A stretch of 64,000 nucleotides of DNA, taken from NCBI GenBank assembly GCA_021796225.1, contig JAJYOL010000002.1:62001-126000 (forward strand), read 5' to 3'. The stretch comes from Microcaldota archaeon (GTDB taxonomy: Archaea; Micrarchaeota; Micrarchaeia; Micrarchaeales; CABMGC01). The notes beneath the pieces were generated by a model, which was not told the DNA's origin, searched no databases, and saw only the letters and a list, made by a program, of their open reading frames with translations. Shown one piece after another: positions 1 through 64,000 of the stretch. How positions within the stretch are numbered: the stretch's first letter is position 1; every line of letters starts with the position of its first letter. The translations under genes were made by a program, and so were the position numbers.

Positions 1-749
1 CTTACGGATTCTTCCTCTGGACCAGAACCTACTATCAGGCCGTGCACCGGAACGCGTGATGTTTTGTTTACTTTTTCAAGTATTGAAAGCCATAAATCAA
101 GCCTTTTTTCCTTGATGAGTCTACCTGAAAATAGGATCGTATTATCAGGAAGATGCGATGCACGAATCTTTGACATCGCCTTCGAGTTTATAACAGGGCT
201 GAAACACCTTAACTTTTCGGCGGCCATGCCCTCGTTTGCGAGGTCCTTCGCAGTTGAACTCGAATTTGCAATGTAAAAATCAGCTCCGCGAAGAAAAAGA
301 GAATTGAGTCTGTGTGCAAACGTACCTTTAAATTCGCCGAGGTATGATTTCCAGTACTTGCGGCTCCACACTTCGTCTACATGAAGCACCATGCTGCATC
401 TGAAAATCCAACAGTAAATTCTCACGAGCGGAAGATGGAGCACAGGGAATTGATTAGACACTACGACGTCGAACCTATATCGGAAAATATTAAACATGCT
501 CATTGAAAAAAGAACCGCTTCGGATATTGAACGTCTGCTGTTATTGTAAAGTGAATCGTGGGTTACGTCGAATAAGGAATGGTAGTGTATGCCTTCGTAG
601 GTAAAATCCCTGGCCATGCCGGGCCATCTCATCGAGAAGAAGTGCACCTCGTGCTTCTTGGCAAGTTCTTTTGCCTCGTTGTAATGTATGGCCTCAGCGC
701 CCCCTATATGCCAGGGATACGCCGCGTCGTATATGAACGCTATTTTCAT
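1..749 (-). CDS. GT4-type glycosyltransferase, C-terminal part beyond window
   Basis: Reading from ATG at 749, the frame stays open to the window edge (249 codons). The start MKIAFIYDAAYPWHIGGAE is typical of GT-B glycosyltransferases with a glycine-rich acceptor-side loop. Near the edge, ILFSGRLIKEKRLD and LIVGSGPEEE match the start of the donor-binding domain of GT4 enzymes (PF00534). It probably transfers a sugar from a nucleotide-sugar to a lipid-linked or surface glycan on the cytoplasmic side. It lies 11 nt after a GT-C gene and a carbamoyltransferase gene in the same direction, which suggests one glycan operon. The catalytic E-x7-E region lies outside the window, so the substrate is unknown. 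Confidence 0.85.
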   Translation of the reverse strand, partial: MKIAFIYDAAYPWHIGGAEAIHYNEAKELAKKHEVHFFSMRWPGMARDFTYEGIHYHSLFDVTHDSLYNNSRRSISEAVLFSMSMFNIFRYRFDVVVSNQFPVLHLPLVRIYCWIFRCSMVLHVDEVWSRKYWKSYLGEFKGTFAHRLNSLFLRGADFYIANSSSTAKDLANEGMAAEKLRCFSPVINSKAMSKIRASHLPDNTILFSGRLIKEKRLDLWLSILEKVNKTSRVPVHGLIVGSGPEEESV

Positions 750-760
750 GATACCGCCAA

Positions 761-2560
761 TCATTTGGTATTCTTCACCGCAGCGACGACAGGAGTGTAA
801 TTTGACAGCCTGTAAAGCGCCGGACCAAACCCGGTACTTTCAAGCGATGACGCTATTACATTAGTAGGATATGTATTTATGTAGTAGCTGCACGTGCTGT
901 TTGAATACGGCTGCGTGTTGCACCAATATCCCCTGTCAAATACGAAACAGGAAAATTGACTTTCGAACGCGATGGCTTGGGGGTTTCCGCTTCTGAAAAA
1001 TTCCACCTGCATTGCACTCCTGTTAAGCATGTACCATACGTCGGGAGTGAAGGTAAAGACAAGACAATTGCTTGGAACCAGCGTGGAATTGCCGTGTATG
1101 AAATTAACCATTCCGAATATCCATTTCTGCTGTGGCATCTGTGAAGGAAGCATTGTTATGTTTGGAGCGAGTGCTATGAAAGGATATATTGCAAATGCAC
1201 ACACCATTGCGATAGCGACGACGAATGCTACTGTGGAGATATGTTTACGCGGCCTGCGTTTTCGCAACTTTGTCTTTTGCACGATTTTCGAACGTATCTT
1301 TGATATAGTATCAACCAGGTCATACATCCCGTATACCCCTAGCGACGCAAGAATTGCCAAAGGTGGAAGTATCTGCAACATGAAACGCGAATCAACACCG
1401 TACAACACCGATCCGGCATAGAAAAAATCATAGAACAGATGAAATGGGATTATCCATGCGCCGAGCATAAGAAGCACTGCAAAACGTTCCCTTATGTAAG
1501 GATTTGCGACTAGAAGTACAGCGCCGAAAACTGCCATGATTAAAACTTCTACTGGAAACACCGCAGGATAGCTTGTTTTCTGGTTTAACATCCCAAGGAA
1601 AAAGAGGACATTGGGCTTTATGTTTGACAGGAATGCCTTTGTAGAAAAGAGACCCGTGCTTGTCTGCCCGAAGCTTCCGTGCTGAAATTGCTGAACTGCA
1701 AATGCGATTTCTGGGATGCAGAGCAATGCAAATACCGCTATTACTATCAAGGAATTGCGCGAACTGAAAATATGGTTTATCCTTTCGGGAATGCTTGTTA
1801 TGGAATCGGATATGCTGGAATCTGCAGCAAAGAGATAAAGGAATGCGAATATCGGAAACAGCAATATCGCTTCTCCGCGCATGTATATTGTAATACATAA
1901 GGAAAAAAGGAATGCGGACATTGTGCGTACGTTTCTGTATTTTATGAAAAGCGCGAACAGCAGAAATGTGAATGTGGTAAACATCATGAAAGGCAGGTTT
2001 ACTACGGCTTGCGTGCGCGACCATATGTAAAGCATCGGATTGACAGCCATGAACAATGCGGAAAGAACAGGAAGGCCGGGTTTTCGGAACAAACCTGCGG
2101 AAAGCAGAAATACAGCAATTATTGACACAGCGCCGGTAAGCAGCTGCAGGCCGTATGCCGTTGCACCTGCCTGGCCGAATATGGCGAATGCCATTGCTAT
2201 GAAAAATGCCCACCCGACCGGATCGTGGTATAGTATTGAAGAAGGGCATGTGCCGAGAAATGCGGTGCCGTAGTTGCACCATTCTGCATTGCCGTGATGC
2301 AATATGTTCAGTGCTATCCCCTGGTATATGCTCTCGTCAAAATAGAGTTGATTTACAGGATGCACGTAAAGGAGCGAAAAGGCTATGAAGAAAGCGACAA
2401 TTCCGATTAATGCGATTATTGATTTTGTCCCTATCGCTTTTGATAACAGTTCCTTGAGCTCTTTTCTTGATGCAATTACTGACGCGATGAAAAGAGGCAG
2501 TGTGATTGCCATTGCCGCGGTAAAAAGATATCCGGCAAATGCATTTCCTAATAATGTCAT
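761..2560 (-). CDS. Polytopic GT-C glycosyltransferase (GT39/ArnT-like)
   Basis: A 599-residue protein with about a dozen hydrophobic segments. After the first membrane region, an exposed loop has FDESIYQGIALNIL, the acidic motif that GT-C enzymes of the PMT/ArnT type use in catalysis. HDPVGWAFFIAMAFAIFG follows, like the second loop of that family. The C-terminal 100 residues are an extracytoplasmic domain with several N-x-S/T sites. It likely moves a sugar from a polyprenyl-phosphate carrier to protein or lipid outside the membrane. Its start overlaps the upstream carbamoyltransferase stop by 4 nt (ATGA), so the two are probably translationally coupled. The acceptor cannot be told from sequence. 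Confidence 0.8.
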   Translation of the reverse strand: MTLLGNAFAGYLFTAAMAITLPLFIASVIASRKELKELLSKAIGTKSIIALIGIVAFFIAFSLLYVHPVNQLYFDESIYQGIALNILHHGNAEWCNYGTAFLGTCPSSILYHDPVGWAFFIAMAFAIFGQAGATAYGLQLLTGAVSIIAVFLLSAGLFRKPGLPVLSALFMAVNPMLYIWSRTQAVVNLPFMMFTTFTFLLFALFIKYRNVRTMSAFLFSLCITIYMRGEAILLFPIFAFLYLFAADSSISDSITSIPERINHIFSSRNSLIVIAVFALLCIPEIAFAVQQFQHGSFGQTSTGLFSTKAFLSNIKPNVLFFLGMLNQKTSYPAVFPVEVLIMAVFGAVLLVANPYIRERFAVLLMLGAWIIPFHLFYDFFYAGSVLYGVDSRFMLQILPPLAILASLGVYGMYDLVDTISKIRSKIVQKTKLRKRRPRKHISTVAFVVAIAMVCAFAIYPFIALAPNITMLPSQMPQQKWIFGMVNFIHGNSTLVPSNCLVFTFTPDVWYMLNRSAMQVEFFRSGNPQAIAFESQFSCFVFDRGYWCNTQPYSNSTCSYYINTYPTNVIASSLESTGFGPALYRLSNYTPVVAAVKNTK

Positions 2561-4260
2561 TTTTTGCCATCCTTATTCTCTACAAAATATCCGGATAGGA
2601 ACATGTATGGCGCCTTTGTTTTCTTCATCGTGTCTATTGCATCCGCAGGGGTTGAAACTATCGGCGATCCGTGTATATTGAAACTTGTATTCAGCACTAC
2701 CCCCCTACCGGTATGTTTCTTTACCGCTTCCATAAGCCTGCGATACTGCTTATTTTCCTTTTCAAGCATCTGCGGCCTTGCGGTCAGATCTACATGAACC
2801 ACGGATTTCATCGATTCGCGTTCGCTTTCCCTTACGGCATATGCCATTGTCATGAAGCTGCTTTTTCCCTTGTCAGAGTAAAGCAGTTTGTTTGCGTCTT
2901 CGTACAGCATGCTTGGGGCAAATGGTTGATACCATTCGCGCTGTTTTATGAAAAGATTCAGCTTGTCCTTTACGCTGTCGGAGTCTGCTCGTGCGACTAT
3001 GCTTCTATTTCCAAGGGCACGCGGACCGTATTCCATGCGCCCGTTAAACCAGAAAACATATTCCTGGTCTTCGAGCAGATCTGCAGCATGCCCCCCTGAA
3101 TCGGTGTCTTTCTCATACGTTATGCCGGAAGTCTTTTTCAAATGCGACAGTATTTCCTTCTCGGAGTAATCTTCGCCGAGGTATGCATCATTGAATTCGT
3201 ATGATGTTACGTCATTTAGCAGATAGTTGGTGAACATCGCGGAGCCGAGGGCTATTCCTCCATCGCCCATATGCGGAAATATGTGCCACTGCTTCAAGCT
3301 TTCAATTTCACGCACTTTCATGTTGGCTTTTACGTTGGATAATAATCCTCCGGCCATCGATACCGCGCTTTTTCCGTATTCGTCGATCACATTGCTGAAG
3401 AATTTTTCCATGATGTGTTCAAGCAATTGTTGCGCCATGTATGCGAACTGTTCGCGAGGTGTGTTCCAGCATATGCTGCCGAGTTTTCTGTACTGTTCTA
3501 CCGGCCCATACTTTGCAACTATGTTTTTGCCTTCAACTTTGAAGAATTCGCGCATTTTGTTTTTTGAAAAATCAAAAGGGAACGAATAGTCGGCCATCGC
3601 CATGACCTTGCCTTCGTCTTCGAGTTCCCTCATACCTACTAGATTCGTAACCTGCTCGAAAAAGATCCCTATCGAATTGCGTGCGGTTATGCTGTGCTCG
3701 CGTTTCAGTTCTCCGTGTTCGAACGTGCATACAGATCCGCTTAGCCCGTCACCAAGACCATCAAGCGTGACGGAAAGGGAATTTTTCATCCCCGATGTGA
3801 ACGCAGCGGTAGCGGCATGTGACATGTGATGGTCCGTATTGAATATTCTGAAATCCCTGAATCCTAAACCACGCATTTCCCTTGCAACAAGCTCCTTGCT
3901 GATTGTTCTTGATAAAGGAACGTCGCCTATGAGCGTCATTGCGTATTTTGAGTAATGCATTAGCCCTTCTAATGCGGGTTTTCCGACCTTGCGCCTTCGG
4001 AATTGATAATAGTTTTCCTTAGCCCCGGGAAAAATACGCGAAATCGTCTTTGTAAACTCCGTTGTGGGAAATGATACGACCTCTATATCGCTCGGTTTCA
4101 ATCCGGTGTATCTCAACGCCGCGCGAATCGAATTGTAAGGAAATGCAACTTCAAGCTTGCGCTTCGTGTACCTTTCCTCGTTTGCCGCAAAAAGGATTTT
4201 CTTTCCTTCCACTATCGCCGCTCCGGAATCATGACCGTCCCATACGCCAAGAATATACAT
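2557..4260 (-). CDS. NodU/CmcH-family carbamoyltransferase
   Basis: A 567-residue enzyme of the O-carbamoyltransferase family (PF02543 plus PF16861), which uses carbamoyl phosphate and ATP to carbamoylate a hydroxyl group. The N-terminal Kae1-like part has GVWDGHDSGAAIV and the metal-binding DHHMSHAATAAF. The C-terminal part has GRMEYGPRALGNRSI, REWYQPFAPSML and NTSFNIHGSPIV. The frame extends eight codons upstream, but ATG at 4260 is chosen because the product then starts on the conserved YILGVWDGHDSGA and the start clears the upstream GTPase stop at 4262. Next to two glycosyltransferases, it may carbamoylate a sugar of a surface glycan. That role is inferred from context. Confidence 0.9.
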   Translation of the reverse strand: MYILGVWDGHDSGAAIVEGKKILFAANEERYTKRKLEVAFPYNSIRAALRYTGLKPSDIEVVSFPTTEFTKTISRIFPGAKENYYQFRRRKVGKPALEGLMHYSKYAMTLIGDVPLSRTISKELVAREMRGLGFRDFRIFNTDHHMSHAATAAFTSGMKNSLSVTLDGLGDGLSGSVCTFEHGELKREHSITARNSIGIFFEQVTNLVGMRELEDEGKVMAMADYSFPFDFSKNKMREFFKVEGKNIVAKYGPVEQYRKLGSICWNTPREQFAYMAQQLLEHIMEKFFSNVIDEYGKSAVSMAGGLLSNVKANMKVREIESLKQWHIFPHMGDGGIALGSAMFTNYLLNDVTSYEFNDAYLGEDYSEKEILSHLKKTSGITYEKDTDSGGHAADLLEDQEYVFWFNGRMEYGPRALGNRSIVARADSDSVKDKLNLFIKQREWYQPFAPSMLYEDANKLLYSDKGKSSFMTMAYAVRESERESMKSVVHVDLTARPQMLEKENKQYRRLMEAVKKHTGRGVVLNTSFNIHGSPIVSTPADAIDTMKKTKAPYMFLSGYFVENKDGKK

Positions 4261-4261
4261 G

Positions 4262-5440
4262 TCAATTCTTACCTTTTGCTGCACTTACAATTTTTATTAT
4301 ATCGTTATCCTTTAATTTATAATCTTTCGATAAGCGGGTTTTCTTCCTGGCATCAACCGCATAGAGCATGTTTTTTGCCAGATCGGTATGCACTGCCGCA
4401 GCCAGGTCTATCGCCTCTGATCCTTCGTCTATCAGCACAGCGTCCGGAAGCACGTTTCCGAAATGATCTTCGTATTTGTTTTCGTCTTCTACCGGATACA
4501 CCACTATCTTGTGCAATAATTCAAAAACGGTGGTGTTGAGAAGTTGCTGCAGGCCCGTATTGCCGTGTGATGCGAGATACGCAGTCATATATTCCAAGGC
4601 ATTTTTCTGCTGTGCTTCAGGCTCCTTTAGCATTTTGACTCTTCCCGAAAGGCTGTCGTACTCTATTATGCCTGAAGATTGCGCCTTTCTTAATGCAAGC
4701 TCTATTGCACCCGATGTTCCTACGATGATTCTGCCTGGCAGGTCCTTACGTAACTTTTCCAGTGAATTAGGATTGCATTTGTCAAGTTTGTTTGCAGCAA
4801 TTATTATCGGTTTTGTGTATCGAAGCAGAGAATTGGAAAATTTGCGGATTGCGGTATCATCCCACGAAATGTTTGATGTGCTTAGAAAATTGTCTTCCGC
4901 GGCTTGCGAGATGACATCCTTGGTAGCCTTGAATCCTGTCAACAGTTCGGACAGCGCTTTTGCACCGTCCGGCTTTTTGGAAAGCGAGGACATGTGTCTT
5001 TTTATTATTCCGGACAGCCATTCGGTAAGTTCATTCTCCACCGCTGCAACTTCTTCGGCTGGATTGAAGCCGTTGGCTTCTTTTCCTTCCGCATCAGTAT
5101 TCCCGCTTAAATCGACGACCAATATCAACGCATCGGCAGCTGACAAGTCGTTGAGAAATTGATTGCCCATCCCTTTGCCGAGATGCGCACCGGGAACGAG
5201 CCCGGCAACATCCAGTATGTTTACAGGTATTTCGCGTATGCCGTTTATACATGCGGAGTTGCGCGGTTTGCATTTCACTTTGAGTTCGGTTTCCGGACAG
5301 GGCTTTGATACGTATGCAACGCCAAGATTCGGTTTTATCGTAGTAAAAGGATAATTTGCTATTTCTGCAGGAACTGCTGTAAGAGCGGAGAATATCGTGC
5401 TTTTCCCCTTATTTGGAGCCCCTATTATTCCTACAAGCAT
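4262..5440 (-). CDS. YchF/Obg-type GTPase with C-terminal TGS domain
   Basis: A 392-residue translation-factor-class GTPase. The P-loop GAPNKGKS is at residues 7-14, the G2/switch region NYPFTTIKP follows, G3 is DVAG, and G4 is NKLD. A helical insertion lies between G3 and G4, as in the archaeal branch of the YchF/OLA1 family. The last about 90 residues, from DAVLIDEGSEAIDLAAAVH to the end, form a TGS-like domain. Family members bind ribosomes. No catalytic defect is visible. It is upstream of the carbamoyltransferase in the same direction with a 1-nt gap, but the two share no evident function. Confidence 0.88.
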   Translation of the reverse strand: MLVGIIGAPNKGKSTIFSALTAVPAEIANYPFTTIKPNLGVAYVSKPCPETELKVKCKPRNSACINGIREIPVNILDVAGLVPGAHLGKGMGNQFLNDLSAADALILVVDLSGNTDAEGKEANGFNPAEEVAAVENELTEWLSGIIKRHMSSLSKKPDGAKALSELLTGFKATKDVISQAAEDNFLSTSNISWDDTAIRKFSNSLLRYTKPIIIAANKLDKCNPNSLEKLRKDLPGRIIVGTSGAIELALRKAQSSGIIEYDSLSGRVKMLKEPEAQQKNALEYMTAYLASHGNTGLQQLLNTTVFELLHKIVVYPVEDENKYEDHFGNVLPDAVLIDEGSEAIDLAAAVHTDLAKNMLYAVDARKKTRLSKDYKLKDNDIIKIVSAAKGKN

Positions 5441-5464
5441 CTGTACACCAAAAATATCATAACG

Positions 5465-5550
5465 TGCAGGGGGTGAGATTTGAACTCACGCATCCGATAA
5501 GGAAACAAGCCCTGAACCTGCCGCGTTTGACCAAGCTCTGCCACCCCTGC
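5465..5550 (-). tRNA. tRNA-Leu(CAG)
   Basis: An 86-nt cloverleaf with acceptor GCAGGGG/CCCCTGC and discriminator A. The anticodon loop TTCAGGG gives anticodon CAG. A long variable arm (TCC/GGA stem) is as expected for leucine. The T arm is GTGAG-TTCAAAT-CTCAC. CCA is not encoded and there is no intron. It lies between UPF0147 and the GTPase gene, all on the minus strand. Confidence 0.95.
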
Positions 5551-5624
5551 ACTATTATTATCTTGTGGTTTTAATTCAAAAAGGTTGTGAACGGCCGGAG
5601 AGATAAGCGGCGTTTGTGTGGACG

Positions 5625-5891
5625 TTACTCCTTTATCGATTCCAGCAGGCTAAGTATGTTCCACACTACCGTGCGCGCATATGGAGGCAGATTTATGTCG
5701 TTGCTTATTTCGTCTATTTTATACGTAGCCGCTGAGGACTTTACCGAATATTCGGTGTTCTCGCCCAGTGCTTTTTTCGCGCCTTCCAGGGCGGTCTTGA
5801 CGTTTCTCGGGACGCTGTTATCATTCAACAATATGTCTATCTGCTGCACTATCTGTGCAAGAGTTTCTTCGAATTTCTTGTTTTCTGCCAT
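5625..5891 (-). CDS. UPF0147 family protein
   Basis: An 88-residue helical protein starting MAENKKFEETLAQIVQQID, with the conserved core NDNSVPRNVKTALEGAKKAL and LPPYARTVVWNILSLLE of the archaeal UPF0147 family, whose function is unknown. The open frame runs upstream into the intron of tRNA-Arg. ATG at 5891 is chosen because it gives family length, follows GAGG-type ribosome-binding sequence and avoids the tRNA. The gene starts 33 nt after the 3' end of tRNA-Arg, so a shared tRNA-mRNA transcript is likely. Confidence 0.88.
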   Translation of the reverse strand: MAENKKFEETLAQIVQQIDILLNDNSVPRNVKTALEGAKKALGENTEYSVKSSAATYKIDEISNDINLPPYARTVVWNILSLLESIKE

Positions 5892-5924
5892 ATGAACAAC
5901 CTCTACTGTATGTTTTTTCTGTAG

Positions 5925-6030
5925 CGGGCCCGGCGGGAGTTTCATGTGCCTCTTTTGCAAGAAGCTCATTTTGAACCCGCGACCGTCAGCTTAGAAGGCT
6001 GCTGCTCTATCCAAGCTGAGCTACGGGCCC
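5925..6030 (-). tRNA. tRNA-Arg(TCT) with a T-loop intron
   Basis: Acceptor GGGCCCG/CGGGCCC with discriminator G. The D stem is GCTC/GAGC. The anticodon loop CTTCTAA reads TCT (arginine, AGA). The T stem GCGGG/CCCGC is interrupted in its loop after TTCAAA by a 31-nt insert (5939-5969). Removing it gives a normal T loop TTCAAAT and a 75-nt tRNA. The 27-43 pair at the anticodon stem base is G-A, a mismatch. CCA is not encoded. The gene starts 8 nt after the TatD stop. Confidence 0.92.
5939..5969 (-). other. tRNA-Arg intron, position 59/60, bulge-helix-bulge
   Basis: Exon bases TTCA (54-57) pair with TGAA near the intron end, giving a 4-bp central helix. It is flanked by 3-nt bulges AA^A (5' site) and AC^T (3' site), where cuts restore TTCAAAT. 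The inner helix is GCTTCTT/AAGAGGC closed by a GCAA tetraloop. This fits the archaeal splicing-endonuclease substrate rule (hBHBh'). Confidence 0.88.
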
Positions 6031-6038
6031 TATGATAA

Positions 6039-6848
6039 TTATATGTGAAAGAAGCTTCTTATGTTTTCAGATAGGACCTCCGCTGCTTCTCCGAACCCGA
6101 TTTCCTTTATTTTGGACACAAATTCGATGACGCCTTTTACATCAGACGGCGTAGCACCTACCACAGGGGAATCTGTCTCCGCTACTATATTACTTATGCT
6201 TATGGCGTTTATAATCCTTTTCCTGCGAGAGGATTCGCCTGGAGGTATCGATATGAGATGGCCTGCTTTTGCCATGCGCACCGCATCCTTTTCCGTTCCT
6301 TCAAAGAAGTGAAACATAGCCCTTGTAGTGCAGTGTTTTTCCACTATGTCCATAACCTGTTGGATTGCACCGCGTGAATGAATGACTATCGGTATTCCAA
6401 GATCGTTCGCTATGCGTATTTGCTTGATGAATGCTTCCGCTTGCTTTTCCATATCGGAATGCTCCGTCTGTTTAACGTCAAGCCCTATTTCGCCTATTCC
6501 GACGAGATTGGTATTGCTCTTTATCAGCGGTACCAGATTGTCTATTGCAGAATAGTCATAATGCACTGCAGAAGGATCTATCCCGACTACACCGAACACG
6601 TTAGCTCCTGATGAAAGATGAGACGTTACGGCGTTAGATTTTGCACTGCCGCCGCTGGTTACCATGAGCTTTATCCCGTCGTTTATGGCATTCCTTATAG
6701 CCTCCTGTGGACTGCTGAAAAGATCAAGATGACAGTGCGCGTCGATAATTTGAATTTCTTCCTGTATGTAAAGTTCCCTGCGCATTTGCTGTGCTATTTG
6801 AACCATAGAACCGCCTGCAGAATTCTTGCCGCGTTCCTTGAACTCCAT
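6039..6848 (-). CDS. TatD-family metal-dependent hydrolase
   Basis: A TIM-barrel amidohydrolase-type protein of 269 residues. The first metal motif is IIDAHCHLD (residues 34-42), followed by GIDPSAVHYD, the metal-bridging glutamate in GIGEIGLDV, IPIVIHSRGA and the late aspartate in IVAETDSPVV. TatD proteins are reported as 3'-5' deoxyribonucleases. The N terminus is about 25 residues longer than usual. ATG codons at residues 15 (6806) and 22 are plausible starts, and GGCGG precedes the one at 6806. It follows dnaJ by 52 nt and precedes tRNA-Arg. Confidence 0.88.
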   Translation of the reverse strand: MEFKERGKNSAGGSMVQIAQQMRRELYIQEEIQIIDAHCHLDLFSSPQEAIRNAINDGIKLMVTSGGSAKSNAVTSHLSSGANVFGVVGIDPSAVHYDYSAIDNLVPLIKSNTNLVGIGEIGLDVKQTEHSDMEKQAEAFIKQIRIANDLGIPIVIHSRGAIQQVMDIVEKHCTTRAMFHFFEGTEKDAVRMAKAGHLISIPPGESSRRKRIINAISISNIVAETDSPVVGATPSDVKGVIEFVSKIKEIGFGEAAEVLSENIRSFFHI

Positions 6849-6900
6849 CCTGTTACTTGTGTACTTTTTGATTTATACTGCTTTCGGAGATCTTTGTCTT

Positions 6901-8010
6901 TCAGAAAAAGCCGAAATGCCTCCCGTCCCCTTTCCTGTCGCTTAGCTGTTTGAAGTTTTCTATAATGGAACGTTCTTCTGCCGACAGGGTCTTTGGCATT
7001 TCTATTTTGAGTGTTATGATTTCGTCTCCTGCCCCTGATCCGTGTGTCTTCTTTATGCCTTCGCCTTTAAGCGTTATCTGCTTGTCCTGCTGCGACCCTT
7101 CCTCCAGAGTTATAGTTTTGTTGCCGTTTAGAGTGGGAACGTTGATTTCACCGCCAAGTATTGCAGTATAGAAAGGAATTTTTACGCTCGTGTGTATATT
7201 GTCCCTTTCCCTTACGAAAATTTTGTGCCTCAGTTCTTCCACTTCGACATAAAGATCTCCGGTTCCTCCAGGGCCGTAATCCCCCATGCCTTCCAAACGA
7301 AGTCGTGAACCGTTGTATACTCCAGACGGGATGTGGACAGTTAATCGTTCTGATTGCACCGTGCTTCCGGTTCCGTTGCATAACCTGCATCTTTTTTCAT
7401 AGGATTTGCCCTTGCCCCCGCATCTGCTGCAGACTGCAATAGTCTGCATTCTTCCGATAAACGTATTGCGTATGGTCATTACTTGGCCCGAACCGTTGCA
7501 TGTCGGACATTTTTTTACTTTTGTTCCTGGTTCCGCTCCGGACCCCGAACAATGATGGCATTGCTTTTGATGGCGTATCGTAATTTCCTTATCGGCGCCT
7601 TTTGCTATTTCCTCGAGTGTGAGAGGCATGCGATATAGCACGCTCTGGCCGGTGCCTTCCCTGCCCCCACCCTGCCCGAAAAACGAGCCGAATGGGTCCC
7701 CGCCCGAACCAAAGCCGAAATTCACACCCATCTCGCGAAAGATGTCGTTGAAATTGAAGTTCCTGAAGATTTCCTCTTCGCTGTAATGCTGTCCGAACTC
7801 GTTGGGCCCGTACGTATCGTACTGCTTCCTCTTTTCAGGATTTCCGAGTACGGCATATGCTGCGTTTATCTCCTTGAATTTCGCTTCCGCTTCCTTGGTG
7901 TTGTTCCTGTCGGGGTGATATTTCAGCGCAAGCTCCCTGTAAGCCTTCTTTATCTGTTCCTGGCTTGCATCTTTTGGGACGCCGAGCAGCTCATAGTAGT
8001 CTTGTGTCAT
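6901..8010 (-). CDS. dnaJ: Chaperone DnaJ (Hsp40, type I)
   Basis: A 369-residue co-chaperone that stimulates DnaK ATPase and presents unfolded clients. The J domain (residues 1-70) has HPD at 32-34. A Gly/Phe-rich stretch follows (about 75-120). The zinc domain has all four motifs: [24 protein letters not shown] and CRLCNGTG. The C-terminal substrate domains include [20 protein letters not shown]. It is complete and lies 5 nt after dnaK, so it is in the same operon. Archaeal dnaKJ-grpE sets are generally considered bacterial acquisitions. Confidence 0.97.
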
Positions 8011-8015
8011 AAAGA

Positions 8016-9896
8016 TTACTTCTCTACTTTGAAGTCAGCATCAGTTGACCCGTCAGGGTTAGGGCCCTGCGGACCCTGGCTATCAGATCCCGATCCCTGT
8101 TCTGGTCCCGGACCTTGCTGGCCTTCGGATCCTGTAGAAGACTCCGCTCCCTGTCCGTACATGCTTTTTCCTATTTCCTGCAACAGTTCCTGAAGGGCGG
8201 AAGATTTTGATTTCATCTCCGCGACGTTGTTGTTCTTCAACGCTTCCTGCAATTCATCCTTTGCCTTGTTTATCTTGTCGGCAACGTCCTGCGGCACCTT
8301 TTCCTTGAACTGCTTGAGCGTATGCTCCGTTGTATATACGAGAGATTCCGCCTCATTCTTTGCCTGTACCGCTTCGAAATCCTGCTTGTCCTGCTCCGCA
8401 TACTGCTCGGCTTCGTGAATTTTCTTTTCTATGTCTTCGCGTGACATCTTGTTAGGAGCGACCACCTGCATGCTCTGCTCCTTGTTTGTAGCCTTGTCCT
8501 TTGCGGTTACGTGAAGTATCCCGTTTGAATCTATATCGAAAGTTACTTCGACCTGGGGTGTTCCCCTTGGTGCCGGAGGTATTCCAGTAAGTTGGAATCT
8601 TCCAAGCTGCACGTTATCTCGAGACATCGGACGCTCACCCTGCAGTATGTTTATTTCCACCGCTGGTTGGTTGTCGTCTGCCGTAGTGAATATCTGCGAT
8701 TTCTTTATGGGGATTGTTGTGTTCTTTTCGATTATCTTTGTCATTACTCCGCCCTGAGTTTCCAATCCGAGGGAAAGGGGAGTTACGTCAAGAAGCACTA
8801 TGTCCTTTACTTCGCCGGTAAGTACGCCTGCCTGTATTGCGGCGCCGAATGCAACCGCTTCCATGGGATCCACTCCGCGTTCTATCTTCTTTCCGAGAAG
8901 TTGTTCCACATATCTTTGCACTATTGGCATGCGCGTAGGTCCGCCGATGAGCACCACTTTTTCTATATCCGTAGGCTCGAGTTTTGCATCCTTGAGCGCC
9001 TGCATTACGGGTTTTGTGGTCTTTTCCACTATCGGAAGGACTATGTCTTCCAATTTTGCCCTTGTAAATGAATATGCAAAATGCACGGGAGCATTTCCGG
9101 GACCCATCGCAAGGAACGGAAGGTTTATTTCTGATGATAGTGTTGTTGAAAGTTCTATCTTTGCACGTTCTCCGGCTTCGCGGAGTCTCTGCATTGCCTG
9201 GGTATCCTTAGTGACGTCTATTCCCGTCTGTTTGCGTACCTCGTCCGCGAGGAATGCGACGACCGAGTTATCCATATCCGTTCCGCCAAGTTGGGTATCG
9301 CCGTTTGTAGCCTTGACTTCGAATACGCCGTTGCCGAATTCCATTATGGTAACGTCGAGAGTTCCTCCCCCGAAATCGTATACCAATATTTTCATTTCCT
9401 TATTTGCCTTGTCAAGACCGAATGCGAGCGATGCTGCCGTAGGTTCGTTTACAAGGCGGACCACTTCCAATCCGGCTATTTCTCCGGCATCCTTCGTAGC
9501 CTGCCTCTGATTGTCATTGAAATATGCAGGTACAGTTATCACTGCTTTCTTGACTTCTTCGCCGAGAAATGCCTCTGCGTCATTCTTTATTTTCTGCAAT
9601 ACCAAAGCGGACAGTTCCTGCGGAGTATACTGCTTGTTGAATATGTCGTATTTGTAGCTCGTGCCCATCTTTCTTTTGAAAGCATTTACAGTTCCGGTAG
9701 GATTTGCGACTGCTTGTCTGCGCGCCGGTTCGCCGACGAGTTTCTGCCCGTCCTTGGTAAACGCGACAAAGCTGGGGAAGGACTTTCCGTACAGAGACGT
9801 TCCTTCGGAGCTTGGTATCAATACCGGTCTGCCGCCTTCTAGTACTGCTGCCGCACTGTTACTTGTTCCGAGGTCTATTCCTATAATCTTTGTCAT
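8016..9896 (-). CDS. dnaK: Chaperone DnaK (Hsp70)
   Basis: A 626-residue ATP-dependent chaperone. The ATPase domain starts [20 protein letters not shown] and has [27 protein letters not shown] and [14 protein letters not shown]. The substrate domain has [18 protein letters not shown], and the lid ends in a Gly/Pro/Ser-rich tail. ATG at 9896 is chosen because AGGTG lies 6 nt before it; a GTG three codons upstream overlaps that site. [10 protein letters not shown] runs directly into the next strand without the insertion found in proteobacterial DnaK, as in Firmicute and archaeal forms. It lies 19 nt after grpE. Confidence 0.98.
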
Positions 9897-9915
9897 ATTT
9901 TTCACCTATTGAAAA

Positions 9916-10467
9916 TTATCGTTTGTTTTCTCCGTCTTCCTGTTTTTCCGGGGATTTCTCTCCGCTTGATACGATTACGGAAGCGGGGCGAAGCATTATT
10001 CCGCCGAGCGTATATCCTTTGCGGATCACTTCCAGTATTACGCCTTCTTTCGTTTCGCTCTCGCGCATTAGGACGATCTCATGCTTGTACGGATCGAACG
10101 CGCCGTCCGTTTCTATTTCCTTTAAGCCGAGAGATTTTAACGTGTTCATGATATTTGAATATACCAGCAGTATACCTTTTCCGCTGTCCTCTTTTTTTGT
10201 TGCCGCCAAAGCAAGCTCGAATTCGTCTATGTTGGGAAGAAGTTTTGATATTGCCTCAGCCTTTCCCACGAGTTTGGAATTTTCAAGTTCCTTTGCCGAA
10301 CGTTTTTTGTAGTTGTCAAACTCGGCCGCGAGACGCAACATCTTCTCCCTCATTTCGTCTTCGGGCTTCGCCTGAGGTTCTTCCTTATTTTCCTGGCGTG
10401 CGTCCTTTTGCGTATCTTCATGAAGAATTTCTTCTTCACTGCTTTCTTCTGCTTCTACGTCTTCCAT
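9916..10467 (-). CDS. grpE: Nucleotide exchange factor GrpE
   Basis: A 183-residue protein. The first about 40 residues are acidic and disordered, then a long dimerising helix (EDEMREKMLRLAAEFDNYKK) and a C-terminal beta domain with FDPYKHEIVLM and IRKGYTLGGIMLRPASVIVS. It releases ADP from DnaK. Its start overlaps the upstream regulator by 32 nt in another frame and has no clear ribosome-binding site, so translational coupling is likely. The order regulator-grpE-dnaK-dnaJ resembles bacterial hrcA-grpE-dnaK-dnaJ operons, although the regulator is not HrcA. Confidence 0.96.
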   Translation of the reverse strand: MEDVEAEESSEEEILHEDTQKDARQENKEEPQAKPEDEMREKMLRLAAEFDNYKKRSAKELENSKLVGKAEAISKLLPNIDEFELALAATKKEDSGKGILLVYSNIMNTLKSLGLKEIETDGAFDPYKHEIVLMRESETKEGVILEVIRKGYTLGGIMLRPASVIVSSGEKSPEKQEDGENKR

Positions 10468-10870
10468 GAAAATCGTTCTCTAGTATCTGATCCATTTCTG
10501 CCGCAACGCGTGCGAGTCTTTGGAATTCGTGCTCCATGTCCGCCTGAAGTTCCTGCAGCGTGCCGACCATGTCGCTTGATCTTAGGTAATATTTGCGTCC
10601 TTTGCGGACCACAATGCCTGAATTTATGAATCTGTTGAGATGGTATATTACAGTCGTACGGGGAGTTTCAAGACGATAATTCAATTCCTTGCTTGTCGTC
10701 CCTTTTCCGGATACGCTGTTGCCGATTATTTCCTTAAGTATTTCCTTTTCGGAGCTGTCCCTGCTTCCCGAAAGATCAAGCGATTGGCAAAACCATACTA
10801 CAAGCGCATCGAAATTTTGCTTGGACGGCTTGCCTACGGCTCTTATAGTTATACGCTCTTCAAAAACCAT
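10436..10870 (-). CDS. Winged-helix regulator leading the grpE-dnaK-dnaJ operon
   Basis: A 144-residue protein with an ArsR-like winged helix in its middle: TTSKELNYRLETPRTTVIYH is helix-turn-helix plus recognition helix, and GIVVRKGRKYYLR is the wing. The first 40 residues (MVFEERITIRAVGKPSKQNF onward) match no family I recognise. The C terminus is a helix with a very basic end (GRRRSRRKQ). ATG at 10870 is preferred over TTG six bases upstream, because the TATA box near 10898 would put the transcript start at or next to it (leaderless). A perfect palindrome lies just upstream. Autoregulation and control of the chaperone operon is inferred; it is not visibly related to Pyrococcus Phr. Confidence 0.85.
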   Translation of the reverse strand: MVFEERITIRAVGKPSKQNFDALVVWFCQSLDLSGSRDSSEKEILKEIIGNSVSGKGTTSKELNYRLETPRTTVIYHLNRFINSGIVVRKGRKYYLRSSDMVGTLQELQADMEHEFQRLARVAAEMDQILENDFHGRRRSRRKQ

Positions 10871-10892
10871 GTTCAAGGATAAGTAGTGTTAG

Positions 10893-10905
10893 ATATATAA
10901 ATATT
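10893..10905 (-). promoter_or_regulatory. TATA box of the heat-shock operon
   Basis: On the minus strand the A/T run AATATTTATATAT lies about 25 nt before ATG 10870, giving an expected transcript start at the start codon. A palindrome follows directly on its upstream side. Confidence 0.65.
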
Positions 10906-10911
10906 TGCTTT

Positions 10912-10932
10912 TTTACAACAAAATGTTGTAAA
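10912..10932. promoter_or_regulatory. Perfect palindrome, probable operator
   Basis: TTTACAACA-AAA-TGTTGTAAA: two perfect 9-bp arms with a 3-nt spacer. On the minus strand it sits immediately upstream of the TATA box, overlapping the region where TFB would bind (BRE). It could also affect the plus-strand gene at 11005. The 21-bp size suits a dimeric winged-helix repressor. Confidence 0.65.
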
Positions 10933-10961
10933 TTTTAGTTTTTAGTTGTCAGAAACCGAAA

Positions 10962-10986
10962 AAAGGGCCGGCATTGCGAGCCCTTT
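10962..10986. repeat. Inverted repeat AAAGGGC/GCCCTTT
   Basis: Seven-bp arms (10962-10968 and 10980-10986) with an 11-nt loop, 18 nt before the TTG start of the thioredoxin-NHL gene. It may be a 5' leader hairpin or a second operator. Function unknown. Confidence 0.45.
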
Positions 10987-11004
10987 GGATTATTATTTCT
11001 GCTG

Positions 11005-12537
11005 TTGGAATGTTTTGATGTTATGCACGGAATAGAAAAAACGCTCGGAATGCGGTGGAAAGCAAAGGAATTTCCAAACGGATTCACATGGTTAAATTCC
11101 AAGGGCAAAATTACCCTTAAAGACCTTAAAGGACAGGTAACGATACTGGATTTTTGGACTTACTGCTGCATAAACTGCATGCACATGCTGCACGAACTGG
11201 AAGAAATAGAGGGCAGATATTCCGACAAGCCCGTTGTCGTAATAGGCGTACATTCTGCAAAATTTACCAATGAGGCTGTTGAAAAGAACATCGAATCCGC
11301 GATTGAAAGATACGGGATAAGGCATCCGGTAATAGTGGATAAAAAAATGAAGATATGGAAAGACTATGGCGCGGAAGGCTGGCCGACAATAGTAATAATC
11401 GATCAGGAAGGCGAAATAATCTATCATAAAAATGGGGAAGGACAGTTGGAAACGATATCGAAGACCGTGGACAGGCTTCTCGGACATGGTGGAAGCGGTT
11501 CAAAACATATCGATATCGCGGCGCCAACAGCAACAAGACGCGGAGACACGCTGTCGTTTCCGGGAAAAATAGCCATATCGCCTGATGGAAAAAATATTGC
11601 AATAAGCGATACAAACAATTGCAGGATATTGATAGCCGATATTAAAAACGGAAAAATAAAACATGTAATAGGTGGAAAGCAGGGATTTGCGGATGGGAAC
11701 TTTTCTTCTGCAGAATTTTACAGGCAGCAGGGAATAACATGGAAGGATGACAACGTTATTTATGCCGCGGATACGGAAAATCACGCCATTAGAGAGATAA
11801 ATCTGGAAAGAAACAGCGTGAAGACGATAGCGGGAACTGGGAAAAAATCCGCATGGCTGGCTCTTGGAGGAGAAGCGACAAGGATTGGATTAAATTCACC
11901 ATGGGACGTAGCGTATGACAAGGATACGGAATCTGTGCACGTGGCAATGGCAGGAACCCACCAGCTATGGAGTTATATGATAGGTTCCGGCAAAATCGTT
12001 CCGCTTGCCGGAAGCGGATATGAGGGATTAGAAGACGGAAAACTGATGGGATCGCTGCTTGCACAGCCCAGCGGAACGTATTACAGTGAAGGTTTCCTTT
12101 ATTTTGCCGACAGCGAATCTTCAGCGGTAAGACGTATAAACATAAACAGCAAACGGGTCGAGACGCTGGTCGGCGAGGGACTGTTCGAATTTGGATATAA
12201 AGATGGCGGATTGAATGGGGCGCGATTCCAGCATCCGTTGGGCCTGTGCGTTGACGGCAATGACGTGTATGTGGCTGACACGTATAACAATGCAATAAGA
12301 AAAATAGACATTGAAAAGGGGGAAGTGACGACCGTTGTGGGACCCTCGTCAACACCGGGTGTTTGCCGATATGGCGAAAAGAACTGCGATACGTTGGAGC
12401 TGTACGAGCCGAATGACGTGAAAAAACTTGAGAATATGCTTTACATAGCTGACACGAACAACCATCTGATAAGAAAATTTGACCTTTCGGATGGAATACT
12501 TGGCACGTTTGAAATAGATGCGGAGGGGATGAAATGA
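11005..12537 (+). CDS. Thioredoxin-NHL beta-propeller protein (NHLRC2-like)
   Basis: A 510-residue two-domain protein. Residues 20-155 are a thioredoxin/TlpA-like domain with WTYCCINCMH, giving a CxxC pair at C55 and C58 and an extra C54, and the cis-proline region AEGWPTIVIID. From about 175 to the end it has NHL repeats (for example ISPDGKNIAISDTNNCRIL, GLCVDGNDVYVADTYNNAIR) forming a beta propeller. The same architecture occurs in NHLRC2. No signal peptide is visible, so it is probably cytoplasmic. The start is TTG at 11005 or ATG at 11023. It is divergent from the heat-shock operon and overlaps the next gene by 4 nt. The redox substrate is unknown. Confidence 0.85.
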   Translation: MECFDVMHGIEKTLGMRWKAKEFPNGFTWLNSKGKITLKDLKGQVTILDFWTYCCINCMHMLHELEEIEGRYSDKPVVVIGVHSAKFTNEAVEKNIESAIERYGIRHPVIVDKKMKIWKDYGAEGWPTIVIIDQEGEIIYHKNGEGQLETISKTVDRLLGHGGSGSKHIDIAAPTATRRGDTLSFPGKIAISPDGKNIAISDTNNCRILIADIKNGKIKHVIGGKQGFADGNFSSAEFYRQQGITWKDDNVIYAADTENHAIREINLERNSVKTIAGTGKKSAWLALGGEATRIGLNSPWDVAYDKDTESVHVAMAGTHQLWSYMIGSGKIVPLAGSGYEGLEDGKLMGSLLAQPSGTYYSEGFLYFADSESSAVRRININSKRVETLVGEGLFEFGYKDGGLNGARFQHPLGLCVDGNDVYVADTYNNAIRKIDIEKGEVTTVVGPSSTPGVCRYGEKNCDTLELYEPNDVKKLENMLYIADTNNHLIRKFDLSDGILGTFEIDAEGMK

Positions 12538-13409
12538 ACAATCATGGAAAATTGATAGCGCAGGGGAAGCTCGTCCAATTCAAGGCAACCGATGGGATGA
12601 TATTGCACGGTTTCCTGTCAGAATACGGCAAATCGGACACGTGTGTGATATACGTACACGGAATGGGAAGCAGTTTCTATTCGGGCAGACTTGTGAGCCC
12701 ATTCGCAAATGCATGCCACGACGCTGGATATTCCTTCCTTTCGATAAATACGCGCGGACACGATATGGAAGCCTATGAAAAGTTTGACGGCAATAAAAGA
12801 AAAGGCAGATGGATAGGCACCAGATATGAAAAATTCGAAGAGAGCAGGAAAGACATCGAAGGTGCGGTGAAACTTGCAAAAGCATACGGATACAAAAAGA
12901 TATTCCTTGTCGGGCACAGTACGGGATGCCAGAAGATATTGTACTACCAATATTCGATGAAAAGGAAAATTATCAATGCTTTGGTATTTCTAGCACCTGA
13001 TGACGATTACAATTTGAACAGGGTGAAATTTGGGAGAAAATGGATGGATATGGTCAGACTTGCAAAAACGTTGGCGCATGCGGGAAAAGGAAATGACTAT
13101 GAAAGGAAGTTGCCGTTTTCTCCGAATAGATTTCTTTCCGTAGCGGATATGAAAAACGTTGAAGCGCGCCTGTTTAATTACGACGGTAAAATGAGGGAAT
13201 TTTCATCGATTGGCATTCCCATTATGGTAGTTTTTGGAACGCTGGATGAAGGTGCGGTGAAGCCAGTATCAGAATATGTTGAAATATTGAAAGAAAAGAC
13301 GGCTGCAAAGACCTTTTGTTCCGCAATCATAGAAGGAGCGACGCATTCGTTCAAGAAGAACGAGAACGCCGTAGCGAGCCTTGCGGTAAAATGGCTACGC
13401 TCAGTTTAG
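12534..13409 (+). CDS. Alpha/beta-hydrolase fold protein
   Basis: A 291-residue soluble hydrolase-like protein. It has the oxyanion-hole loop YVHGMGSSFYSG, the nucleophile elbow GHSTG (Ser129), a late aspartate in VVFGTLDEGAV and a histidine in EGATHSF, so the full Ser-Asp-His triad is present. It resembles the DUF1749/esterase-type group. The substrate cannot be predicted. ATG overlaps the stop of the thioredoxin-NHL gene (ATGA), so the two form an operon. Confidence 0.85.
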   Translation: MNNHGKLIAQGKLVQFKATDGMILHGFLSEYGKSDTCVIYVHGMGSSFYSGRLVSPFANACHDAGYSFLSINTRGHDMEAYEKFDGNKRKGRWIGTRYEKFEESRKDIEGAVKLAKAYGYKKIFLVGHSTGCQKILYYQYSMKRKIINALVFLAPDDDYNLNRVKFGRKWMDMVRLAKTLAHAGKGNDYERKLPFSPNRFLSVADMKNVEARLFNYDGKMREFSSIGIPIMVVFGTLDEGAVKPVSEYVEILKEKTAAKTFCSAIIEGATHSFKKNENAVASLAVKWLRSV

Positions 13410-13421
13410 ATTTTATAATAA

Positions 13422-13526
13422 TGGACTCCGCGGGATTTTCATGCGCATGAGCGAAACGCACAGCGCAATTTGAACCCGCAACCTCCTGCATGCCATGCAG
13501 GCGCGCTACCGTTGCGCTAGGAGCCC
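13422..13526 (-). tRNA. tRNA-Ala(GGC) with a T-loop intron
   Basis: Acceptor GGGCTCC/GGAGTCC contains the G3-U70 wobble pair that marks alanine tRNAs, with discriminator A. The anticodon stem CCTGC/GCAGG holds loop ATGGCAT, anticodon GGC. The T stem GCGGG/CCCGC is split by a 33-nt insert after TTCAAA, at the same place as in tRNA-Arg(TCT). The spliced tRNA is 72 nt with T loop TTCAAAT. CCA is not encoded. It lies 29 nt after the LSm gene at the end of the RNA polymerase operon. Confidence 0.94.
13436..13468 (-). other. tRNA-Ala intron, position 59/60, bulge-helix-bulge
   Basis: Exon TTCA pairs with TGAA in the intron end (4-bp central helix), with bulges AA^T on the 5' side and AA^T on the 3' side. 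The inner helix is TGCGC/GCGCA. Cutting in the bulges rebuilds TTCAAAT. The central helix and bulge layout match the tRNA-Arg intron, although the intron bodies differ. Confidence 0.9.
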
Positions 13527-13555
13527 ATTAAACATGAAGTTATCCCCGCCCAGAA

Positions 13556-13783
13556 TCATGCAGGGGATATGAAAAGGATGTTTCCTCCCCTCAGAAGTAT
13601 TGTTCCGAGGTTTGTCTTGACGTTGCCGTCTTCTATCTCTTCGGCGCTGTCAATAACTATGTTCATATGTGCATCAAACGAAGTTACCTTCCCGCGTATG
13701 TCCGTCCCGTTCTTCAATCTTACAAGTACCTGCTGCCCTAATGATTTGTTCAGCAGATCAAATGGTCTTTCTGGAGTTGTCAT
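13556..13783 (-). CDS. Sm-like archaeal protein (LSm/SmAP)
   Basis: A 75-residue RNA-binding protein that forms rings. Sm1 is visible as GQQVLVRLKNGTDIRGKVTSFDAHMNIVI and Sm2 as TILLRGGNILFIS. The frame extends six codons upstream to a TTG, but ATG at 13783 follows GGTGG by 5 nt and gives the normal family N terminus. It lies between rpoA'' and tRNA-Ala in the same direction. LSm rings bind U-rich RNA and act as RNA chaperones; partners cannot be read from sequence. Confidence 0.93.
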   Translation of the reverse strand: MTTPERPFDLLNKSLGQQVLVRLKNGTDIRGKVTSFDAHMNIVIDSAEEIEDGNVKTNLGTILLRGGNILFISPA

Positions 13784-13825
13784 AAATGCCACCGAGTGCA
13801 ATTTGGATTATTATTGTATACGAAG

Positions 13826-14872
13826 TTATTTAGGCTTTATCTTAGCCATGTCCTCTTTCTTTATCGCAAGCTTTACCGAACCCGTGCCTATTGGAATCTG
13901 TTTTCCTACGAGAATGTTTTCTGTTACGCCGCGCATGTGGTCCGTTTCGCCGAATGATGCCGCGTTTATAAGATGCTTTACCGTTTCTTCGTATGCGGCT
14001 CTCGCGAATACCGAATTCTTTTCACCGCTGATTCCGTGCCTTCCGACCCCCTTTATCGTTCCGGTAGATGTCATCGCGTCTGCTATCAATAGCAAATGCC
14101 TGAAATCTACGGATATCTTCTGTTCGTCCAGCGTCGCCTGCAGTTCCCTTGCGAGCGCATTTCTTGCGGCTTCTATTCCGAAGAGCCTGTTGATTGCAAA
14201 TACGTCATTCGTGTAAAGCCTTGATTTGTCGATGCCGCTTACAGTGATTATTCCTTCGATGTTGCTTCCTGCGGAAACTATGTATATTTCCCCCGTCTTT
14301 GGATTCGTCTGCACCACGGCTTTTCCTGCGCCTTCGATTCCGTTTATTACTGCCTTGGATATCTTTACCATTGTAAGACGTATGTCCTTCAGATTCTTTG
14401 TGTGGACCTTTACGGTTATCACGTTCTTTTCAACGGATGTGTCGAGCTTGAGCAGCTTTGCCAGCTTGTCGGAAACCTGTCCTGGTGTGAGGCCTTCCGA
14501 TTCGAGTTCCTGCTTGCTGAGAAGTATCTTTATCGTTCCTTTCGAAAAGTTTTCAACAGACCTGCGTATGAGCGAGTCCATCCTTACTTCATTTATCTTT
14601 TTTGCTATCTTTTCCGCTTGTTCTATGTCCTTGCTTGCTGCGCCTTCGAGATATACGGTTGAGAGCGGTGTAGTAGGCTTCTTCTTTGCGTCTACCAGTT
14701 CAACAATCCTTGGAAGACCGGAAGTAGCTATTGCAGATTCAATACCTGCAAAGTGGAAGGATCTCAGAATCATTTGCGTGCCGGGTTCCCCTACTGACTG
14801 CGCAGCCAGTATGCCTACGGGTTCGCTGTATTGGACAGTGAAGTCTCTTGCTTTTTGTTGTGATTTTGCCAA
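13826..14872 (-). CDS. rpoA2: DNA-directed RNA polymerase subunit A''
   Basis: The 348-residue C-terminal part of the split largest subunit, carrying the trigger loop and cleft. It starts near PVGILAAQSVGEPGTQMILR followed by TFHFAG-type FHFAGI, and ends with the clamp helices KHLINAASFGETDHMRGVTENILVG. The start is TTG at 14872, supported by GGTG 5 nt upstream. No intein is present. It lies 10 nt after A'. Confidence 0.97.
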   Translation of the reverse strand: MAKSQQKARDFTVQYSEPVGILAAQSVGEPGTQMILRSFHFAGIESAIATSGLPRIVELVDAKKKPTTPLSTVYLEGAASKDIEQAEKIAKKINEVRMDSLIRRSVENFSKGTIKILLSKQELESEGLTPGQVSDKLAKLLKLDTSVEKNVITVKVHTKNLKDIRLTMVKISKAVINGIEGAGKAVVQTNPKTGEIYIVSAGSNIEGIITVSGIDKSRLYTNDVFAINRLFGIEAARNALARELQATLDEQKISVDFRHLLLIADAMTSTGTIKGVGRHGISGEKNSVFARAAYEETVKHLINAASFGETDHMRGVTENILVGKQIPIGTGSVKLAIKKEDMAKIKPK

Positions 14873-14882
14873 GGTAACACCA

Positions 14883-17471
14883 TTATTTGTCTGCCTTTGC
14901 GGCGAGTTTCATGAACTGCGTGTTGATTGATGAAATGCCGTCTCCTCCGTATATCGTCTGGATCAGGTTGTTTCCAGTGTCCCTTACGCTAAGGTCGCTT
15001 TCCACATACAGATCCTGGAGGGCATTTGACAATCTTCTATAGAGATATCCGCTTCTTGCGGTAAGAAGTGCCTTGTATACTTCTGAACCTCTTGAACCTA
15101 CAGCATGCATGAATATGTCTATCGGTGACAATCCCGTGTAATAGTTCGTGCGAACGAACCCCCTTGCAGACGGACGTACGTCACCAGGGTTTATGTGCGG
15201 CAGCACTCTCTTCGTGTAGTAACCGCGCTTTATCCTTCCTCCGCTCAGCGTAGCTTGCTGACCGAGGAACATGGACATTTGTTCGTATTGGAAGATACTT
15301 CCTCTGGATCCCGCACGGGCCATTTGCATGGCGCTGTTTTTCGAAGATACGTGCTTTATCAACACCTCTCCGGCTTTTTCTCTTGCAATGTTGAGATCCA
15401 CGATTATCATTCTTTCCAGAGAAGCGCGCTTCGTATAACCTATGAGCGATTCGAGCTTTCTCGCCTTGTATTGCTGAATCTTGTCATCGACCTGTTTGAA
15501 CGTTGCCTCGAGAAGTTCCTGCCTTGCCTTCTCTATTGCGTTGTCGGTCATGTACTCCTTCACTCCGACGGTTATTCCTGAGAAGGTAACGTATGCATCG
15601 GAAAGTTTCGAAGACGTGAAGAGGAAGTCCTTCAATGCGTCCTCGCCGTAATCCATTCCTATCTTAAGCAGAAGCTTGTTGTTGCCCTTTCCATAGGTGT
15701 CCTTCGTTATCACTCCTTCTATGAGTTTTCCGTCGACTATGCGAAGCGGGCCTAGTGACGTCTTAATGTCAAGGCTCAGCCCTTTTGGAAGCAGAAGTGA
15801 GAATATATCCTTGCCCTTGTACGTTCCGTCCTTTGTAGGAGCGGGAAGTTCGTATATCCCAGCTATTCCAAGTATGTATGTCGCTTCTTCCTTAGTAAGT
15901 CTTGTATCGTCCTGCGTGAGGAAATACATCCCTGTAATCCCGTCTTCGTTGTTCGTGATTATCGCTTCTCCGTCCCTCGGTGAAAATACCTGGTACTTGA
16001 CCTCGAGCAGATACTTTGCCTCTGCCTGTGCTTCGAGTGTCTGCGGAACGTGAAGGTTCATTTCGTCTCCGTCGAAGTCTGCGTTGTACGGAGGCGTTAC
16101 ACAGAAGTTTATCCTGAATGTCTTTCCCGGAAGAACGCGCACGCGGTGCGCCATTATTGATACGCGGTGAAGCGAAGGCTGTCTGTTGAATAGTACCATG
16201 TCGCCGTTTACCAGCTGCCTTTCCAGAATGTCTCCGGCCTTAAGCTCCTTGAGAAGCTCTTCCCTGTTCGCATCGATTATGCGCTTTCTCTTGCCGTCGG
16301 TGCTTGTAAGATTGAGTATTGTAGGATATTCGGTCCTTGCAAGAAGTTCTCTCGCCTTTTCAAGATTCCATGCAGTAACATAAAATGGGACGGTGAGCTT
16401 TGACGCTATTTCGAAAGGAACCCCGACTTCGTCTATATCGAGATATGGGTCTACGCTTATGACCGTTCTTGCCGAATAGTTGACACGCTTTCCGCTCAGG
16501 TTGTATCTGAATCTGCCTTCTTTTCCCTTGAGTCTCTGCGCTATTGTCTTAAGGGCTCTTCCGCTTCTGTGCCTTGCCGGAGGGATTCCGGAAGTTTCGT
16601 TGTTAAAGTATGCCGTTACGTGATACTGGAGAAGTTCCCACAGGTCGTCTATGATTATCTGGGGCGCTCCGGCGTTGATGTTCTGCGCAAGTCTTTGGTT
16701 TATACGCATAATGTCTACGAGCTTGTGCGTAAGGTCGTCTTCGCTTCTCTCTCCGCTTTCGAGAGTTATTGAAGGGCGGACGTTTACAGGAGGCACGAGA
16801 AGTGCATCTAGTACGAGCCATTCAGGCCTGCTTACATCGGGATCTATTCCGAGTATGCGAAGATCGTCGTTGCTTATTCCGGCGAGCGCATCGCGTATTT
16901 CGTCAGGCTTGAGCTTCCTGTCGCCTATGTAAAAATAGGTAGGTGATGAAAACTTTATCTTGTTTTGTATTGCGCTGCAGTGCGGGCACTTCTTTATGCT
17001 TCTGACTTTTTTGAGCAGGCTCCTTCCTGCGTGCTTCTTCTGATCCGTTTCACCCGCCTTGTGTTCCGCGATCTCTTCGCTTGAAAGCTCTTCGGCTTCG
17101 AGTGCGACTATCCCCTTGGATTTCTCCCTGAGGCTCTGCACGTCTTCGTTGCCGAGAAGAATGCGGTGGCATGCGCTGCACGTTGACTGCAGAAGCATGT
17201 AGACGATTTTTGAAAATTCCGAGTGGATGACCGGCCTTACCAGTTCTATGTGGCCGAAGTGCCCTGGGCAGGTCTTTGCACGTGCTCCGCACGTCTTGCA
17301 TATGAGTCCCGGGTCTATGACTCCGAGACGTTGGTCAAGCAGACCTCCGTCTATAGGGTAGCCGTCCTCATTGTACGTGTCCGGTACGTTGAGCTTCACT
17401 ACGCTAAGCTTCTTTACCACTTCCGGAGATACTATTCCGAATTTTACGTTGTCTATTACTTCGGCCTGCAT
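14883..17471 (-). CDS. rpoA1: DNA-directed RNA polymerase subunit A'
   Basis: An 862-residue catalytic subunit. The N-terminal zinc site is CKTCGARAKTCPGHFGHIEL and a second zinc site includes KKCPHCSAIQ. The rudder/lid region KGKEGRFRYNLSGKRVNYSA is intact. The active-site motif NADFDGDEMNLHVP holds the three aspartates that bind catalytic Mg. The bridge-helix region follows (GSRGSEVYKALLTARSGYL). Length is slightly below the archaeal norm of about 880. It lies 9 nt after B'. Confidence 0.98.
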   Translation of the reverse strand: MQAEVIDNVKFGIVSPEVVKKLSVVKLNVPDTYNEDGYPIDGGLLDQRLGVIDPGLICKTCGARAKTCPGHFGHIELVRPVIHSEFSKIVYMLLQSTCSACHRILLGNEDVQSLREKSKGIVALEAEELSSEEIAEHKAGETDQKKHAGRSLLKKVRSIKKCPHCSAIQNKIKFSSPTYFYIGDRKLKPDEIRDALAGISNDDLRILGIDPDVSRPEWLVLDALLVPPVNVRPSITLESGERSEDDLTHKLVDIMRINQRLAQNINAGAPQIIIDDLWELLQYHVTAYFNNETSGIPPARHRSGRALKTIAQRLKGKEGRFRYNLSGKRVNYSARTVISVDPYLDIDEVGVPFEIASKLTVPFYVTAWNLEKARELLARTEYPTILNLTSTDGKRKRIIDANREELLKELKAGDILERQLVNGDMVLFNRQPSLHRVSIMAHRVRVLPGKTFRINFCVTPPYNADFDGDEMNLHVPQTLEAQAEAKYLLEVKYQVFSPRDGEAIITNNEDGITGMYFLTQDDTRLTKEEATYILGIAGIYELPAPTKDGTYKGKDIFSLLLPKGLSLDIKTSLGPLRIVDGKLIEGVITKDTYGKGNNKLLLKIGMDYGEDALKDFLFTSSKLSDAYVTFSGITVGVKEYMTDNAIEKARQELLEATFKQVDDKIQQYKARKLESLIGYTKRASLERMIIVDLNIAREKAGEVLIKHVSSKNSAMQMARAGSRGSIFQYEQMSMFLGQQATLSGGRIKRGYYTKRVLPHINPGDVRPSARGFVRTNYYTGLSPIDIFMHAVGSRGSEVYKALLTARSGYLYRRLSNALQDLYVESDLSVRDTGNNLIQTIYGGDGISSINTQFMKLAAKADK

Positions 17472-17480
17472 TCAAACACT

Positions 17481-19319
17481 TCATACGTTGAGTTTTATTC
17501 TTGGCATTATGTGCAGAGACTTTATTTCGTCCAGAAGTATCTTGAAAGCATAGCTTATCTCAACTTCTGAGAACGAATTGTTTCCGCATATCGGGCATAC
17601 TGCCGTTCTCTTTATCCTGTCAAAGTATCCTATGTCTCCGCACTCCTTGCATATGAGTACTGAAGACTTGTCGCTCTGGTCAAGCAGACGCTCCTTGAGG
17701 AGAAGGCTTGCTCCGTATCCTATGAGTGCGTCGCGTTCCATTTCTCCGAACCTAAGCGCTCCCTGTCTTGCCTTACCCTCGGTAGGCTGATGCGTGAGTA
17801 TCTGCACCTTTCCTCTGCTCCTCACTTGCATCTTGTTGCTTACCATATGATAGAGTCTGTTGTAGTAAACGACTCCTGTGAATATCTTCGCCTTGAATGG
17901 CATCCCGGTTATTCCATCGTAAAGAACCTCTTCGCCGTTTCTGTCGAATCCGTGGGTTTCGAGCATGCGTGCGTATTCTTCCATACGCGTGGAACCCTTC
18001 TCCGCGAATGCGGTTCCGTTTATCGTTGTTCCTGCAACCGATCCTGCCTTCCCTGCAAGTTCTTCGAGAAGGTGACCGAACGTAAGTCTTGTAGGAATGC
18101 TGTGCGGGTTCAAGAGCAGGTCCGGCACTATTCCTTCCGCTGTGAAAGGCATGTCTTCCTCAGGAGTTACCATTGCAACGACTCCTTTTTGTCCGTGTCT
18201 GCTTGCAAACTTGTCCCCTTTTTCAGGAACTCTGAGGCTCCTTAGGCGCACCTTCACTATGCGTGTTGCACCAGTCGATTCGGTAAATATTACGCTGTCT
18301 ATGTCGCCATTTTCTCCGGTCTTTAGCACCGAAGAATCGTCGCGCATCTTTTCTTCCAGACCGCCGGCACCTATATTTTCCTCGAGGAAACGTGGAGGTG
18401 CCACTTTTCCAATCAATGCGTCGCCTTCATCGGCGTGCGTTTCCGGTTCTATTGTTCCGTCTTCGCTGAGTTTTGAATAGACATGTTCGCCCATGTATCC
18501 TTCGGCTGTTGGTGGGGGTATCTTGAATTTATCCTTCTGGCCGCCAGGGTATCTTCTTTCTTCATCGACATAAGTCTTGTAGAAAACGCTTCTGCCGAGC
18601 CCCCTCTGCACTGCCGCCTTGTTGATTACGACTGCGTCGGCCATATTGTATCCGTAGTAAGTTGAAAGTGCGACTACGAAATTCTGACCGCTAGGATGAT
18701 GTGCGATGTTGATCTTTTCGTATGCGGTTGTCGTTGCAATCGGCTTCTGCGGGTAGAAAAGAAGGTATCCTCTCGAATCAAACCTCAGATTGAAGTTTGA
18801 CGAATACATTCCTTCCGCCTGTTTCGTGAAGTTTGCAAGCATTGCGTGTCTGGCAATGTTGTTGTGCTCCGGGAATGGAGACGTATTAATCGTAAAGCCG
18901 AATATTGCAGCAACGTCGACTTCCATGTGTGTCGTTGCAGGGGTTATGTCTTCGTGTTCGAATACCACGAGGGCGTTTTCCTCTTCCTCGGCGTCAAGAT
19001 ATTCTATTATTCCGTTTCTTAATAGATAATTGAAGTCTATTTCCTTTTTCTTAAGCTTCTCCGATAGTTCAGGAGTCAGTTTCGATTTTCCGGATTCGAC
19101 TATTATGTAAGGCTTTCTTATTCTTCCCTTATCGGTGTTGATGTTTATGGCATTAAGTGACTTGAAGTATGCAATGTTTATTTCTCCGGAAAGCTGGCCT
19201 TTGCGCCTTGCCTCGCGTATTTCCTTCGTGTATTCTACAGGATTCTCTACAAAACCTATTATCTTGCCGTTAAGGTAGACATAACAGCGCGATGTTTCTT
19301 CTTTTGCCATAAAAACCAT
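17481..19319 (-). CDS. rpoB1: DNA-directed RNA polymerase subunit B' (C-terminal half of B)
   Basis: 612 residues matching the C-terminal half of RpoB/Rpb2. They include GQNFVVALSTYYGYNMADAV, RVPEKGDKFASRHGQKG (catalytic lysine region) and the C-terminal zinc ribbon CKECGDIGYFDRIKRTAVCPICG. The start ATG at 19319 shares its A with the B'' stop (TGATG); a second ATG three codons in is also possible. A split B is characteristic of many Euryarchaeota and several DPANN groups. Confidence 0.97.
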   Translation of the reverse strand: MVFMAKEETSRCYVYLNGKIIGFVENPVEYTKEIREARRKGQLSGEINIAYFKSLNAININTDKGRIRKPYIIVESGKSKLTPELSEKLKKKEIDFNYLLRNGIIEYLDAEEEENALVVFEHEDITPATTHMEVDVAAIFGFTINTSPFPEHNNIARHAMLANFTKQAEGMYSSNFNLRFDSRGYLLFYPQKPIATTTAYEKINIAHHPSGQNFVVALSTYYGYNMADAVVINKAAVQRGLGRSVFYKTYVDEERRYPGGQKDKFKIPPPTAEGYMGEHVYSKLSEDGTIEPETHADEGDALIGKVAPPRFLEENIGAGGLEEKMRDDSSVLKTGENGDIDSVIFTESTGATRIVKVRLRSLRVPEKGDKFASRHGQKGVVAMVTPEEDMPFTAEGIVPDLLLNPHSIPTRLTFGHLLEELAGKAGSVAGTTINGTAFAEKGSTRMEEYARMLETHGFDRNGEEVLYDGITGMPFKAKIFTGVVYYNRLYHMVSNKMQVRSRGKVQILTHQPTEGKARQGALRFGEMERDALIGYGASLLLKERLLDQSDKSSVLICKECGDIGYFDRIKRTAVCPICGNNSFSEVEISYAFKILLDEIKSLHIMPRIKLNV

Positions 19320-20791
19320 CAGATGTGCTCTATCTTCTTTATGCTCTTGATCTTTTCCTCTGCAAGCTGCTCGTCGGCACCGACGGTAACCTTGGACATT
19401 ATTGCAAGATACTTCGTCAGCCCTACTTCCTGCCCTTCAGGAGTCTCAGACGGACATACCTTGCCCCATTGGGTTCCGTGTACGTCGCGTGCCCTGAAGT
19501 GAGGGTGCTTCTTTGCAAGAGGGGATTTTACCCTTCTCAGATGAGTATATGAGCTTATGAAATTCGTGCGGTCGAGTACCTGCGATACTCCAGTCTGGCC
19601 TGCAACCCATGTTCCTGTTCCCATGGCATATGCAATCTTCTCGGTAAGCGTATCGGGATTTATTATCGACTGGATGCTGAGCTTTCTTCCGCGGGCGCTT
19701 GTCCTTTCTATCTGATACTTTACCTCTTTTACGAAAAATCTGAATGCATATGCGAAGAGTTCTTCCATCAATTCTCCAGAGAACTTAACGCGCTTGTTTG
19801 CATAGTGATCCTTGTCGTCCTGTCTTGCAATCCTGTTTCCTATTATCGTTGCTTTTCTTGCCATCTGTATGAGATACTTTGCCTTTTCGCGCCTGTCTTC
19901 GCTTCCACTTCCTATGTGAGGCAACAGATAATTGTCAAGCTGCGTTTCCGCCCTCTTTTCCTGGTACTTGCTTGCCTGTCCTGGCGCTGCAGCCTTTCCA
20001 AGTTCGAGCAACGCATCCTTTGGCATGAGATCTTTTGCATCGCTTGTTTCTATGTTAAGAAGAAGATCGTTCTTGAAAGGAAGGAGGTCGCTTGCGTAAT
20101 TGAGTATTTCGTCTATCTGAAGACCGAGGGCTCTTAGAAGCATTATGAGATCAAGGCTCTTGCTCGTGGTAGGAAAATCAACGCTGAATACTCCGTTCTG
20201 GCTTCTTGACACGACACATCTTGCCCTGAATCCAGGAGTTGTCGAGAATACACGGCTCTTTACCTCTTTCCCGTCCGACTCCTTTGTCGTTATTATGCGG
20301 TTAGGTGCCACGTCTTCAAGACCTATAAGCACTCTTTCCACTCCTTTGATTATGAAATATCCTCCAGGATCATCGGGATCTTCACCTTCTTCGAGAAGCT
20401 GCGTGCGAGCCATTGCCTTCGTATTGCAAAGGTTGCTCTTCACCATTATAGGGATTTCTCCGACGAATACTTCGCCGTATGCTGCTGTCTTCTCTATGCC
20501 GCGGATTATCGGAACCACTTCTATGAATATAGGAGCGGCATAAGTAAGATTTCTCAGTCTTGCCTCGTTTGGAAGTATGCTTCTTCTCGAACCGTCGGAT
20601 TCTATAATTGAAACGCGGTCAAGGCGCACGTTGCCTAGTTTTAGTGCAAATCCTTCTACGCTAGGCTCTATCATGTTTTGCCTGCTTACAACCTTTTGGA
20701 GACTGCTGTCGACAAACCTGTTGAAGCTTTCTACCTGGTGCTGCACCAAGGTTGTAGGGCTCAGATATGAATCCATTATTCCATATTGCAT
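19319..20791 (-). CDS. rpoB2: DNA-directed RNA polymerase subunit B'' (N-terminal half of B)
   Basis: 490 residues matching the N-terminal half of Rpb2, covering protrusion, lobe and fork. They include LVQHQVESFNRFVD, GYFIIKGVERVLIGLEDVAPN and, near the end, HPHFRARDVHGTQWGKVCPS followed by ETPEGQEVGL. The split falls in the usual archaeal place, after the fork region. It lies 22 nt after rpoH and overlaps B' by one base. Confidence 0.97.
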   Translation of the reverse strand: MQYGIMDSYLSPTTLVQHQVESFNRFVDSSLQKVVSRQNMIEPSVEGFALKLGNVRLDRVSIIESDGSRRSILPNEARLRNLTYAAPIFIEVVPIIRGIEKTAAYGEVFVGEIPIMVKSNLCNTKAMARTQLLEEGEDPDDPGGYFIIKGVERVLIGLEDVAPNRIITTKESDGKEVKSRVFSTTPGFRARCVVSRSQNGVFSVDFPTTSKSLDLIMLLRALGLQIDEILNYASDLLPFKNDLLLNIETSDAKDLMPKDALLELGKAAAPGQASKYQEKRAETQLDNYLLPHIGSGSEDRREKAKYLIQMARKATIIGNRIARQDDKDHYANKRVKFSGELMEELFAYAFRFFVKEVKYQIERTSARGRKLSIQSIINPDTLTEKIAYAMGTGTWVAGQTGVSQVLDRTNFISSYTHLRRVKSPLAKKHPHFRARDVHGTQWGKVCPSETPEGQEVGLTKYLAIMSKVTVGADEQLAEEKIKSIKKIEHI

Positions 20792-20813
20792 CTAATGCAC
20801 CGTATTTTACAGT

Positions 20814-21044
20814 TTAGCCTTCCACTACCACACGGTAGTAAAGGTATCTGTTGCCACCGTCATTCCTTTGTATTTTTAAGACGTGGCCTGGTTTTGCGCC
20901 GAGTTTTTGGCACTGCGGGTCGCTCTCGAATATCTTCGGGATGTTTTCAAGGGTAATGCCCTTGCTTTCAAGTAACTCGTTAACTTCCTTTAACTTAAGT
21001 ATCTCGTGAACAGGAATTATCTCGTGGTCGCTTTTATTTACCAA
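20814..21044 (-). CDS. rpoH: DNA-directed RNA polymerase subunit H (Rpb5 C-terminal type)
   Basis: A 76-residue subunit with the family core HEIIPVHEILKLKEVNELLE, ESDPQCQKLGAKPGHVLKI and the end YLYYRVVVEG. It binds the downstream DNA jaw of polymerase. TTG at 21044 is chosen because AGGTGG lies 4 nt before it; GTG at 21065 would add seven hydrophobic residues not seen in the family. It is first in the rpoH-B''-B'-A'-A'' operon. Confidence 0.93.
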   Translation of the reverse strand: MVNKSDHEIIPVHEILKLKEVNELLESKGITLENIPKIFESDPQCQKLGAKPGHVLKIQRNDGGNRYLYYRVVVEG

Positions 21045-21088
21045 AAATCCACCTAAAATAAGCACTAACAGGGACGCATAGCACGTAA

Positions 21089-21099
21089 TCTATTTATAT
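21089..21099 (-). promoter_or_regulatory. TATA box of the RNA polymerase operon
   Basis: CATATAAATAG on the minus strand predicts a transcript start near 21065, about 20 nt before the TTG start of rpoH. Confidence 0.65.
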
Positions 21100-21122
21100 G
21101 AAAAGGTTTATAACACCTTTTC
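21100..21122. promoter_or_regulatory. Palindrome abutting the RNA polymerase operon promoter
   Basis: GAAAAGGT-TTATAAC-ACCTTTTC: perfect 8-bp arms with a 7-nt spacer, directly upstream of the minus-strand TATA box. A weaker repeat GCGAAA-7-TTTCGC lies at 21150-21168. They may be operators between the divergent rpoH and pilin promoters. Confidence 0.45.
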
Positions 21123-21179
21123 CGTGATGCGTAACTTCCGCTACCTTTCGCGAAAATGTCTATTTCGCTTATTCTCTGC

Positions 21180-21211
21180 ACATGTGTAATAGGAACATGT
21201 TATTTATATTA
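21180..21211 (+). promoter_or_regulatory. Promoter region of the first pilin-like gene
   Basis: TATA-like TTATTTATATTA at 21200-21211 lies about 30 nt before ATG 21241. Two copies of the palindrome ACATGT (21180-21185 and 21195-21200) end at the TATA box. The 15-bp spacing of the copies suggests a repeated protein site. Confidence 0.5.
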
Positions 21212-21240
21212 ATACGTCATTCCAATAGGAAATTGATGAC

Positions 21241-22158
21241 ATGGGGGTCGGCTATCACAGACTTCAGGCGGCAATGGAATATCTTATGAGTTACGGGTGG
21301 GCAATACTCGTCATAGGAATCGTACTCGGTGTCATGTATTCTTTAGGTATATTTACCCCGTCGTATTTTGCTCCGAAGGCGCCTCCGGGGTCGTGTCAAG
21401 TATTCAGACCCAGCGGCCCTGAATCCATCTTCGAGATCAACCTTGAAGGGGATTGCAGCAATGAGGTTCCGGAATACGTTGCACAGTTCAATTCGAATCA
21501 GTCGAATGTAACTACACTCTTAGCGGGAAGTCCCAATATCTCAAGCTCCGATGGTGGAAGCATTACGTTTCTTGCATGGGCATCTTTAATACCTACAGAC
21601 CATAACCAGGTTCTTTTTCAATACGCCTCTGGAAGTTCTTATTATCCCAACATAAGGATGCTTTCGGATAAAAACTGCGGTGGAACTGCAACAGATATGT
21701 TGCCCATTTATTACGGAAGCTCTTCGACATTTGTTGACGACTGCCTGACGCAGATAACGGAAGGGACATTTATGTTCTATGCAATCGAATTGAATGGCAC
21801 CGAACTTACGGGATACGACATATACAACAACCACATTACGCCTTACGCCTTTGCGATACCTATCGGAAGCAACGTGATAACTTCCGATGCTAGAATTTAC
21901 ATCGGCGGGGGGCCTGGTGCAATAGACTGGAAAGGATTCATATCAAACGTACAAGTGTACAATACGACCCTTTCTTCGAATGAAATACTTGCACAGTACG
22001 TTGCCGGACTTGGCGGGGATCCGATAGACTTGAAAAATCTTATTGCGTGGTATCCGCTGAACGGAAATGCGAATGATTATAGCGGAAATGGAAATAACGG
22101 CGTTCCGCTAAATGTAACGTACATGGCCGGATGGTATAACAGTTACAGCAGCCCTTGA
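21241..22158 (+). CDS. Pilin-like protein with LamG/concanavalin-fold domain (copy 1)
   Basis: A 305-residue predicted surface protein. It starts with a class III-type leader: a short basic stretch, then QAAMEYLMSYGWAILVIGIV, with glutamate at +5 of the likely mature end and a hydrophobic helix of about 20 residues. A conserved block APPGSCQVFRPSGP follows. The rest is a jelly-roll LamG-like domain ending in IAWYPLNGNANDYSGNGNNG, typical of the laminin G 3 family. It is probably processed by a prepilin peptidase and built into, or anchored like, a type IV filament. Its paralogue follows 56 nt downstream. Confidence 0.82.
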   Translation: MGVGYHRLQAAMEYLMSYGWAILVIGIVLGVMYSLGIFTPSYFAPKAPPGSCQVFRPSGPESIFEINLEGDCSNEVPEYVAQFNSNQSNVTTLLAGSPNISSSDGGSITFLAWASLIPTDHNQVLFQYASGSSYYPNIRMLSDKNCGGTATDMLPIYYGSSSTFVDDCLTQITEGTFMFYAIELNGTELTGYDIYNNHITPYAFAIPIGSNVITSDARIYIGGGPGAIDWKGFISNVQVYNTTLSSNEILAQYVAGLGGDPIDLKNLIAWYPLNGNANDYSGNGNNGVPLNVTYMAGWYNSYSSP

Positions 22159-22165
22159 CGCACTG

Positions 22166-22178
22166 CAAACCATAAATA
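22166..22178 (+). promoter_or_regulatory. Possible TATA box of the second pilin-like gene
   Basis: The gap between the two pilin-like genes contains CAAACCATAAATA about 37-50 nt before ATG 22215. This would allow independent transcription of copy 2. Confidence 0.35.
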
Positions 22179-22214
22179 CAGACTTGCTGATGGGAGAGAT
22201 GAAAATTTGAGTAG

Positions 22215-23096
22215 ATGAAAATGTCTAACAAACTGCAGTCCGCAATGGAGTATCTGATGACTTACGGGTGGGCAATACTCGTCATTGCGGTTGTGCTCGG
22301 TGTTTTGTATTCTCTGGGAATATTCAGTCCTTCAAACTTTGCACCGAAGGCGACTCCCGGTTCATGTCAAGTATTCAGACCGAATGGTCCCGGAACAAGT
22401 TACGACGTGAATCTTGAAGGGACATGCAGCGGCGAACTGCCAGAATACGTTGGTGAATTTGACAGCGGTGCGGAAATACTGACTGCAAACATGCAAGTGT
22501 CGTTGCCGTTGACGGTATCCGTTTGGTACTACAGCGACAACGGAATAAATCAAAATTGGCTCAACATAGTTTCAATAGGACCGTCATGCTCGTTCACTTC
22601 CGATAGTTACATAGACATCAATCCCCATCTGAACGCAGTCCTTGTTGGGGCATATGTCGGAACTGGCGGGGGCAATTGCAATGGATACACTGATGAAATA
22701 AGTAAATCTCCGATATCGCAAAATGCATGGATGCACGTGGTACAGGTAACCACGAACACGACTCAGTATTTTTATCTTGATGGTGTTTTGGTAAATTCGC
22801 GTACGGGAAATTATTTAACAAACGCTCAAGAGCCATTAGGCATAGGTTCTTACGGGAGGGGAGGATTTGAAGGATTCATAGCAAACATACAGGTATACAA
22901 CACATCCTTCTCTGCAAACGCTGTCGTGGCACTTTACGATGAAGGCATAGGCGGTGCACCTGTTGACATTCAGAATCTCGTCGACTGGTGGCCGCTCAAC
23001 GGAAATGCGAACGACTACAGCGGAAACAATAATAATGGTGTGCCGACACATGTAAGTTATACCGGCGCGTGGCAGAACGGATATGTTACGCCGTGA
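22215..23096 (+). CDS. Pilin-like protein with LamG/concanavalin-fold domain (copy 2)
   Basis: A 293-residue paralogue of the previous gene. The leader and first helix (QSAMEYLMTYGWAILVIAVV) and the block following it are almost identical. The LamG part is much more divergent in the middle (for example SPISQNAWMHVVQVTTNTTQ) but ends in the same signature, WWPLNGNANDYSGNNNNG. Tandem duplication with a conserved assembly segment and a changing exposed domain suggests adhesins or minor pilins with different ligands. Start at ATG 22215 or at the third codon. Confidence 0.82.
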   Translation: MKMSNKLQSAMEYLMTYGWAILVIAVVLGVLYSLGIFSPSNFAPKATPGSCQVFRPNGPGTSYDVNLEGTCSGELPEYVGEFDSGAEILTANMQVSLPLTVSVWYYSDNGINQNWLNIVSIGPSCSFTSDSYIDINPHLNAVLVGAYVGTGGGNCNGYTDEISKSPISQNAWMHVVQVTTNTTQYFYLDGVLVNSRTGNYLTNAQEPLGIGSYGRGGFEGFIANIQVYNTSFSANAVVALYDEGIGGAPVDIQNLVDWWPLNGNANDYSGNNNNGVPTHVSYTGAWQNGYVTP

Positions 23097-23107
23097 ATTG
23101 TGATCGT

Positions 23108-24298
23108 ATGCGCATTGCTATCCTTTCCGATTTTCATCTAGGATATGACAGATTCAGAGCAGATGCACTGAAACAAGCGGAAGAGGCACTCAATCTTGCT
23201 GCAGAAAAAGCCGACGTACTTCTTATTCCCGGAGACATATTCGACAATAGAGAACCTAGTCCGGACGTTCTCGCGGAGGGAATAACGTTGTTTAGAGAAC
23301 TGTCCGGAAGAAAATGGGGCGCGAGCGTGGCGGATTTCAGCGGTGAAGGAAGAATATACACAAAAGCACCCATAGTTGCAATACCTGGCACGCATGAGAG
23401 AAGGGCTGAAGGCGTTGAAGATCCGGTAGATCTGCTCGGACTTGCGGGATTGCTGGTCGACGCAACAAACGCTACGGTAACAATACAGAAAGGGGATGAA
23501 AAAATCGCGATACGGGGGCTTGGTGGCATATCGGAAGACAGATTCAAGGAGATACTTAAGCGCGAAGACCCGAAACCGGTTGACGGCCTCTTTAATGTTT
23601 TCTTCTTCCATCAGTCCGTATACGAATTATTGCCGTTCAGCGAAGAATTCATACGCTTTGACGACCTTCCGAGAGGATTTGACCTTTACGTGGACGGACA
23701 TATTCACAGCAGGGTAGAAGGCAGTGCGCATGGAAAGCCCTTCCTTATTCCGGGAAGCACGGTGCTCACGCAGTTGAAGGACGGGGAGCAGGACGCAAAA
23801 GGGTTCTATTTATACGACACGGAAAACCGCAAATACGAATTTAACACTATTCGGTCGAGAAGATTTGCCGTGCGCAAGATAGACATAGAAGGCAAAGAAC
23901 CGAGCCAGGTAGTCGAAGAGATAGAAAATGCTATCAAAAAAGAGTCTACTTCGGGAGATGTCCCAATAGTTCGCGTGGAGCTTGTAGGGAAATTGAAGGA
24001 CGGATACAAAAATATGGAAATAAACATCCCGGGAATAGTAAAGAAGCATGGCAACGACGCCATAGTGGAAATAGGAAAGGATAAAATAGAGGTTACACAG
24101 GAGCAACGACTTGTCGACAAATCGGAAATTGCCGCGGGAGTTTCTGTAAAGGATTTTGGAATAAGCATATTTGTAGAGAAGGTGAAAAAGAACGGATACA
24201 ACCTCAAGAAAAGCCCGGTCGAACTTTTCGACGAATTAAGCGCCGACGAGAGCAAGGAGAAAGTAGTAAAAAAAGTGATGAGTGGATTACTTTCTTGA
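23108..24298 (+). CDS. mre11: Mre11/SbcD-type DNA double-strand-break nuclease
   Basis: A 396-residue calcineurin-fold phosphoesterase. Metal motifs in order: ILSDFHLGYDRF, LLIPGDIFDNREPS, AIPGTHERR, FFHQSVYE and YVDGHIHSR. The histidine in GTHERR occupies the usual GNHD position. The C-terminal capping and helical parts are shorter than in euryarchaeal Mre11. ATG at 23108 puts DFHLG near the N terminus as in the family; the open frame upstream overlaps the pilin gene. No Rad50, HerA or NurA gene is adjacent, unlike the usual archaeal cluster. Confidence 0.85.
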   Translation: MRIAILSDFHLGYDRFRADALKQAEEALNLAAEKADVLLIPGDIFDNREPSPDVLAEGITLFRELSGRKWGASVADFSGEGRIYTKAPIVAIPGTHERRAEGVEDPVDLLGLAGLLVDATNATVTIQKGDEKIAIRGLGGISEDRFKEILKREDPKPVDGLFNVFFFHQSVYELLPFSEEFIRFDDLPRGFDLYVDGHIHSRVEGSAHGKPFLIPGSTVLTQLKDGEQDAKGFYLYDTENRKYEFNTIRSRRFAVRKIDIEGKEPSQVVEEIENAIKKESTSGDVPIVRVELVGKLKDGYKNMEINIPGIVKKHGNDAIVEIGKDKIEVTQEQRLVDKSEIAAGVSVKDFGISIFVEKVKKNGYNLKKSPVELFDELSADESKEKVVKKVMSGLLS

Positions 24299-25693
24299 CT
24301 TGAATTTGTAGAAGCGCAGAAGTTCCGACAGTGCGGCCGCCGCGGCTGCTGGAGAATCGTATACGGGCAAACCGGCGCTTTCCATCATTATCTTATGCAT
24401 CATCGTGTACGAAGAACCTATGCTTATGTTTATCATGGGTTTCGCACTCTTGTCCTTGTATTCTATGAGTTTTGATGCTACCCGTGAATCTGCGCCAGGA
24501 GTCTGAAACAGCGTTATCACTATGAGCATGTCTATGTTCTGATCGGCCTGTAGGGCAGCAAGCGCGTCGCCGTATCTTTTATCATCGGCATCTCCGGCGA
24601 GATCTAACGGGTTTCTTATATTTACAAGTGCAGGCATTGTCTTTTTCAGTGCGGCCGTGGTTTCCTTTCCGAATTCGGCTAGACGCAAATCTCTTGTTGA
24701 CGCTATTGCATCGGTAGTCAACACTCCGGCCCCTCCGCCATTGGTAAGTATTGCAACTCTGGGACCGTTTGGCTCCGGTTCCGATGCGAATATTTTTGCA
24801 TAGTACAGAAGATCCTTTATGTCGTGCGCTATCGTGAATCCGGCCTGCCTGAAGACGGCTTCGTGTGTTTGATAGTTTCCTGCCAGCGCTGCGGTATGTG
24901 AATGCGCAGCCTGTTGTCCAGCGGCAGTGAGACCTGCTTTGAGTATTACAATCGGTTTCTTTTTACCGGCTTCCTTTGCTATGCGTAGAAATTCCTTTCC
25001 GCGATTAATGCCTTCCACGTACATGACTATTACACGGGTTTCCTTGTCATGCATCAGGTAATCGAGTATGTCGACTTCGTCCACATGTGCAGCATTTCCG
25101 TATGAAAAGAATTTTGACATTCCGAATCCTTCGCCCACTATCAAATCCAGGATGGTGCTCCCTACGGCGCCGCTCTGCGCCACGAAACTTACTCCGCCTA
25201 TTTGTGGCTTGCTGAGTTTGTACGTCGGAAGGAACAGCGTGTCGCTTCTTGAACGCGAATCCATTACGCCAAGGCAATTAGGCCCGAGGGTCGGCATGCC
25301 GTATTTTTCCGCGACGTCGGCCATCTGTTTCTGCAGGTCCACATTGCCTATTTCGGCAAATCCGCCGCTTACCACCACAGCGGTTCTGGCTCCAGCCTTT
25401 CCGCATTCCTCGAGGACCTGCGGGACAAACTGTGCAGGAATCGCTATTATTGCAAGATCCACCTTTTTCTTGATGTCGCCGATATTTTTGTATGTTTTAA
25501 TGTCGAGTATGTCTTCTCCGCTTTTGTTTACAGGATATATCTTTCCCTCATATCCCGAATTTATGTAATTCTGAAGTATCACGTGGCCCACTTTTGACGG
25601 ATCTCTGGATGCGCCGATAATGGCGACGCTTTTAGGCTTAAGCATGGGTTTGAGGTTTTTCCTCTTGTACTTCGCGGAGTTTTTTGCAGTCAT
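24287..25693 (-). CDS. acdA: ADP-forming acyl/acetyl-CoA synthetase, alpha subunit
   Basis: A 468-residue subunit that makes ATP from ADP, phosphate and an acyl-CoA. The CoA-binding Rossmann domain starts KSVAIIGASRDPSKVGHVIL. Two succinyl-CoA-synthetase-like domains follow, with GPNCLGVMD, VAQSGAVGS and the phospho-histidine motif HSHTAALAG (H266). It overlaps the beta subunit gene by 4 nt. This enzyme is the usual substrate-level phosphorylation step in fermenting archaea. It overlaps the end of mre11 by 12 nt on the opposite strand. Confidence 0.95.
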   Translation of the reverse strand: MTAKNSAKYKRKNLKPMLKPKSVAIIGASRDPSKVGHVILQNYINSGYEGKIYPVNKSGEDILDIKTYKNIGDIKKKVDLAIIAIPAQFVPQVLEECGKAGARTAVVVSGGFAEIGNVDLQKQMADVAEKYGMPTLGPNCLGVMDSRSRSDTLFLPTYKLSKPQIGGVSFVAQSGAVGSTILDLIVGEGFGMSKFFSYGNAAHVDEVDILDYLMHDKETRVIVMYVEGINRGKEFLRIAKEAGKKKPIVILKAGLTAAGQQAAHSHTAALAGNYQTHEAVFRQAGFTIAHDIKDLLYYAKIFASEPEPNGPRVAILTNGGGAGVLTTDAIASTRDLRLAEFGKETTAALKKTMPALVNIRNPLDLAGDADDKRYGDALAALQADQNIDMLIVITLFQTPGADSRVASKLIEYKDKSAKPMINISIGSSYTMMHKIMMESAGLPVYDSPAAAAAALSELLRFYKFKSRK

Positions 25694-26316
25694 TCCAATA
25701 CCCTTATGTCGACTATGTCATAGCCTTCTTCGGTTATTATCACCGGATTCAGGTCAAGTTCGGATATCTCCGGATGATCGTTCACCATGCGGGATACCTT
25801 CATCAATATCGATTCTATCATCGGAGCTCTGGCTCCGGCGGATGTTATTACGGAGGAGGAACGAAGCTGTTGAAGCATGTCGGTTGCGTCGTATTTTGTT
25901 ATCGGGGCTATGCGTATGGCAACGTCCTTGAATGCTTCGACGTATATTCCGCCAAGGCCTATCAGCACGGTTTTTCCGAATTCGGGATCCGTATTGCTCC
26001 CTATTATTATCTCTATGCCCCCTTTGGACATTCTCTGCGCTATTATTTTGCACGGTTGGAGAGGGCGTGCCTTCTTTTCCAGATATTCATATGCATCGCG
26101 GATTTCCTTTTCTCCGGATAAATCGGCTTTTACGAGGCCGGCTTTTGATTTATGCAATGCCTTGTCCGAAAGAACTTTCAATACTATTTTTTTGCCTTTG
26201 GAAAAATTGATCGCCTCCTTCGCGCTTTCCACATATGCGCTTTCTATACTGCTGAGACCGTATTTCGAAAGAAGATCCCTGGCTTTCATATAGTCAAGAA
26301 GGTTTGTTTTCATCAT
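25690..26316 (-). CDS. acdB: ADP-forming acyl/acetyl-CoA synthetase, beta subunit
   Basis: A 208-residue ATP-grasp subunit. Motifs: KKIVLKVLSDKALHKSKAGL (nucleotide-binding loop), IIIGSNTDPEFGKTVLIGLGG, VAIRIAPI and ELDLNPVIITEEG. Length is near the 230 residues of Pyrococcus beta subunits. It starts with ATG ATG, 3 nt after the stop of the tail-anchored wHTH gene, so the three genes form one unit. Confidence 0.93.
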   Translation of the reverse strand: MMKTNLLDYMKARDLLSKYGLSSIESAYVESAKEAINFSKGKKIVLKVLSDKALHKSKAGLVKADLSGEKEIRDAYEYLEKKARPLQPCKIIAQRMSKGGIEIIIGSNTDPEFGKTVLIGLGGIYVEAFKDVAIRIAPITKYDATDMLQQLRSSSVITSAGARAPMIESILMKVSRMVNDHPEISELDLNPVIITEEGYDIVDIRVLE

Positions 26317-26319
26317 GTA

Positions 26320-27114
26320 TCACGTGTGCACTAAACCTTTTAATACGGCCAGCACTATCACTACCACCGCAGCTATCACAAACGTTACTGCGATGTACTT
26401 AACTTTTGGCTTTGGTTTTTTATGGATAGGAATTGTTGCACTCTGAGAAGCAGGATTTGAAATCGGAGGCGCTGCAGGCGGAGTGGTAATCTGCGTTGGT
26501 GCTTGTGGAACAGACTGTGTCATCGGAGGGGTAACAGTATGTGAAACCGGACTCGAAGGCTGGGAAGGCATCTGCGGTTGAATCGGGGGAGGAGTGGAAT
26601 TTCCAGATTGCACTGGATGCTGCTGTTGTACCGTTGTAGTAGCATTTGCCTGGGGAACGGTTTTGTGGTTCGTCTTGAGAAACCCGCTTTCCGTAAGCAT
26701 CAGGTCGACTCCGCCACTCTTCAATTCATATATTATGAAACCCTGCTTTGTAAGCTTGTACAGTCGGAGTGCAAGATCCTTAGGGCGCAGATTCATCGTA
26801 TTCTGCAATTCTACAGGCATGCGCTTGCCTCCGGAAAGCTGCAGCAGTATTGCATCGTCTAGATTGTCAAACGGCTCGGCGGCTTTGGAATCCGCTTCCG
26901 CGATAAGCGCTTTGCCCGCATCGGTTATCAGCATTTCGTTTGGCCCTGGATAATAAGCGGTAAAGTCGATAAGGCCGTGCTGTTTTAGCGTGCCGGCAAG
27001 ATTCGAAGCGTCGAAAATGCTGGAGTTTATTGCACTGCCAAACCGTTCAAGAGCCATGTTCGGTGTTATCTTAAGCAGGCCGGCGAGCTCCAGAAAGGTT
27101 ATTTCTTCAGGCAT
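26320..27114 (-). CDS. Winged-helix protein with Pro-rich linker and C-terminal membrane anchor
   Basis: A 264-residue protein without a family I can name. Residues 1-160 are two winged-helix-like units (FLELAGLLKITPNMALERFG; MNLRPKDLALRLYKLTKQGF then YELKSGGVDLMLTESGF). A linker of about 75 residues rich in Pro, Gln, Thr and Ser follows. The end has a basic patch (HKKPKPKVK) and one membrane helix (AVTFVIAAVVVIVLAVL). DNA-binding-like domains would face the cytoplasm. ATG at 27114 fits a leaderless start about 25 nt from the TATA box. It heads the acdBA operon. Confidence 0.78.
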   Translation of the reverse strand: MPEEITFLELAGLLKITPNMALERFGSAINSSIFDASNLAGTLKQHGLIDFTAYYPGPNEMLITDAGKALIAEADSKAAEPFDNLDDAILLQLSGGKRMPVELQNTMNLRPKDLALRLYKLTKQGFIIYELKSGGVDLMLTESGFLKTNHKTVPQANATTTVQQQHPVQSGNSTPPPIQPQMPSQPSSPVSHTVTPPMTQSVPQAPTQITTPPAAPPISNPASQSATIPIHKKPKPKVKYIAVTFVIAAVVVIVLAVLKGLVHT

Positions 27115-27136
27115 GGTATCGCTAATTCTTACATAA

Positions 27137-27148
27137 GAATAAATAAAA
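27137..27148. promoter_or_regulatory. A/T-rich core promoter between divergent genes
   Basis: TTTTTATTTATT on the minus strand is about 25 nt before ATG 27114 (leaderless). Read on the plus strand, AATAAATAAAAA could serve the gene starting at 27180. The two promoters appear to overlap. Confidence 0.5.
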
Positions 27149-27179
27149 AGCTTCATACCCTAAATCTGTCTGTGAGTTT

Positions 27180-28427
27180 TTGGAAGCCAGATTTTTAGGA
27201 GGAGCGGGAGAGGTAGGACGGTCGGGAATTCTGCTTCACGGTGAAAAGGACATTCTGCTGGATTACGGAGTAAAGGTGGAAAACGGAGGGGAATATCCGC
27301 TGGTACCGGAACATGTAGACGCATACGTTCTCAGCCATGCGCACCTTGACCATAGCGGAGCGGCACCTATACTCTATAAACACGAATTCCCGGAAGCGAT
27401 GGGAACCCCGCCTACCAAAGAGCTTACCAACCTGCTCCTTGAGGATTCCCTGAAGATAAGCATGAAGGAAGGAGGGCAGAAAAAGTTTTCGCGAAAGGAC
27501 ATGAAGCTTTTTCTTGAAAATTACGTCCCGTTTTCATTCGGAAGCGGACGAGACGTGGGCAACTACAACATAACGCTGCATGATGCGGGCCATATAGCCG
27601 GGAGCAGCATATCGCTCATAGAAAATAGAAAGGGACGACGGCTTGCATATACAGGGGATTTCAAGCTTTCGCCGCAGTTTCTGCAGAAGGGCGCTGACAT
27701 CGTCAAGACCGACATACTGATAACGGAATCGACATATGCGGTTAAGGAGCACCCGGATAGAAACGAATTGATCAGAAACTTTGTCTCTTCAATACGCGAA
27801 GTCATAAGCTCAGGGGGCATCGCATTGCTCCCCGTTTTCGCCGTTGGAAGAGCGCAGGAAATACTAGCAGTCCTTGAAAAGCACGGACTTGCAAATACGG
27901 CATTTCTTGACGGGATGGCTAAGAAGGCAACAGAGATAGTAATGCGGCATAGCGAGTACGTACAAAATGCGGGCATACTCGAACGTGCGGTAAATAGGGT
28001 TGGATGGGTTGAGAGCGGGGAAGGGCGAAGACGCGTGCTTACTGGAGGAAACATCATACTTACAACGGCAGGGATGCTTAACGGCGGACCGGTGCTCAAT
28101 TACATCAGAAAGTTGAATAAGCATTCGAAGATATTCCTTACAGGCTACCAGGTCGAAGGAACCAATGGGAGACTGCTTACCGAAGGAAAGCCGTTGAACA
28201 TAGACGGACATAAGTACAAGATAGATACGCCGTGGGAGTTTTACGACTTCTCTGCGCACGCGGGAAGATCCGACATCCGCGAATACATAAAGAGGAGCGG
28301 TGCACAGACTGTTGTTTGTGTGCATGGCGACGCGGACAATTCTAACGCTTTGGCCGAAGAATTGAAGCTGGAGGGATACGACGCTTACGCGCCGAAAATC
28401 GGGGAAAGCATCCGTCTCGATTTCTGA
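27180..28427 (+). CDS. Beta-CASP metallo-beta-lactamase-fold ribonuclease (aCPSF2/RNase J-like)
   Basis: A 415-residue RNA-processing nuclease. Lactamase motifs: LLDYG (1), SHAHLDHSG (2), LHDAGHIAGSS (3) and YTGDFK (4). Beta-CASP motifs: the acidic residue in ITESTY (A), FSAHAGRSD (B) and CVHGD (C). There are no N-terminal KH domains, so it is not the aCPSF1 terminator factor. It fits the shorter archaeal CPSF-like or RNase J group, which contains 5'-3' exonucleases and endonucleases. The start is TTG at 27180; no better start exists upstream. Confidence 0.9.
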   Translation: MEARFLGGAGEVGRSGILLHGEKDILLDYGVKVENGGEYPLVPEHVDAYVLSHAHLDHSGAAPILYKHEFPEAMGTPPTKELTNLLLEDSLKISMKEGGQKKFSRKDMKLFLENYVPFSFGSGRDVGNYNITLHDAGHIAGSSISLIENRKGRRLAYTGDFKLSPQFLQKGADIVKTDILITESTYAVKEHPDRNELIRNFVSSIREVISSGGIALLPVFAVGRAQEILAVLEKHGLANTAFLDGMAKKATEIVMRHSEYVQNAGILERAVNRVGWVESGEGRRRVLTGGNIILTTAGMLNGGPVLNYIRKLNKHSKIFLTGYQVEGTNGRLLTEGKPLNIDGHKYKIDTPWEFYDFSAHAGRSDIREYIKRSGAQTVVCVHGDADNSNALAEELKLEGYDAYAPKIGESIRLDF

Positions 28428-28468
28428 TATTACGCATTGCTGACGCTATAACTTAGGGTGAATAAAAT

Positions 28469-28484
28469 CCGCACATGCGTGCGG
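28469..28484. terminator. Hairpin between convergent genes
   Basis: CCGCAC-ATGC-GTGCGG is a perfect 6-bp stem with a 4-nt loop in the 81-nt gap between the beta-CASP gene and the SSB-like gene, which converge. It could serve both directions, but there is no strong T-run, so the terminator role is tentative. Confidence 0.35.
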
Positions 28485-28508
28485 AACGTCAAATCAAGGA
28501 ATAGGAAA

Positions 28509-28853
28509 TTATTCTGGGAAGTCTTCGTCTGCAGGCTCTGCAGATTCCACGCTTCCGCTTCCTTTTTCAAGAACTTCTATCTTGCCATACTTTCCTGTTG
28601 AAAGCTGCGGCGTTCCCTTGTATTCGCTGACGTAGCCGTTTGTTACCTTTACCTTGTCTCCTACGTCTATGGCGCCTATGTCCTTCTCCCAGAGAGACAT
28701 GACTATGCTCCCGGAATCGTCCTTTAGCGTTGCTCTTGCAACATTAAGTCTCTTGCCATATTTCGTTATGACTTCTCTAGGCTCTGCCTTTTCTACTACC
28801 GTAGCCTCTATTTCAACACTGCTCGCGCCTGCTTTTAGCTCGCTTATCTTCAC
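28509..28853 (-). CDS. Single-OB-fold DNA-binding protein with acidic tail (SSB-like)
   Basis: A 114-residue protein. Residues 1-92 are one OB fold (EIEATVVEKAEPREVITKYG, VARATLKDDSGSIVMSLWEK, GDKVKVTNGYVSEYKGTPQL), resembling crenarchaeal SSB and the SOSS-B/RPA-like group. The last about 20 residues are flexible and acidic, ending ADEDFPE. This recalls the DDDIPF-type tip that recruits partners in bacterial SSB. It probably binds single-stranded DNA during replication and repair. RPA elsewhere in the genome cannot be excluded. Confidence 0.8.
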   Translation of the reverse strand: MKISELKAGASSVEIEATVVEKAEPREVITKYGKRLNVARATLKDDSGSIVMSLWEKDIGAIDVGDKVKVTNGYVSEYKGTPQLSTGKYGKIEVLEKGSGSVESAEPADEDFPE

Positions 28854-28897
28854 TTAATCACCATAAATAGTAAGATAGAGTTGCATAAATAGATATA

Positions 28898-29257
28898 TTA
28901 ATCTTTGTCCATTTTTCGGGCGTTTTCAGCCATTGGGGAGGTTTTAACGACGTAATCTGAGAGCGTGAGCACCGTTCCTGACGTCTTTAGCGTATATATG
29001 CCGGTATCCGTGCCGTTTAGCTCTTTTATAAATGCAAGTGCGAGAATGGCCTTGCGCTCCTGCCCGCGGGCTACACGCAGTATGAATGTGCCGAAATCAG
29101 TAGTTTTTATTATGCGGGGGCTTGCATCGATATACCCGAATTCCCCAAGATAACGCTGCAGCGCCTTTGCAAGCGAAGATTGGAATTCCTTTGCATTGCA
29201 ATCCATTTTCACTGCGGTTTTCGCCAGTACATACCTGTATTTCCTTCTGCTAATCAA
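28898..29257 (-). CDS. rnp2: RNase P protein component 2 (Pop5 family)
   Basis: A 119-residue protein with the Pop5/Rpp14 pattern: an RRKYRYVLAK opening strand, the FGTFILRVARGQERKAILAL core and the C-terminal SGTVLTLSDYV. It pairs with Rnp3 to activate RNase P RNA for tRNA 5' maturation. The start overlaps the rnp3 stop by 8 nt, so the two form an operon. The C-terminal basic helix is short. Sequence similarity is modest, but the partner gene supports the call. Confidence 0.78.
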   Translation of the reverse strand: MISRRKYRYVLAKTAVKMDCNAKEFQSSLAKALQRYLGEFGYIDASPRIIKTTDFGTFILRVARGQERKAILALAFIKELNGTDTGIYTLKTSGTVLTLSDYVVKTSPMAENARKMDKD

Positions 29258-29762
29258 TCAAATCACCGAGTTTGGACATTGCCTCTTTGGCATTTTTTTC
29301 CGGAAAACCGAGCATTACGCCGACTTCGAACAGTTGAAGCGAAGAGAGCAATTGGTTTTTGTTTGATGCCATCGTAGCCAGTATTGGCGTAGCGTCGTAC
29401 TCCAGCACCACAGACACTAAACGGCGCGCCCTTGCTATTGAACGCAGTTCCTGCGGCTTATCTTTTGAAAATATCCTTGATACCGGTATCAATATCGGTT
29501 TGCCTGTCTCCGATGCTGCGGCAACAACCTTGTTCATGGCTTCGAAATCGTCGAAACAGAAAAATGCAGTAGAATTAGAATGAAGAGAGCGCATGAACAT
29601 TCCGGGCTCTTTCCCGTAGAGAATTGAGGGCTTTGCCGTGTTCCCAACGTGTTTCTCAGATACGATGAAATCTGTGCCGATGCCTGCTATAGCGGCATAT
29701 CCCAAAAGACCCGGATCGTGTTTGGTAAATGCAGAAGCTTCGGCAAGATCATAATATTTCAT
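29250..29762 (-). CDS. rnp3: RNase P protein component 3 (Rpp30 family), short
   Basis: A 170-residue TIM-barrel-like protein. It starts MKYYDLAEASAF and has the typical late segment LVSVVLEYDATPILATMASN followed by a run of helices. Family members are usually about 200-220 residues. The N-terminal barrel strands appear condensed. It overlaps rnp2 by 8 nt, and this linkage is the main support. Together they are the Pop5-Rpp30 heterodimer of RNase P. Confidence 0.72.
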   Translation of the reverse strand: MKYYDLAEASAFTKHDPGLLGYAAIAGIGTDFIVSEKHVGNTAKPSILYGKEPGMFMRSLHSNSTAFFCFDDFEAMNKVVAAASETGKPILIPVSRIFSKDKPQELRSIARARRLVSVVLEYDATPILATMASNKNQLLSSLQLFEVGVMLGFPEKNAKEAMSKLGDLID

Positions 29763-29788
29763 CGTTACACCGGCACTGCCGTGCCCCT

Positions 29789-30175
29789 TTATGCTACACC
29801 GTCGGATTGGTCGGATTGCGCCTGCTTGTACATTTGTGTAAGCTTTGCGCCGAGGGTCTTTTCCTTTTCCTTAAATTCGTTGTATTGCTTTGTAGCTGCC
29901 TGGATCCTTACACCTGTAAGCTCTATCCTGTCCTTAAGGTCCGTTTGTGCCTTTTCCTTTGGGGTTTCCACCATTATTCCCCCTACGGAGAAATAAATTT
30001 TGCCCGATGAGCTTTCGACTTCTTTTGACGCCCTTTCAAAATCGGCTTTTGCGGCCTGGAGCTGATCCAGCTGTATCGCGGCATTCCTCAACTGCTCCTG
30101 AAGTACTTGATAGTCTCTTATTAGCTTCTCCACGTCCTGCCCCTGCTGGGATGCGGGTTGTTCTTGTGCTGACAT
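29789..30175 (-). CDS. pfdB: Prefoldin beta subunit
   Basis: A 128-residue protein with two coiled-coil helices (VEKLIRDYQVLQEQLRNAAI; KQYNEFKEKEKTLGAKLTQM) around a beta hairpin, KIYFSVGGIMVETPKEKAQ. This is the beta-class prefoldin layout. In an alpha2-beta4 hexamer it hands unfolded proteins to the thermosome. The first 12 residues are Gln/Ser-rich and disordered. It ends 26 nt before rnp3 and is divergent from the next HTH gene. Confidence 0.88.
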   Translation of the reverse strand: MSAQEQPASQQGQDVEKLIRDYQVLQEQLRNAAIQLDQLQAAKADFERASKEVESSSGKIYFSVGGIMVETPKEKAQTDLKDRIELTGVRIQAATKQYNEFKEKEKTLGAKLTQMYKQAQSDQSDGVA

Positions 30176-30252
30176 AATATCACGTTTATTAGTTTTGTGG
30201 ACACTATATGTTTTTATTCAGTAATAAATGTTTGCACGTCAACGGTGTCCAG

Positions 30253-30723
30253 ATGACAATCAACGAGTCTGAGCTAATCCAAAAGGAGATAACTGTAAGA
30301 AACGTCAGACTCACCGCCGAGGTGCTGGAAACGAGACGCGCATCGATAAGATGGCTTGCGCTGTCTCTCGGAATACTTAATCCTGGAGAATCACGGCTTG
30401 GAGCCCTTGCGGTGCTTGATGCGTTGGTACATTTCCAGTTTGTCAAAAAGACCGACCCAGGAGTAAAGGAAATGATGGAATATATTGGAAGCAATTGGGA
30501 ACCGATAAACGAGAAGACATTGCGCTATCATCTCCTGCGCTTCAAGAAAATGGGCATTGTTGAGAACGGGCAGGGAACGTTCTGTTTCAAGAAACCTGGA
30601 ATCGGAGACCGATTTGATGCATTAATATGGTCCGCAGGTCTTTTCAATTCGGATTACAAAGAGATATCGGAAAAGATAGGAGAAGTTGTACGAAGCATAC
30701 AGGAAAAAGGAACTCATGCTTAA
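30253..30723 (+). CDS. Helix-turn-helix protein of unknown target
   Basis: A 156-residue soluble protein. Its middle (LGALAVLDALVHFQFVKKTD) and EPINEKTLRYHLLRFKKMGI look like a winged helix with a recognition helix, followed by a short wing (VENGQGTFCFKKPG). No named family is recognised. ATG at 30253 is chosen for the GGTG 6 nt upstream; an open frame before it has no such site. It ends 19 nt before a large surface-protein gene and might regulate it. Confidence 0.65.
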   Translation: MTINESELIQKEITVRNVRLTAEVLETRRASIRWLALSLGILNPGESRLGALAVLDALVHFQFVKKTDPGVKEMMEYIGSNWEPINEKTLRYHLLRFKKMGIVENGQGTFCFKKPGIGDRFDALIWSAGLFNSDYKEISEKIGEVVRSIQEKGTHA

Positions 30724-30742
30724 TTCATAACGTGCTGATTTG

Positions 30743-32371
30743 ATGAAAAAGGAAAATTACTTTTGGGTTGCATTTGCATTGATAATGGTCGTGGGAGGGT
30801 CCTATCTGGTCTATTCCAGATATTATGCGCCTACAACAGTCAGCATAAGCGTGAGCTTGGGAAATAGAAACGGCAACCTTTCCATATATCCGTATCAGGA
30901 AGTCAGCCTGCCAGTAACGATAAACAATACAGGAAGTACAGGGATAATTGATATGGGTGTCAGCACTCTTGTCAACGGCAATTCGACTTATGTTTACGGG
31001 GTTACGCTGCCTGCGGGTAAATCGGCAACATTCTATTTCAATTACACCGCTGAACGCAACGGCACATATAATCTTACAGTAATGGCAGACCCTGGAAAAT
31101 TATACAATATAGTTGATAGAAACAAAGCTGCGGCTTCGACGATGCTTGATGTGATGTCACCGCAGCTGCCGCAGGCTTACTCTATACTTCCTGCGGGAAA
31201 TGCCACCACTTATGGAAATGAAAACTTGAACACGTTGGGTTACATATTCTATTCATATCTTGCAAAAGATTACGGCATATCGCAATTCAACATTACCAGA
31301 ATGCAGGGGCTCGATTCTTTTCTGACGCCGTTCCTCACAGTAGTTGGAAGTGCGATATCGAACATGGATGTGGCGCATGCGAGCTATGCAAACGGTAGCA
31401 GCGTCTATTCGATATGGATGCAAGGACCTTTGAAGCCGGAGGCAATACATGTCGGCGCCGTAGGAATGAAGCTTAATTCATCAAATTATACAGTAAATGG
31501 AAGCACGGTAACGCTCGTAAGTCTTTCACACAACGAATCGTTGTGCAGTTGGTACTCAAACGGGTGGATAAAGATGCTTGCGGCAGACGGCAACCAGGGA
31601 TGCTTAGCATACATGTCATCGAATGTTGCGCGATTCACGTCAATGCCTAAGATCAATCTGACGAATCCTTTCTATCTTAATGCAACTGCCGGATCCCAGA
31701 TAGAAGTTGTGGGAAATTCGATATATGAAGGATATACCGGAGCGATTGGAAATCTTTCAATTGTTTATACGGGAAGGCAGGCTGGTGCATCCTCATTCGA
31801 CAACGTGTGTATGGGTACAGTATATTTTTACAATAACGTAAGTTACTGCACGGAGTACGTCCAGTCCACAGGGGGCGCGATAAACGCGACTTCGTTGATT
31901 AAGACGTATGCGATGAAAGGAGGATACAACATAACCGCACTTGGAATCGTAAATACTTCGAAAATTCTGCAACAAGTGCCCGTAAGCGCCGCATTGCTTG
32001 ATGGGCTTAACATTACAGGAAGTTCAAAGGCATTCATTTCGGGAATATCGAACGCGTGTTCCTTCAATTCTGCGTTCGGGTGTGCGAATGCGAGTTTTAC
32101 CGACAATGCTCTTTCGATAAAATTGTTTAACGGACTTAATTCGACGGTTAAATTGCTTAATGCAACGTGTGAGGTGTACGGCAATGCAAAGCCTTCCATA
32201 ATAAACGAAAGCCTTCCTTCAAGTAACATCACACAGTTGTCCATACCATGCTATGAAGGAGGTACATTGCTTGGATCAATTCCGGAAGGGTATCAATTCA
32301 CCCTGAACATAAATTATACGGCAAACGGGACGATCTACGGAGCTTTGGGCAATGCATACGTTATAGGCTGA
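30743..32371 (+). CDS. Large secreted or membrane-anchored surface protein, unknown function
   Basis: 542 residues: an N-terminal membrane helix (YFWVAFALIMVVGGSYLVY) and a long extracytoplasmic part. Residues 35-120 look like a CARDB-type immunoglobulin fold (YPYQEVSLPVTINNTGSTG; AERNGTYNLTVMADPG). The rest is unfamiliar, with many N-x-S/T sequons and scattered cysteines (SLCSWYSNG, CSFNSAFGCAN, ATCEVYG) that could form disulfides. There is no C-terminal anchor. It is likely a glycosylated surface protein. ATG at 30743 is chosen over the TTG just before it. Confidence 0.72.
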   Translation: MKKENYFWVAFALIMVVGGSYLVYSRYYAPTTVSISVSLGNRNGNLSIYPYQEVSLPVTINNTGSTGIIDMGVSTLVNGNSTYVYGVTLPAGKSATFYFNYTAERNGTYNLTVMADPGKLYNIVDRNKAAASTMLDVMSPQLPQAYSILPAGNATTYGNENLNTLGYIFYSYLAKDYGISQFNITRMQGLDSFLTPFLTVVGSAISNMDVAHASYANGSSVYSIWMQGPLKPEAIHVGAVGMKLNSSNYTVNGSTVTLVSLSHNESLCSWYSNGWIKMLAADGNQGCLAYMSSNVARFTSMPKINLTNPFYLNATAGSQIEVVGNSIYEGYTGAIGNLSIVYTGRQAGASSFDNVCMGTVYFYNNVSYCTEYVQSTGGAINATSLIKTYAMKGGYNITALGIVNTSKILQQVPVSAALLDGLNITGSSKAFISGISNACSFNSAFGCANASFTDNALSIKLFNGLNSTVKLLNATCEVYGNAKPSIINESLPSSNITQLSIPCYEGGTLLGSIPEGYQFTLNINYTANGTIYGALGNAYVIG

Positions 32372-32389
32372 CAGTAATGCTTGATTTTG

Positions 32390-35137
32390 ATGAAAAGCGC
32401 GTATGAATTATTCCTTGGCAAATACGGCTCTTTGACCGAGATACAGGAGGAAGCGTTCAGGGCAATTTCAAAAGGCAGTGACAACTGCCTGATAATAGCA
32501 CCGACAGGCAGTGGAAAGACAGAAGCGGCGATAATCCCCGTTCTTCACGATATTCAAAAACATGCCGGTGCAGGAATACGCGCGGTTTATGTAACTCCGC
32601 TTCGCGCATTGAATCGCGACCTGATAAAAAGACTCGAATGGATATGCAATGAAACAGGGATACGCGTAGGTGTGAGACACGGAGATACCGGACGGAAGGA
32701 AAGGAAGGAACAGATGGAAAATCCTCCCGAACTTCTGATAACCACTCCAGAAACGCTCAATACTTTGCTGTTATCTGAAAAATTCAGGAAGTCGTTCTCA
32801 GGATTAAGATTTGTGATAGTTGACGAAGTCCATGAACTCTATCCTAATAAAAGAGGAGCGCAGCTTTCGATAGTATTGGAACGGCTCAGGAGGGTTGCGG
32901 GAAATTTCAGGAGGATAGGTATCAGCGCCACGGTTGGAGACGCAAATACCGCATCGAGATTTCTTTTTGGGACTGACGAGTATAAAGTAGTGAAAAGCAG
33001 AAAAAACAAGGATTTTGAAACGTCCATCAGCATGCCTGACAGGCCTCTGCACAAAAACCAGGAACTTGAAGAAACATTCGGACTTGACGGACCCGCTGTT
33101 GCCAGGCTTGAAGCGATGGCGGAAATGATACGCGGCTCGGCAGCATGCATAATATTTACGAATACGCGCCAGGTTGCCGAGGCGCTGGGAAGCCGGTTAA
33201 TGTACATGGACAAACAGCGAAGCTTTGGAGGTATTTCGGTACACCATAGTTCTCTCGACAGGGATGAACGCATACGCGTTGAAAATAATTTTAAGGAAGG
33301 TAAAATTCGTGCCATAATAGCAACAAGCTCTTTAGAGCTGGGTATAGACGTTGGACGCGTTGATCTTGTAATACAATACGGTTCGCCTAGGCAGACGTCG
33401 AGATTTATGCAGCGTGTTGGAAGATCGGGGCATGGAGAGGGAAGAATCTCTGTGGGTAAGATCATCGTTTCGGATGAAATGGAGGCGCTGGAATCCGCTG
33501 CAATAGTTAGAGACGCGGTTGCGGGAAAACTCGAACCCGAAGGAGTTGAAACAGGAGCGTTGGATGTCGCAATCAACCAGATATGCGCAATGACCATGGA
33601 GAGGCGCAACATTTCTGCCGATGATGCATATTCGATATTGTCTTCTGCTGAGCCGTATAGAAAACTCCATAGGGAGATGTTTGATAAACTAGTTGCACTC
33701 GGCAGTGACCTGCGCATGATAAACGAACGCGACGGAAACATAACGCTAGGAAGCAGGAGCATGGCTTATTTCTTCAAAAACATAAGCGTGATACCGGATA
33801 CGCAACGATTCATCGTTAGGGAAGCGGTAAGCAACAGGACTATATCATCCTTGGACGAACGCTTTGTCTATAATTATCTTGATGAAGGGAGCTCGTTTAT
33901 AACAAAGGGCATTCCGTGGAGAGTTGTAAATGTCGAAGAAGGAGTAGTATACGTTGAACAAAGTGGGGAGATAGGTGCGGCTATTCCGGATTGGGAAGGC
34001 GAAGATATACCTGTATCGGAAAGAATAGCATCTGAGGTATTTTCCAGTATAGGAGGGGAATGGAAAGCCGGGGGCTATTTTGATGAAGGACTTTCTGCGC
34101 GTATTAGTGACTTTTCAGCAAGACAAAAGGAACATTTCTCCATATCCGAAGACTCCTTGATGGTAGAGGAATTGGATGACTATGTCATTGTTTACACAGG
34201 GATAGGAAAACATGCAAACGAATTGATAGCATTGCTTATGAAAGCCGTATTGGTCCAGTCTTACAAAAATATAGAAGTACGGGCGTCTGCATATGCTATT
34301 GTGATGTGGTTTGGAGGAGCCATGAAAAGACCGGACATGAAAAAAGTATTTGACGGATTGCAGACCGTATCTGGAAACGCTACGGAGATAGTTTCACAGT
34401 CCGACGTGTTCAGATACAAATTTGTTCAAGTATCGAAGCTTTTTGGAGTTGTTGATAAGAAAGCGGCCTTGACAAAGGCAGCGGCTACGAGATTGATAAC
34501 GTTCTACAAAAAAACACCCGTGTTTGACGAAACGATAAGGGATCTTTACAAGAACAATCTGGACAAAGATTTGGCGATGGCGCTTCTGAAAAGAATTTGG
34601 ACGGGTGAGATGAAGATTCACAGCATACGTTCTTCCGGTTCGCCGCTTTCCGGAGTGATTCTTGGTGCGGTATATAGAAAGGCAGAACTTCTTCAACCGG
34701 GAATTGCGTCTGACGCGGAGTTGAATGCGCTTGAGGAGAAACTCGACGGTAATGACATCTCTGTGTTATGTACTTTTTGCGGATTTGTAGGACATGAAAC
34801 CCTGAAGGTGCACAAGGACCAGCATTATTTGTGCCATTCGTGCAAAAGCCCCATGTTGTGCATATACGAAGACGAATTTGATGCTGCAATAAAAAAGAAA
34901 CTCGACGGGAAGAGACTTTTGGGAAAGGATGCTAAGGATTATGACGAAGCGATACGGGAAGCGGGATTGATAAGCGCCCATGGAAACCGTGCGGTAATAG
35001 CACTTTCAACGTATGGAATAGGATCCGTGACGGCATCGCGCATTTTGAGATATTCGAGGAAGGACGTCAAGCATTTTCTTGCCGATGTAATACAGGCACA
35101 GAAAACCTTCATAAGGACGAAAAAGTTCTGGGGCTGA
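32390..35137 (+). CDS. lhr: Lhr-family superfamily 2 DNA helicase
   Basis: 915 residues. Motif I is APTGSGKT (37-44), Ia VTPLRALNRDL, Ib TTPETL, motif II DEVH (145-148), motif III GISATVG, IV CIIFTNTRQVAEAL, V TSSLELGIDVG and VI QRVGRSGHG. A winged-helix and Lhr-type C-terminal domain follow. Near residue 790 there is a zinc ribbon (CTFCGFVGHE with CHSCKSPM), and the end has a short helical hairpin module. Archaeal Lhr proteins unwind forked DNA and RNA-DNA in repair. ATG at 32390 lies three codons after a TTG. Confidence 0.92.
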   Translation: MKSAYELFLGKYGSLTEIQEEAFRAISKGSDNCLIIAPTGSGKTEAAIIPVLHDIQKHAGAGIRAVYVTPLRALNRDLIKRLEWICNETGIRVGVRHGDTGRKERKEQMENPPELLITTPETLNTLLLSEKFRKSFSGLRFVIVDEVHELYPNKRGAQLSIVLERLRRVAGNFRRIGISATVGDANTASRFLFGTDEYKVVKSRKNKDFETSISMPDRPLHKNQELEETFGLDGPAVARLEAMAEMIRGSAACIIFTNTRQVAEALGSRLMYMDKQRSFGGISVHHSSLDRDERIRVENNFKEGKIRAIIATSSLELGIDVGRVDLVIQYGSPRQTSRFMQRVGRSGHGEGRISVGKIIVSDEMEALESAAIVRDAVAGKLEPEGVETGALDVAINQICAMTMERRNISADDAYSILSSAEPYRKLHREMFDKLVALGSDLRMINERDGNITLGSRSMAYFFKNISVIPDTQRFIVREAVSNRTISSLDERFVYNYLDEGSSFITKGIPWRVVNVEEGVVYVEQSGEIGAAIPDWEGEDIPVSERIASEVFSSIGGEWKAGGYFDEGLSARISDFSARQKEHFSISEDSLMVEELDDYVIVYTGIGKHANELIALLMKAVLVQSYKNIEVRASAYAIVMWFGGAMKRPDMKKVFDGLQTVSGNATEIVSQSDVFRYKFVQVSKLFGVVDKKAALTKAAATRLITFYKKTPVFDETIRDLYKNNLDKDLAMALLKRIWTGEMKIHSIRSSGSPLSGVILGAVYRKAELLQPGIASDAELNALEEKLDGNDISVLCTFCGFVGHETLKVHKDQHYLCHSCKSPMLCIYEDEFDAAIKKKLDGKRLLGKDAKDYDEAIREAGLISAHGNRAVIALSTYGIGSVTASRILRYSRKDVKHFLADVIQAQKTFIRTKKFWG

Positions 35138-35139
35138 TT

Positions 35140-37590
35140 TTATGCGGATTCGGGTTCCGGATCGGCAGGGTGTTCTCCTTCCTCGCTTTCGGATTCCCCT
35201 TCCTTAAGAACGCGGGCATCGACAACGGCAGCACCTTCTTCAAGACGCATGAGACGCACGCCGCTGGCCGCACGACCCGTTACGCGTATCGAATCTAGCG
35301 GTATGGTTATGCTTATCCCTGTGGAACTTATCAGCATCACCTTCAGTTCCCCGCTAACGAATATTGCTTTTGTAACGCTGCCGGTTTTCTCGGTGAGATT
35401 TATGTTTCTTACACCGCCGCCTCCGCGAGACTGAACACGATATTTGTTTATATCGGTAAGCTTGCCGTATCCTTTTTCAGTTACCGTGAGTATGCTTCCT
35501 GCTTCGCCTGCCGCTATTATGTTTGCCGCACTGTCTCCCGATTTTAGCCGTATTCCGCGGACGCCTGCGCCTGTTCTCCCTATCGGACGCAAATCGGAAT
35601 CCTTAAAGCGTATTGCTTTGCCGTTCTTTGTGACTATGGTAAGCGTGCTGTCATCGGAATAAAGAATTACATTGCGTATTTCGTCCTTTTCGCGAAGTGT
35701 TATGGCTCTTACGCCGTTTGACCGGGGCTTTGCAAAAAGGGAAGCTTTGACTTTCTTGACAACACCGTTTGCAGTAAGGAATACGAGCTTTGAATCTGCA
35801 AAGCTGCTTATGTTAAGTATTACCATGATCTTCTCGTCCTGTACATTCAGAAGATTGACTATTGCTTTTCCTTCGCCATATCTTCCGCTTTCCGGGATGT
35901 TGTACGCCTTTATCCAATAGGCTCTGCCTATGTTTGAAATACAGAGAAGATAGTCCTTGTTGTTGCAGGTTATGATTTCCTTTACAAAATCCCCGTCTTT
36001 GAGATTTATTGCAATGACTCCGCGACCTCCGCGACCCTGTTCCTTGAATGAGGTCAGTCCTTGGCGCTTGATGTACCCGCTATTGGTCATTATTATTGCG
36101 ACGCGTTCGTTGCTTACAAGATCTTCTTCGCGTATGTCTGATGGTTCGTCCGATATGACTATCTCGGTTTTACGTTCCTTTCCGTATTGTTTCTTTATCT
36201 GCAGCGTTTCTTCTTTTATGATCCCTTTTATCTTTTCAGGATCCGATATGACGCCGTTGTAATATGAAATTTTTCCAGCTAGCTCGTCGCTTTCCTTTTT
36301 CAGGGTGTCGCTTTCGAGATGCGTTAGGCGTGACAGTTTCATATCCATGATAGCTTCGGCTTGTTTCTCGGTGAGACCGTACGATGAAACGAGTTTTGCC
36401 TTGGCTTCGCTTATTTCCTTGCTGGCTTTTATATCGGTTATTATGCTTTCTATCTGGTCTATAGCTATTAGCATTCCCTGCACTATGTGCTGGCGTTCGG
36501 TTGCTACTTTGAGCTCGTATTTGCTTCTGCGCAGTATTATTTCCTTCCTGTGCGATATGAATGTATTAAGCATCTGGAGTATGTTAAGATTCCTGAGGCT
36601 CTTTCCTACAACAGCGAGATTTATTATCGGGAATGTGTTCTCAAGTTGTGTGTGCTTGTAGAGCTGGTTCAAAATCTGGTCCGGATCCCCGTTTTCCTTA
36701 AGATCCACGACTATGCGTATCCCACTTTTGTCACTTTCATCGCGCAAGTCCTTTATGCCCATAATCCTTTTATCACGGACTAACATGGCTATGTTTTGCA
36801 CTATGGATGCTTTGTTTGTGTTGTAGGGAATTTCTGTTATTACAATGCGTTTGGGTTCGATTTTCGCTTTTGCGCGCACGCGAACCTGTCCGCGGCCGTG
36901 TCTGTATCCGTCATAGGCATTTTGTGACATTATTGCAATACCGCCGGTGGGAAAATCAGGCCCTTTTACGATGTTTAGCATCTCGTCCGCGGTGATTGAA
37001 GGTGTGTCTATGTATTTCACTATCGCATCACACACTTCGGAAAGGTTGTGTGGCGGTATGCTCGTTGCAACTCCTACCGCAATGCCTGAAGAACCGTTGA
37101 TAAGTAAATTCGGAACCCTTGATGGAAGGATTATGGGCTCTTCTTCTGCATTGTCGAAGTTAGGGATAAAATCTACCGTGCCCTTGTCAATGTCGCTTAG
37201 CATGTCCTCTGCTATTTTGGTAAGCCTTACTTCTGTGTAACGCTGTGCTGCCGGAGGATCCCCATCTATCGAGCCGAAGTTTCCCTGCCCTTCCACGAGA
37301 CGATGGTGCATTGAAAAACTCTGCGCCATGCGCACCATTGCATCATAAACCGCAGTGTCCCCATGAGGATGATATTTTCCGATTACTTCTCCGACTATTC
37401 TTGCGCTCTTCTTTGTCGGTTGACTATGTAGATTCTTCAAATCATACATGGCGTAGAGGATTCTCCTTTGTACAGGCTTAAGCCCGTCTCTGGCTTCTGG
37501 TATGGCCCTGCCTATTATCACGCTCATTGCATAATCCACGTAGCTGGTTTGTAATTCTTCGTCTATTGGCGTGATTATCTCTTTGCCCAT
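35140..37590 (-). CDS. gyrA: DNA gyrase subunit A
   Basis: 816 residues. The cleavage domain has the catalytic tyrosine in [10 protein letters not shown] (Y118), and [13 protein letters not shown] and [13 protein letters not shown] are intact. The GyrA-box QGRGGRG is in [16 protein letters not shown], which identifies gyrase, able to wrap DNA and supercoil negatively, rather than topoisomerase IV. Six propeller blades follow with repeats such as [14 protein letters not shown]. The tail is acidic. Archaeal gyrases are thought to be bacterial in origin. It follows gyrB by 9 nt. Confidence 0.97.
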
Positions 37591-37599
37591 GTCATCATC

Positions 37600-39513
37600 T
37601 CATACGTCAAGTGTTTTGACCTCTTCCGCGTGTTCCTGGAGGAATTTTCTCCTTTTCTGTACGTCCATCCCCATAAGTATAGTAAACAGTTCATCGGTAT
37701 GGAGTGCATCTGTTATCGATACTTTCTTCAATACCCTGCGCTTCGGATCCATAGTCGTTTCCCAAAGCTGTTCGGGATTCATTTCTCCAAGTCCTTTGTA
37801 TCGTTGCAATTCCGCCTTGCCGCCGAATTCCGCCATCTTTGCCTCCATTTCCTGGTCATTGTAACAATAAAATATCTCTTTCCCCTTGGTTACCTTGTAA
37901 AGGGGCGGTTGTGCCATGTACACATACCCTTCTTCTATGATTTTTTTCATGTAACGGTAGATGAATGTCAACAGAAGCGTACGTATGTGGCTTCCGTCAA
38001 CGTCAGCATCTGTCATGAGTATTATTTTCTTGTAGCGGATGTTATCGATGTTGAATGATTCGTTTATTCCTGTTCCGAATGCAGTTATCATCGTCTTGAT
38101 TTCTGCATTGTCGAATACTTTCTCGATGTTTGCCTTTTCAACGTTTAGAATTTTTCCACGCAGCGGTAGAATTGCTTGTATATTTTTATCTCTCCCGTCT
38201 TTCCCCGATCCTCCTGCGCTTTGCCCTTCCACTATGAATAACTCGGTTTCGTCAGGATTGTCAGATATGCAGTCGGCCAGTTTGCCTGGTAGCACCGCTC
38301 CATCAAAAATGCTTTTCTTCCTTGCCAGTTCACGCGCTTTCCTCGAGCTTTCTCTTGCCGTCGCTGCGGTTATTGCCTTTTCAACTATGGCCTTCGCGTC
38401 CATAGGATGTTCTTCCAAATATCTGGACATGTATGCATAAACGTCAGTTTCCACCATCGTTTTAATCAGAGAATTTCCTAGCTTCCCTTTTGTCTGCCCT
38501 TCGAATTCAGGGTTTTGCATTAAAACACTCAACGCGGCGGTCAAGCCTTCGCGCACGTCATCTCCTGTTATTTTAACATCGGATTTTTGCTGCTTGATAT
38601 TTTTAGAAATGTAATTCTGTACTGCTCTGGTCAATCCTGTGTGAAAACCTACTACGTGTGTTCCTCCTTCTATCGTGCGTATGGTGTTCACGAACGATTC
38701 CGTTTTTTCATCGTAAGAACTATTGTATTGCAGAGCATATTCGACTTGCGTTTGCCCGTCCTGCACTTTTGAATGTATTATGCTGGTCAATGTTGTTTTG
38801 TTTGTATTCATGTACCTTATGAAGTCAAGTATTCCTTCTTTGGAATTGTAAACATCGGTTTCCGGAGCTTCGTATCTTTCGTCTATTAGCGTTATGGTTA
38901 CGCCAGGGTTTAGAAATGTAGTATAACGCAACCTGTCCTTTAACGCTGTTGAATCAAAGTTCGTAACGGGAAATATTTCCCTGTCAGGTTTGAATGTTAT
39001 TGTGGTGCCTGTTTCGGATGTGTCGCCCAGTTGTTCGAGTTGTGAGATTGGAGTACCTTTGCTGAATTTCATTCTGAAGATGTGCCCGTTCTTCTTTACC
39101 GTCACCGTAGTGTATTCGGATAGGGCGTTAACCACAGTAAGGCCGACACCGTGCAGACCGCCGGATACCTTATACGCATCGCTATTGAATTTTCCCCCCT
39201 TGTGGAGGGTAGTCATTATAATTTCCAATGCACTCTTGTTGTACTTTGGCATCACGTCAACAGGTATTCCCCTGCCGTCATCTATGACTTCGGCCATGTT
39301 AACGTCGTCTTCCATGTATAAGCGTATTCTTATGTTTTTGCAGAATCCGGCCATGGCTTCGTCTACCGCATTGTCTATTATTTCATATAGAAGATGAAGC
39401 ACCCCTGATTGGCTTGTTGAACCTATGTACATTGCGGGCCTTTTACGTATCCCTTGAGGCCCTTCGAGCACTATAATTTTAGATGCATTGTAATCGTTAC
39501 TTTCACTAGGCAA
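37600..39513 (-). CDS. gyrB: DNA gyrase subunit B
   Basis: 637 residues. GHKL ATPase motifs: EIIDNAVDEAMAG, DGRGIPVD and GGLHGVG. The Toprim domain has EGQSAGGSGKDGRDKNIQAI and DADVDGSHIRTLLLTF, and the tail RYKGLGEMNPEQLWETTMDP is complete. No insertion of the E. coli type is present. The start is TTG at 39513; no ATG gives a family-like N terminus. The TATA box near 39560 puts transcript start near 39535. Confidence 0.96.
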   Translation of the reverse strand: MPSESNDYNASKIIVLEGPQGIRKRPAMYIGSTSQSGVLHLLYEIIDNAVDEAMAGFCKNIRIRLYMEDDVNMAEVIDDGRGIPVDVMPKYNKSALEIIMTTLHKGGKFNSDAYKVSGGLHGVGLTVVNALSEYTTVTVKKNGHIFRMKFSKGTPISQLEQLGDTSETGTTITFKPDREIFPVTNFDSTALKDRLRYTTFLNPGVTITLIDERYEAPETDVYNSKEGILDFIRYMNTNKTTLTSIIHSKVQDGQTQVEYALQYNSSYDEKTESFVNTIRTIEGGTHVVGFHTGLTRAVQNYISKNIKQQKSDVKITGDDVREGLTAALSVLMQNPEFEGQTKGKLGNSLIKTMVETDVYAYMSRYLEEHPMDAKAIVEKAITAATARESSRKARELARKKSIFDGAVLPGKLADCISDNPDETELFIVEGQSAGGSGKDGRDKNIQAILPLRGKILNVEKANIEKVFDNAEIKTMITAFGTGINESFNIDNIRYKKIILMTDADVDGSHIRTLLLTFIYRYMKKIIEEGYVYMAQPPLYKVTKGKEIFYCYNDQEMEAKMAEFGGKAELQRYKGLGEMNPEQLWETTMDPKRRVLKKVSITDALHTDELFTILMGMDVQKRRKFLQEHAEEVKTLDV

Positions 39514-39525
39514 ATTAAAAACCCC

Positions 39526-39661
39526 GGGATATCAAAAATTATCGACAAAACGGCAATTATTTATATGTTTTAAAGAGTTATAAAGCTTCTTGCATGGGGA
39601 GGAATTTTGAATATTTTCAGAGTGAAAAAAGGTAAAGAAAGAGTTAAATTATTGATATCCC
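39526..39661. repeat. Distant inverted repeat and gyrB promoter between gyrB and tRNA-Lys
   Basis: The 176-nt gap between gyrB and tRNA-Lys holds GGGATATCAA (39526-39535, near the likely gyrB transcript start) and its exact reverse complement TTGATATCCC (39652-39661). The minus-strand TATA-like sequence ACATATAAATAA (39557-39568) serves gyrB. Nothing else that looks like a gene is present. Confidence 0.45.
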
Positions 39662-39689
39662 ATATTATAGTACGAATCCTTTGATTCTT

Positions 39690-39764
39690 GGGCTCGTAAC
39701 TCAGTTTGGTCAGAGTGGCTGGCTCTTAACCAGCAAGCCGAGGGTTCAAATCCCCCCGGGCCCA
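39690..39764 (+). tRNA. tRNA-Lys(CTT)
   Basis: 75 nt without intron. Acceptor GGGCTCG/CGGGCCC, discriminator A. The anticodon stem GCTGG/CCAGC has loop CTCTTAA (anticodon CTT). T loop TTCAAAT. The T stem GAGGG/CCCCC has one A-C mismatch. CCA is not encoded. Confidence 0.95.
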
Positions 39765-39835
39765 CATCATGCTTTTGAACGGTACATTGTTCTTATTAAT
39801 TTGAGGGTTTCAAGTAACTTAAACGTAGGAATTAC

Positions 39836-41887
39836 ATGCTGCCTGTACTCCCGATACTTGTTATCGCTTCGTCTCTTTTGCTTGGAATCACGATAACTTC
39901 TAAAATGTCATTTTTGGAGGATTTGTTCACGCGGATCGCGTTTGGGATTCCTCTGGGAATCGTTCTGTTTTCTTTCGTTCTTATTTTATTTTATGTTGTT
40001 TTTGGAAAGATTAGTTGGATTACAACCTCGGTTACGATTTTGGTCGCGTGTTTACTTTCCTTTTATATGATATTTGGTTCTAAAAACCCAAAAAAATATT
40101 TCAATGTAAAGAAAAAATATGACGTCCCGTTTGCCGTAGTAATAGCCGCGGTGACAATCATTGCGTTGCTATCGTTTATTTTTGTGACTTCTGCAGCGCC
40201 TGCGGCAGGAGGCTCCGTCTATTGTTACAACAATGAAATGTGTTCGGATATACTGTATCACATAGGAATAGGAAATTCCGTTGTTTACAAGTCGTTCCCA
40301 CCGGCATATCCGTTCAGCATCGATTCAATAAACGTCTTCCCGTTTGTATTCGACATGTACACCATGCTGCTTGTGAAATTCGGTTTTACCTTGTATGAAG
40401 GCATCATCATAACAGATTTGATTATGTTAGCGGCACTCGGCATGCTCAGTTTAATAACCATGTATAAATTGACGAAAAATAGCGTTGCATCCATAGCCGG
40501 TGCTTTTATTTTTTGGTTTGGAACAGGATATGTTGTTGCTGTTTTTTCATTTTTAGTAGCCCATTACGTCCCTTTACTCCAATGGATAAATAACTTCCCA
40601 CCTCTCAACTATTCCCTGCAGTATGTAGGAATGCAGTATAATGGGTTTCATTTGTCTTATTTGGAAGTTATAGCTGGCGTGCCGCTTGTTGGGTGGGTGC
40701 CGATACTCAGTTCCATGCTAATGCAACAGCGGGATTTTCTTCTGGGGCTTGCGTTAGGGTTATGCGCAATATTTTTGACATACCACTTGTTATTTGATAT
40801 TAAAAAGGGGAAAACCGAACGCCGTGAAAGAATGCAGGCAGCCGTGCTTCTTGGCATGATAATCGGTATGCTCCCGTTAACACATCCGCCGACATTGGTC
40901 GTGTTGCTATTTGTATTGATATTTGCCTTCGTGTATAGGATTTTTTCCCGTAATGGTAGAAAATATCTGCGTTATGAAATACCCGCAATTGCGATCCCTG
41001 CACTTCTGCTTGCATTGCCACAGTTGTATTATATGCACTTGCAAAGACTTGGGAGCGGATGGTTTACATTCGTTTATCAGAGGGTAACATTTTACGGTGG
41101 AAATGTTGTAATTTCAACCGTTAGTACGATAGGAAGTGGTTTTATTTTTTGGTTTGACATGCTCGGGTTGACATTTTTGCTCGGGTTGATAGGAGTAGTT
41201 ATCAGTAAAAACAAAAAACTCGTTCTTTATTCGATACCTTTCTTTATTTTGTTGATATTTGTAATGTTTATCTCGTTACAACCGACCGCTGGAGATTCGA
41301 ATAAGTTGATACTTTATACTTTTTTCATCCTTTCTGTGTTTTCGGGGTTGGTTGTAAACAAAGTATGGGAAGGAGGACGGAAAAATGTCACGTTTTACGC
41401 TCTTGCTGTAGTTCTTGTTGTGATGATATCCGGGAGCTTTTTGTGGATGTATTACCAAAACACAGATAGTGTTGGCAGTGGATATTATGTATTAAGCCCC
41501 ACGGAAATACAGGCGACACAATACATAACAAATAATACCCCATTAGGGGCTGTTTTTGTGGTCAATATCCCGTCATATTTTCAGAATCAGCCGGTTCCTT
41601 CAGTAGCAGGACGGCAGACAGTACTTTCTGAAGAATATTATACATCCATAGAGGAACATACGCTACGGATGCAAACGCTTGAAAACATAACTGCCATAGT
41701 ATTAGAAACGGGAAGCTGCGAGCTGTCTGAAAAATACAACGTGTCCTATGTTTATTTGAATGGCTTGAATGCGTCTGATGCAGGGCTTTTGACAAGCGGC
41801 AATTATTCTGTTGTTTTCAACCAGTATGACAACATACAGCACCTGAATATAACCATACTAAAAAGCCGCTGTGCTGTTGCAAAATAA
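39836..41887 (+). CDS. Polytopic membrane protein, GT-C-like
   Basis: 683 residues with about 13 hydrophobic segments and an extracytoplasmic C-terminal domain of about 150 residues with several sequons. After the third membrane segment, the loop VYCYNNEMCSDILYHIGIGN contains an acidic residue near a histidine, as in some GT-C glycosyltransferases, and SFPPAYPFSIDSI follows. I cannot assign a family. It is visibly richer in A/T than the gyrase genes. No partner gene is adjacent: tRNA-Lys precedes it and tfe follows. Confidence 0.75.
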   Translation: MLPVLPILVIASSLLLGITITSKMSFLEDLFTRIAFGIPLGIVLFSFVLILFYVVFGKISWITTSVTILVACLLSFYMIFGSKNPKKYFNVKKKYDVPFAVVIAAVTIIALLSFIFVTSAAPAAGGSVYCYNNEMCSDILYHIGIGNSVVYKSFPPAYPFSIDSINVFPFVFDMYTMLLVKFGFTLYEGIIITDLIMLAALGMLSLITMYKLTKNSVASIAGAFIFWFGTGYVVAVFSFLVAHYVPLLQWINNFPPLNYSLQYVGMQYNGFHLSYLEVIAGVPLVGWVPILSSMLMQQRDFLLGLALGLCAIFLTYHLLFDIKKGKTERRERMQAAVLLGMIIGMLPLTHPPTLVVLLFVLIFAFVYRIFSRNGRKYLRYEIPAIAIPALLLALPQLYYMHLQRLGSGWFTFVYQRVTFYGGNVVISTVSTIGSGFIFWFDMLGLTFLLGLIGVVISKNKKLVLYSIPFFILLIFVMFISLQPTAGDSNKLILYTFFILSVFSGLVVNKVWEGGRKNVTFYALAVVLVVMISGSFLWMYYQNTDSVGSGYYVLSPTEIQATQYITNNTPLGAVFVVNIPSYFQNQPVPSVAGRQTVLSEEYYTSIEEHTLRMQTLENITAIVLETGSCELSEKYNVSYVYLNGLNASDAGLLTSGNYSVVFNQYDNIQHLNITILKSRCAVAK

Positions 41888-41918
41888 CTATCAGTATATG
41901 TTATTCTGAAAACAGGGG

Positions 41919-41934
41919 TATAATATAAATATAT
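41919..41934 (+). promoter_or_regulatory. Promoter of tfe
   Basis: TATAATATAAATATAT lies 65-80 nt before ATG 41999, so the transcript should have a leader of about 40 nt. A strong ribosome-binding site GGAGG (41989-41993) is 5 nt before the start. Confidence 0.6.
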
Positions 41935-41998
41935 GAACACCCATAATTTAGTAGTGTCTGCACGAGAGCACATGCCCTTGTTTTAAAAGGAGGATATT

Positions 41999-42736
41999 AT
42001 GAAAAACACTAAAAAAATAAAGAGTAATAAAAAAGTTGTTACAAAAGCAACAGCAGGGACGATAAAGCATGTTGTTCGTTCTAAAAAAGTAATTACTAAG
42101 GCTAAAAAGACACAAAAACCTTCAAAAAACAACAATAGTGTAGTCAAGGCAGTTAGGCATACCAACCCAACACAAGAGGTTAAAAAGGCCGTTAAAGCAG
42201 CAAAACAGCCAGTTATTGATGTTGCCTTGGAACATGAAAGGATGAAGGTAGCTGGTGCTATAATAAGTTCGGAGAGGTTTTCAGATTTTATATCAAAAAA
42301 TGTTGGAAAACAGGCATTGGTGCTTGTGGAACACCTCAATGCCAACCAGTTGACTGACGACAGGCTTGCAGTTAAAATGGATGTGAAGGTCAATGAAGTA
42401 AGACGCATGTTGAACGTACTTAACGGCTATGGAATCACCAAATATGAAATAAACAAGGATGGAAAGGGTTGGTTGACGTTTAAATGGTATCTTGACAGAC
42501 AGAAACTGGGTGTTTTTGACGAAACGGTGCTTAAGAAAAAGGAAGATCACGGCCCGGTTTTGCAAACAGACTGCAATGATTTTTTCTTCTGTCCTTCGTG
42601 TTATAAAGATCAAAAGGTTATTCTTCCGTTTGATTCTGCGTTCGAGATGAATTTTAGATGTGAATGTGGAAAGCTTCTGGAAGGAATGGATAAAGAGAAG
42701 GCAAACACGGAACTTGTTAAAACGGGTTCTTTTTAA
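41999..42736 (+). CDS. tfe: Transcription factor E (TFIIE-alpha homologue) with Lys-rich N-terminal extension
   Basis: 245 residues. The family part starts near residue 75: a winged helix (QALVLVEHLNANQLTDDRLA, KVNEVRRMLNVLNGYGITKY, GWLTFKWYL) and a zinc ribbon (FFCPSC at 198-201; MNFRCECG at 221-223). The second knuckle is CxC, not the usual CxxC. TFE stabilises the open promoter complex. The first about 70 residues are an unusual Lys/Thr/Val-rich extension resembling histone tails. The strong GGAGG ribosome-binding site at 41989 confirms that the extension is translated. Confidence 0.9.
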   Translation: MKNTKKIKSNKKVVTKATAGTIKHVVRSKKVITKAKKTQKPSKNNNSVVKAVRHTNPTQEVKKAVKAAKQPVIDVALEHERMKVAGAIISSERFSDFISKNVGKQALVLVEHLNANQLTDDRLAVKMDVKVNEVRRMLNVLNGYGITKYEINKDGKGWLTFKWYLDRQKLGVFDETVLKKKEDHGPVLQTDCNDFFFCPSCYKDQKVILPFDSAFEMNFRCECGKLLEGMDKEKANTELVKTGSF

Positions 42737-42777
42737 GGTTTATTTAAATATAACACAGTCTAATTATTAGTTAATAC

Positions 42778-42852
42778 AGCGAGGTAGGGTAGCAAGGAGT
42801 GCCCGCCGGGCTCATAACCCGGAGATCGGTGGTTCAAATCCACCCCTCGCTA
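42778..42852 (+). tRNA. Initiator tRNA-Met(CAT)
   Basis: 75 nt. Acceptor AGCGAGG/CCTCGCT with the A1-U72 pair, and an anticodon stem CCGGG/CCCGG carrying three consecutive G-C pairs, both marks of archaeal initiators. Loop CTCATAA. T loop TTCAAAT. No intron, CCA not encoded. It lies 41 nt after tfe. Confidence 0.95.
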
Positions 42853-42863
42853 TGACCCTACAG

Positions 42864-42958
42864 TTCCACTATTCGTGTTTCTTTTATATACTATATAAAA
42901 TAAATATGATTTTATCATTAAAATGGAAAATTGCAAAGTCTTCTAAAAAATAGTGGAA
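42864..42958. repeat. 10-bp inverted repeat flanking the GINS-operon promoter
   Basis: TTCCACTATT (42864-42873) and AATAGTGGAA (42949-42958) are exact reverse complements. The A/T-rich stretch between them includes TATA-like TATATACTATATAAAATAAA (42885-42904). They lie between the initiator tRNA and the GINS gene and may be protein sites or a long-range stem. Confidence 0.4.
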
Positions 42959-42979
42959 TTGTGGTGTTAAGGTGTTCGG

Positions 42980-43453
42980 ATGGCAGATGAAAAAACAAGA
43001 CTTATCGACTCTCTGTTCAGGCTTTTAAACGAAGAAAAAAAATCAGGGGAACTTCACACTCTTCCGAGAGACTTCTACAGCAGCATAGAAAAAGAGCTTC
43101 AAAATAACGCCTTTACACAAACAGAGCAACAAAATACAAGAACAACACTAGACGCATTAAAACAAAAAAGAAGACAAAAACTGTTAATATATTTAGCATA
43201 TGATAAAACACTCCCAACACCCGTCCCAGAAGAAGAAAACCGTGTTTATAAAGAAGTTTTAGCTTTATTGGGTGCCGGCACACCAACGCTAAAAACAGCA
43301 AAAATAAAGATAGCTATAAAAATCCCAGAAGTCATAACTACTACAGGCAACACTATCGGGCCATATCAGGAAGGTGAAATCATAACCGTGAATGATCCCT
43401 CCGATGCGGAATTTATAATCAACAACAAGATTGGAAAAAAGATAGAGGAATGA
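42980..43453 (+). CDS. GINS complex subunit (Gins51/Sld5-Psf1 type)
   Basis: 157 residues. The helical A domain comes first (TRLIDSLFRLLNEEKKSGEL, LPRDFYSSIEKEL, KQKRRQKLLIYLAY). The small C-terminal B domain is IKIPEVITTTGNTIGPYQEG with EIITVNDPSDAEFIINNKI. The order A-then-B is that of Gins51. GINS couples MCM helicase to GAN/primase. It starts an operon with L44e, aIF2-alpha and PAC2, a linkage seen in other archaea. No Gins23 is in the window. Confidence 0.82.
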   Translation: MADEKTRLIDSLFRLLNEEKKSGELHTLPRDFYSSIEKELQNNAFTQTEQQNTRTTLDALKQKRRQKLLIYLAYDKTLPTPVPEEENRVYKEVLALLGAGTPTLKTAKIKIAIKIPEVITTTGNTIGPYQEGEIITVNDPSDAEFIINNKIGKKIEE

Positions 43454-43457
43454 TGTT

Positions 43458-43739
43458 ATGAAAATAGAAAAGGAAATAAAAACATACTGCAAACACTGCA
43501 AGAAACACACCAAACACACAGTAAAATTATACAACAAAAAACAACAATCTGGTTTAAGCATAGGTACGAGAAGGCACGAAAGGGCAATACGTGGTTATGT
43601 GGGAAGCGTAGAACCGAAGATCCACCCTAAAAAACTCGGAAAGAAGCAGAAAACCATGCTTAATTGTACAGTGTGCAAGAAAACAAGCGAAAGAGTATTT
43701 GGCATGCGCACCAAGAAAAAGATAGAAATTAAGCGCTGA
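43458..43739 (+). CDS. rpl44e: Large ribosomal subunit protein L44e (eL42)
   Basis: 93 residues. Zinc site CKHCKKHTKHTVK then CTVCKKTS, with the typical basic middle and GMRTKKKIEI at the end. It contributes to the ribosomal E site. It lies 4 nt after GINS. In many archaea S27e follows L44e; here aIF2-alpha follows after 5 nt. Confidence 0.95.
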   Translation: MKIEKEIKTYCKHCKKHTKHTVKLYNKKQQSGLSIGTRRHERAIRGYVGSVEPKIHPKKLGKKQKTMLNCTVCKKTSERVFGMRTKKKIEIKR

Positions 43740-43744
43740 TTGCA

Positions 43745-44509
43745 ATGATTATAAGGAGCGAACTCCCCGAACCCAACGAACTCGTAATGGTTCGGATCAC
43801 AAAAATAATGCCCCACGGTGCATATTGCAATCTTCAAGAATATGGTCTTGATGCATATCTTCCAATATCTGAAATAGCTTCGGGATGGATCAAAAACATA
43901 CACGGGGTAATAAAAGAAGGGCAAAAGGAGGTAGCCAAAGTAATATTCGTTGACAAACAAAAGCGCGCCATAGACGTATCTTTCAAAAAAGTAACGGCTG
44001 GAGAAAAGAAAAACAAACTCGAAGAATACAACCTGGAAATACGCGCCGAGGGTCTTTTTGCCAAGGCCTTGGCAGGTTCCAAATCCGAACAGAAAAAAGA
44101 CGAAATAATAAAAGAAATTGCGAAGAGCGAACAAACATATCGCGACTTAGTAAATGATATTTTTGAGAAGAAAGATCCGCTATCTGATTTTTCAGACAAA
44201 AATTTCAAGGATGCATTATACGACATCGTTTTCAAAAACATAAAACCAAAAAAGTTCATAGTTTCATATGTACTCGAACTCAACGCCGCGGATCCAGGAT
44301 CTGACGTATCTATAATTAAGGAAGCCTTATCCGCAATAGAGAGGGAAGGGGTTGAAGTTCTCTATCTAGGCGCGCCGCGTTACCGTCTGGTTGCGGAAGG
44401 GCCAAGTTATCCAAAAGCGGAAGACAAAATACGTGCTGCTGAAAATACACTAAAGAAATATGGGAAAAAGGTTTCATTTTCAATAAATAAAGACACAGAG
44501 GCGCAATAA
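43745..44509 (+). CDS. Translation initiation factor aIF2 subunit alpha
   Basis: 254 residues. The N-terminal S1 domain is ELVMVRITKIMPHGAYCNLQ and GLDAYLPISEIASGWIKNIH. A helical domain and a C-terminal alpha-beta domain follow (FIVSYVLELNAADPGSDVSI; GVEVLYLGAPRYRLVAEGPS). With beta and gamma it forms the factor that brings initiator Met-tRNA to the ribosome. The initiator tRNA gene is about 0.9 kb upstream. Its stop abuts the next ATG. Confidence 0.95.
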   Translation: MIIRSELPEPNELVMVRITKIMPHGAYCNLQEYGLDAYLPISEIASGWIKNIHGVIKEGQKEVAKVIFVDKQKRAIDVSFKKVTAGEKKNKLEEYNLEIRAEGLFAKALAGSKSEQKKDEIIKEIAKSEQTYRDLVNDIFEKKDPLSDFSDKNFKDALYDIVFKNIKPKKFIVSYVLELNAADPGSDVSIIKEALSAIEREGVEVLYLGAPRYRLVAEGPSYPKAEDKIRAAENTLKKYGKKVSFSINKDTEAQ

Positions 44510-45274
44510 ATGGAAAAGACCACAATCTATTACAAGAAAAACATAAAGTTAAAGGACCCAATTTTAATAGTCGGTCTTCCGGGCATCGGCGCCGTCGGCA
44601 GTCTTGTAGGCGAACACCTTAAAACATCGCTAAACGCCAAAAAGCTGGCAACCCTACATTCCCCGCACTTTCTCCACCAGGTTCTGATGCTTAAAAGCGG
44701 CGGCGTTCGTCTTGTGAACAACCGTTTCTATTACGTCAATAATAAAAAAACGAAGAAAAGCATAGTGATACTTACCGGAGACGTACAAGCAGGGTCTCCC
44801 GAAGGTCAGTATGAAATAAACGAAAAAATAGTCAAGTTTTTCAAATCACTCGGCGGCAAGAAGATATACACCATAGGCGGGTACAACATAACTAGCCATT
44901 ATACCCAAAATCCTCGTGTGTTTGGTGTTGCAACTGAGAAGAAAGAGAGAAAAGAGCTCGCAAAAGGCGGCGTTTTAATAGGGCAAGCGGCAGGAGCAAT
45001 ATGGGGCTCGGCAGGATTAATACTTGCGTTTGCCAAGAAGCACAAAATCCCAGCCGCGTGTTTAATGGGGGAAACAGGCATGTTGGAGATAGATGCAAAC
45101 TCCGCAAAAGCCGTGATGGAAAAGCTGATAAAAATACTAAACGTCGAAGTAGATCTTTCAAGCATGGACAAGATTAAAGCCGAAACGGAGAAAATGCTCA
45201 AGGAACTGGAAAAAGCAGCTCCACAGCCGCAGGGTGAACCGCATTCTCCAAGCACTCTTTCATACATCCGCTAA
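44510..45274 (+). CDS. PAC2-family protein (proteasome-assembly-chaperone-like)
   Basis: 254 residues. Family core: LIVGLPGIGAVGSLVGEHLK, ILTGDVQAGSPEGQYEINEK, YTIGGYNITSH and IWGSAGLILAFAKKHKIPAA. The C terminus is a coiled helix. Archaeal PAC2 proteins are thought to aid 20S proteasome assembly, but function is not proven for most. TAA of aIF2-alpha is followed directly by its ATG. Nop10, which lies between them in many archaea, is absent here. Confidence 0.88.
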   Translation: MEKTTIYYKKNIKLKDPILIVGLPGIGAVGSLVGEHLKTSLNAKKLATLHSPHFLHQVLMLKSGGVRLVNNRFYYVNNKKTKKSIVILTGDVQAGSPEGQYEINEKIVKFFKSLGGKKIYTIGGYNITSHYTQNPRVFGVATEKKERKELAKGGVLIGQAAGAIWGSAGLILAFAKKHKIPAACLMGETGMLEIDANSAKAVMEKLIKILNVEVDLSSMDKIKAETEKMLKELEKAAPQPQGEPHSPSTLSYIR

Positions 45275-45277
45275 ATC

Positions 45278-45360
45278 GCGCCAGTAATCTAGTGGTAGGA
45301 TACCAGCTTCCCAAATTTTGGAAAAAGCTGGATACCCGGGTCCGATCCCCGGCTGGCGCA
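45278..45360 (+). tRNA. tRNA-Gly(CCC) with a 12-nt intron
   Basis: Acceptor GCGCCAG/CTGGCGC, discriminator A. The anticodon stem CCAGC/GCTGG encloses 19 nt; taking out 45314-45325 leaves loop TTCCCAA with anticodon CCC. The spliced tRNA is 71 nt. The T loop is TCCGATC, so position 55 is C rather than U. CCA is not encoded. It starts 3 nt after the PAC2 stop, so it is probably co-transcribed. Confidence 0.92.
45314..45325 (+). other. 12-nt intron of tRNA-Gly(CCC), position 37/38
   Basis: Exon TTCC pairs with intron GGAA (4-bp central helix), with bulges CA^A and AA^A. The remaining intron is a 5-nt loop, ATTTT, so there is no inner helix. Cuts give TTCCCA+A. Confidence 0.85.
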
Positions 45361-45425
45361 TGCCCCTACCAACTCTCCAAACGAATAAATATATGCGAGC
45401 ATGAAGTATATCCAGCGGTAAGAAA

Positions 45426-46754
45426 ATGTACGGCACCGATATACTTAACGCATTAAGAAAAAACAAGATATCTATAGGGGACAGGATAACCTTTACAGTA
45501 CAAGGCAAGGAATACGAAGGTATTCTGATGCCAAGACCTGAAACGGGGGACGATTCTACACTGATAATAAAACAGGATGACGGGTACAACGTCGGCATCA
45601 AATACCATGATGGAACGATTTTAAAAATAGAAAGCAAGAAGGCGGAAGGCAATAAGAAGTCCAAAAACGCCAAGATGGAAGCTGATCAAAAACTCCCGAA
45701 AGTCACATTGCTGTATACTGGCGGGACAATAGGCAGCAAAATAGATTATCTTACTGGGGGTGTTCGTGTTCTTACTACCCCATCAGAGCTTCTTGGAGAA
45801 ATTCCCGAACTTGCAGGTATGGCGAACATAGAAGTCAAGGATTTGATGCATACTTTCAGCGAGGACATCTCCCACACAGAGTGGTCAAAGATAGCAGAAG
45901 CTGCGGAAACAGCATTCAATACCGGGAGCGTCGGTGTGGTAATAACCATGGGCACCGACACCATGCACTATACCTCAGCAGCGCTGAGTTTTATGCTCCA
46001 AAACATTCCAGGACCTGTTGTCATCACCGGTGCACAAAGAAGCAGTGATAGGGGCTCAAGCGATGCATTTACCAATCTGGCATGTGCTGTTGCAATAGCA
46101 GCTCAGGGTAAAATTGCAGAGGTTGGCATATGTATGCATTCTACCTCATCAGACAAACAATGCTCCTTTATTCGTGGAACCAAGGTGAGAAAGATGCATA
46201 CCTCGAGAAGAGATGCATTCAAACCGATAAATTCAACGGTTCTGGCAACTGTTGATATAGAAACATACAAGGTGGAATACGGCGAGGAATGTAAAAAAAC
46301 CACCAAAAAAACAGCAAAGAGCTATCCAAAATTCGAATCGAAGGTAGCACTAATTAAAATGTATCCGAACGCGGATCCTAAGATAATAGATTTTTATGTA
46401 GAAAAAGGGTACAAGGGCATAATACTCGAAGGAACCGGACTCGGGCACGTAGCGATAAACACTGTGCATAAGGAATATTCATGGGCAGAACGTATTCGCA
46501 ACGCGATCGGCAAGGGCGTCATAATAGGAATGACTTCACAATGCCTTAGCGGAAGGGTGAATCCAAACGTCTATAGCACCGCAAGAACGATTTCAGAAAT
46601 GGGCGTGACATACTGCGAAGACATGCTTCCCGAGGTCGCTCTCGTGAAACTTGGGTGGCTATTGGCCAATCATACAAGGAAAGAAGTTAAGGAACAACTA
46701 TCTAAGGACATTGTCGGGGAAATAAGTTCCCGCATAACATATAAGGAAATGTAA
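45426..46754 (+). CDS. gatD: Glu-tRNA(Gln) amidotransferase subunit D
   Basis: 442 residues. An N-terminal beta domain (about 1-85) precedes an L-asparaginase-type domain with LLYTGGTIGSKID (T98-T101), VVITMGTDTMHYTSAALSF and LEGTGLGHVAINTVH. It releases ammonia from glutamine or asparagine for GatE, which makes Gln-tRNA from Glu-tRNA. GatDE is archaea-specific and implies that no GlnRS is used. It lies 11 nt before gatE. Confidence 0.97.
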   Translation: MYGTDILNALRKNKISIGDRITFTVQGKEYEGILMPRPETGDDSTLIIKQDDGYNVGIKYHDGTILKIESKKAEGNKKSKNAKMEADQKLPKVTLLYTGGTIGSKIDYLTGGVRVLTTPSELLGEIPELAGMANIEVKDLMHTFSEDISHTEWSKIAEAAETAFNTGSVGVVITMGTDTMHYTSAALSFMLQNIPGPVVITGAQRSSDRGSSDAFTNLACAVAIAAQGKIAEVGICMHSTSSDKQCSFIRGTKVRKMHTSRRDAFKPINSTVLATVDIETYKVEYGEECKKTTKKTAKSYPKFESKVALIKMYPNADPKIIDFYVEKGYKGIILEGTGLGHVAINTVHKEYSWAERIRNAIGKGVIIGMTSQCLSGRVNPNVYSTARTISEMGVTYCEDMLPEVALVKLGWLLANHTRKEVKEQLSKDIVGEISSRITYKEM

Positions 46755-46765
46755 AAGGTGTTTTA

Positions 46766-48658
46766 TTGAATAATACTGAAAATGACATCCGCAGATACTC
46801 AGAAATAGGATTCATGTGCGGACTTGAAATACACCAACGACTGTCAACGCCAAATAAACTCTTCTGTTCCTGCTCTTCCCGTGGTGAAAAAGAAAACACG
46901 CTTCCAGAAGCTGAGATATCACGATATCAACGCGCAGTTGCCGGAGAAATGGGCGAAACCGACAGATCCGCAGAATTTGAGGAAAAACGCAAGGCAAAAT
47001 TCATATATCACATCCACAACGATACCACCTGTTTAGTTGATATTGATGAAGAACCCCCCCACCAGTTAAATATGGATGCTCTATCAACAGCGCTTTGTGT
47101 AGCAAAAAGTCTTTATCTTACAATACCTGACGAACTTGAACCGATGAGGAAGGAGGTCGTTGATGGGAGCAATCCAAGCGCCTTCCAAAGGACAATAAAG
47201 ATGGGGCTTGATGGAAAACTGGAAGTCAACGGCAGAAACGTAGTCATAACGGGCATGATGCTTGAGGAAGAATCCGCAGGCATAATTTCCAAATCACAGT
47301 CCGGAACGACTTACGATACAAGCCGTATTGGGATTCCCCTTGTTGAAATCGATACCGACCCATATTTGCGCTCTCCCACAGAAGCCAGAGACGCTGCACT
47401 ACGGATCGGATTACTATTAAGGCTAACCGGAAAAGTGCAACGCGGCATCGGCTCAATACGACAAGATGTAAACGTTTCGATTAAAGGGGGTGCGCGTACT
47501 GAGATCAAAGGACTGCAGGAAGTATCAAGTCTGGACAAGTTCGTCGAGAATGAAATACAACGACAGCAGGCACTTATACAAATAAAAGACGAAGTAATTG
47601 CAAAGAAAATAGGAGCAGTGGGGAAAACAACAGACCTATCGAACATTCTGGGACATACAACGGTTAGGATAATTCAAAACGAACTTAAGAACGGCGGCAT
47701 CGTTCTAGGTTTCAAGGTTTCCGGATTCAATGGCTTGCTTGGCAGAGAAATAAATCCGCAAAGGCGTCTCGGCAGCGAAGTGAGCGACTATGCCAAAATG
47801 GGGGGAGTAAAAGGCATAATACATAGCGATGAACATCTCGAAGGGTACGGCTTTACCATGGAAGAAATACGCGGGATAAAAGAAAAGCTTTCAATATCGG
47901 AAAAAGACGCATTCATACTGATAGCGGGAAGTTCTGAAAAAGTTTCAATCGCTACGGATTTTGCAATCCAGCGGGTAAAGTTGGTGCAATCGGGAGTGCC
48001 TCTGGAAACACGCGGCGTAAGCAACGCAGATTTGTATACAACGCGATTCATGCGCCCTCTTCCCAGCGGGTCCAGAATGTATCCTGAAACCGATCTGCAT
48101 CCTGTTGAAGTTACGAAGACAATGCTGGACGAGGCCCAGGCAAGCGCTCCAAACCCTGAAAAAGAGGAGAAGACTCTTCTCAAAGACATCGGCAATGCGG
48201 CAACGGCAAAACAGTTGATGCTGTCTCCATACTATTCGTTGTATAAATCAATAACTTCTTTGAAAAACATCGACAAACAATTCGTTGCAAACGTGCTGCT
48301 TCAGAAATTTACCGAATTAAGGCGTTCCGGCTTCAGTGTTGAAAAGATAAGCGAAGACAGGCTGCTTGAACTCTTCACGGCGTATTCCGAACGGAAGATA
48401 ACAAAACAAGGCGTAGAAGAGGCGCTGAAGGAAATCTCAAAGAACGATGTTGCAATATCCGAACTGCTCAAAACAGCAAATCTTCTAAGGATATCTGGAA
48501 AGGACCTTGAAAAGATTGTAAAGGAATTCATGGCAAAATCTTCCGATGCAGACAAAAATTCCCTGATAAGAAATATAATGGGCAAATACAGGATAAACAT
48601 AGACGGGGAGGAATTGCACGCCACGCTTGAAAAGTTGATAAAATGGAAGCAACAATAA
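46766..48658 (+). CDS. gatE: Glu-tRNA(Gln) amidotransferase subunit E
   Basis: 630 residues, the usual GatE size. The cradle domain starts GFMCGLEIHQRLSTPNKLFC with the zinc-type CSCSSRGEKE. The signature SNPSAFQRTIKMGLDGKLEV and PLVEIDTDPYLRSPTEARDA follow, then IGSIRQDVNVSIKGGARTEI. An AspRS-like insertion lies in the middle, and the helical plus YqeY-like tail ends the protein. The start is TTG at 46766, with AAGGTG 5 nt upstream. Confidence 0.97.
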   Translation: MNNTENDIRRYSEIGFMCGLEIHQRLSTPNKLFCSCSSRGEKENTLPEAEISRYQRAVAGEMGETDRSAEFEEKRKAKFIYHIHNDTTCLVDIDEEPPHQLNMDALSTALCVAKSLYLTIPDELEPMRKEVVDGSNPSAFQRTIKMGLDGKLEVNGRNVVITGMMLEEESAGIISKSQSGTTYDTSRIGIPLVEIDTDPYLRSPTEARDAALRIGLLLRLTGKVQRGIGSIRQDVNVSIKGGARTEIKGLQEVSSLDKFVENEIQRQQALIQIKDEVIAKKIGAVGKTTDLSNILGHTTVRIIQNELKNGGIVLGFKVSGFNGLLGREINPQRRLGSEVSDYAKMGGVKGIIHSDEHLEGYGFTMEEIRGIKEKLSISEKDAFILIAGSSEKVSIATDFAIQRVKLVQSGVPLETRGVSNADLYTTRFMRPLPSGSRMYPETDLHPVEVTKTMLDEAQASAPNPEKEEKTLLKDIGNAATAKQLMLSPYYSLYKSITSLKNIDKQFVANVLLQKFTELRRSGFSVEKISEDRLLELFTAYSERKITKQGVEEALKEISKNDVAISELLKTANLLRISGKDLEKIVKEFMAKSSDADKNSLIRNIMGKYRINIDGEELHATLEKLIKWKQQ

Positions 48659-49332
48659 TCGGAGACGACATGCAGTCTCTAAAAGTGGACCTTGCTCCAG
48701 GGGAAGCCATATACACGGATTCCGGCAAATTGATAAGCAAGGACGAATGCATTACAATGACGCCGCGCGTTGTCGGTGGCATAATAAAACTCATAGAACG
48801 CAAGGCAACCGGAGCTACCGGGATGCTCACGGTATTCAAATCTGAAAACCAAGGGGGGCATGTCCAGATAGGGGGCATATTTCCCGGTAAAATACTGCAA
48901 ATTCCTCTTGCCGAAGGGCAAAAATTCGTATCAGAGCATTACGCCTTCCTGGCTGCAGAACAAACCGTAAACTTCACCATGCGCCCTGTCAAACTGGCAA
49001 GCGCACTGTTCGGAGGCGCAGGTCTAATACTTCAGGAATTCGTAGGCCCGGGCAATGTCTGGCTGCACGTAGAAGGTGACATAGTGGTGCACGATATGGA
49101 CGTGCCACGCGTCATAGAAGTGGATCCGGGGCACATAGCGGGATTCGATTCCACACTCGATTTCAATATAAAATTTGTAGATAACATCCGCACCATGATG
49201 TTCGGCGGGGTCGGCATGTTTCTCGCTAATTTCAAAGGAAAAGGGAAACTGATAACACATACCGTTTCCCGATTGAAACTTTCCTCTGAAATATACACAG
49301 AAGGGCTGGAACAGCAAAAGAACAGGAAATAA
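48643..49332 (+). CDS. AIM24-family protein (TIGR00266)
   Basis: 229 residues. A beta-rich protein with the family patterns LAPGEAIYTDSGKLISKDEC, GGHVQIGGIFPGKILQIPLA and FVGPGNVWLHVEGDIVVHDM. Members are trimeric and of unknown function in prokaryotes; the yeast homologue is mitochondrial. It overlaps the gatE end by 16 nt, so coupling is likely, although a functional link to tRNA amidation is not known. Confidence 0.88.
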   Translation: MEATIIGDDMQSLKVDLAPGEAIYTDSGKLISKDECITMTPRVVGGIIKLIERKATGATGMLTVFKSENQGGHVQIGGIFPGKILQIPLAEGQKFVSEHYAFLAAEQTVNFTMRPVKLASALFGGAGLILQEFVGPGNVWLHVEGDIVVHDMDVPRVIEVDPGHIAGFDSTLDFNIKFVDNIRTMMFGGVGMFLANFKGKGKLITHTVSRLKLSSEIYTEGLEQQKNRK

Positions 49333-49333
49333 C

Positions 49334-49639
49334 ATGATCAACGTAGTGCATGATGAAGGGCGTTTTCATGCAAAAACAACAAGTGGCGAAGCGGAGCTTC
49401 TCTACCGCATGATTAATGGGGATACAATGAGCATATACCACACGTTCGTTCCGGAAGGTGATCGTGGAAAGGGAATAGCCGAAGTTCTTGCCGCGAAAGC
49501 ATTCGAATTTGCAAAAGAAAAAAATTACAAAGTGCGTCCAGACTGTCCCTACATCCCGTATTTTTTATCCAAGCACCCTGAATTGAAGCAGTATGCGATA
49601 TCGCAGGATCAGCCTTCAGGGGAAGCATGCCCGATTTGA
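49334..49639 (+). CDS. Small GNAT-type N-acetyltransferase
   Basis: 101 residues matching the short GNAT group PF14542. IYHTFVPEGDRGKGIAEVLA includes the acetyl-CoA loop (RGKGIA), and VRPDCPYIPYFLSKHPELK is the typical C-terminal block with its cysteine. It starts one base after the AIM24 stop. Substrate unknown. It converges with the isochorismatase-like gene with a 2-nt gap. Confidence 0.88.
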   Translation: MINVVHDEGRFHAKTTSGEAELLYRMINGDTMSIYHTFVPEGDRGKGIAEVLAAKAFEFAKEKNYKVRPDCPYIPYFLSKHPELKQYAISQDQPSGEACPI

Positions 49640-49641
49640 AG

Positions 49642-50223
49642 TTACTTAAACACACTAAGTATTTCATCAGTGCTTCTGACAAGCCCTATCCTTTTAAGCA
49701 CATAATTTACGGAAGCATCATGCATTTCCTTGCTCATCGAATCAATCGCATCTTCGGCAAAGATCTGCTGGAAGCCGTATTCGTATGCAAATCTTGCGGT
49801 GCTTTCAACACCGTAATTTGTAGCTATCCCGCAAAGCACGATAGTATCTATCCCTCTTCTTCTCAACCTCAGTTCCAAATCCGTTCCGTAAAACGCTCCC
49901 CATTGTTTTTTGCTTATTATTATATCCGAATCTGATCTGCCAAGCTCATCAACAATATCGGACCAGTTAGCATCCTGGTTATTCTGCGCTCCGCGTCCTA
50001 CAAACTGCTCGTCTGAAGGGGGAGAAAGCCTGTCAACACCAATCGGTGCAACATGCACCAGAAAAACAGGCATTCCATGTTTTCTGAAAGCTTCCGCAAG
50101 TCTTGCCGCATTTTCCACAACTTTTTTTACCCCGTGCGGCGCCGTTTCCCTTGATACTATGCCCTTTTGAAGATCTATCACAACCAATGCGGTTTTTTCC
50201 TTCTCGAAACGAAGCTCTCCCAT
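49642..50223 (-). CDS. Isochorismatase-family cysteine hydrolase
   Basis: 193 residues. Triad: D17 in ALVVIDLQKG, a lysine in IIISKKQWGAF, and C131 in VLCGIATNYGVESTA. The cis-peptide region GIATN is present. The family includes nicotinamidases and other amidases; substrate is not predictable. ATG at 50223 follows GGGGG by 4 nt. The longer open frame would run through tRNA-Gly and is rejected. Confidence 0.88.
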   Translation of the reverse strand: MGELRFEKEKTALVVIDLQKGIVSRETAPHGVKKVVENAARLAEAFRKHGMPVFLVHVAPIGVDRLSPPSDEQFVGRGAQNNQDANWSDIVDELGRSDSDIIISKKQWGAFYGTDLELRLRRRGIDTIVLCGIATNYGVESTARFAYEYGFQQIFAEDAIDSMSKEMHDASVNYVLKRIGLVRSTDEILSVFK

Positions 50224-50258
50224 AATGCCCCCAATCCCATGAAATAAAAAATTAAAAG

Positions 50259-50331
50259 TGCGAGTGCCGGGATTTGGACCCGGGTTCTTGCCTTGGCAAG
50301 GCAAAGTCCTACCAGGCTAGACTACACTCGC
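50259..50331 (-). tRNA. tRNA-Gly(GCC)
   Basis: 73 nt, no intron. Acceptor GCGAGTG/CACTCGC, discriminator A. Anticodon loop TTGCCAA. The T arm is CCGGG-TCCAAAT-CCCGG, so position 55 is C instead of U, as in tRNA-Gly(CCC). It lies between glyA and the isochorismatase-like gene on the same strand. Confidence 0.95.
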
Positions 50332-50383
50332 ATTATTCTAGTATATTGGCAGGATGTTTTATTAACCGTTTCTCTGCTCTCTT

Positions 50384-51730
50384 TTATACTCCCAATTCGG
50401 GGTACAATGGGAAACGTTCGCACAAATCAACTACCCGCTTTTTAATGTCTTTCAACCTGGCGTCATTTGCGATACTTTCCCTAAACGATGCAAGATAAGT
50501 GCCTCGGTGCTCTTTCGCTTCAGGAAGCACATATCCCTTTACAGCAAACACCACTTCCGATATCATGGCACCTATCTCTGCCATCTCCTTTTCTTTCATC
50601 TTCCTTGTGGTGAGTGCTGGGGTTCCCAGTCTTATCCCGCTTGGGTAAAATGCAGATGAAGGGTCATTCGGTATAGTGTTCTTGTTAGTAGTTATACCGA
50701 CAAGATCAAGGGCCTCCTGTACGAAAATACCCGTACCCTTTCCAAAAGGTGTAAGGTCTATCAGTACCATGTGGTTATCTGTCCCATCGGTTACCAGCTT
50801 TATTCCATTATCCTTCAATGCTTTTGCCAGTGCCCGCGAATTGTTTACTATCTGCTTTGCATATTCACGGAATTCGGCATTTGACGCTTCCAGCAAAGCT
50901 ATTGCGATTCCAGCCGTTACATGGTCATGCGGGCCTCCTTGAAGCCCAGGAAACACCGCCTTGTCTATCTTTTCCGAAAGAAGAGGGTCTTTTGCAATCC
51001 CTTTCTCTGTAACCATAATCATTGCCCCGCGCGGCCCTCTTAGCGTCTTATGTGTTGTAGTGGTCACAACATGCGCATATTTTACCGGGCTGGTATGGAC
51101 TCCCCCAACAACAAGTCCCGAAATATGCGAAATATCCGCGGCAAGATACGCCCCAGTTTCATCCGCTATCTCCCCAAACTCCTTGAATGGGAATTCGCGG
51201 GTATATGCCGTTGAACCAACCCAAATAAGTACGGGTTTATTTTCCTTTGCGAGTTTTCTTGCCTCATCAATGTCTATGTAACCGTCCGGTTTAACATGAT
51301 ACGGCACGCTATTGAACAGCTTTCCTGTCATACTGGTCTTCCATCCATGCGTAAGATGCCCGCCATCTGTCAAGTTCTGTCCCATAATCGTATCTCCAGG
51401 GCTGCACAGTGCCATATAAACGGCAAAATTTGCAGGGGATCCGGAATACGGCTGCACGTTAACATGCGGCACGCCGAAAAGTTTCTTGGCACGATCCATA
51501 GCGGCGCGCTCCGCCATATCTATGAAGTTATTACCCCCATAATACCGCCTGCCCGCATATCCCTCCGAGTATTTATTCGTAAGTATCGATCCTACAGCCT
51601 GCATCACCGCAAGGCTGGTAAAATTTTCAGAAGGTATCATCTCAAGACCTTCTCTCTGCCTTCCTAATTCCCCTTTTATTATAGAAAACAACTCCGAATC
51701 AGCTTTCTCGACGTACTCGTATCCTTTCAT
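50384..51730 (-). CDS. glyA: Serine hydroxymethyltransferase
   Basis: 448 residues. A PLP fold-type I enzyme interconverting serine and glycine with a (methano)pterin or folate C1 carrier. Start motifs: GLEMIPSENFTS, NKYSEGYAGRRYYGG. The PLP lysine is in TTTTHKTLRGPRGAMI, and GLQGGPHDHVTAGIA is intact. ATG at 51730 is chosen because AAGGTG lies 5 nt upstream; the frame extends to 51787 without such a site. It is followed on the same strand by tRNA-Gly. Confidence 0.95.
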   Translation of the reverse strand: MKGYEYVEKADSELFSIIKGELGRQREGLEMIPSENFTSLAVMQAVGSILTNKYSEGYAGRRYYGGNNFIDMAERAAMDRAKKLFGVPHVNVQPYSGSPANFAVYMALCSPGDTIMGQNLTDGGHLTHGWKTSMTGKLFNSVPYHVKPDGYIDIDEARKLAKENKPVLIWVGSTAYTREFPFKEFGEIADETGAYLAADISHISGLVVGGVHTSPVKYAHVVTTTTHKTLRGPRGAMIMVTEKGIAKDPLLSEKIDKAVFPGLQGGPHDHVTAGIAIALLEASNAEFREYAKQIVNNSRALAKALKDNGIKLVTDGTDNHMVLIDLTPFGKGTGIFVQEALDLVGITTNKNTIPNDPSSAFYPSGIRLGTPALTTRKMKEKEMAEIGAMISEVVFAVKGYVLPEAKEHRGTYLASFRESIANDARLKDIKKRVVDLCERFPLYPELGV

Positions 51731-51849
51731 TCCAGCACCTTGCATACTCCACCAGGAAAGGCTATAAGCAACACCACCCGTTCCCACATATTAAGGTATT
51801 ATGCAAACCGCACCATCAAGGATAAAAAGAAGCAAACAGATACCATAAC

Positions 51850-52770
51850 ATGGATGTTGCGAACGACCTTGAATTGGACATGGCATACAAATATCCTTTC
51901 TCGAGAGAAGCGCGTTCAGTGGTGTCCAAAATCTCACAGAATTTTGATTCCAGCATGCTTGGCAAAGGCGCCCTGCGCCTTGAAGAGGCACTTTCAAAAG
52001 GCACCCTGAAATATCAAAAAACAAACATGCGCTCAATCAAAACGGAATACGTACTGAGTTATCTTTACGCAAGGATGTTAGTCAGCGCATTGAAAAACAA
52101 AAGCGCAATATCGAAATATGCCAATGCAGAGGCAGCAAGGTGTGCCGAAGCGCTGAATTCAGACACCGATGATAACATAACCCGGATAACCGATGAACTC
52201 GGGATGAAAATGAATCAGGAACATGGGATTGGGATTCCCTATGCGGAATATCTGAGAAACGAGCCTGCCTCCCCGGAATTCTCACTTGTGCATCAGGAAC
52301 TCGACAAAGGGTTCGTATACACGGATAAGTATCGTGCAATAGGGATAATCAAAGCATCAATAGCGAGGGAAATATCCAAGTCTCTTCCAATATCTATCAA
52401 GGATTTGCCAAAAGAGGCGGTAGAATATGCGAAGAAGATACGCCTGCCAAAAATTCCTACCCTCGTAAAAGCCGATGACGGCAGATATGCGTGGATAGCA
52501 CGATTATTGCAGCACCCGATACCGGACGTCAGGCACAGAACAGTCAATCTGATACTTGCCCCGTATCTTACCAACATACGCGGAATGTCCGAGGAAGAAG
52601 CAACAAAGCATATCAACGCATACATTCAACGATGCAAAGAAATAGATCCAAACACTAACGTCAACGAAAGTTACATACGATACCAATGCAGATATGCAAA
52701 GAACAAAGGCTCCAAACCGCTGTCACATTCGAAAGCGCGGGAGCTCCTCGGAAGTCTGCTTGATTTTTGA
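51850..52770 (+). CDS. DNA primase large-subunit-like protein lacking the Fe-S cysteine pattern
   Basis: 306 residues. Residues 10-190 resemble the helical N-terminal domain of PriL (DMAYKYPFSREARSVVSKIS; VLSYLYARMLVSALKN). The C-terminal 95 residues (RYAWIARLLQHPIPDVRHRT; LILAPYLTNIRGMSEEEATK; YIRYQCRYAKNKGSKPLSHS) recall the PriL C domain and, more closely from memory, the crenarchaeal PriX type. The only cysteines are C98, C262 and C280, so a four-cysteine [4Fe-4S] site is not possible. It probably partners PriS, which is not in the window. Confidence 0.72.
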   Translation: MDVANDLELDMAYKYPFSREARSVVSKISQNFDSSMLGKGALRLEEALSKGTLKYQKTNMRSIKTEYVLSYLYARMLVSALKNKSAISKYANAEAARCAEALNSDTDDNITRITDELGMKMNQEHGIGIPYAEYLRNEPASPEFSLVHQELDKGFVYTDKYRAIGIIKASIAREISKSLPISIKDLPKEAVEYAKKIRLPKIPTLVKADDGRYAWIARLLQHPIPDVRHRTVNLILAPYLTNIRGMSEEEATKHINAYIQRCKEIDPNTNVNESYIRYQCRYAKNKGSKPLSHSKARELLGSLLDF

Positions 52771-52787
52771 TGTTAATAGTGATTTAA

Positions 52788-52964
52788 ATGTCTGACGTAC
52801 ACGTTTTGTGCCATATATGCGGCAAGATTGCCAACCACACGTGCAAACTTTGCGGTATAGCGGTATGCGATGACCACTATTCTGCAAAGACGGGGTTATG
52901 CCCGCATCATACCGGAACGGAAGGGAACCACAAACACGCCAAGAGGAATGCGCGTCTAAAATGA
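52788..52964 (+). CDS. Small zinc-finger protein (HIT/treble-clef-like)
   Basis: 58 residues from ATG 52788 to TGA 52964. Cysteine and histidine pairs: CHICGK, CKLCGIAVCDDH and LCPHH. The pattern resembles zf-HIT or B-box fingers binding two zincs. The C terminus is basic (HKHAKRNARLK). It starts 17 nt after the primase-subunit gene in the same direction. Function unknown. Confidence 0.72.
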   Translation: MSDVHVLCHICGKIANHTCKLCGIAVCDDHYSAKTGLCPHHTGTEGNHKHAKRNARLK

Positions 52965-53225
52965 ACCAACCTGAAAGTCGCTGGCAGATGTCCCTTCTGG
53001 GAAAGCGGTTCCGTTCTGCGCCTCTACGGGAAGCCCTGTCTGATTGGCGACGCGCAGCAGTTCCGACATGTCGATCATTCTGTCACAAAAAAGTTCGACG
53101 TATTTTATGTTGCCCGTTCTGACCTCACGCACCGTGAAGGTCATCTGCTGCAGCATTCCACTCCTAGTTATCCTAATCTTCACAGACCCATTTTTTATTA
53201 TATTTTTTGTGTTTTCCGAAATCAT
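52956..53225 (-). CDS. Hypothetical protein, 89 residues
   Basis: No family recognised. It has a basic start (TKNIIKNGSVKIRITRSGML) and a beta-alpha pattern (MTFTVREVRTGNIKYVELFC, MSELLRVANQTGLPVEA). It overlaps the zinc-finger gene end by 9 nt on the opposite strand. The intact frame fills the space between two genes and the predicted protein is soluble. The call as a gene is moderate. Confidence 0.5.
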   Translation of the reverse strand: MISENTKNIIKNGSVKIRITRSGMLQQMTFTVREVRTGNIKYVELFCDRMIDMSELLRVANQTGLPVEAQNGTAFPEGTSASDFQVGSF

Positions 53226-53288
53226 TAACGCACCATCATTTACGTGATAAAATATATCATATACAACGACAACATCCGCGTTTTCCCA

Positions 53289-53333
53289 AAAACAGATATT
53301 GTTTTATAAGATTTCAAAAGATATATTTAAATA
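53289..53333 (+). promoter_or_regulatory. speD promoter region with palindrome
   Basis: TATA-like AGATATATTTAAATA at 53319-53333 predicts a transcript start near 53358 and a leader of about 45 nt. Upstream, AAAACA-GATAT-TGTTTT (53289-53305) is a perfect 6-bp palindrome with a 5-nt centre, a possible operator. Confidence 0.45.
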
Positions 53334-53404
53334 CTAATTACTCATTATTTATTTTGACGTTTCAAAGAAGGCATCAAAGTAACTAAAATTGGCGCGACTA
53401 GGAA

Positions 53405-53848
53405 ATGGTAACTCTTTCCAAACAAAATAGTGTTGTTCAGCAGATAAGTTGCTCGACAAGGCCTGCATCACCTACTTCTGTTGCAGCAAAAGTCGAAGAG
53501 CGAATTATCGGCATGCATCTTTTTGGAAATCTATACGACATAGATCCAAAGATAGCTACTGACAAGGAACTTATACGACAGGCTGTGCTCAAGGCCGTAA
53601 ATGTGGCCAAAATGACGCTCGTCGAGCACAAAGCGTGGAACTTCGGCGGTAAAAAGGGAGGCGTTTCCGTAATAGCGCTTGTAACCGAAAGCCACATAGC
53701 GATTCACACATGGAACGAATACAAATACGCTACTGTAGACATATACACCTGCGGAAAAGCAAGCAATCCCGAAGCGGGATTCGACTACCTCGTTTCCATA
53801 CTGAAGCCAAAGAAGGTCAAGCGCTTCTATGCTGATAGAAGCAGCTAA
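53405..53848 (+). CDS. speD: S-adenosylmethionine decarboxylase proenzyme (SpeD family)
   Basis: 147 residues. The self-cleavage site is E95-S96 in [13 protein letters not shown], where Ser96 becomes the pyruvoyl group. Downstream, [10 protein letters not shown] carries the conserved cysteine. The N terminus is about 25 residues longer than the family core, which starts near [10 protein letters not shown]. It makes decarboxylated SAM for spermidine-type polyamines. Some archaeal relatives decarboxylate arginine instead, and sequence alone does not settle this. Confidence 0.92.
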
Positions 53849-53899
53849 CCCTATTTTTCAAGAACACAGCTAACGGTCTTTTCATAAAGCGGTAATGGC

Positions 53900-54163
53900 A
53901 TGTTTGACAGAATACGCAGAATATTGTCTTCACAAAACAGTAATTACGGCAAACATTTGGATTCCGAAACGGAAGCCGCAAAAGCCGAAGAAATCTCGTC
54001 CATATACAAATGTGCATCGTGCGGAGCCAGCGTGAAGGGGCAACCTGCATTGTATTGTGACGGTTGCGGGCAGTACTATTGTTACACTTGCGGCATATCG
54101 AGCGGTGACATGACGTGGAATTGTCCAAATTGTGCAATACTTGCACAGCGTGTCAATCTCTGA
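53900..54163 (+). CDS. Small double zinc-ribbon/RING-like protein
   Basis: 87 residues. After a charged helix, four CxxC pairs follow: CASC, CDGC, CYTC and CPNC (within YKCASCGASVKG, YCDGCGQYYCYTCG and NCPNC). They could hold two zincs in a cross-brace. No family assigned. It lies 51 nt after speD in the same direction. Confidence 0.7.
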   Translation: MFDRIRRILSSQNSNYGKHLDSETEAAKAEEISSIYKCASCGASVKGQPALYCDGCGQYYCYTCGISSGDMTWNCPNCAILAQRVNL

Positions 54164-54179
54164 CAGCACGGCTTAAACA

Positions 54180-55217
54180 TCAGTGTGCTATTACCTGATT
54201 GCACTGAGCGTCTCCTTCCAGATTCCCGCTTATTATGAGCTTCAAATAGCCGATTATCGGGATGCCGCCGACATAATACCCGATAACGCCTGCCTGAGTT
54301 GCTGGATAATTTGCAAACTGGATGTCAAATCCTGGGTTGTTGTCCCCCTTGGTAAGGAAGTAATATTCATTTCCAGAGCGTATGACGGCTACGAGCCTGT
54401 GTATTATATCTCCAGAAAAGGAATCGTTAGAATTGGTCTTGTACACCACTATAGGATTTGAATAATTTTCGGTTATCGTCGTATTCGATATTGTTACCGT
54501 CTGCGTGTATATTTCTTTATACCCAATCCCATTTATCGTGATATTCCCTACTGTATAATTATACTGTATCAAATTGCTGTTTTGCACCGAATTTTGAACG
54601 CGGCATTTGTAATAATTATTATACTGGCCAATCGCAGAATAGGTGTTTAGGCATTTGTTATTGTACAAACCTATCTGATACTGCGAACCGGTAAGTGTCG
54701 TTGCTATTTCCGAAGGATTTGACGGGCTGTATGCGTAGTACGATACGAATTCATTTCTAATGTTTGAAAGAAAACTATCCATTTGTGGAGCGGTTACATT
54801 GACTACCGGCACGTCATGTTCCTTTAAGAAATTTGTAACGTTGTTTATCCCATGAAGCGCTACCAAGTTTCCTCTCTGCAGAACAGGCAACATGCTGCAG
54901 CTTGATACTACATCTATCGGCGCACTGGTGTGCAATACCACGATCAACACTCCCCAGATTATCGCAACGGCTCCAAGTGCCACAACAACGTCTATCACGC
55001 TCTTTCTGATCCCTTCGGATTTCACGCTGTATTTAAATTCAACAACAAGTACCACAACTATCGTTATCAACGCTGCCGCTCCTATCGCCGGGTTGTTGCG
55101 TATCGCATACATTACAATAAGCACGGCCAAAAGCGCGTAAAGTAGCCATAATATTTTAGAAGAATCTTTATTCGGTTTTTTAACCTTATCCTGTTTATCC
55201 ATTCTTTTACCAGCCAC
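54180..55217 (-). CDS. Signal peptidase I (Sec11-type) with a large insertion
   Basis: 345 residues with three N-terminal hydrophobic helices. The catalytic serine is S108 in SSCSMLPVLQRGNLV. The histidine is H273 in GDIIHRLVAV, and KGDNNPGFD follows, as in the Ser-His-Asp archaeal and ER type. About 165 residues separate serine and histidine, far more than usual; this segment is rich in Asn, Tyr and sequons. The start is GTG at 55217, with AGGTG 5 nt upstream. It lies 11 nt after smc. Confidence 0.85.
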   Translation of the reverse strand: MAGKRMDKQDKVKKPNKDSSKILWLLYALLAVLIVMYAIRNNPAIGAAALITIVVVLVVEFKYSVKSEGIRKSVIDVVVALGAVAIIWGVLIVVLHTSAPIDVVSSCSMLPVLQRGNLVALHGINNVTNFLKEHDVPVVNVTAPQMDSFLSNIRNEFVSYYAYSPSNPSEIATTLTGSQYQIGLYNNKCLNTYSAIGQYNNYYKCRVQNSVQNSNLIQYNYTVGNITINGIGYKEIYTQTVTISNTTITENYSNPIVVYKTNSNDSFSGDIIHRLVAVIRSGNEYYFLTKGDNNPGFDIQFANYPATQAGVIGYYVGGIPIIGYLKLIISGNLEGDAQCNQVIAH

Positions 55218-55228
55218 TTATACACCTA

Positions 55229-58200
55229 TCAGGCCTTAACTTTAAGTATTTTGGAAACTTCCAAACCAACGACTTTTGACTCCCCACCGGATCTTGTAAC
55301 CCCTATTGCAGTATCCGCATTAACTATGAGGGAATCGTTATGGCTCACGACGAAGAACTGCGCCTGCTTGCTCATCTCCTTTATGAGCTTTGAAAGTTTG
55401 GCCGAATTCTCCTTGTCTATTGCAGAATCGACTTCGTCGAATACGTATAAACGTGAAGGCTTGCACAAATGTATTGCAAACAGCACCATCAGCAATATCA
55501 GGGATTTCTGGCCTCCGGACATTGATCTGAACGGTTTATTTATCCCATCTTCGGTGACCTTGATGTCTATCCCGCCGCTGAACGGGTCCTTCATGTTTTC
55601 AAGCACTATGCTCGCATTTCCAGTAAACAGGTGGTTATATAGTCTAAGGAAGTTTTTGTTTACATCGTTGAATGTGCTCAGGAATACCTGCAATTTTCTT
55701 GAATCTATCTCTTCTATCATCTTCAATACTGCCTGCCTTTCTGCTTCGAGGGTATCTATCTTAGAATAGGTGTCATTAACCGCTTTCTTTTTTTCTTCGT
55801 AAAGTTCCGGTGCCTTCAGATTTACATTTCCAAGTTCCCTAAGTTTGGCATTTACAAGCTCCGCTTCCCTGTCAAGTATATCCGCATCCCCATCTATAAT
55901 AGGTATTCCACTACCGTATGCTGTGAGTTCCGCACTTATATCCGCAAACCTGGTTTCTGTCTGACTTTTTCTAACCTTCAAATCCCCTATCTTCCTATCA
56001 ACTTCGTTAAGCTGCGCATTTATCCTTCCGTTATCCTCTCTCAGTTTTTCAACTTCCTCGTTTATCTTTGAAAGCCGTTCATAAACTTTCTTATTAACAT
56101 CGCTGCTGTTCTTTATTTTTGTTTCAAGCGCTTTCTTTTCCTTATCAAGAACTGCGATACGCTTGTTCTTCTCATCAATCATCTTCTGCATCTGTTTTCC
56201 CGAAGCGTTTCTCTCATTAAGCGCTTTCATTATATCCGTAGCTCGCGATTCGAGCATTTCAGTTTCCTTTGATACTGTGGCATGCGATACGCGCAGCTCT
56301 TCAAGCTCCTTATGCGCTTTTTCTAGCTTCTCGCGTTCTGCTTTGCTGATTCCTCCCTTTGCAGCAGCTCTAGCCGCCTCAACAGCTTCGTTATACAACG
56401 TTCTCTGCTTTTCCCGTGCCGCATCCAATTCCTTTTCAAGCCCAGCTACGGCTTTCTTCATGTCGGTTATGCGGTTTTCCAGATCCGGCATGCGCCTTCC
56501 GGAAGATGCGACGTATTCATTCTCCTTTTTCAACACCGCATTGGTGTTAGAAGCGGAAGATTCGAGCCGTTGCCTTTCCTTTACGAGCGATGCTGACTGC
56601 ATTTCAACCGTTGCCTGTTCCTTTCTGGCGGAAAACAGTTTTTCCCCAATATCCTTCTTCTTATCGTGAAGTATCTGCCGTTCATCTTCTAGGTCCTTCA
56701 ATTTTCTTTCAACGGCTGCAAGCGTCGGCCTCCCCTTCGAATATCCTCCTGATACCGTACCTGATTGTTCTACCAATTCCCCATCTACGGATACATACCT
56801 GTGTTTGCCTATTCCTATTGATTTGGCGTGATTTATGTCGTCTACGATGTACGTGTTATTAAAAATGTAAACGAATGCTTTTTCGTGTTCCTTCTTGAAG
56901 TCCACCGTTTCTATTACCGGCGTTGCTCCTTTTTCCTTAACTTCCCGTTTCTCCACCCGCAATTCGCTAAGCGGTATGAACGTAGCACGGCCAAGCTTCT
57001 CTTCCTTAAGATATGATATTATTCTATCCGCCGTGGTCATGTTGTCAACTACAAAATAGTCGAACCTCCCACCTGCAGCGGTTTCAATCGCTATCGCATT
57101 ATCTGAATCGTAACTGCACAATTCGCCTGCAGTTCCAAAAAAGCCCTTCTCCTTGCCGAACTTGTTCCTTACTTTTACGGTCATATTTCCGCTTCTTGCT
57201 GAGAGTCTTGCACGGTCCTCCTTCGCGGTTATCACAAACTCGTCATTTAGCGCAATTTCCTGCTCAAGGCGCTTTCCGTCTTCTTCGTATTTTTTAACAT
57301 CAACCTGCAAATCTTGCGAGTCTTTTTTCAGTTTTTCAATTTCCTTGAGTATGGTCGAAACGGCTTTTGAATCCTCTTCCGCCTGTTTCTTCAATTGCTC
57401 AACAGTGTCCGTTGCTGTCTTTGTATCCCTTCTTAACGACTCCGATTCCACAACAAGTTTTTCCAGCTCGTTTCTTTTCTTTTCGATCTCCTTTTCAATC
57501 ATGTTGACTTTTGACGCTGCCGATTCCATATCCCTTTCTTTAGTGCTTGTTTCCTGTTCTTCTACGGGAACGTTTGCCGCGCCGCCCTTTTCCAATGCTG
57601 AAATCTTCGATTTAAGCTCCTTAACCGCATTTTTATTATCCGTCATTCTCTTCCCTATTGCGGTAAGCTCATTCTCTGATTCGCTTGTAAACGTGCCTAT
57701 CTCAACAAGCATGCTTTTCTGGCTGTTGATTTCCCCGTTAAGCAAAGCCAACTCCCCGTTTATTTTTTCGAGATTCGTGCTCGTACTGTTCATTGCCTCG
57801 CTTCCGGTGCTCAATTCATTCGTTATATGCTGTCTCTCTTCATCAAGATCGCTTATTCGTTTTGCTATTTCGCTCCTTCTCATCTCAGTATCGTTGCGTT
57901 TATAGTCCTCGACAGCCATTTCTTTAGTAAGTGCGTCTATTGTAATACCGAGCGCCTTCTTCCTTGCTACAAGCACACTATACCTCAACGATTTCAATTT
58001 GCCCGTCAATTCGGTATACTGCTCGGCAGCTTCCTTTTCCTTTTCCAATTCACGCAAAAAACCGCTTCGTTCTCCAAGCGCTGCCTGCGTTTCAACAAGT
58101 TTTGCACCTACCTTGTCAAGTTCCTTTATGGCGTCGGCTTTCTTAGCCTCGAATTCCTTTATTCCAGAAGCGATGTCTATAAGCTCCCTTCTTTCCTTCG

Positions 58201-58639
58201 GGTTAAGCGAAATTATCCTATTTATCTCTCCTTGCGTTATGGTACTGGTTTCGTCGGCTCGTATGTTATGGCTTCCTAGAACTTCCAATATTTCCTGCCT
58301 TGTCGTTCTCTTTCCGTTCATTGCATACTCTGTTTTACCATCTGATCTCGCCGTTCTTGATAAGACAAGCTTATCATCACCATTGAATTCCAATGTTACT
58401 TTTGACTTGTGAACGTCGCCTTTCTTTCTTTTCGTTCCCTGCGGAACAAGCTCCTCGAGCCTGGAAACCCTGAATCGCGATAGGGAGTTTTCCCCAAGCC
58501 CAAAAAGTATTGCATCGCATACATTGCTCTTTCCACTGCCATTGGGGCCTACAACACATGTAAAGCCCTTACTTAACAGTATCTCCGCGTGCTTGAATGA
58601 CTTGAATCTGTCAATAGTAAGGTTTGTCAGGTACAGCAA
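55229..58639 (-). CDS. smc: Chromosome segregation protein SMC
   Basis: 1136 residues. Walker A GPNGSGKSNV (31-40), then a long coiled coil and a hinge in the middle (FGTAGELCSYDSDNAIAIET, FDYFVVDNMTTADRIISYLK). A second coil and the C-terminal head follow with signature SMSGGQKSLILLMVLFAIHL and Walker B LYVFDEVDSAID. The D-loop and H-loop (FVVSHND) are present. The signature reads MSGGQKS where LSGGEKA is common. It organises and segregates the chromosome. No ScpA or ScpB gene is adjacent. Confidence 0.96.
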   Translation of the reverse strand: MLYLTNLTIDRFKSFKHAEILLSKGFTCVVGPNGSGKSNVCDAILFGLGENSLSRFRVSRLEELVPQGTKRKKGDVHKSKVTLEFNGDDKLVLSRTARSDGKTEYAMNGKRTTRQEILEVLGSHNIRADETSTITQGEINRIISLNPKERRELIDIASGIKEFEAKKADAIKELDKVGAKLVETQAALGERSGFLRELEKEKEAAEQYTELTGKLKSLRYSVLVARKKALGITIDALTKEMAVEDYKRNDTEMRRSEIAKRISDLDEERQHITNELSTGSEAMNSTSTNLEKINGELALLNGEINSQKSMLVEIGTFTSESENELTAIGKRMTDNKNAVKELKSKISALEKGGAANVPVEEQETSTKERDMESAASKVNMIEKEIEKKRNELEKLVVESESLRRDTKTATDTVEQLKKQAEEDSKAVSTILKEIEKLKKDSQDLQVDVKKYEEDGKRLEQEIALNDEFVITAKEDRARLSARSGNMTVKVRNKFGKEKGFFGTAGELCSYDSDNAIAIETAAGGRFDYFVVDNMTTADRIISYLKEEKLGRATFIPLSELRVEKREVKEKGATPVIETVDFKKEHEKAFVYIFNNTYIVDDINHAKSIGIGKHRYVSVDGELVEQSGTVSGGYSKGRPTLAAVERKLKDLEDERQILHDKKKDIGEKLFSARKEQATVEMQSASLVKERQRLESSASNTNAVLKKENEYVASSGRRMPDLENRITDMKKAVAGLEKELDAAREKQRTLYNEAVEAARAAAKGGISKAEREKLEKAHKELEELRVSHATVSKETEMLESRATDIMKALNERNASGKQMQKMIDEKNKRIAVLDKEKKALETKIKNSSDVNKKVYERLSKINEEVEKLREDNGRINAQLNEVDRKIGDLKVRKSQTETRFADISAELTAYGSGIPIIDGDADILDREAELVNAKLRELGNVNLKAPELYEEKKKAVNDTYSKIDTLEAERQAVLKMIEEIDSRKLQVFLSTFNDVNKNFLRLYNHLFTGNASIVLENMKDPFSGGIDIKVTEDGINKPFRSMSGGQKSLILLMVLFAIHLCKPSRLYVFDEVDSAIDKENSAKLSKLIKEMSKQAQFFVVSHNDSLIVNADTAIGVTRSGGESKVVGLEVSKILKVKA

Positions 58640-58684
58640 CTAAACCCACCGATCGCCAATGTTAATAGACCACTCAATTAACAC

Positions 58685-59752
58685 TTAAATTCTTTTCTGT
58701 GACTTCCTCGTCTTCATAAGATGCAAGGATATGACGGTTTGCAGCTGGCCCGCGGTTATTACACCGACAAGTTTGCCCTTGTTTTCCACCGCAGCTATCC
58801 CATATCCTCCTCCCCCTATTACCCCTATCGCATCCGAAACGGAGTCGGCCAAGCCAACTTTCGGTATCCCTACAGCGAGATCCGCAGCATCAACAACTAT
58901 GTTTTTCGAGCCCGACAGGTTCACCAGCGCATACTGCCCGTTTATTTTGGTTATTACTATATGCTCCCCGCTCTTCCTAACACTCGCATAAATTTCATCA
59001 AGTTCCGTATTTGGTTTTACAAATAGGTAACGTTTGCTCAGGGCGTCCTTTATCTTCAGGCCTCTGGTATTTTCCCTCAATATCACGGTATTCTCTTCAG
59101 CCCGGAGTCCCTCGTATATGAACACCGCAACTACAAGATCTATCAGCGTGACATACATTCTGTATTCAAGCGAGTACGATGTCCAAAAAACTGCAAAATA
59201 AAGCGTTCCAATAACAATCAATGCGAGTATTGCTTTGGTTATCTTCGCTGTTATCATGGTTGCCTTGTAGGAATTCATGCGCTCCTGAAGATAGCTTCTG
59301 AATATCCTGCCTCCGTCCATAGGAAATGCCGGTATTATGTTGAATACGCCCAGCAACATGTTCAAAATAAACAGTTCGTTGAATATCACCCTGACAATTC
59401 CCGCAGGCGTAAACACATCCATTATTCCGAATACCGCGCCGAGGAACAGGCTCATTAACGGTCCCACAACTGATATGTTGAATTCCACTTTCGGGTCGAG
59501 GCGTATGTTGTCTATTACGGAGACGCCTCCGAAGGGAAGAAGCACGATCCTGCTCACCTTTATTCCGTTTCTCTTTGCCGCATACGAATGTGCCATTTCG
59601 TGCACGAGCACGCATATGAAAAGCAAAACCCAGAGAAAACCGAAGAAAGGGCTGATTAGGAAAAACAGGAACAGCATCAGCAGCGTAAGCCAGCTTACTT
59701 CTATCCCTATTCCAAAGACGCTGCCTATACCTACCGATCCCCGCGAAGCCAT
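58685..59752 (-). CDS. Site-2 protease-type membrane metalloprotease with CBS domains
   Basis: 355 residues, M50B family. Zinc motif HEMAH at 51-55 in a membrane helix, and the third ligand in NIIPAFPMDGGRIF (D146). After the sixth membrane segment, two CBS domains follow (DALSKRYLFVKPNTELDEIY; DSVSDAIGVIGGGGYGIAAV) that may sense nucleotides. It cleaves proteins within the membrane. Substrates are unknown. It is 45 nt upstream of smc on the same strand. Confidence 0.93.
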   Translation of the reverse strand: MASRGSVGIGSVFGIGIEVSWLTLLMLFLFFLISPFFGFLWVLLFICVLVHEMAHSYAAKRNGIKVSRIVLLPFGGVSVIDNIRLDPKVEFNISVVGPLMSLFLGAVFGIMDVFTPAGIVRVIFNELFILNMLLGVFNIIPAFPMDGGRIFRSYLQERMNSYKATMITAKITKAILALIVIGTLYFAVFWTSYSLEYRMYVTLIDLVVAVFIYEGLRAEENTVILRENTRGLKIKDALSKRYLFVKPNTELDEIYASVRKSGEHIVITKINGQYALVNLSGSKNIVVDAADLAVGIPKVGLADSVSDAIGVIGGGGYGIAAVENKGKLVGVITAGQLQTVISLHLMKTRKSQKRI

Positions 59753-59829
59753 GGTATCGAAGCCGTGACTAATGCGCTGAAGGTGTCACAACAACAAAAA
59801 TTAATAACTGGATAACCTGATAAATACAT

Positions 59830-60552
59830 ATGCTATTTTCCCTCATCCGCGGTACTCCTGCGTTCTTTCTTCCCAAAGAGCGGCTTGTGGTGATAGGAGA
59901 CACACACATAGGCAAGGAAATTTTACTGGAACGCGAGGGGATATTTTTTCCTGACGCATCGCGTAAAATGGCACAAAACATACTGAAGATATTAAGAAAA
60001 AAGAAGGCCAAAGGCCTTGTAATACTCGGCGATGTAAAGGAAAGTGTCGGGCATCCGAACAAAGCGGAATCCAATGCAATAGCGTCTTTTTTCAATGTCT
60101 TGAATGGTATCGATATACACATTGCCAAGGGTAACCACGATGCGCATCTCGGTGAGATTCTGGCAAGACAAAAATATCATGTACAAATAAGCAATGAAAT
60201 CCTTCTTGACAAGGTTGCACTGATGCACGGGCATGCGATGCCGACTCAGGAGGCAATGTCAAAACAGCTCATAATTGCCGGGCATTCGCACATAGCAGTA
60301 AAAAAAGCCGGAGTAATAGGGAAAGGGTGGTTGGAGACAAATATCGGCCCAAACGCAAGAAAATATTACAAAAAAATAAACAAAAAGTCCAAACTTGTAG
60401 TAATACCTGCATTCAGCGATCTGATAACCGGAATGGAATACGACCCTAAAAGCGCGCGCCTCATGCCAATGCTCCGTAAAAACATATTCAATCCCGATAA
60501 GGCAAGGCTGTTCAATCTTAATGGGGAACGTTGCCAGTCGTTGCGCAAATAA
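59830..60552 (+). CDS. Calcineurin-like metallophosphoesterase (MJ0037/YkuE-like)
   Basis: 240 residues. Metal motifs: VVIGDTHIGKE, VILGDVKE, KGNHDAHL, LMHGHAMP and IAGHSHIAV. It resembles the archaeal phosphoesterase group related to ligase-associated PdeM. Substrate unknown; it may act on nucleotides or nucleic acids. ATG at 59830 leaves only a short leader. Confidence 0.88.
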   Translation: MLFSLIRGTPAFFLPKERLVVIGDTHIGKEILLEREGIFFPDASRKMAQNILKILRKKKAKGLVILGDVKESVGHPNKAESNAIASFFNVLNGIDIHIAKGNHDAHLGEILARQKYHVQISNEILLDKVALMHGHAMPTQEAMSKQLIIAGHSHIAVKKAGVIGKGWLETNIGPNARKYYKKINKKSKLVVIPAFSDLITGMEYDPKSARLMPMLRKNIFNPDKARLFNLNGERCQSLRK

Positions 60553-60579
60553 TATAAAACGCAACATACAATATTTTTC

Positions 60580-62217
60580 ATGTCCAATGGCAAAAAGATG
60601 GGGAAACGTCTTCAAACCATTCTCTTTTTCCTCATAACCGTAATCATCGGGATTATGGCTGTATCTTACTTGTATTCCGGACCAAATTTGATGTATGACG
60701 ATTCCACTTATCTCTACTTAGCCCATTATGCGCTTGAAGGTAACATGTCATTTCTTGCCGACCGTTTTGCGTATGGGTTTCTCAAAATTTTTCAAACAGG
60801 ATTACCTATTTATCTATTCGGCTACGGAACACCGCAGGCGTATGCGGCAACCCTTATGGATTATCTCATCATTTTACTCATAATATTCCTGTTTGCAAGG
60901 CGTGTTTCCAAAGGAAACGACTGGTTTGCGCTTCTTGTATCTTCAATAGGCGCCACCTTCCCGTTTGTCGCAGGCAATGCAACCCGCGTGCTTCCTGATA
61001 TTCCCATCGGAATGGTCGCCGCGTTGGCGCTGTATATTTTTCTAGTCGTTTCGCGTCAAAAACATAAAATATTGCCGCCATTACTGTTCGGATTTTTGAC
61101 GTTTCTAACCGTATACATGAACGAAGAGGGATACATATTTACGATGGCCGTAACCGCATCCCTGCTGTTTCTGTTCCTGTCTGAAAACCGAAAGAACAAA
61201 GGTATATGGCGTAACGAATCTCTGCAATGGCTGAATTTTCAATATCTTGTCCTGTTTGTTATTGGCGGAGTAATGAGTTTCATTTTGTATATATCCGTAT
61301 TTTATTTTGCGATACATTCCCCATTTTTCCCTTTTACTCATTACAGTACAATTCCAAACTCATTTTCTTTAGCCGACCATCTGTCAATGTTGCTTCCCTT
61401 TTCCACTTTACCTTATTACACCGACACCTATCCTCTCGGTCCGTTCTTCCTATTCTCGCTGTTCGGATGCATTCTTGCAATATACCGAAATGAACGCAAG
61501 CTCATACTTCCAGCATCGGTGGAAATACTGGTTACTATATATTTTTTCATAGGGCCGTCTTCTCCAAGCGATCTTTTTTCAGGACGTGCATATCTCGCCA
61601 TGCCGACCGTTCCGAGAATGTTTGCACTTCTGGTTCTTCCGGCAGCACTTCTCGCGGGATATTTTATCCTTTCAATATTTCATTACGCAAAGAAAAAATT
61701 CGGCAAAAAGTACGCAGTAGTCGCGATATTGGCGATTCTGGCGATTTCAGCAGTCGGGTATTACAACATATACGTCGTTTTACACTCATACAATGCATTT
61801 GTATCGCTACAATATTCCGTTTTTAACACGCTGGTTTCTGTTGTCACAAACACGTATCCTGCAGGAGCACATATTTATGCCGCAGGTCTTACGGCGCAGG
61901 CAACGTTGTTCATGTTTAACATTTTAACGAATTTCAAAAGCAATTATTCATACTTGGATATTTCAAGTCCTTCCCTTTTCAATCTCAATTACGTTCCCGG
62001 GCCGTGTGCCGATCCTGGAAACGATTCCATTCTTTTGATGTGGAATCCTGCCAACAATACGAACACCGGCGGATGGTTGGTCGGGGGCAACTGTACGATA
62101 AGTCTTATTGGAAATTTCAGTACCGGTATCAGACATATAAGCAGAAACTCCTATTTTCCAGCTCAGGTACTCTACCTATACCGCGTATCCTCTAATAACA
62201 CCGTCAAAAATAAGTGA
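60580..62217 (+). CDS. Polytopic GT-C glycosyltransferase-like membrane protein
   Basis: 545 residues with about 11 membrane segments. After the first helix, LMYDDSTYLYLAHYALEGN carries an Asp-Asp pair as in the PMT/ArnT catalytic loop. GTPQAYAATLMDYL follows. A C-terminal extracytoplasmic tail has several sequons. It likely uses a polyprenyl-phosphate sugar. It is alone, not with other glycan genes, and is transcribed from its own TATA-like AATATAAAA about 25 nt before ATG (leaderless). Confidence 0.75.
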   Translation: MSNGKKMGKRLQTILFFLITVIIGIMAVSYLYSGPNLMYDDSTYLYLAHYALEGNMSFLADRFAYGFLKIFQTGLPIYLFGYGTPQAYAATLMDYLIILLIIFLFARRVSKGNDWFALLVSSIGATFPFVAGNATRVLPDIPIGMVAALALYIFLVVSRQKHKILPPLLFGFLTFLTVYMNEEGYIFTMAVTASLLFLFLSENRKNKGIWRNESLQWLNFQYLVLFVIGGVMSFILYISVFYFAIHSPFFPFTHYSTIPNSFSLADHLSMLLPFSTLPYYTDTYPLGPFFLFSLFGCILAIYRNERKLILPASVEILVTIYFFIGPSSPSDLFSGRAYLAMPTVPRMFALLVLPAALLAGYFILSIFHYAKKKFGKKYAVVAILAILAISAVGYYNIYVVLHSYNAFVSLQYSVFNTLVSVVTNTYPAGAHIYAAGLTAQATLFMFNILTNFKSNYSYLDISSPSLFNLNYVPGPCADPGNDSILLMWNPANNTNTGGWLVGGNCTISLIGNFSTGIRHISRNSYFPAQVLYLYRVSSNNTVKNK

Positions 62218-62222
62218 TTCGA

Positions 62223-63656
62223 TCAAACGGGAGCGGGAGGGAACTTTTCCTTAACCTCGCGCATTTCCTTATTGACGATATCCTTCCACGCTTTGAATCC
62301 CGCAAGATCCGGATACTTGCCGTAAAGCTCATTCATCCTCTTCATTTTCTTTACGGTGAAGACGAGATTCTTGAAAGCTTCAATATTTGAAAGTCCGCTG
62401 AGCACCTTTGTGAACGTAGAAGCTATGGTTATTTCCGGTATCCTTCCGTAGCTGATGTCTTCAGCTTCCTTTTTCGTCAGGAAGTGGCTCATCCCATAGT
62501 TTATCAGGTCGTTGTTTAAGGATTGCAGATAGACTCTGAAGGCTTCAAGCGCGGCGGTTTTATTTCCGTATGTGTTGTTGTACCTAACATTGTAATTCCA
62601 GAGGAATTCCATGCTGGTGTTACCTTCGTTTATCGCATCTCCCGCAACCTGCCCTGCAAGAACTCCCGCAACCATTGCCGGGCCTATTCCGCCCGCACTT
62701 ATCGGGTTCGGCATTGCCATACTGTCTCCCGCACCCATGTAACCCGGAAATACGAGACTGTCGAATTGTCTTCTCACGGTAACCGACCAGTATCCCTTTC
62801 CGTTCTTGTCGGTTTCGTCTATCGTTATGCTTTTTATCAGAGGATTCCATTTCACGTACTGGTCTATGAGCGTATGCAGCGTGTCCGTCTTTCCAAGCTT
62901 TGCATTCCTTACATCTAAGCTCTTCTTTTCCACACCGATTCCTATGTTTATTCTGTTTCCCTTCTTCGGGAATACCCATCCGTAGCCTCCCGGGGCGAGA
63001 ACCTGGTTAAGGTGAATCAGGGCGTTCTTCGGGTCATAATAGTTTTCATCTTCTCCGTTCTGTTCGAAATGGGCTATGTATCGTCCCGTAGATTCTATGT
63101 CGTCCGTGCTTACCGTATTTTCTATATAATCATTCTTAGGCAGCTTTCTCCTTATCGTGCTTGCCACGCCAAGTGCGTCTATGACGAGCTTTGCACGTAT
63201 CTTCACCTGTTCCCCCTTTTCATCCCTGCCGTATATTCCCACTACTTTGTTGTCTTCCACTATGGGTCCTTCGACTTCATAATGCGGCCTGTATTCGACA
63301 CCCGCTTTCTGTGCTTCAGCCGCAAAGAATTTCGCCGCTTTCGGCCGGTCAAGGCTGAATCCTTCTCCTTCGAATGGGAACCGGTTTTTCATATCCGGGC
63401 TAAGGACCTGCACGCCGTCGACTCTGATGTCGAGCACGGGCTCTGAAAGCTTGATTTTAAGCTCCTTTTCAATAAGGTCGATGTGTGACTTTGCGACAGC
63501 ATCTCCGCATACCCATCCCCAATTGGTTTTCTTTCCCACTTCCGAGCTGTCATTTCTGTCGAGCATGAGTACCTTTGCGCCTTTTCTTGCCGCTGCGGTT
63601 GCCGCAAGGGCACCTGCCATGCCTCCTCCTGCGACTATTATGTCATAATTTTCCAA
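62223..63656 (-). CDS. Geranylgeranyl reductase family flavoprotein
   Basis: 477 residues. FAD site DIIVAGGGMAGALAATAAAR, the DRPKAAKFFAAEAQKAGVEY block, KLVIDALGVAS and the second flavin motif YMGAGDSMAMPNPISAGGIG. This matches archaeal digeranylgeranylglycerophospholipid reductases, which saturate the isoprenoid chains of membrane lipids. NWGWVCGDAV supplies the conserved cysteine region. It lies 12 nt after rpoK. Other members act on menaquinone or polyprenol chains. Confidence 0.9.
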   Translation of the reverse strand: MENYDIIVAGGGMAGALAATAAARKGAKVLMLDRNDSSEVGKKTNWGWVCGDAVAKSHIDLIEKELKIKLSEPVLDIRVDGVQVLSPDMKNRFPFEGEGFSLDRPKAAKFFAAEAQKAGVEYRPHYEVEGPIVEDNKVVGIYGRDEKGEQVKIRAKLVIDALGVASTIRRKLPKNDYIENTVSTDDIESTGRYIAHFEQNGEDENYYDPKNALIHLNQVLAPGGYGWVFPKKGNRINIGIGVEKKSLDVRNAKLGKTDTLHTLIDQYVKWNPLIKSITIDETDKNGKGYWSVTVRRQFDSLVFPGYMGAGDSMAMPNPISAGGIGPAMVAGVLAGQVAGDAINEGNTSMEFLWNYNVRYNNTYGNKTAALEAFRVYLQSLNNDLINYGMSHFLTKKEAEDISYGRIPEITIASTFTKVLSGLSNIEAFKNLVFTVKKMKRMNELYGKYPDLAGFKAWKDIVNKEMREVKEKFPPAPV

Positions 63657-63668
63657 AATAATCCCTAA

Positions 63669-63842
63669 TTATTTGTTTCTGAGCACGATTATAGGTATTG
63701 CGTCCTCTTCGAATTCTATCTCCGCAAGGACAAGAGGGTCGTCGACTCCTGCGGGAACTTTTATCAGTGGAGGAGCTCCGTATGCGAGCTGGAGTGCCCT
63801 GGCGCCTATGATTCTTGCTTTTTCAAATCTTGTATATTCCAT
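63669..63842 (-). CDS. rpoK: DNA-directed RNA polymerase subunit K (Rpb6)
   Basis: 57 residues from ATG 63842 to TAA 63669. Family signature TRFEKARIIGARALQLAYGA and the end DAIPIIVLR. It helps assemble and stabilise the A' subunit. Length is normal for archaeal K. It is co-directional with and just upstream of the geranylgeranyl reductase gene. Confidence 0.95.
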   Translation of the reverse strand: MEYTRFEKARIIGARALQLAYGAPPLIKVPAGVDDPLVLAEIEFEEDAIPIIVLRNK

Positions 63843-63887
63843 GAAAACACGACTGGCTAACTAGCGTAAGATGCATTTAGTTAAGTG

Positions 63888-63898
63888 TTATTATATTG
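63888..63898 (-). promoter_or_regulatory. Possible TATA box of rpoK
   Basis: CCAATATAATA on the minus strand lies about 45-55 nt before the rpoK ATG, implying a leader of about 20-25 nt. Confidence 0.4.
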
Positions 63899-63945
63899 GC
63901 ATAGATACAATTTTAAATCTTCTTTAAGCTCGCCGGAGACGGCTT

Positions 63946-64000
63946 ATGGTAAGGTTTAGGCATCAAATCGAGCCAAGCAGGCGCAAGGCGGTTTTACGCT
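63946..64000 (+). CDS. Start of a gene continuing past the window, possibly ribosomal protein L24
   Basis: ATG at 63946 opens a frame of 18 codons to the edge: MVRFRHQIEPSRRKAVLR. GGAG lies 8 nt before the ATG. The basic PSRRKAVLR resembles the PRKQRKALY block at the start of archaeal uL24, but this is too short to be sure. Confidence 0.4.
   Translation, partial: MVRFRHQIEPSRRKAVLR

Follow-up and report, generated by a model that had tools for sequence, protein, structure and literature searches.

Results

The window, the whole 64,000-nucleotide stretch of DNA that was analysed, belongs to an assembly of a member of the Micrarchaeota (789 kb in 15 contigs, 83% complete) and carries two tRNA genes that are interrupted in the T loop. 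Both lie on the minus strand and both are single-copy: the pre-tRNA-Arg(TCT) gene (5925..6030) contains an insert of 31 nt at 5939..5969, and the pre-tRNA-Ala(GGC) gene (13422..13526) contains one of 33 nt at 13436..13468. The T arm of each reads GCGGG-TTCAAA, the insert, and then T-CCCGC, which places the insertion between positions 59 and 60. When the insert is removed in silico, the CCCGC stem and a 7-base TTCAAAT loop are rebuilt in both tRNAs. ARAGORN missed the two genes in their unspliced form and called them as tRNA-Arg(tct) and tRNA-Ala(ggc) after in-silico splicing; the Rfam scores of the unspliced genes were weak (31.6 and 30.5 bits). An earlier reading of the sequence alone had already proposed introns at 59/60 in these two tRNAs, with coordinates that proved exact to the base. 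The same site is occupied in Arg(TCT) of relatives. Among the tRNA matches of this 83%-complete assembly we found no second, intron-free copy of either gene, a check which that reading had named, nor of the gene for Arg(CCT). For comparison with the canonical intron region, the window also contains tRNA-Gly(CCC) (45278..45360, plus strand), with an anticodon-loop intron of 12 nt.

In both precursors the exon sequence TTCA can pair with the intron sequence TGAA, and this 4-bp central helix is flanked by bulges of 3 nt each, AAA and ACT in the Arg gene and AAT and AAT in the Ala gene. Constrained folding gave the bulge-helix-bulge (BHB) form of tRNA-Arg(TCT) an energy of -18.5 kcal/mol, compared with -20.3 for the unconstrained minimum, and that of tRNA-Ala(GGC) -22.1 compared with -22.2 kcal/mol. 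The BHB thus lies 1.8 and 0.1 kcal/mol above the minimum, so the fold is accessible, though it is not the unique optimum: in the unconstrained T-arm fold, the insert forms a hairpin that sits on the loop without the TTCA/TGAA helix. The helix, the 3-nt bulges and the TTCAAAT loop expected after splicing had all been described from the sequence, and in-silico splicing together with constrained folding bore them out.

Does the central helix leave a trace in the introns of relatives? To follow covariation, the base opposite exon position 57 was left free in the pattern. A57 was opposite T in 100 of 103 introns and opposite G in the other 3, while G57 was opposite C in 4 of 10, T in 3 and G or A in the remaining 3. 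The preference of G57 for C gave a Fisher p of 3e-5, a value which is indicative, since the sequences share a common ancestry and the counts are not independent. The central helices of some relatives are imperfect (A57 opposite G, or G57 opposite G or A), which implies a tolerance for relaxed BHBs. In 50% of introns a stem of 3 bp or more directly adjoins the central helix, compared with 5% of shuffled introns. Taken together, the covariation and the adjoining stem indicate that the pairing between exon and intron is probably real.

The sequence-only reading had noticed two such introns. A pattern search of the source genome raised the number of tRNAs with an intron at 59/60 to at least five, Arg(TCT), Ala(GGC), Arg(CCT), Ser(GGA) and Ser(CGA), with five matches and none in a reversed-pattern control. 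The tRNAs Lys-TTT, Lys-CTT, Arg-TCG, Arg-CCG, Glu-TTC and Glu-CTC of the same genome have an identical TTCAAAT loop and no insert.

Several further features of the tRNA genes in this genome deserve mention. The genes for Ser(GGA) and Ser(CGA) (G000:C7:17892-17920 and G000:C14:76109-76138, both on the minus strand) are interrupted twice, by the intron at 59/60 and by a second one in the anticodon arm, which is 13-14 nt long and in Ser(CGA) is located upstream of the anticodon. The anticodon loop of tRNA-Trp(CCA) (G000:C8:30525-30667) is interrupted by a 70-nt intron with C/D-box-like motifs (GATGATT), which resembles the guide-RNA introns in tRNA-Trp of other archaea. The D loop of tRNA-Leu(TAA) (G000:C13:3492-3553 and upstream, minus strand) apparently holds another non-canonical intron, about 20 nt long (TGGCTTTAACGGCCACAGAA). 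In the T loop of tRNA-Leu(CAA) (G000:C8:10858-10955, plus strand) there is a 13-nt insert, TTCAAAGCATTTGAACAAAT, which does not match the strict BHB with 3-nt bulges and is possibly of a bulge-helix-loop form. Lastly, about 57 nt at G000:C15:6234-6289 (plus strand) are closely similar to the 3' part of tRNA-Glu(TTC), with no corresponding 5' part. This fragment may be what is left of an integration, a pseudogene or one half of a split tRNA; elsewhere the genome has an intact Glu(TTC).

The survey of relatives used the pattern GTTCAAA-N6..36-TGAA-NN-TCC, which requires the TTCAAA loop and TGAA and is therefore biased towards the class of intron described here. A looser initial pattern, whose matches were at or below those of its control, was left out of the counts. 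All 10 genomes of the genus had T-loop intron matches (24 in total, against none in the reversed-pattern control), and in the family such introns were found in 49 of 59 genomes and 24 of 27 genera. Across the phylum 207 of 295 sampled genomes had a match; in the own and sister families the matches are frequent, with hardly any in the control, and they become sparser in more distant families, where most were not isotyped and several of those that were checked proved not to be tRNAs. The introns range from 12 to 42 nt in length and their body is not conserved. When the family loci were spliced in silico and then assigned to an isotype, 119 of the 120 distinct introns fell in the five tRNAs already named: Arg(CCT) with 31, Ser(GGA) with 29, Arg(TCT) with 24, Ser(CGA) with 19 and Ala(GGC) with 16. 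The remaining one is in a Pro tRNA. In nine genomes of the sister family, the introns occur in the same tRNAs except Ser-CGA, with the addition of Arg(TCG) and, rarely, Lys. Such a distribution, along with the other tRNAs that have the TTCAAAT loop and no insert, points to a recurrent set of genes rather than to a weak bias towards conserved T loops in general. One further genome, G278, has Arg(CCT) in two copies, each with a 41-nt intron, and these two introns are clearly homologous but diverged. In Candidatus Micrarchaeum sp. A_DKE, the genes for Ser(GGA) and Arg(CCT) have introns at 59/60.

Ala(GGC) offers a direct comparison within the genus, where the congeners G024 and G045 are intron-free and G038 is intron-bearing. 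At the site of the 33-nt insert of the source genome, the two intron-free genes read GGTTGCGGGTTCAAATCCCGC; exactly the insert differs, and 39 of 40 flanking bases are identical. Among the genomes of the family, intron-free Ala(GGC) genes mostly have G57 (TTCGAAT) and intron-bearing ones mostly A57, as if the A57G change and the loss of the intron were coupled.

The source genome encodes a candidate enzyme for the removal of these introns. An ORF of 384-387 aa at G000:C10 (about 45,636-46,799, minus strand), outside the window, contains two tRNA_int_endo and two tRNA_int_endo_N stretches in a single chain. Its homology to the epsilon2 endonuclease of ARMAN-2 (4FZ2, 9W2K) runs from end to end (query 9-384 on 12-387, E = 1e-151), and its best named relatives are Candidatus Micrarchaeota bins and Candidatus Micrarchaeum sp. 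A_DKE. Residues Y232, H248 and K279 are in register with the catalytic Y236, H251 and K282 of ARMAN-2, and Y156 and K157 with Y160 and K161 of the ARMAN-specific loop; the catalytic Y/H/K and the loop Y-K are kept in all 29 aligned sequences (the query and 28 relatives). In its full length, three-unit single chain, catalytic triad and loop pair the protein resembles the ARMAN-2 enzyme (PMC12397907, PMC6379350), from which it differs by sequence divergence only. The suggestion that the DNA comes from an ARMAN host with a three-unit epsilon2 endonuclease is supported.

Discussion

We consider it very probable that these are BHB introns of the archaeal kind, located at position 59/60 and cut by the epsilon2 enzyme, and that they are old and have been inherited vertically in a fixed set of five tRNAs, with a fast turnover of the intron body. 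The anatomy of the genes, the covariation, the conservation of the site and of the tRNA identity, the intron-free orthologues and the enzyme with its residues can all be read directly from the genomes. From them we infer splicing itself, where the enzyme cuts, and whether introns were gained or lost. In the precursor, exon TTCA (positions 54-57) would pair with intron TGAA beside the T-stem, the intron hairpin would stack beyond this central helix, and one 3-nt bulge would lie on either side. The endonuclease encoded at G000:C10 would then cut each bulge after the second nucleotide, and an RNA ligase, presumably RtcB, would join the exons to give TTCAAAT. In the lineage, the introns of Arg-TCT, Arg-CCT, Ala-GGC, Ser-GGA and Ser-CGA would have passed from ancestor to descendant with repeated losses or gains. 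The ARMAN-2 enzyme is reported to cut both BHB and BHL introns and to need the Y/K pair of its loop (PMC12397907, PMC6379350, PMC4033280), and ARMAN-1 and ARMAN-2 are listed with tRNAs that have multiple introns and with a broad-specificity epsilon2 enzyme (PMC4033280). The enzyme found here should accordingly be able to excise the T-loop introns, and the splicing mechanism proposed by the sequence-only reading is supported by the BHB anatomy, the ARMAN host and the presence of this enzyme.

Could the interrupted loci be silent, decayed genes whose function is served by intact copies elsewhere? A second copy could be missing from an assembly that is 83% complete, but none of Arg(TCT), Arg(CCT) or Ala(GGC) appears among the tRNA matches, the exons give a tRNA that ARAGORN accepts once spliced, and the interrupted form persists in 24 of 27 genera; we regard decay as highly improbable. 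We give hardly any credence to the idea that the inserts are an enlarged T-arm retained in the mature tRNA. The unconstrained fold, with its hairpin on the loop, would suit such an arm, but exactly the insert is absent from orthologues, its length varies between 12 and 42 nt around no conserved body, and the base that pairs with position 57 of the exon changes together with it. Moreover, an insert in the T loop is expected to disrupt the contact between the D loop and the T loop. We therefore rejected both the pseudogene and the enlarged arm.

The sequence-only reading had observed that the introns of Arg(TCT) and Ala(GGC) both end in CATGAAA, which is true, and that their bodies differ, and it took the shared end as a sign that one intron type had been copied among tRNAs. 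This conclusion is not supported. CATGAAA is mostly forced by the pairing: TGAA is set by the central helix and the A that follows it is the usual first base of the bulge. The motif is present in 32 of 165 introns of relatives, and on these grounds we rejected common descent as its explanation. In the source genome the bodies of these two introns are not notably alike (z = 1.43), and no near-identical introns were found in its different tRNAs, the best pair reaching z 2.7. Likeness instead follows orthology: within the genus, orthologous introns reach z up to 7.7 for Arg(CCT) and 6.9 for Ser(GGA), and the Ser(GGA) intron, (A/T)GC...GCTGAATA, is still recognisable in the sister family and in A_DKE.

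Transposition of introns has been described in the Thermoproteales (PMC4090602), and it is conceivable that one intron type was recently copied between the tRNAs of the source genome into the conserved T loop by the routes proposed there, reverse splicing with recombination, or gene conversion between T arms that are nearly identical. Such copying would fit the use of one site by several tRNAs whose T arms are almost the same, and also the intron of Arg(TCG) in the sister family, which this tRNA lacks in the source genome. A simple, unmatched permutation also favoured it, with a within-genome mean z between different tRNAs of 0.78 compared with 0.34 +/- 0.09 (0/1000), but this signal was lost once intron length and GC were matched (p = 0.69 for the family, p = 0.15 overall). 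As the introns are also closer to their orthologues than to their paralogues, and the T loop is uninterrupted in further tRNAs that share its sequence, we think recent copying in the source genome unlikely. Two genomes of the sister family are different in this respect. The introns of Ala-GGC, Arg-CCT, Arg-TCT and Arg-TCG in G074 are strikingly alike (ATGCGCAAAATGCA, ATGCGCAAAAGCGCA, ATGCACAGAATGCA and ATGCAGCTTTACGCA), and in G075 those of Ala-GGC, Arg-TCG and Arg-CCT are alike; for these two genomes only, such similarity is suggestive of copying. Four tRNAs of G074 have very similar short introns in the T loop, which makes this genome the likeliest place for a recent copying event or gene conversion. 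Perhaps T-loop introns of this micrarchaeotal order occasionally move or homogenise between tRNAs with a common T arm, most clearly so in G074 and G075, in addition to an old core of five intron-bearing tRNAs that is inherited vertically. T arms of almost identical sequence would be the target for recombination or reverse splicing. We put this forward tentatively, as a possibility that is more doubtful than not.

How far is this new? Position 59/60 was listed among the known non-canonical intron sites of archaea in a review of 2014 (PMC4090602), and the breadth of the epsilon2 enzyme has also been published; the T-loop introns are real and largely expected within a known class. They share with the non-canonical BHB introns of the Thermoproteales and other archaea (PMC4090602) the 59/60 site, the BHB, the presence of several introns per tRNA, and the combination of many introns with an endonuclease of broad specificity; the difference is that here 59/60 recurs in five tRNAs throughout one Micrarchaeota family. 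Introns of the transposed Thermoproteales type have a parallel in the similar introns of different tRNAs in G074 and G075, whereas in the source genome they were not seen, and in the family, where likeness follows orthology, the signal is not significant. A published tabulation of T-loop introns over the Micrarchaeota was not found in the literature searched, which excluded the primary ARMAN paper (Fujishima 2011). The view of the T-loop introns as a lineage-wide example of a known intron class is well supported.

ARAGORN and plain Rfam searches miss or underscore these genes in the Micrarchaeota, so apparent losses of tRNAs there may be artefacts. The family also provides a natural series for tests of intron gain and loss, with the same tRNA present with and without the intron and with A57/T and G57/C pairs. 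Across the lineage as a whole, these introns link a splicing enzyme of broad specificity with unusual substrates that form a predictable set.
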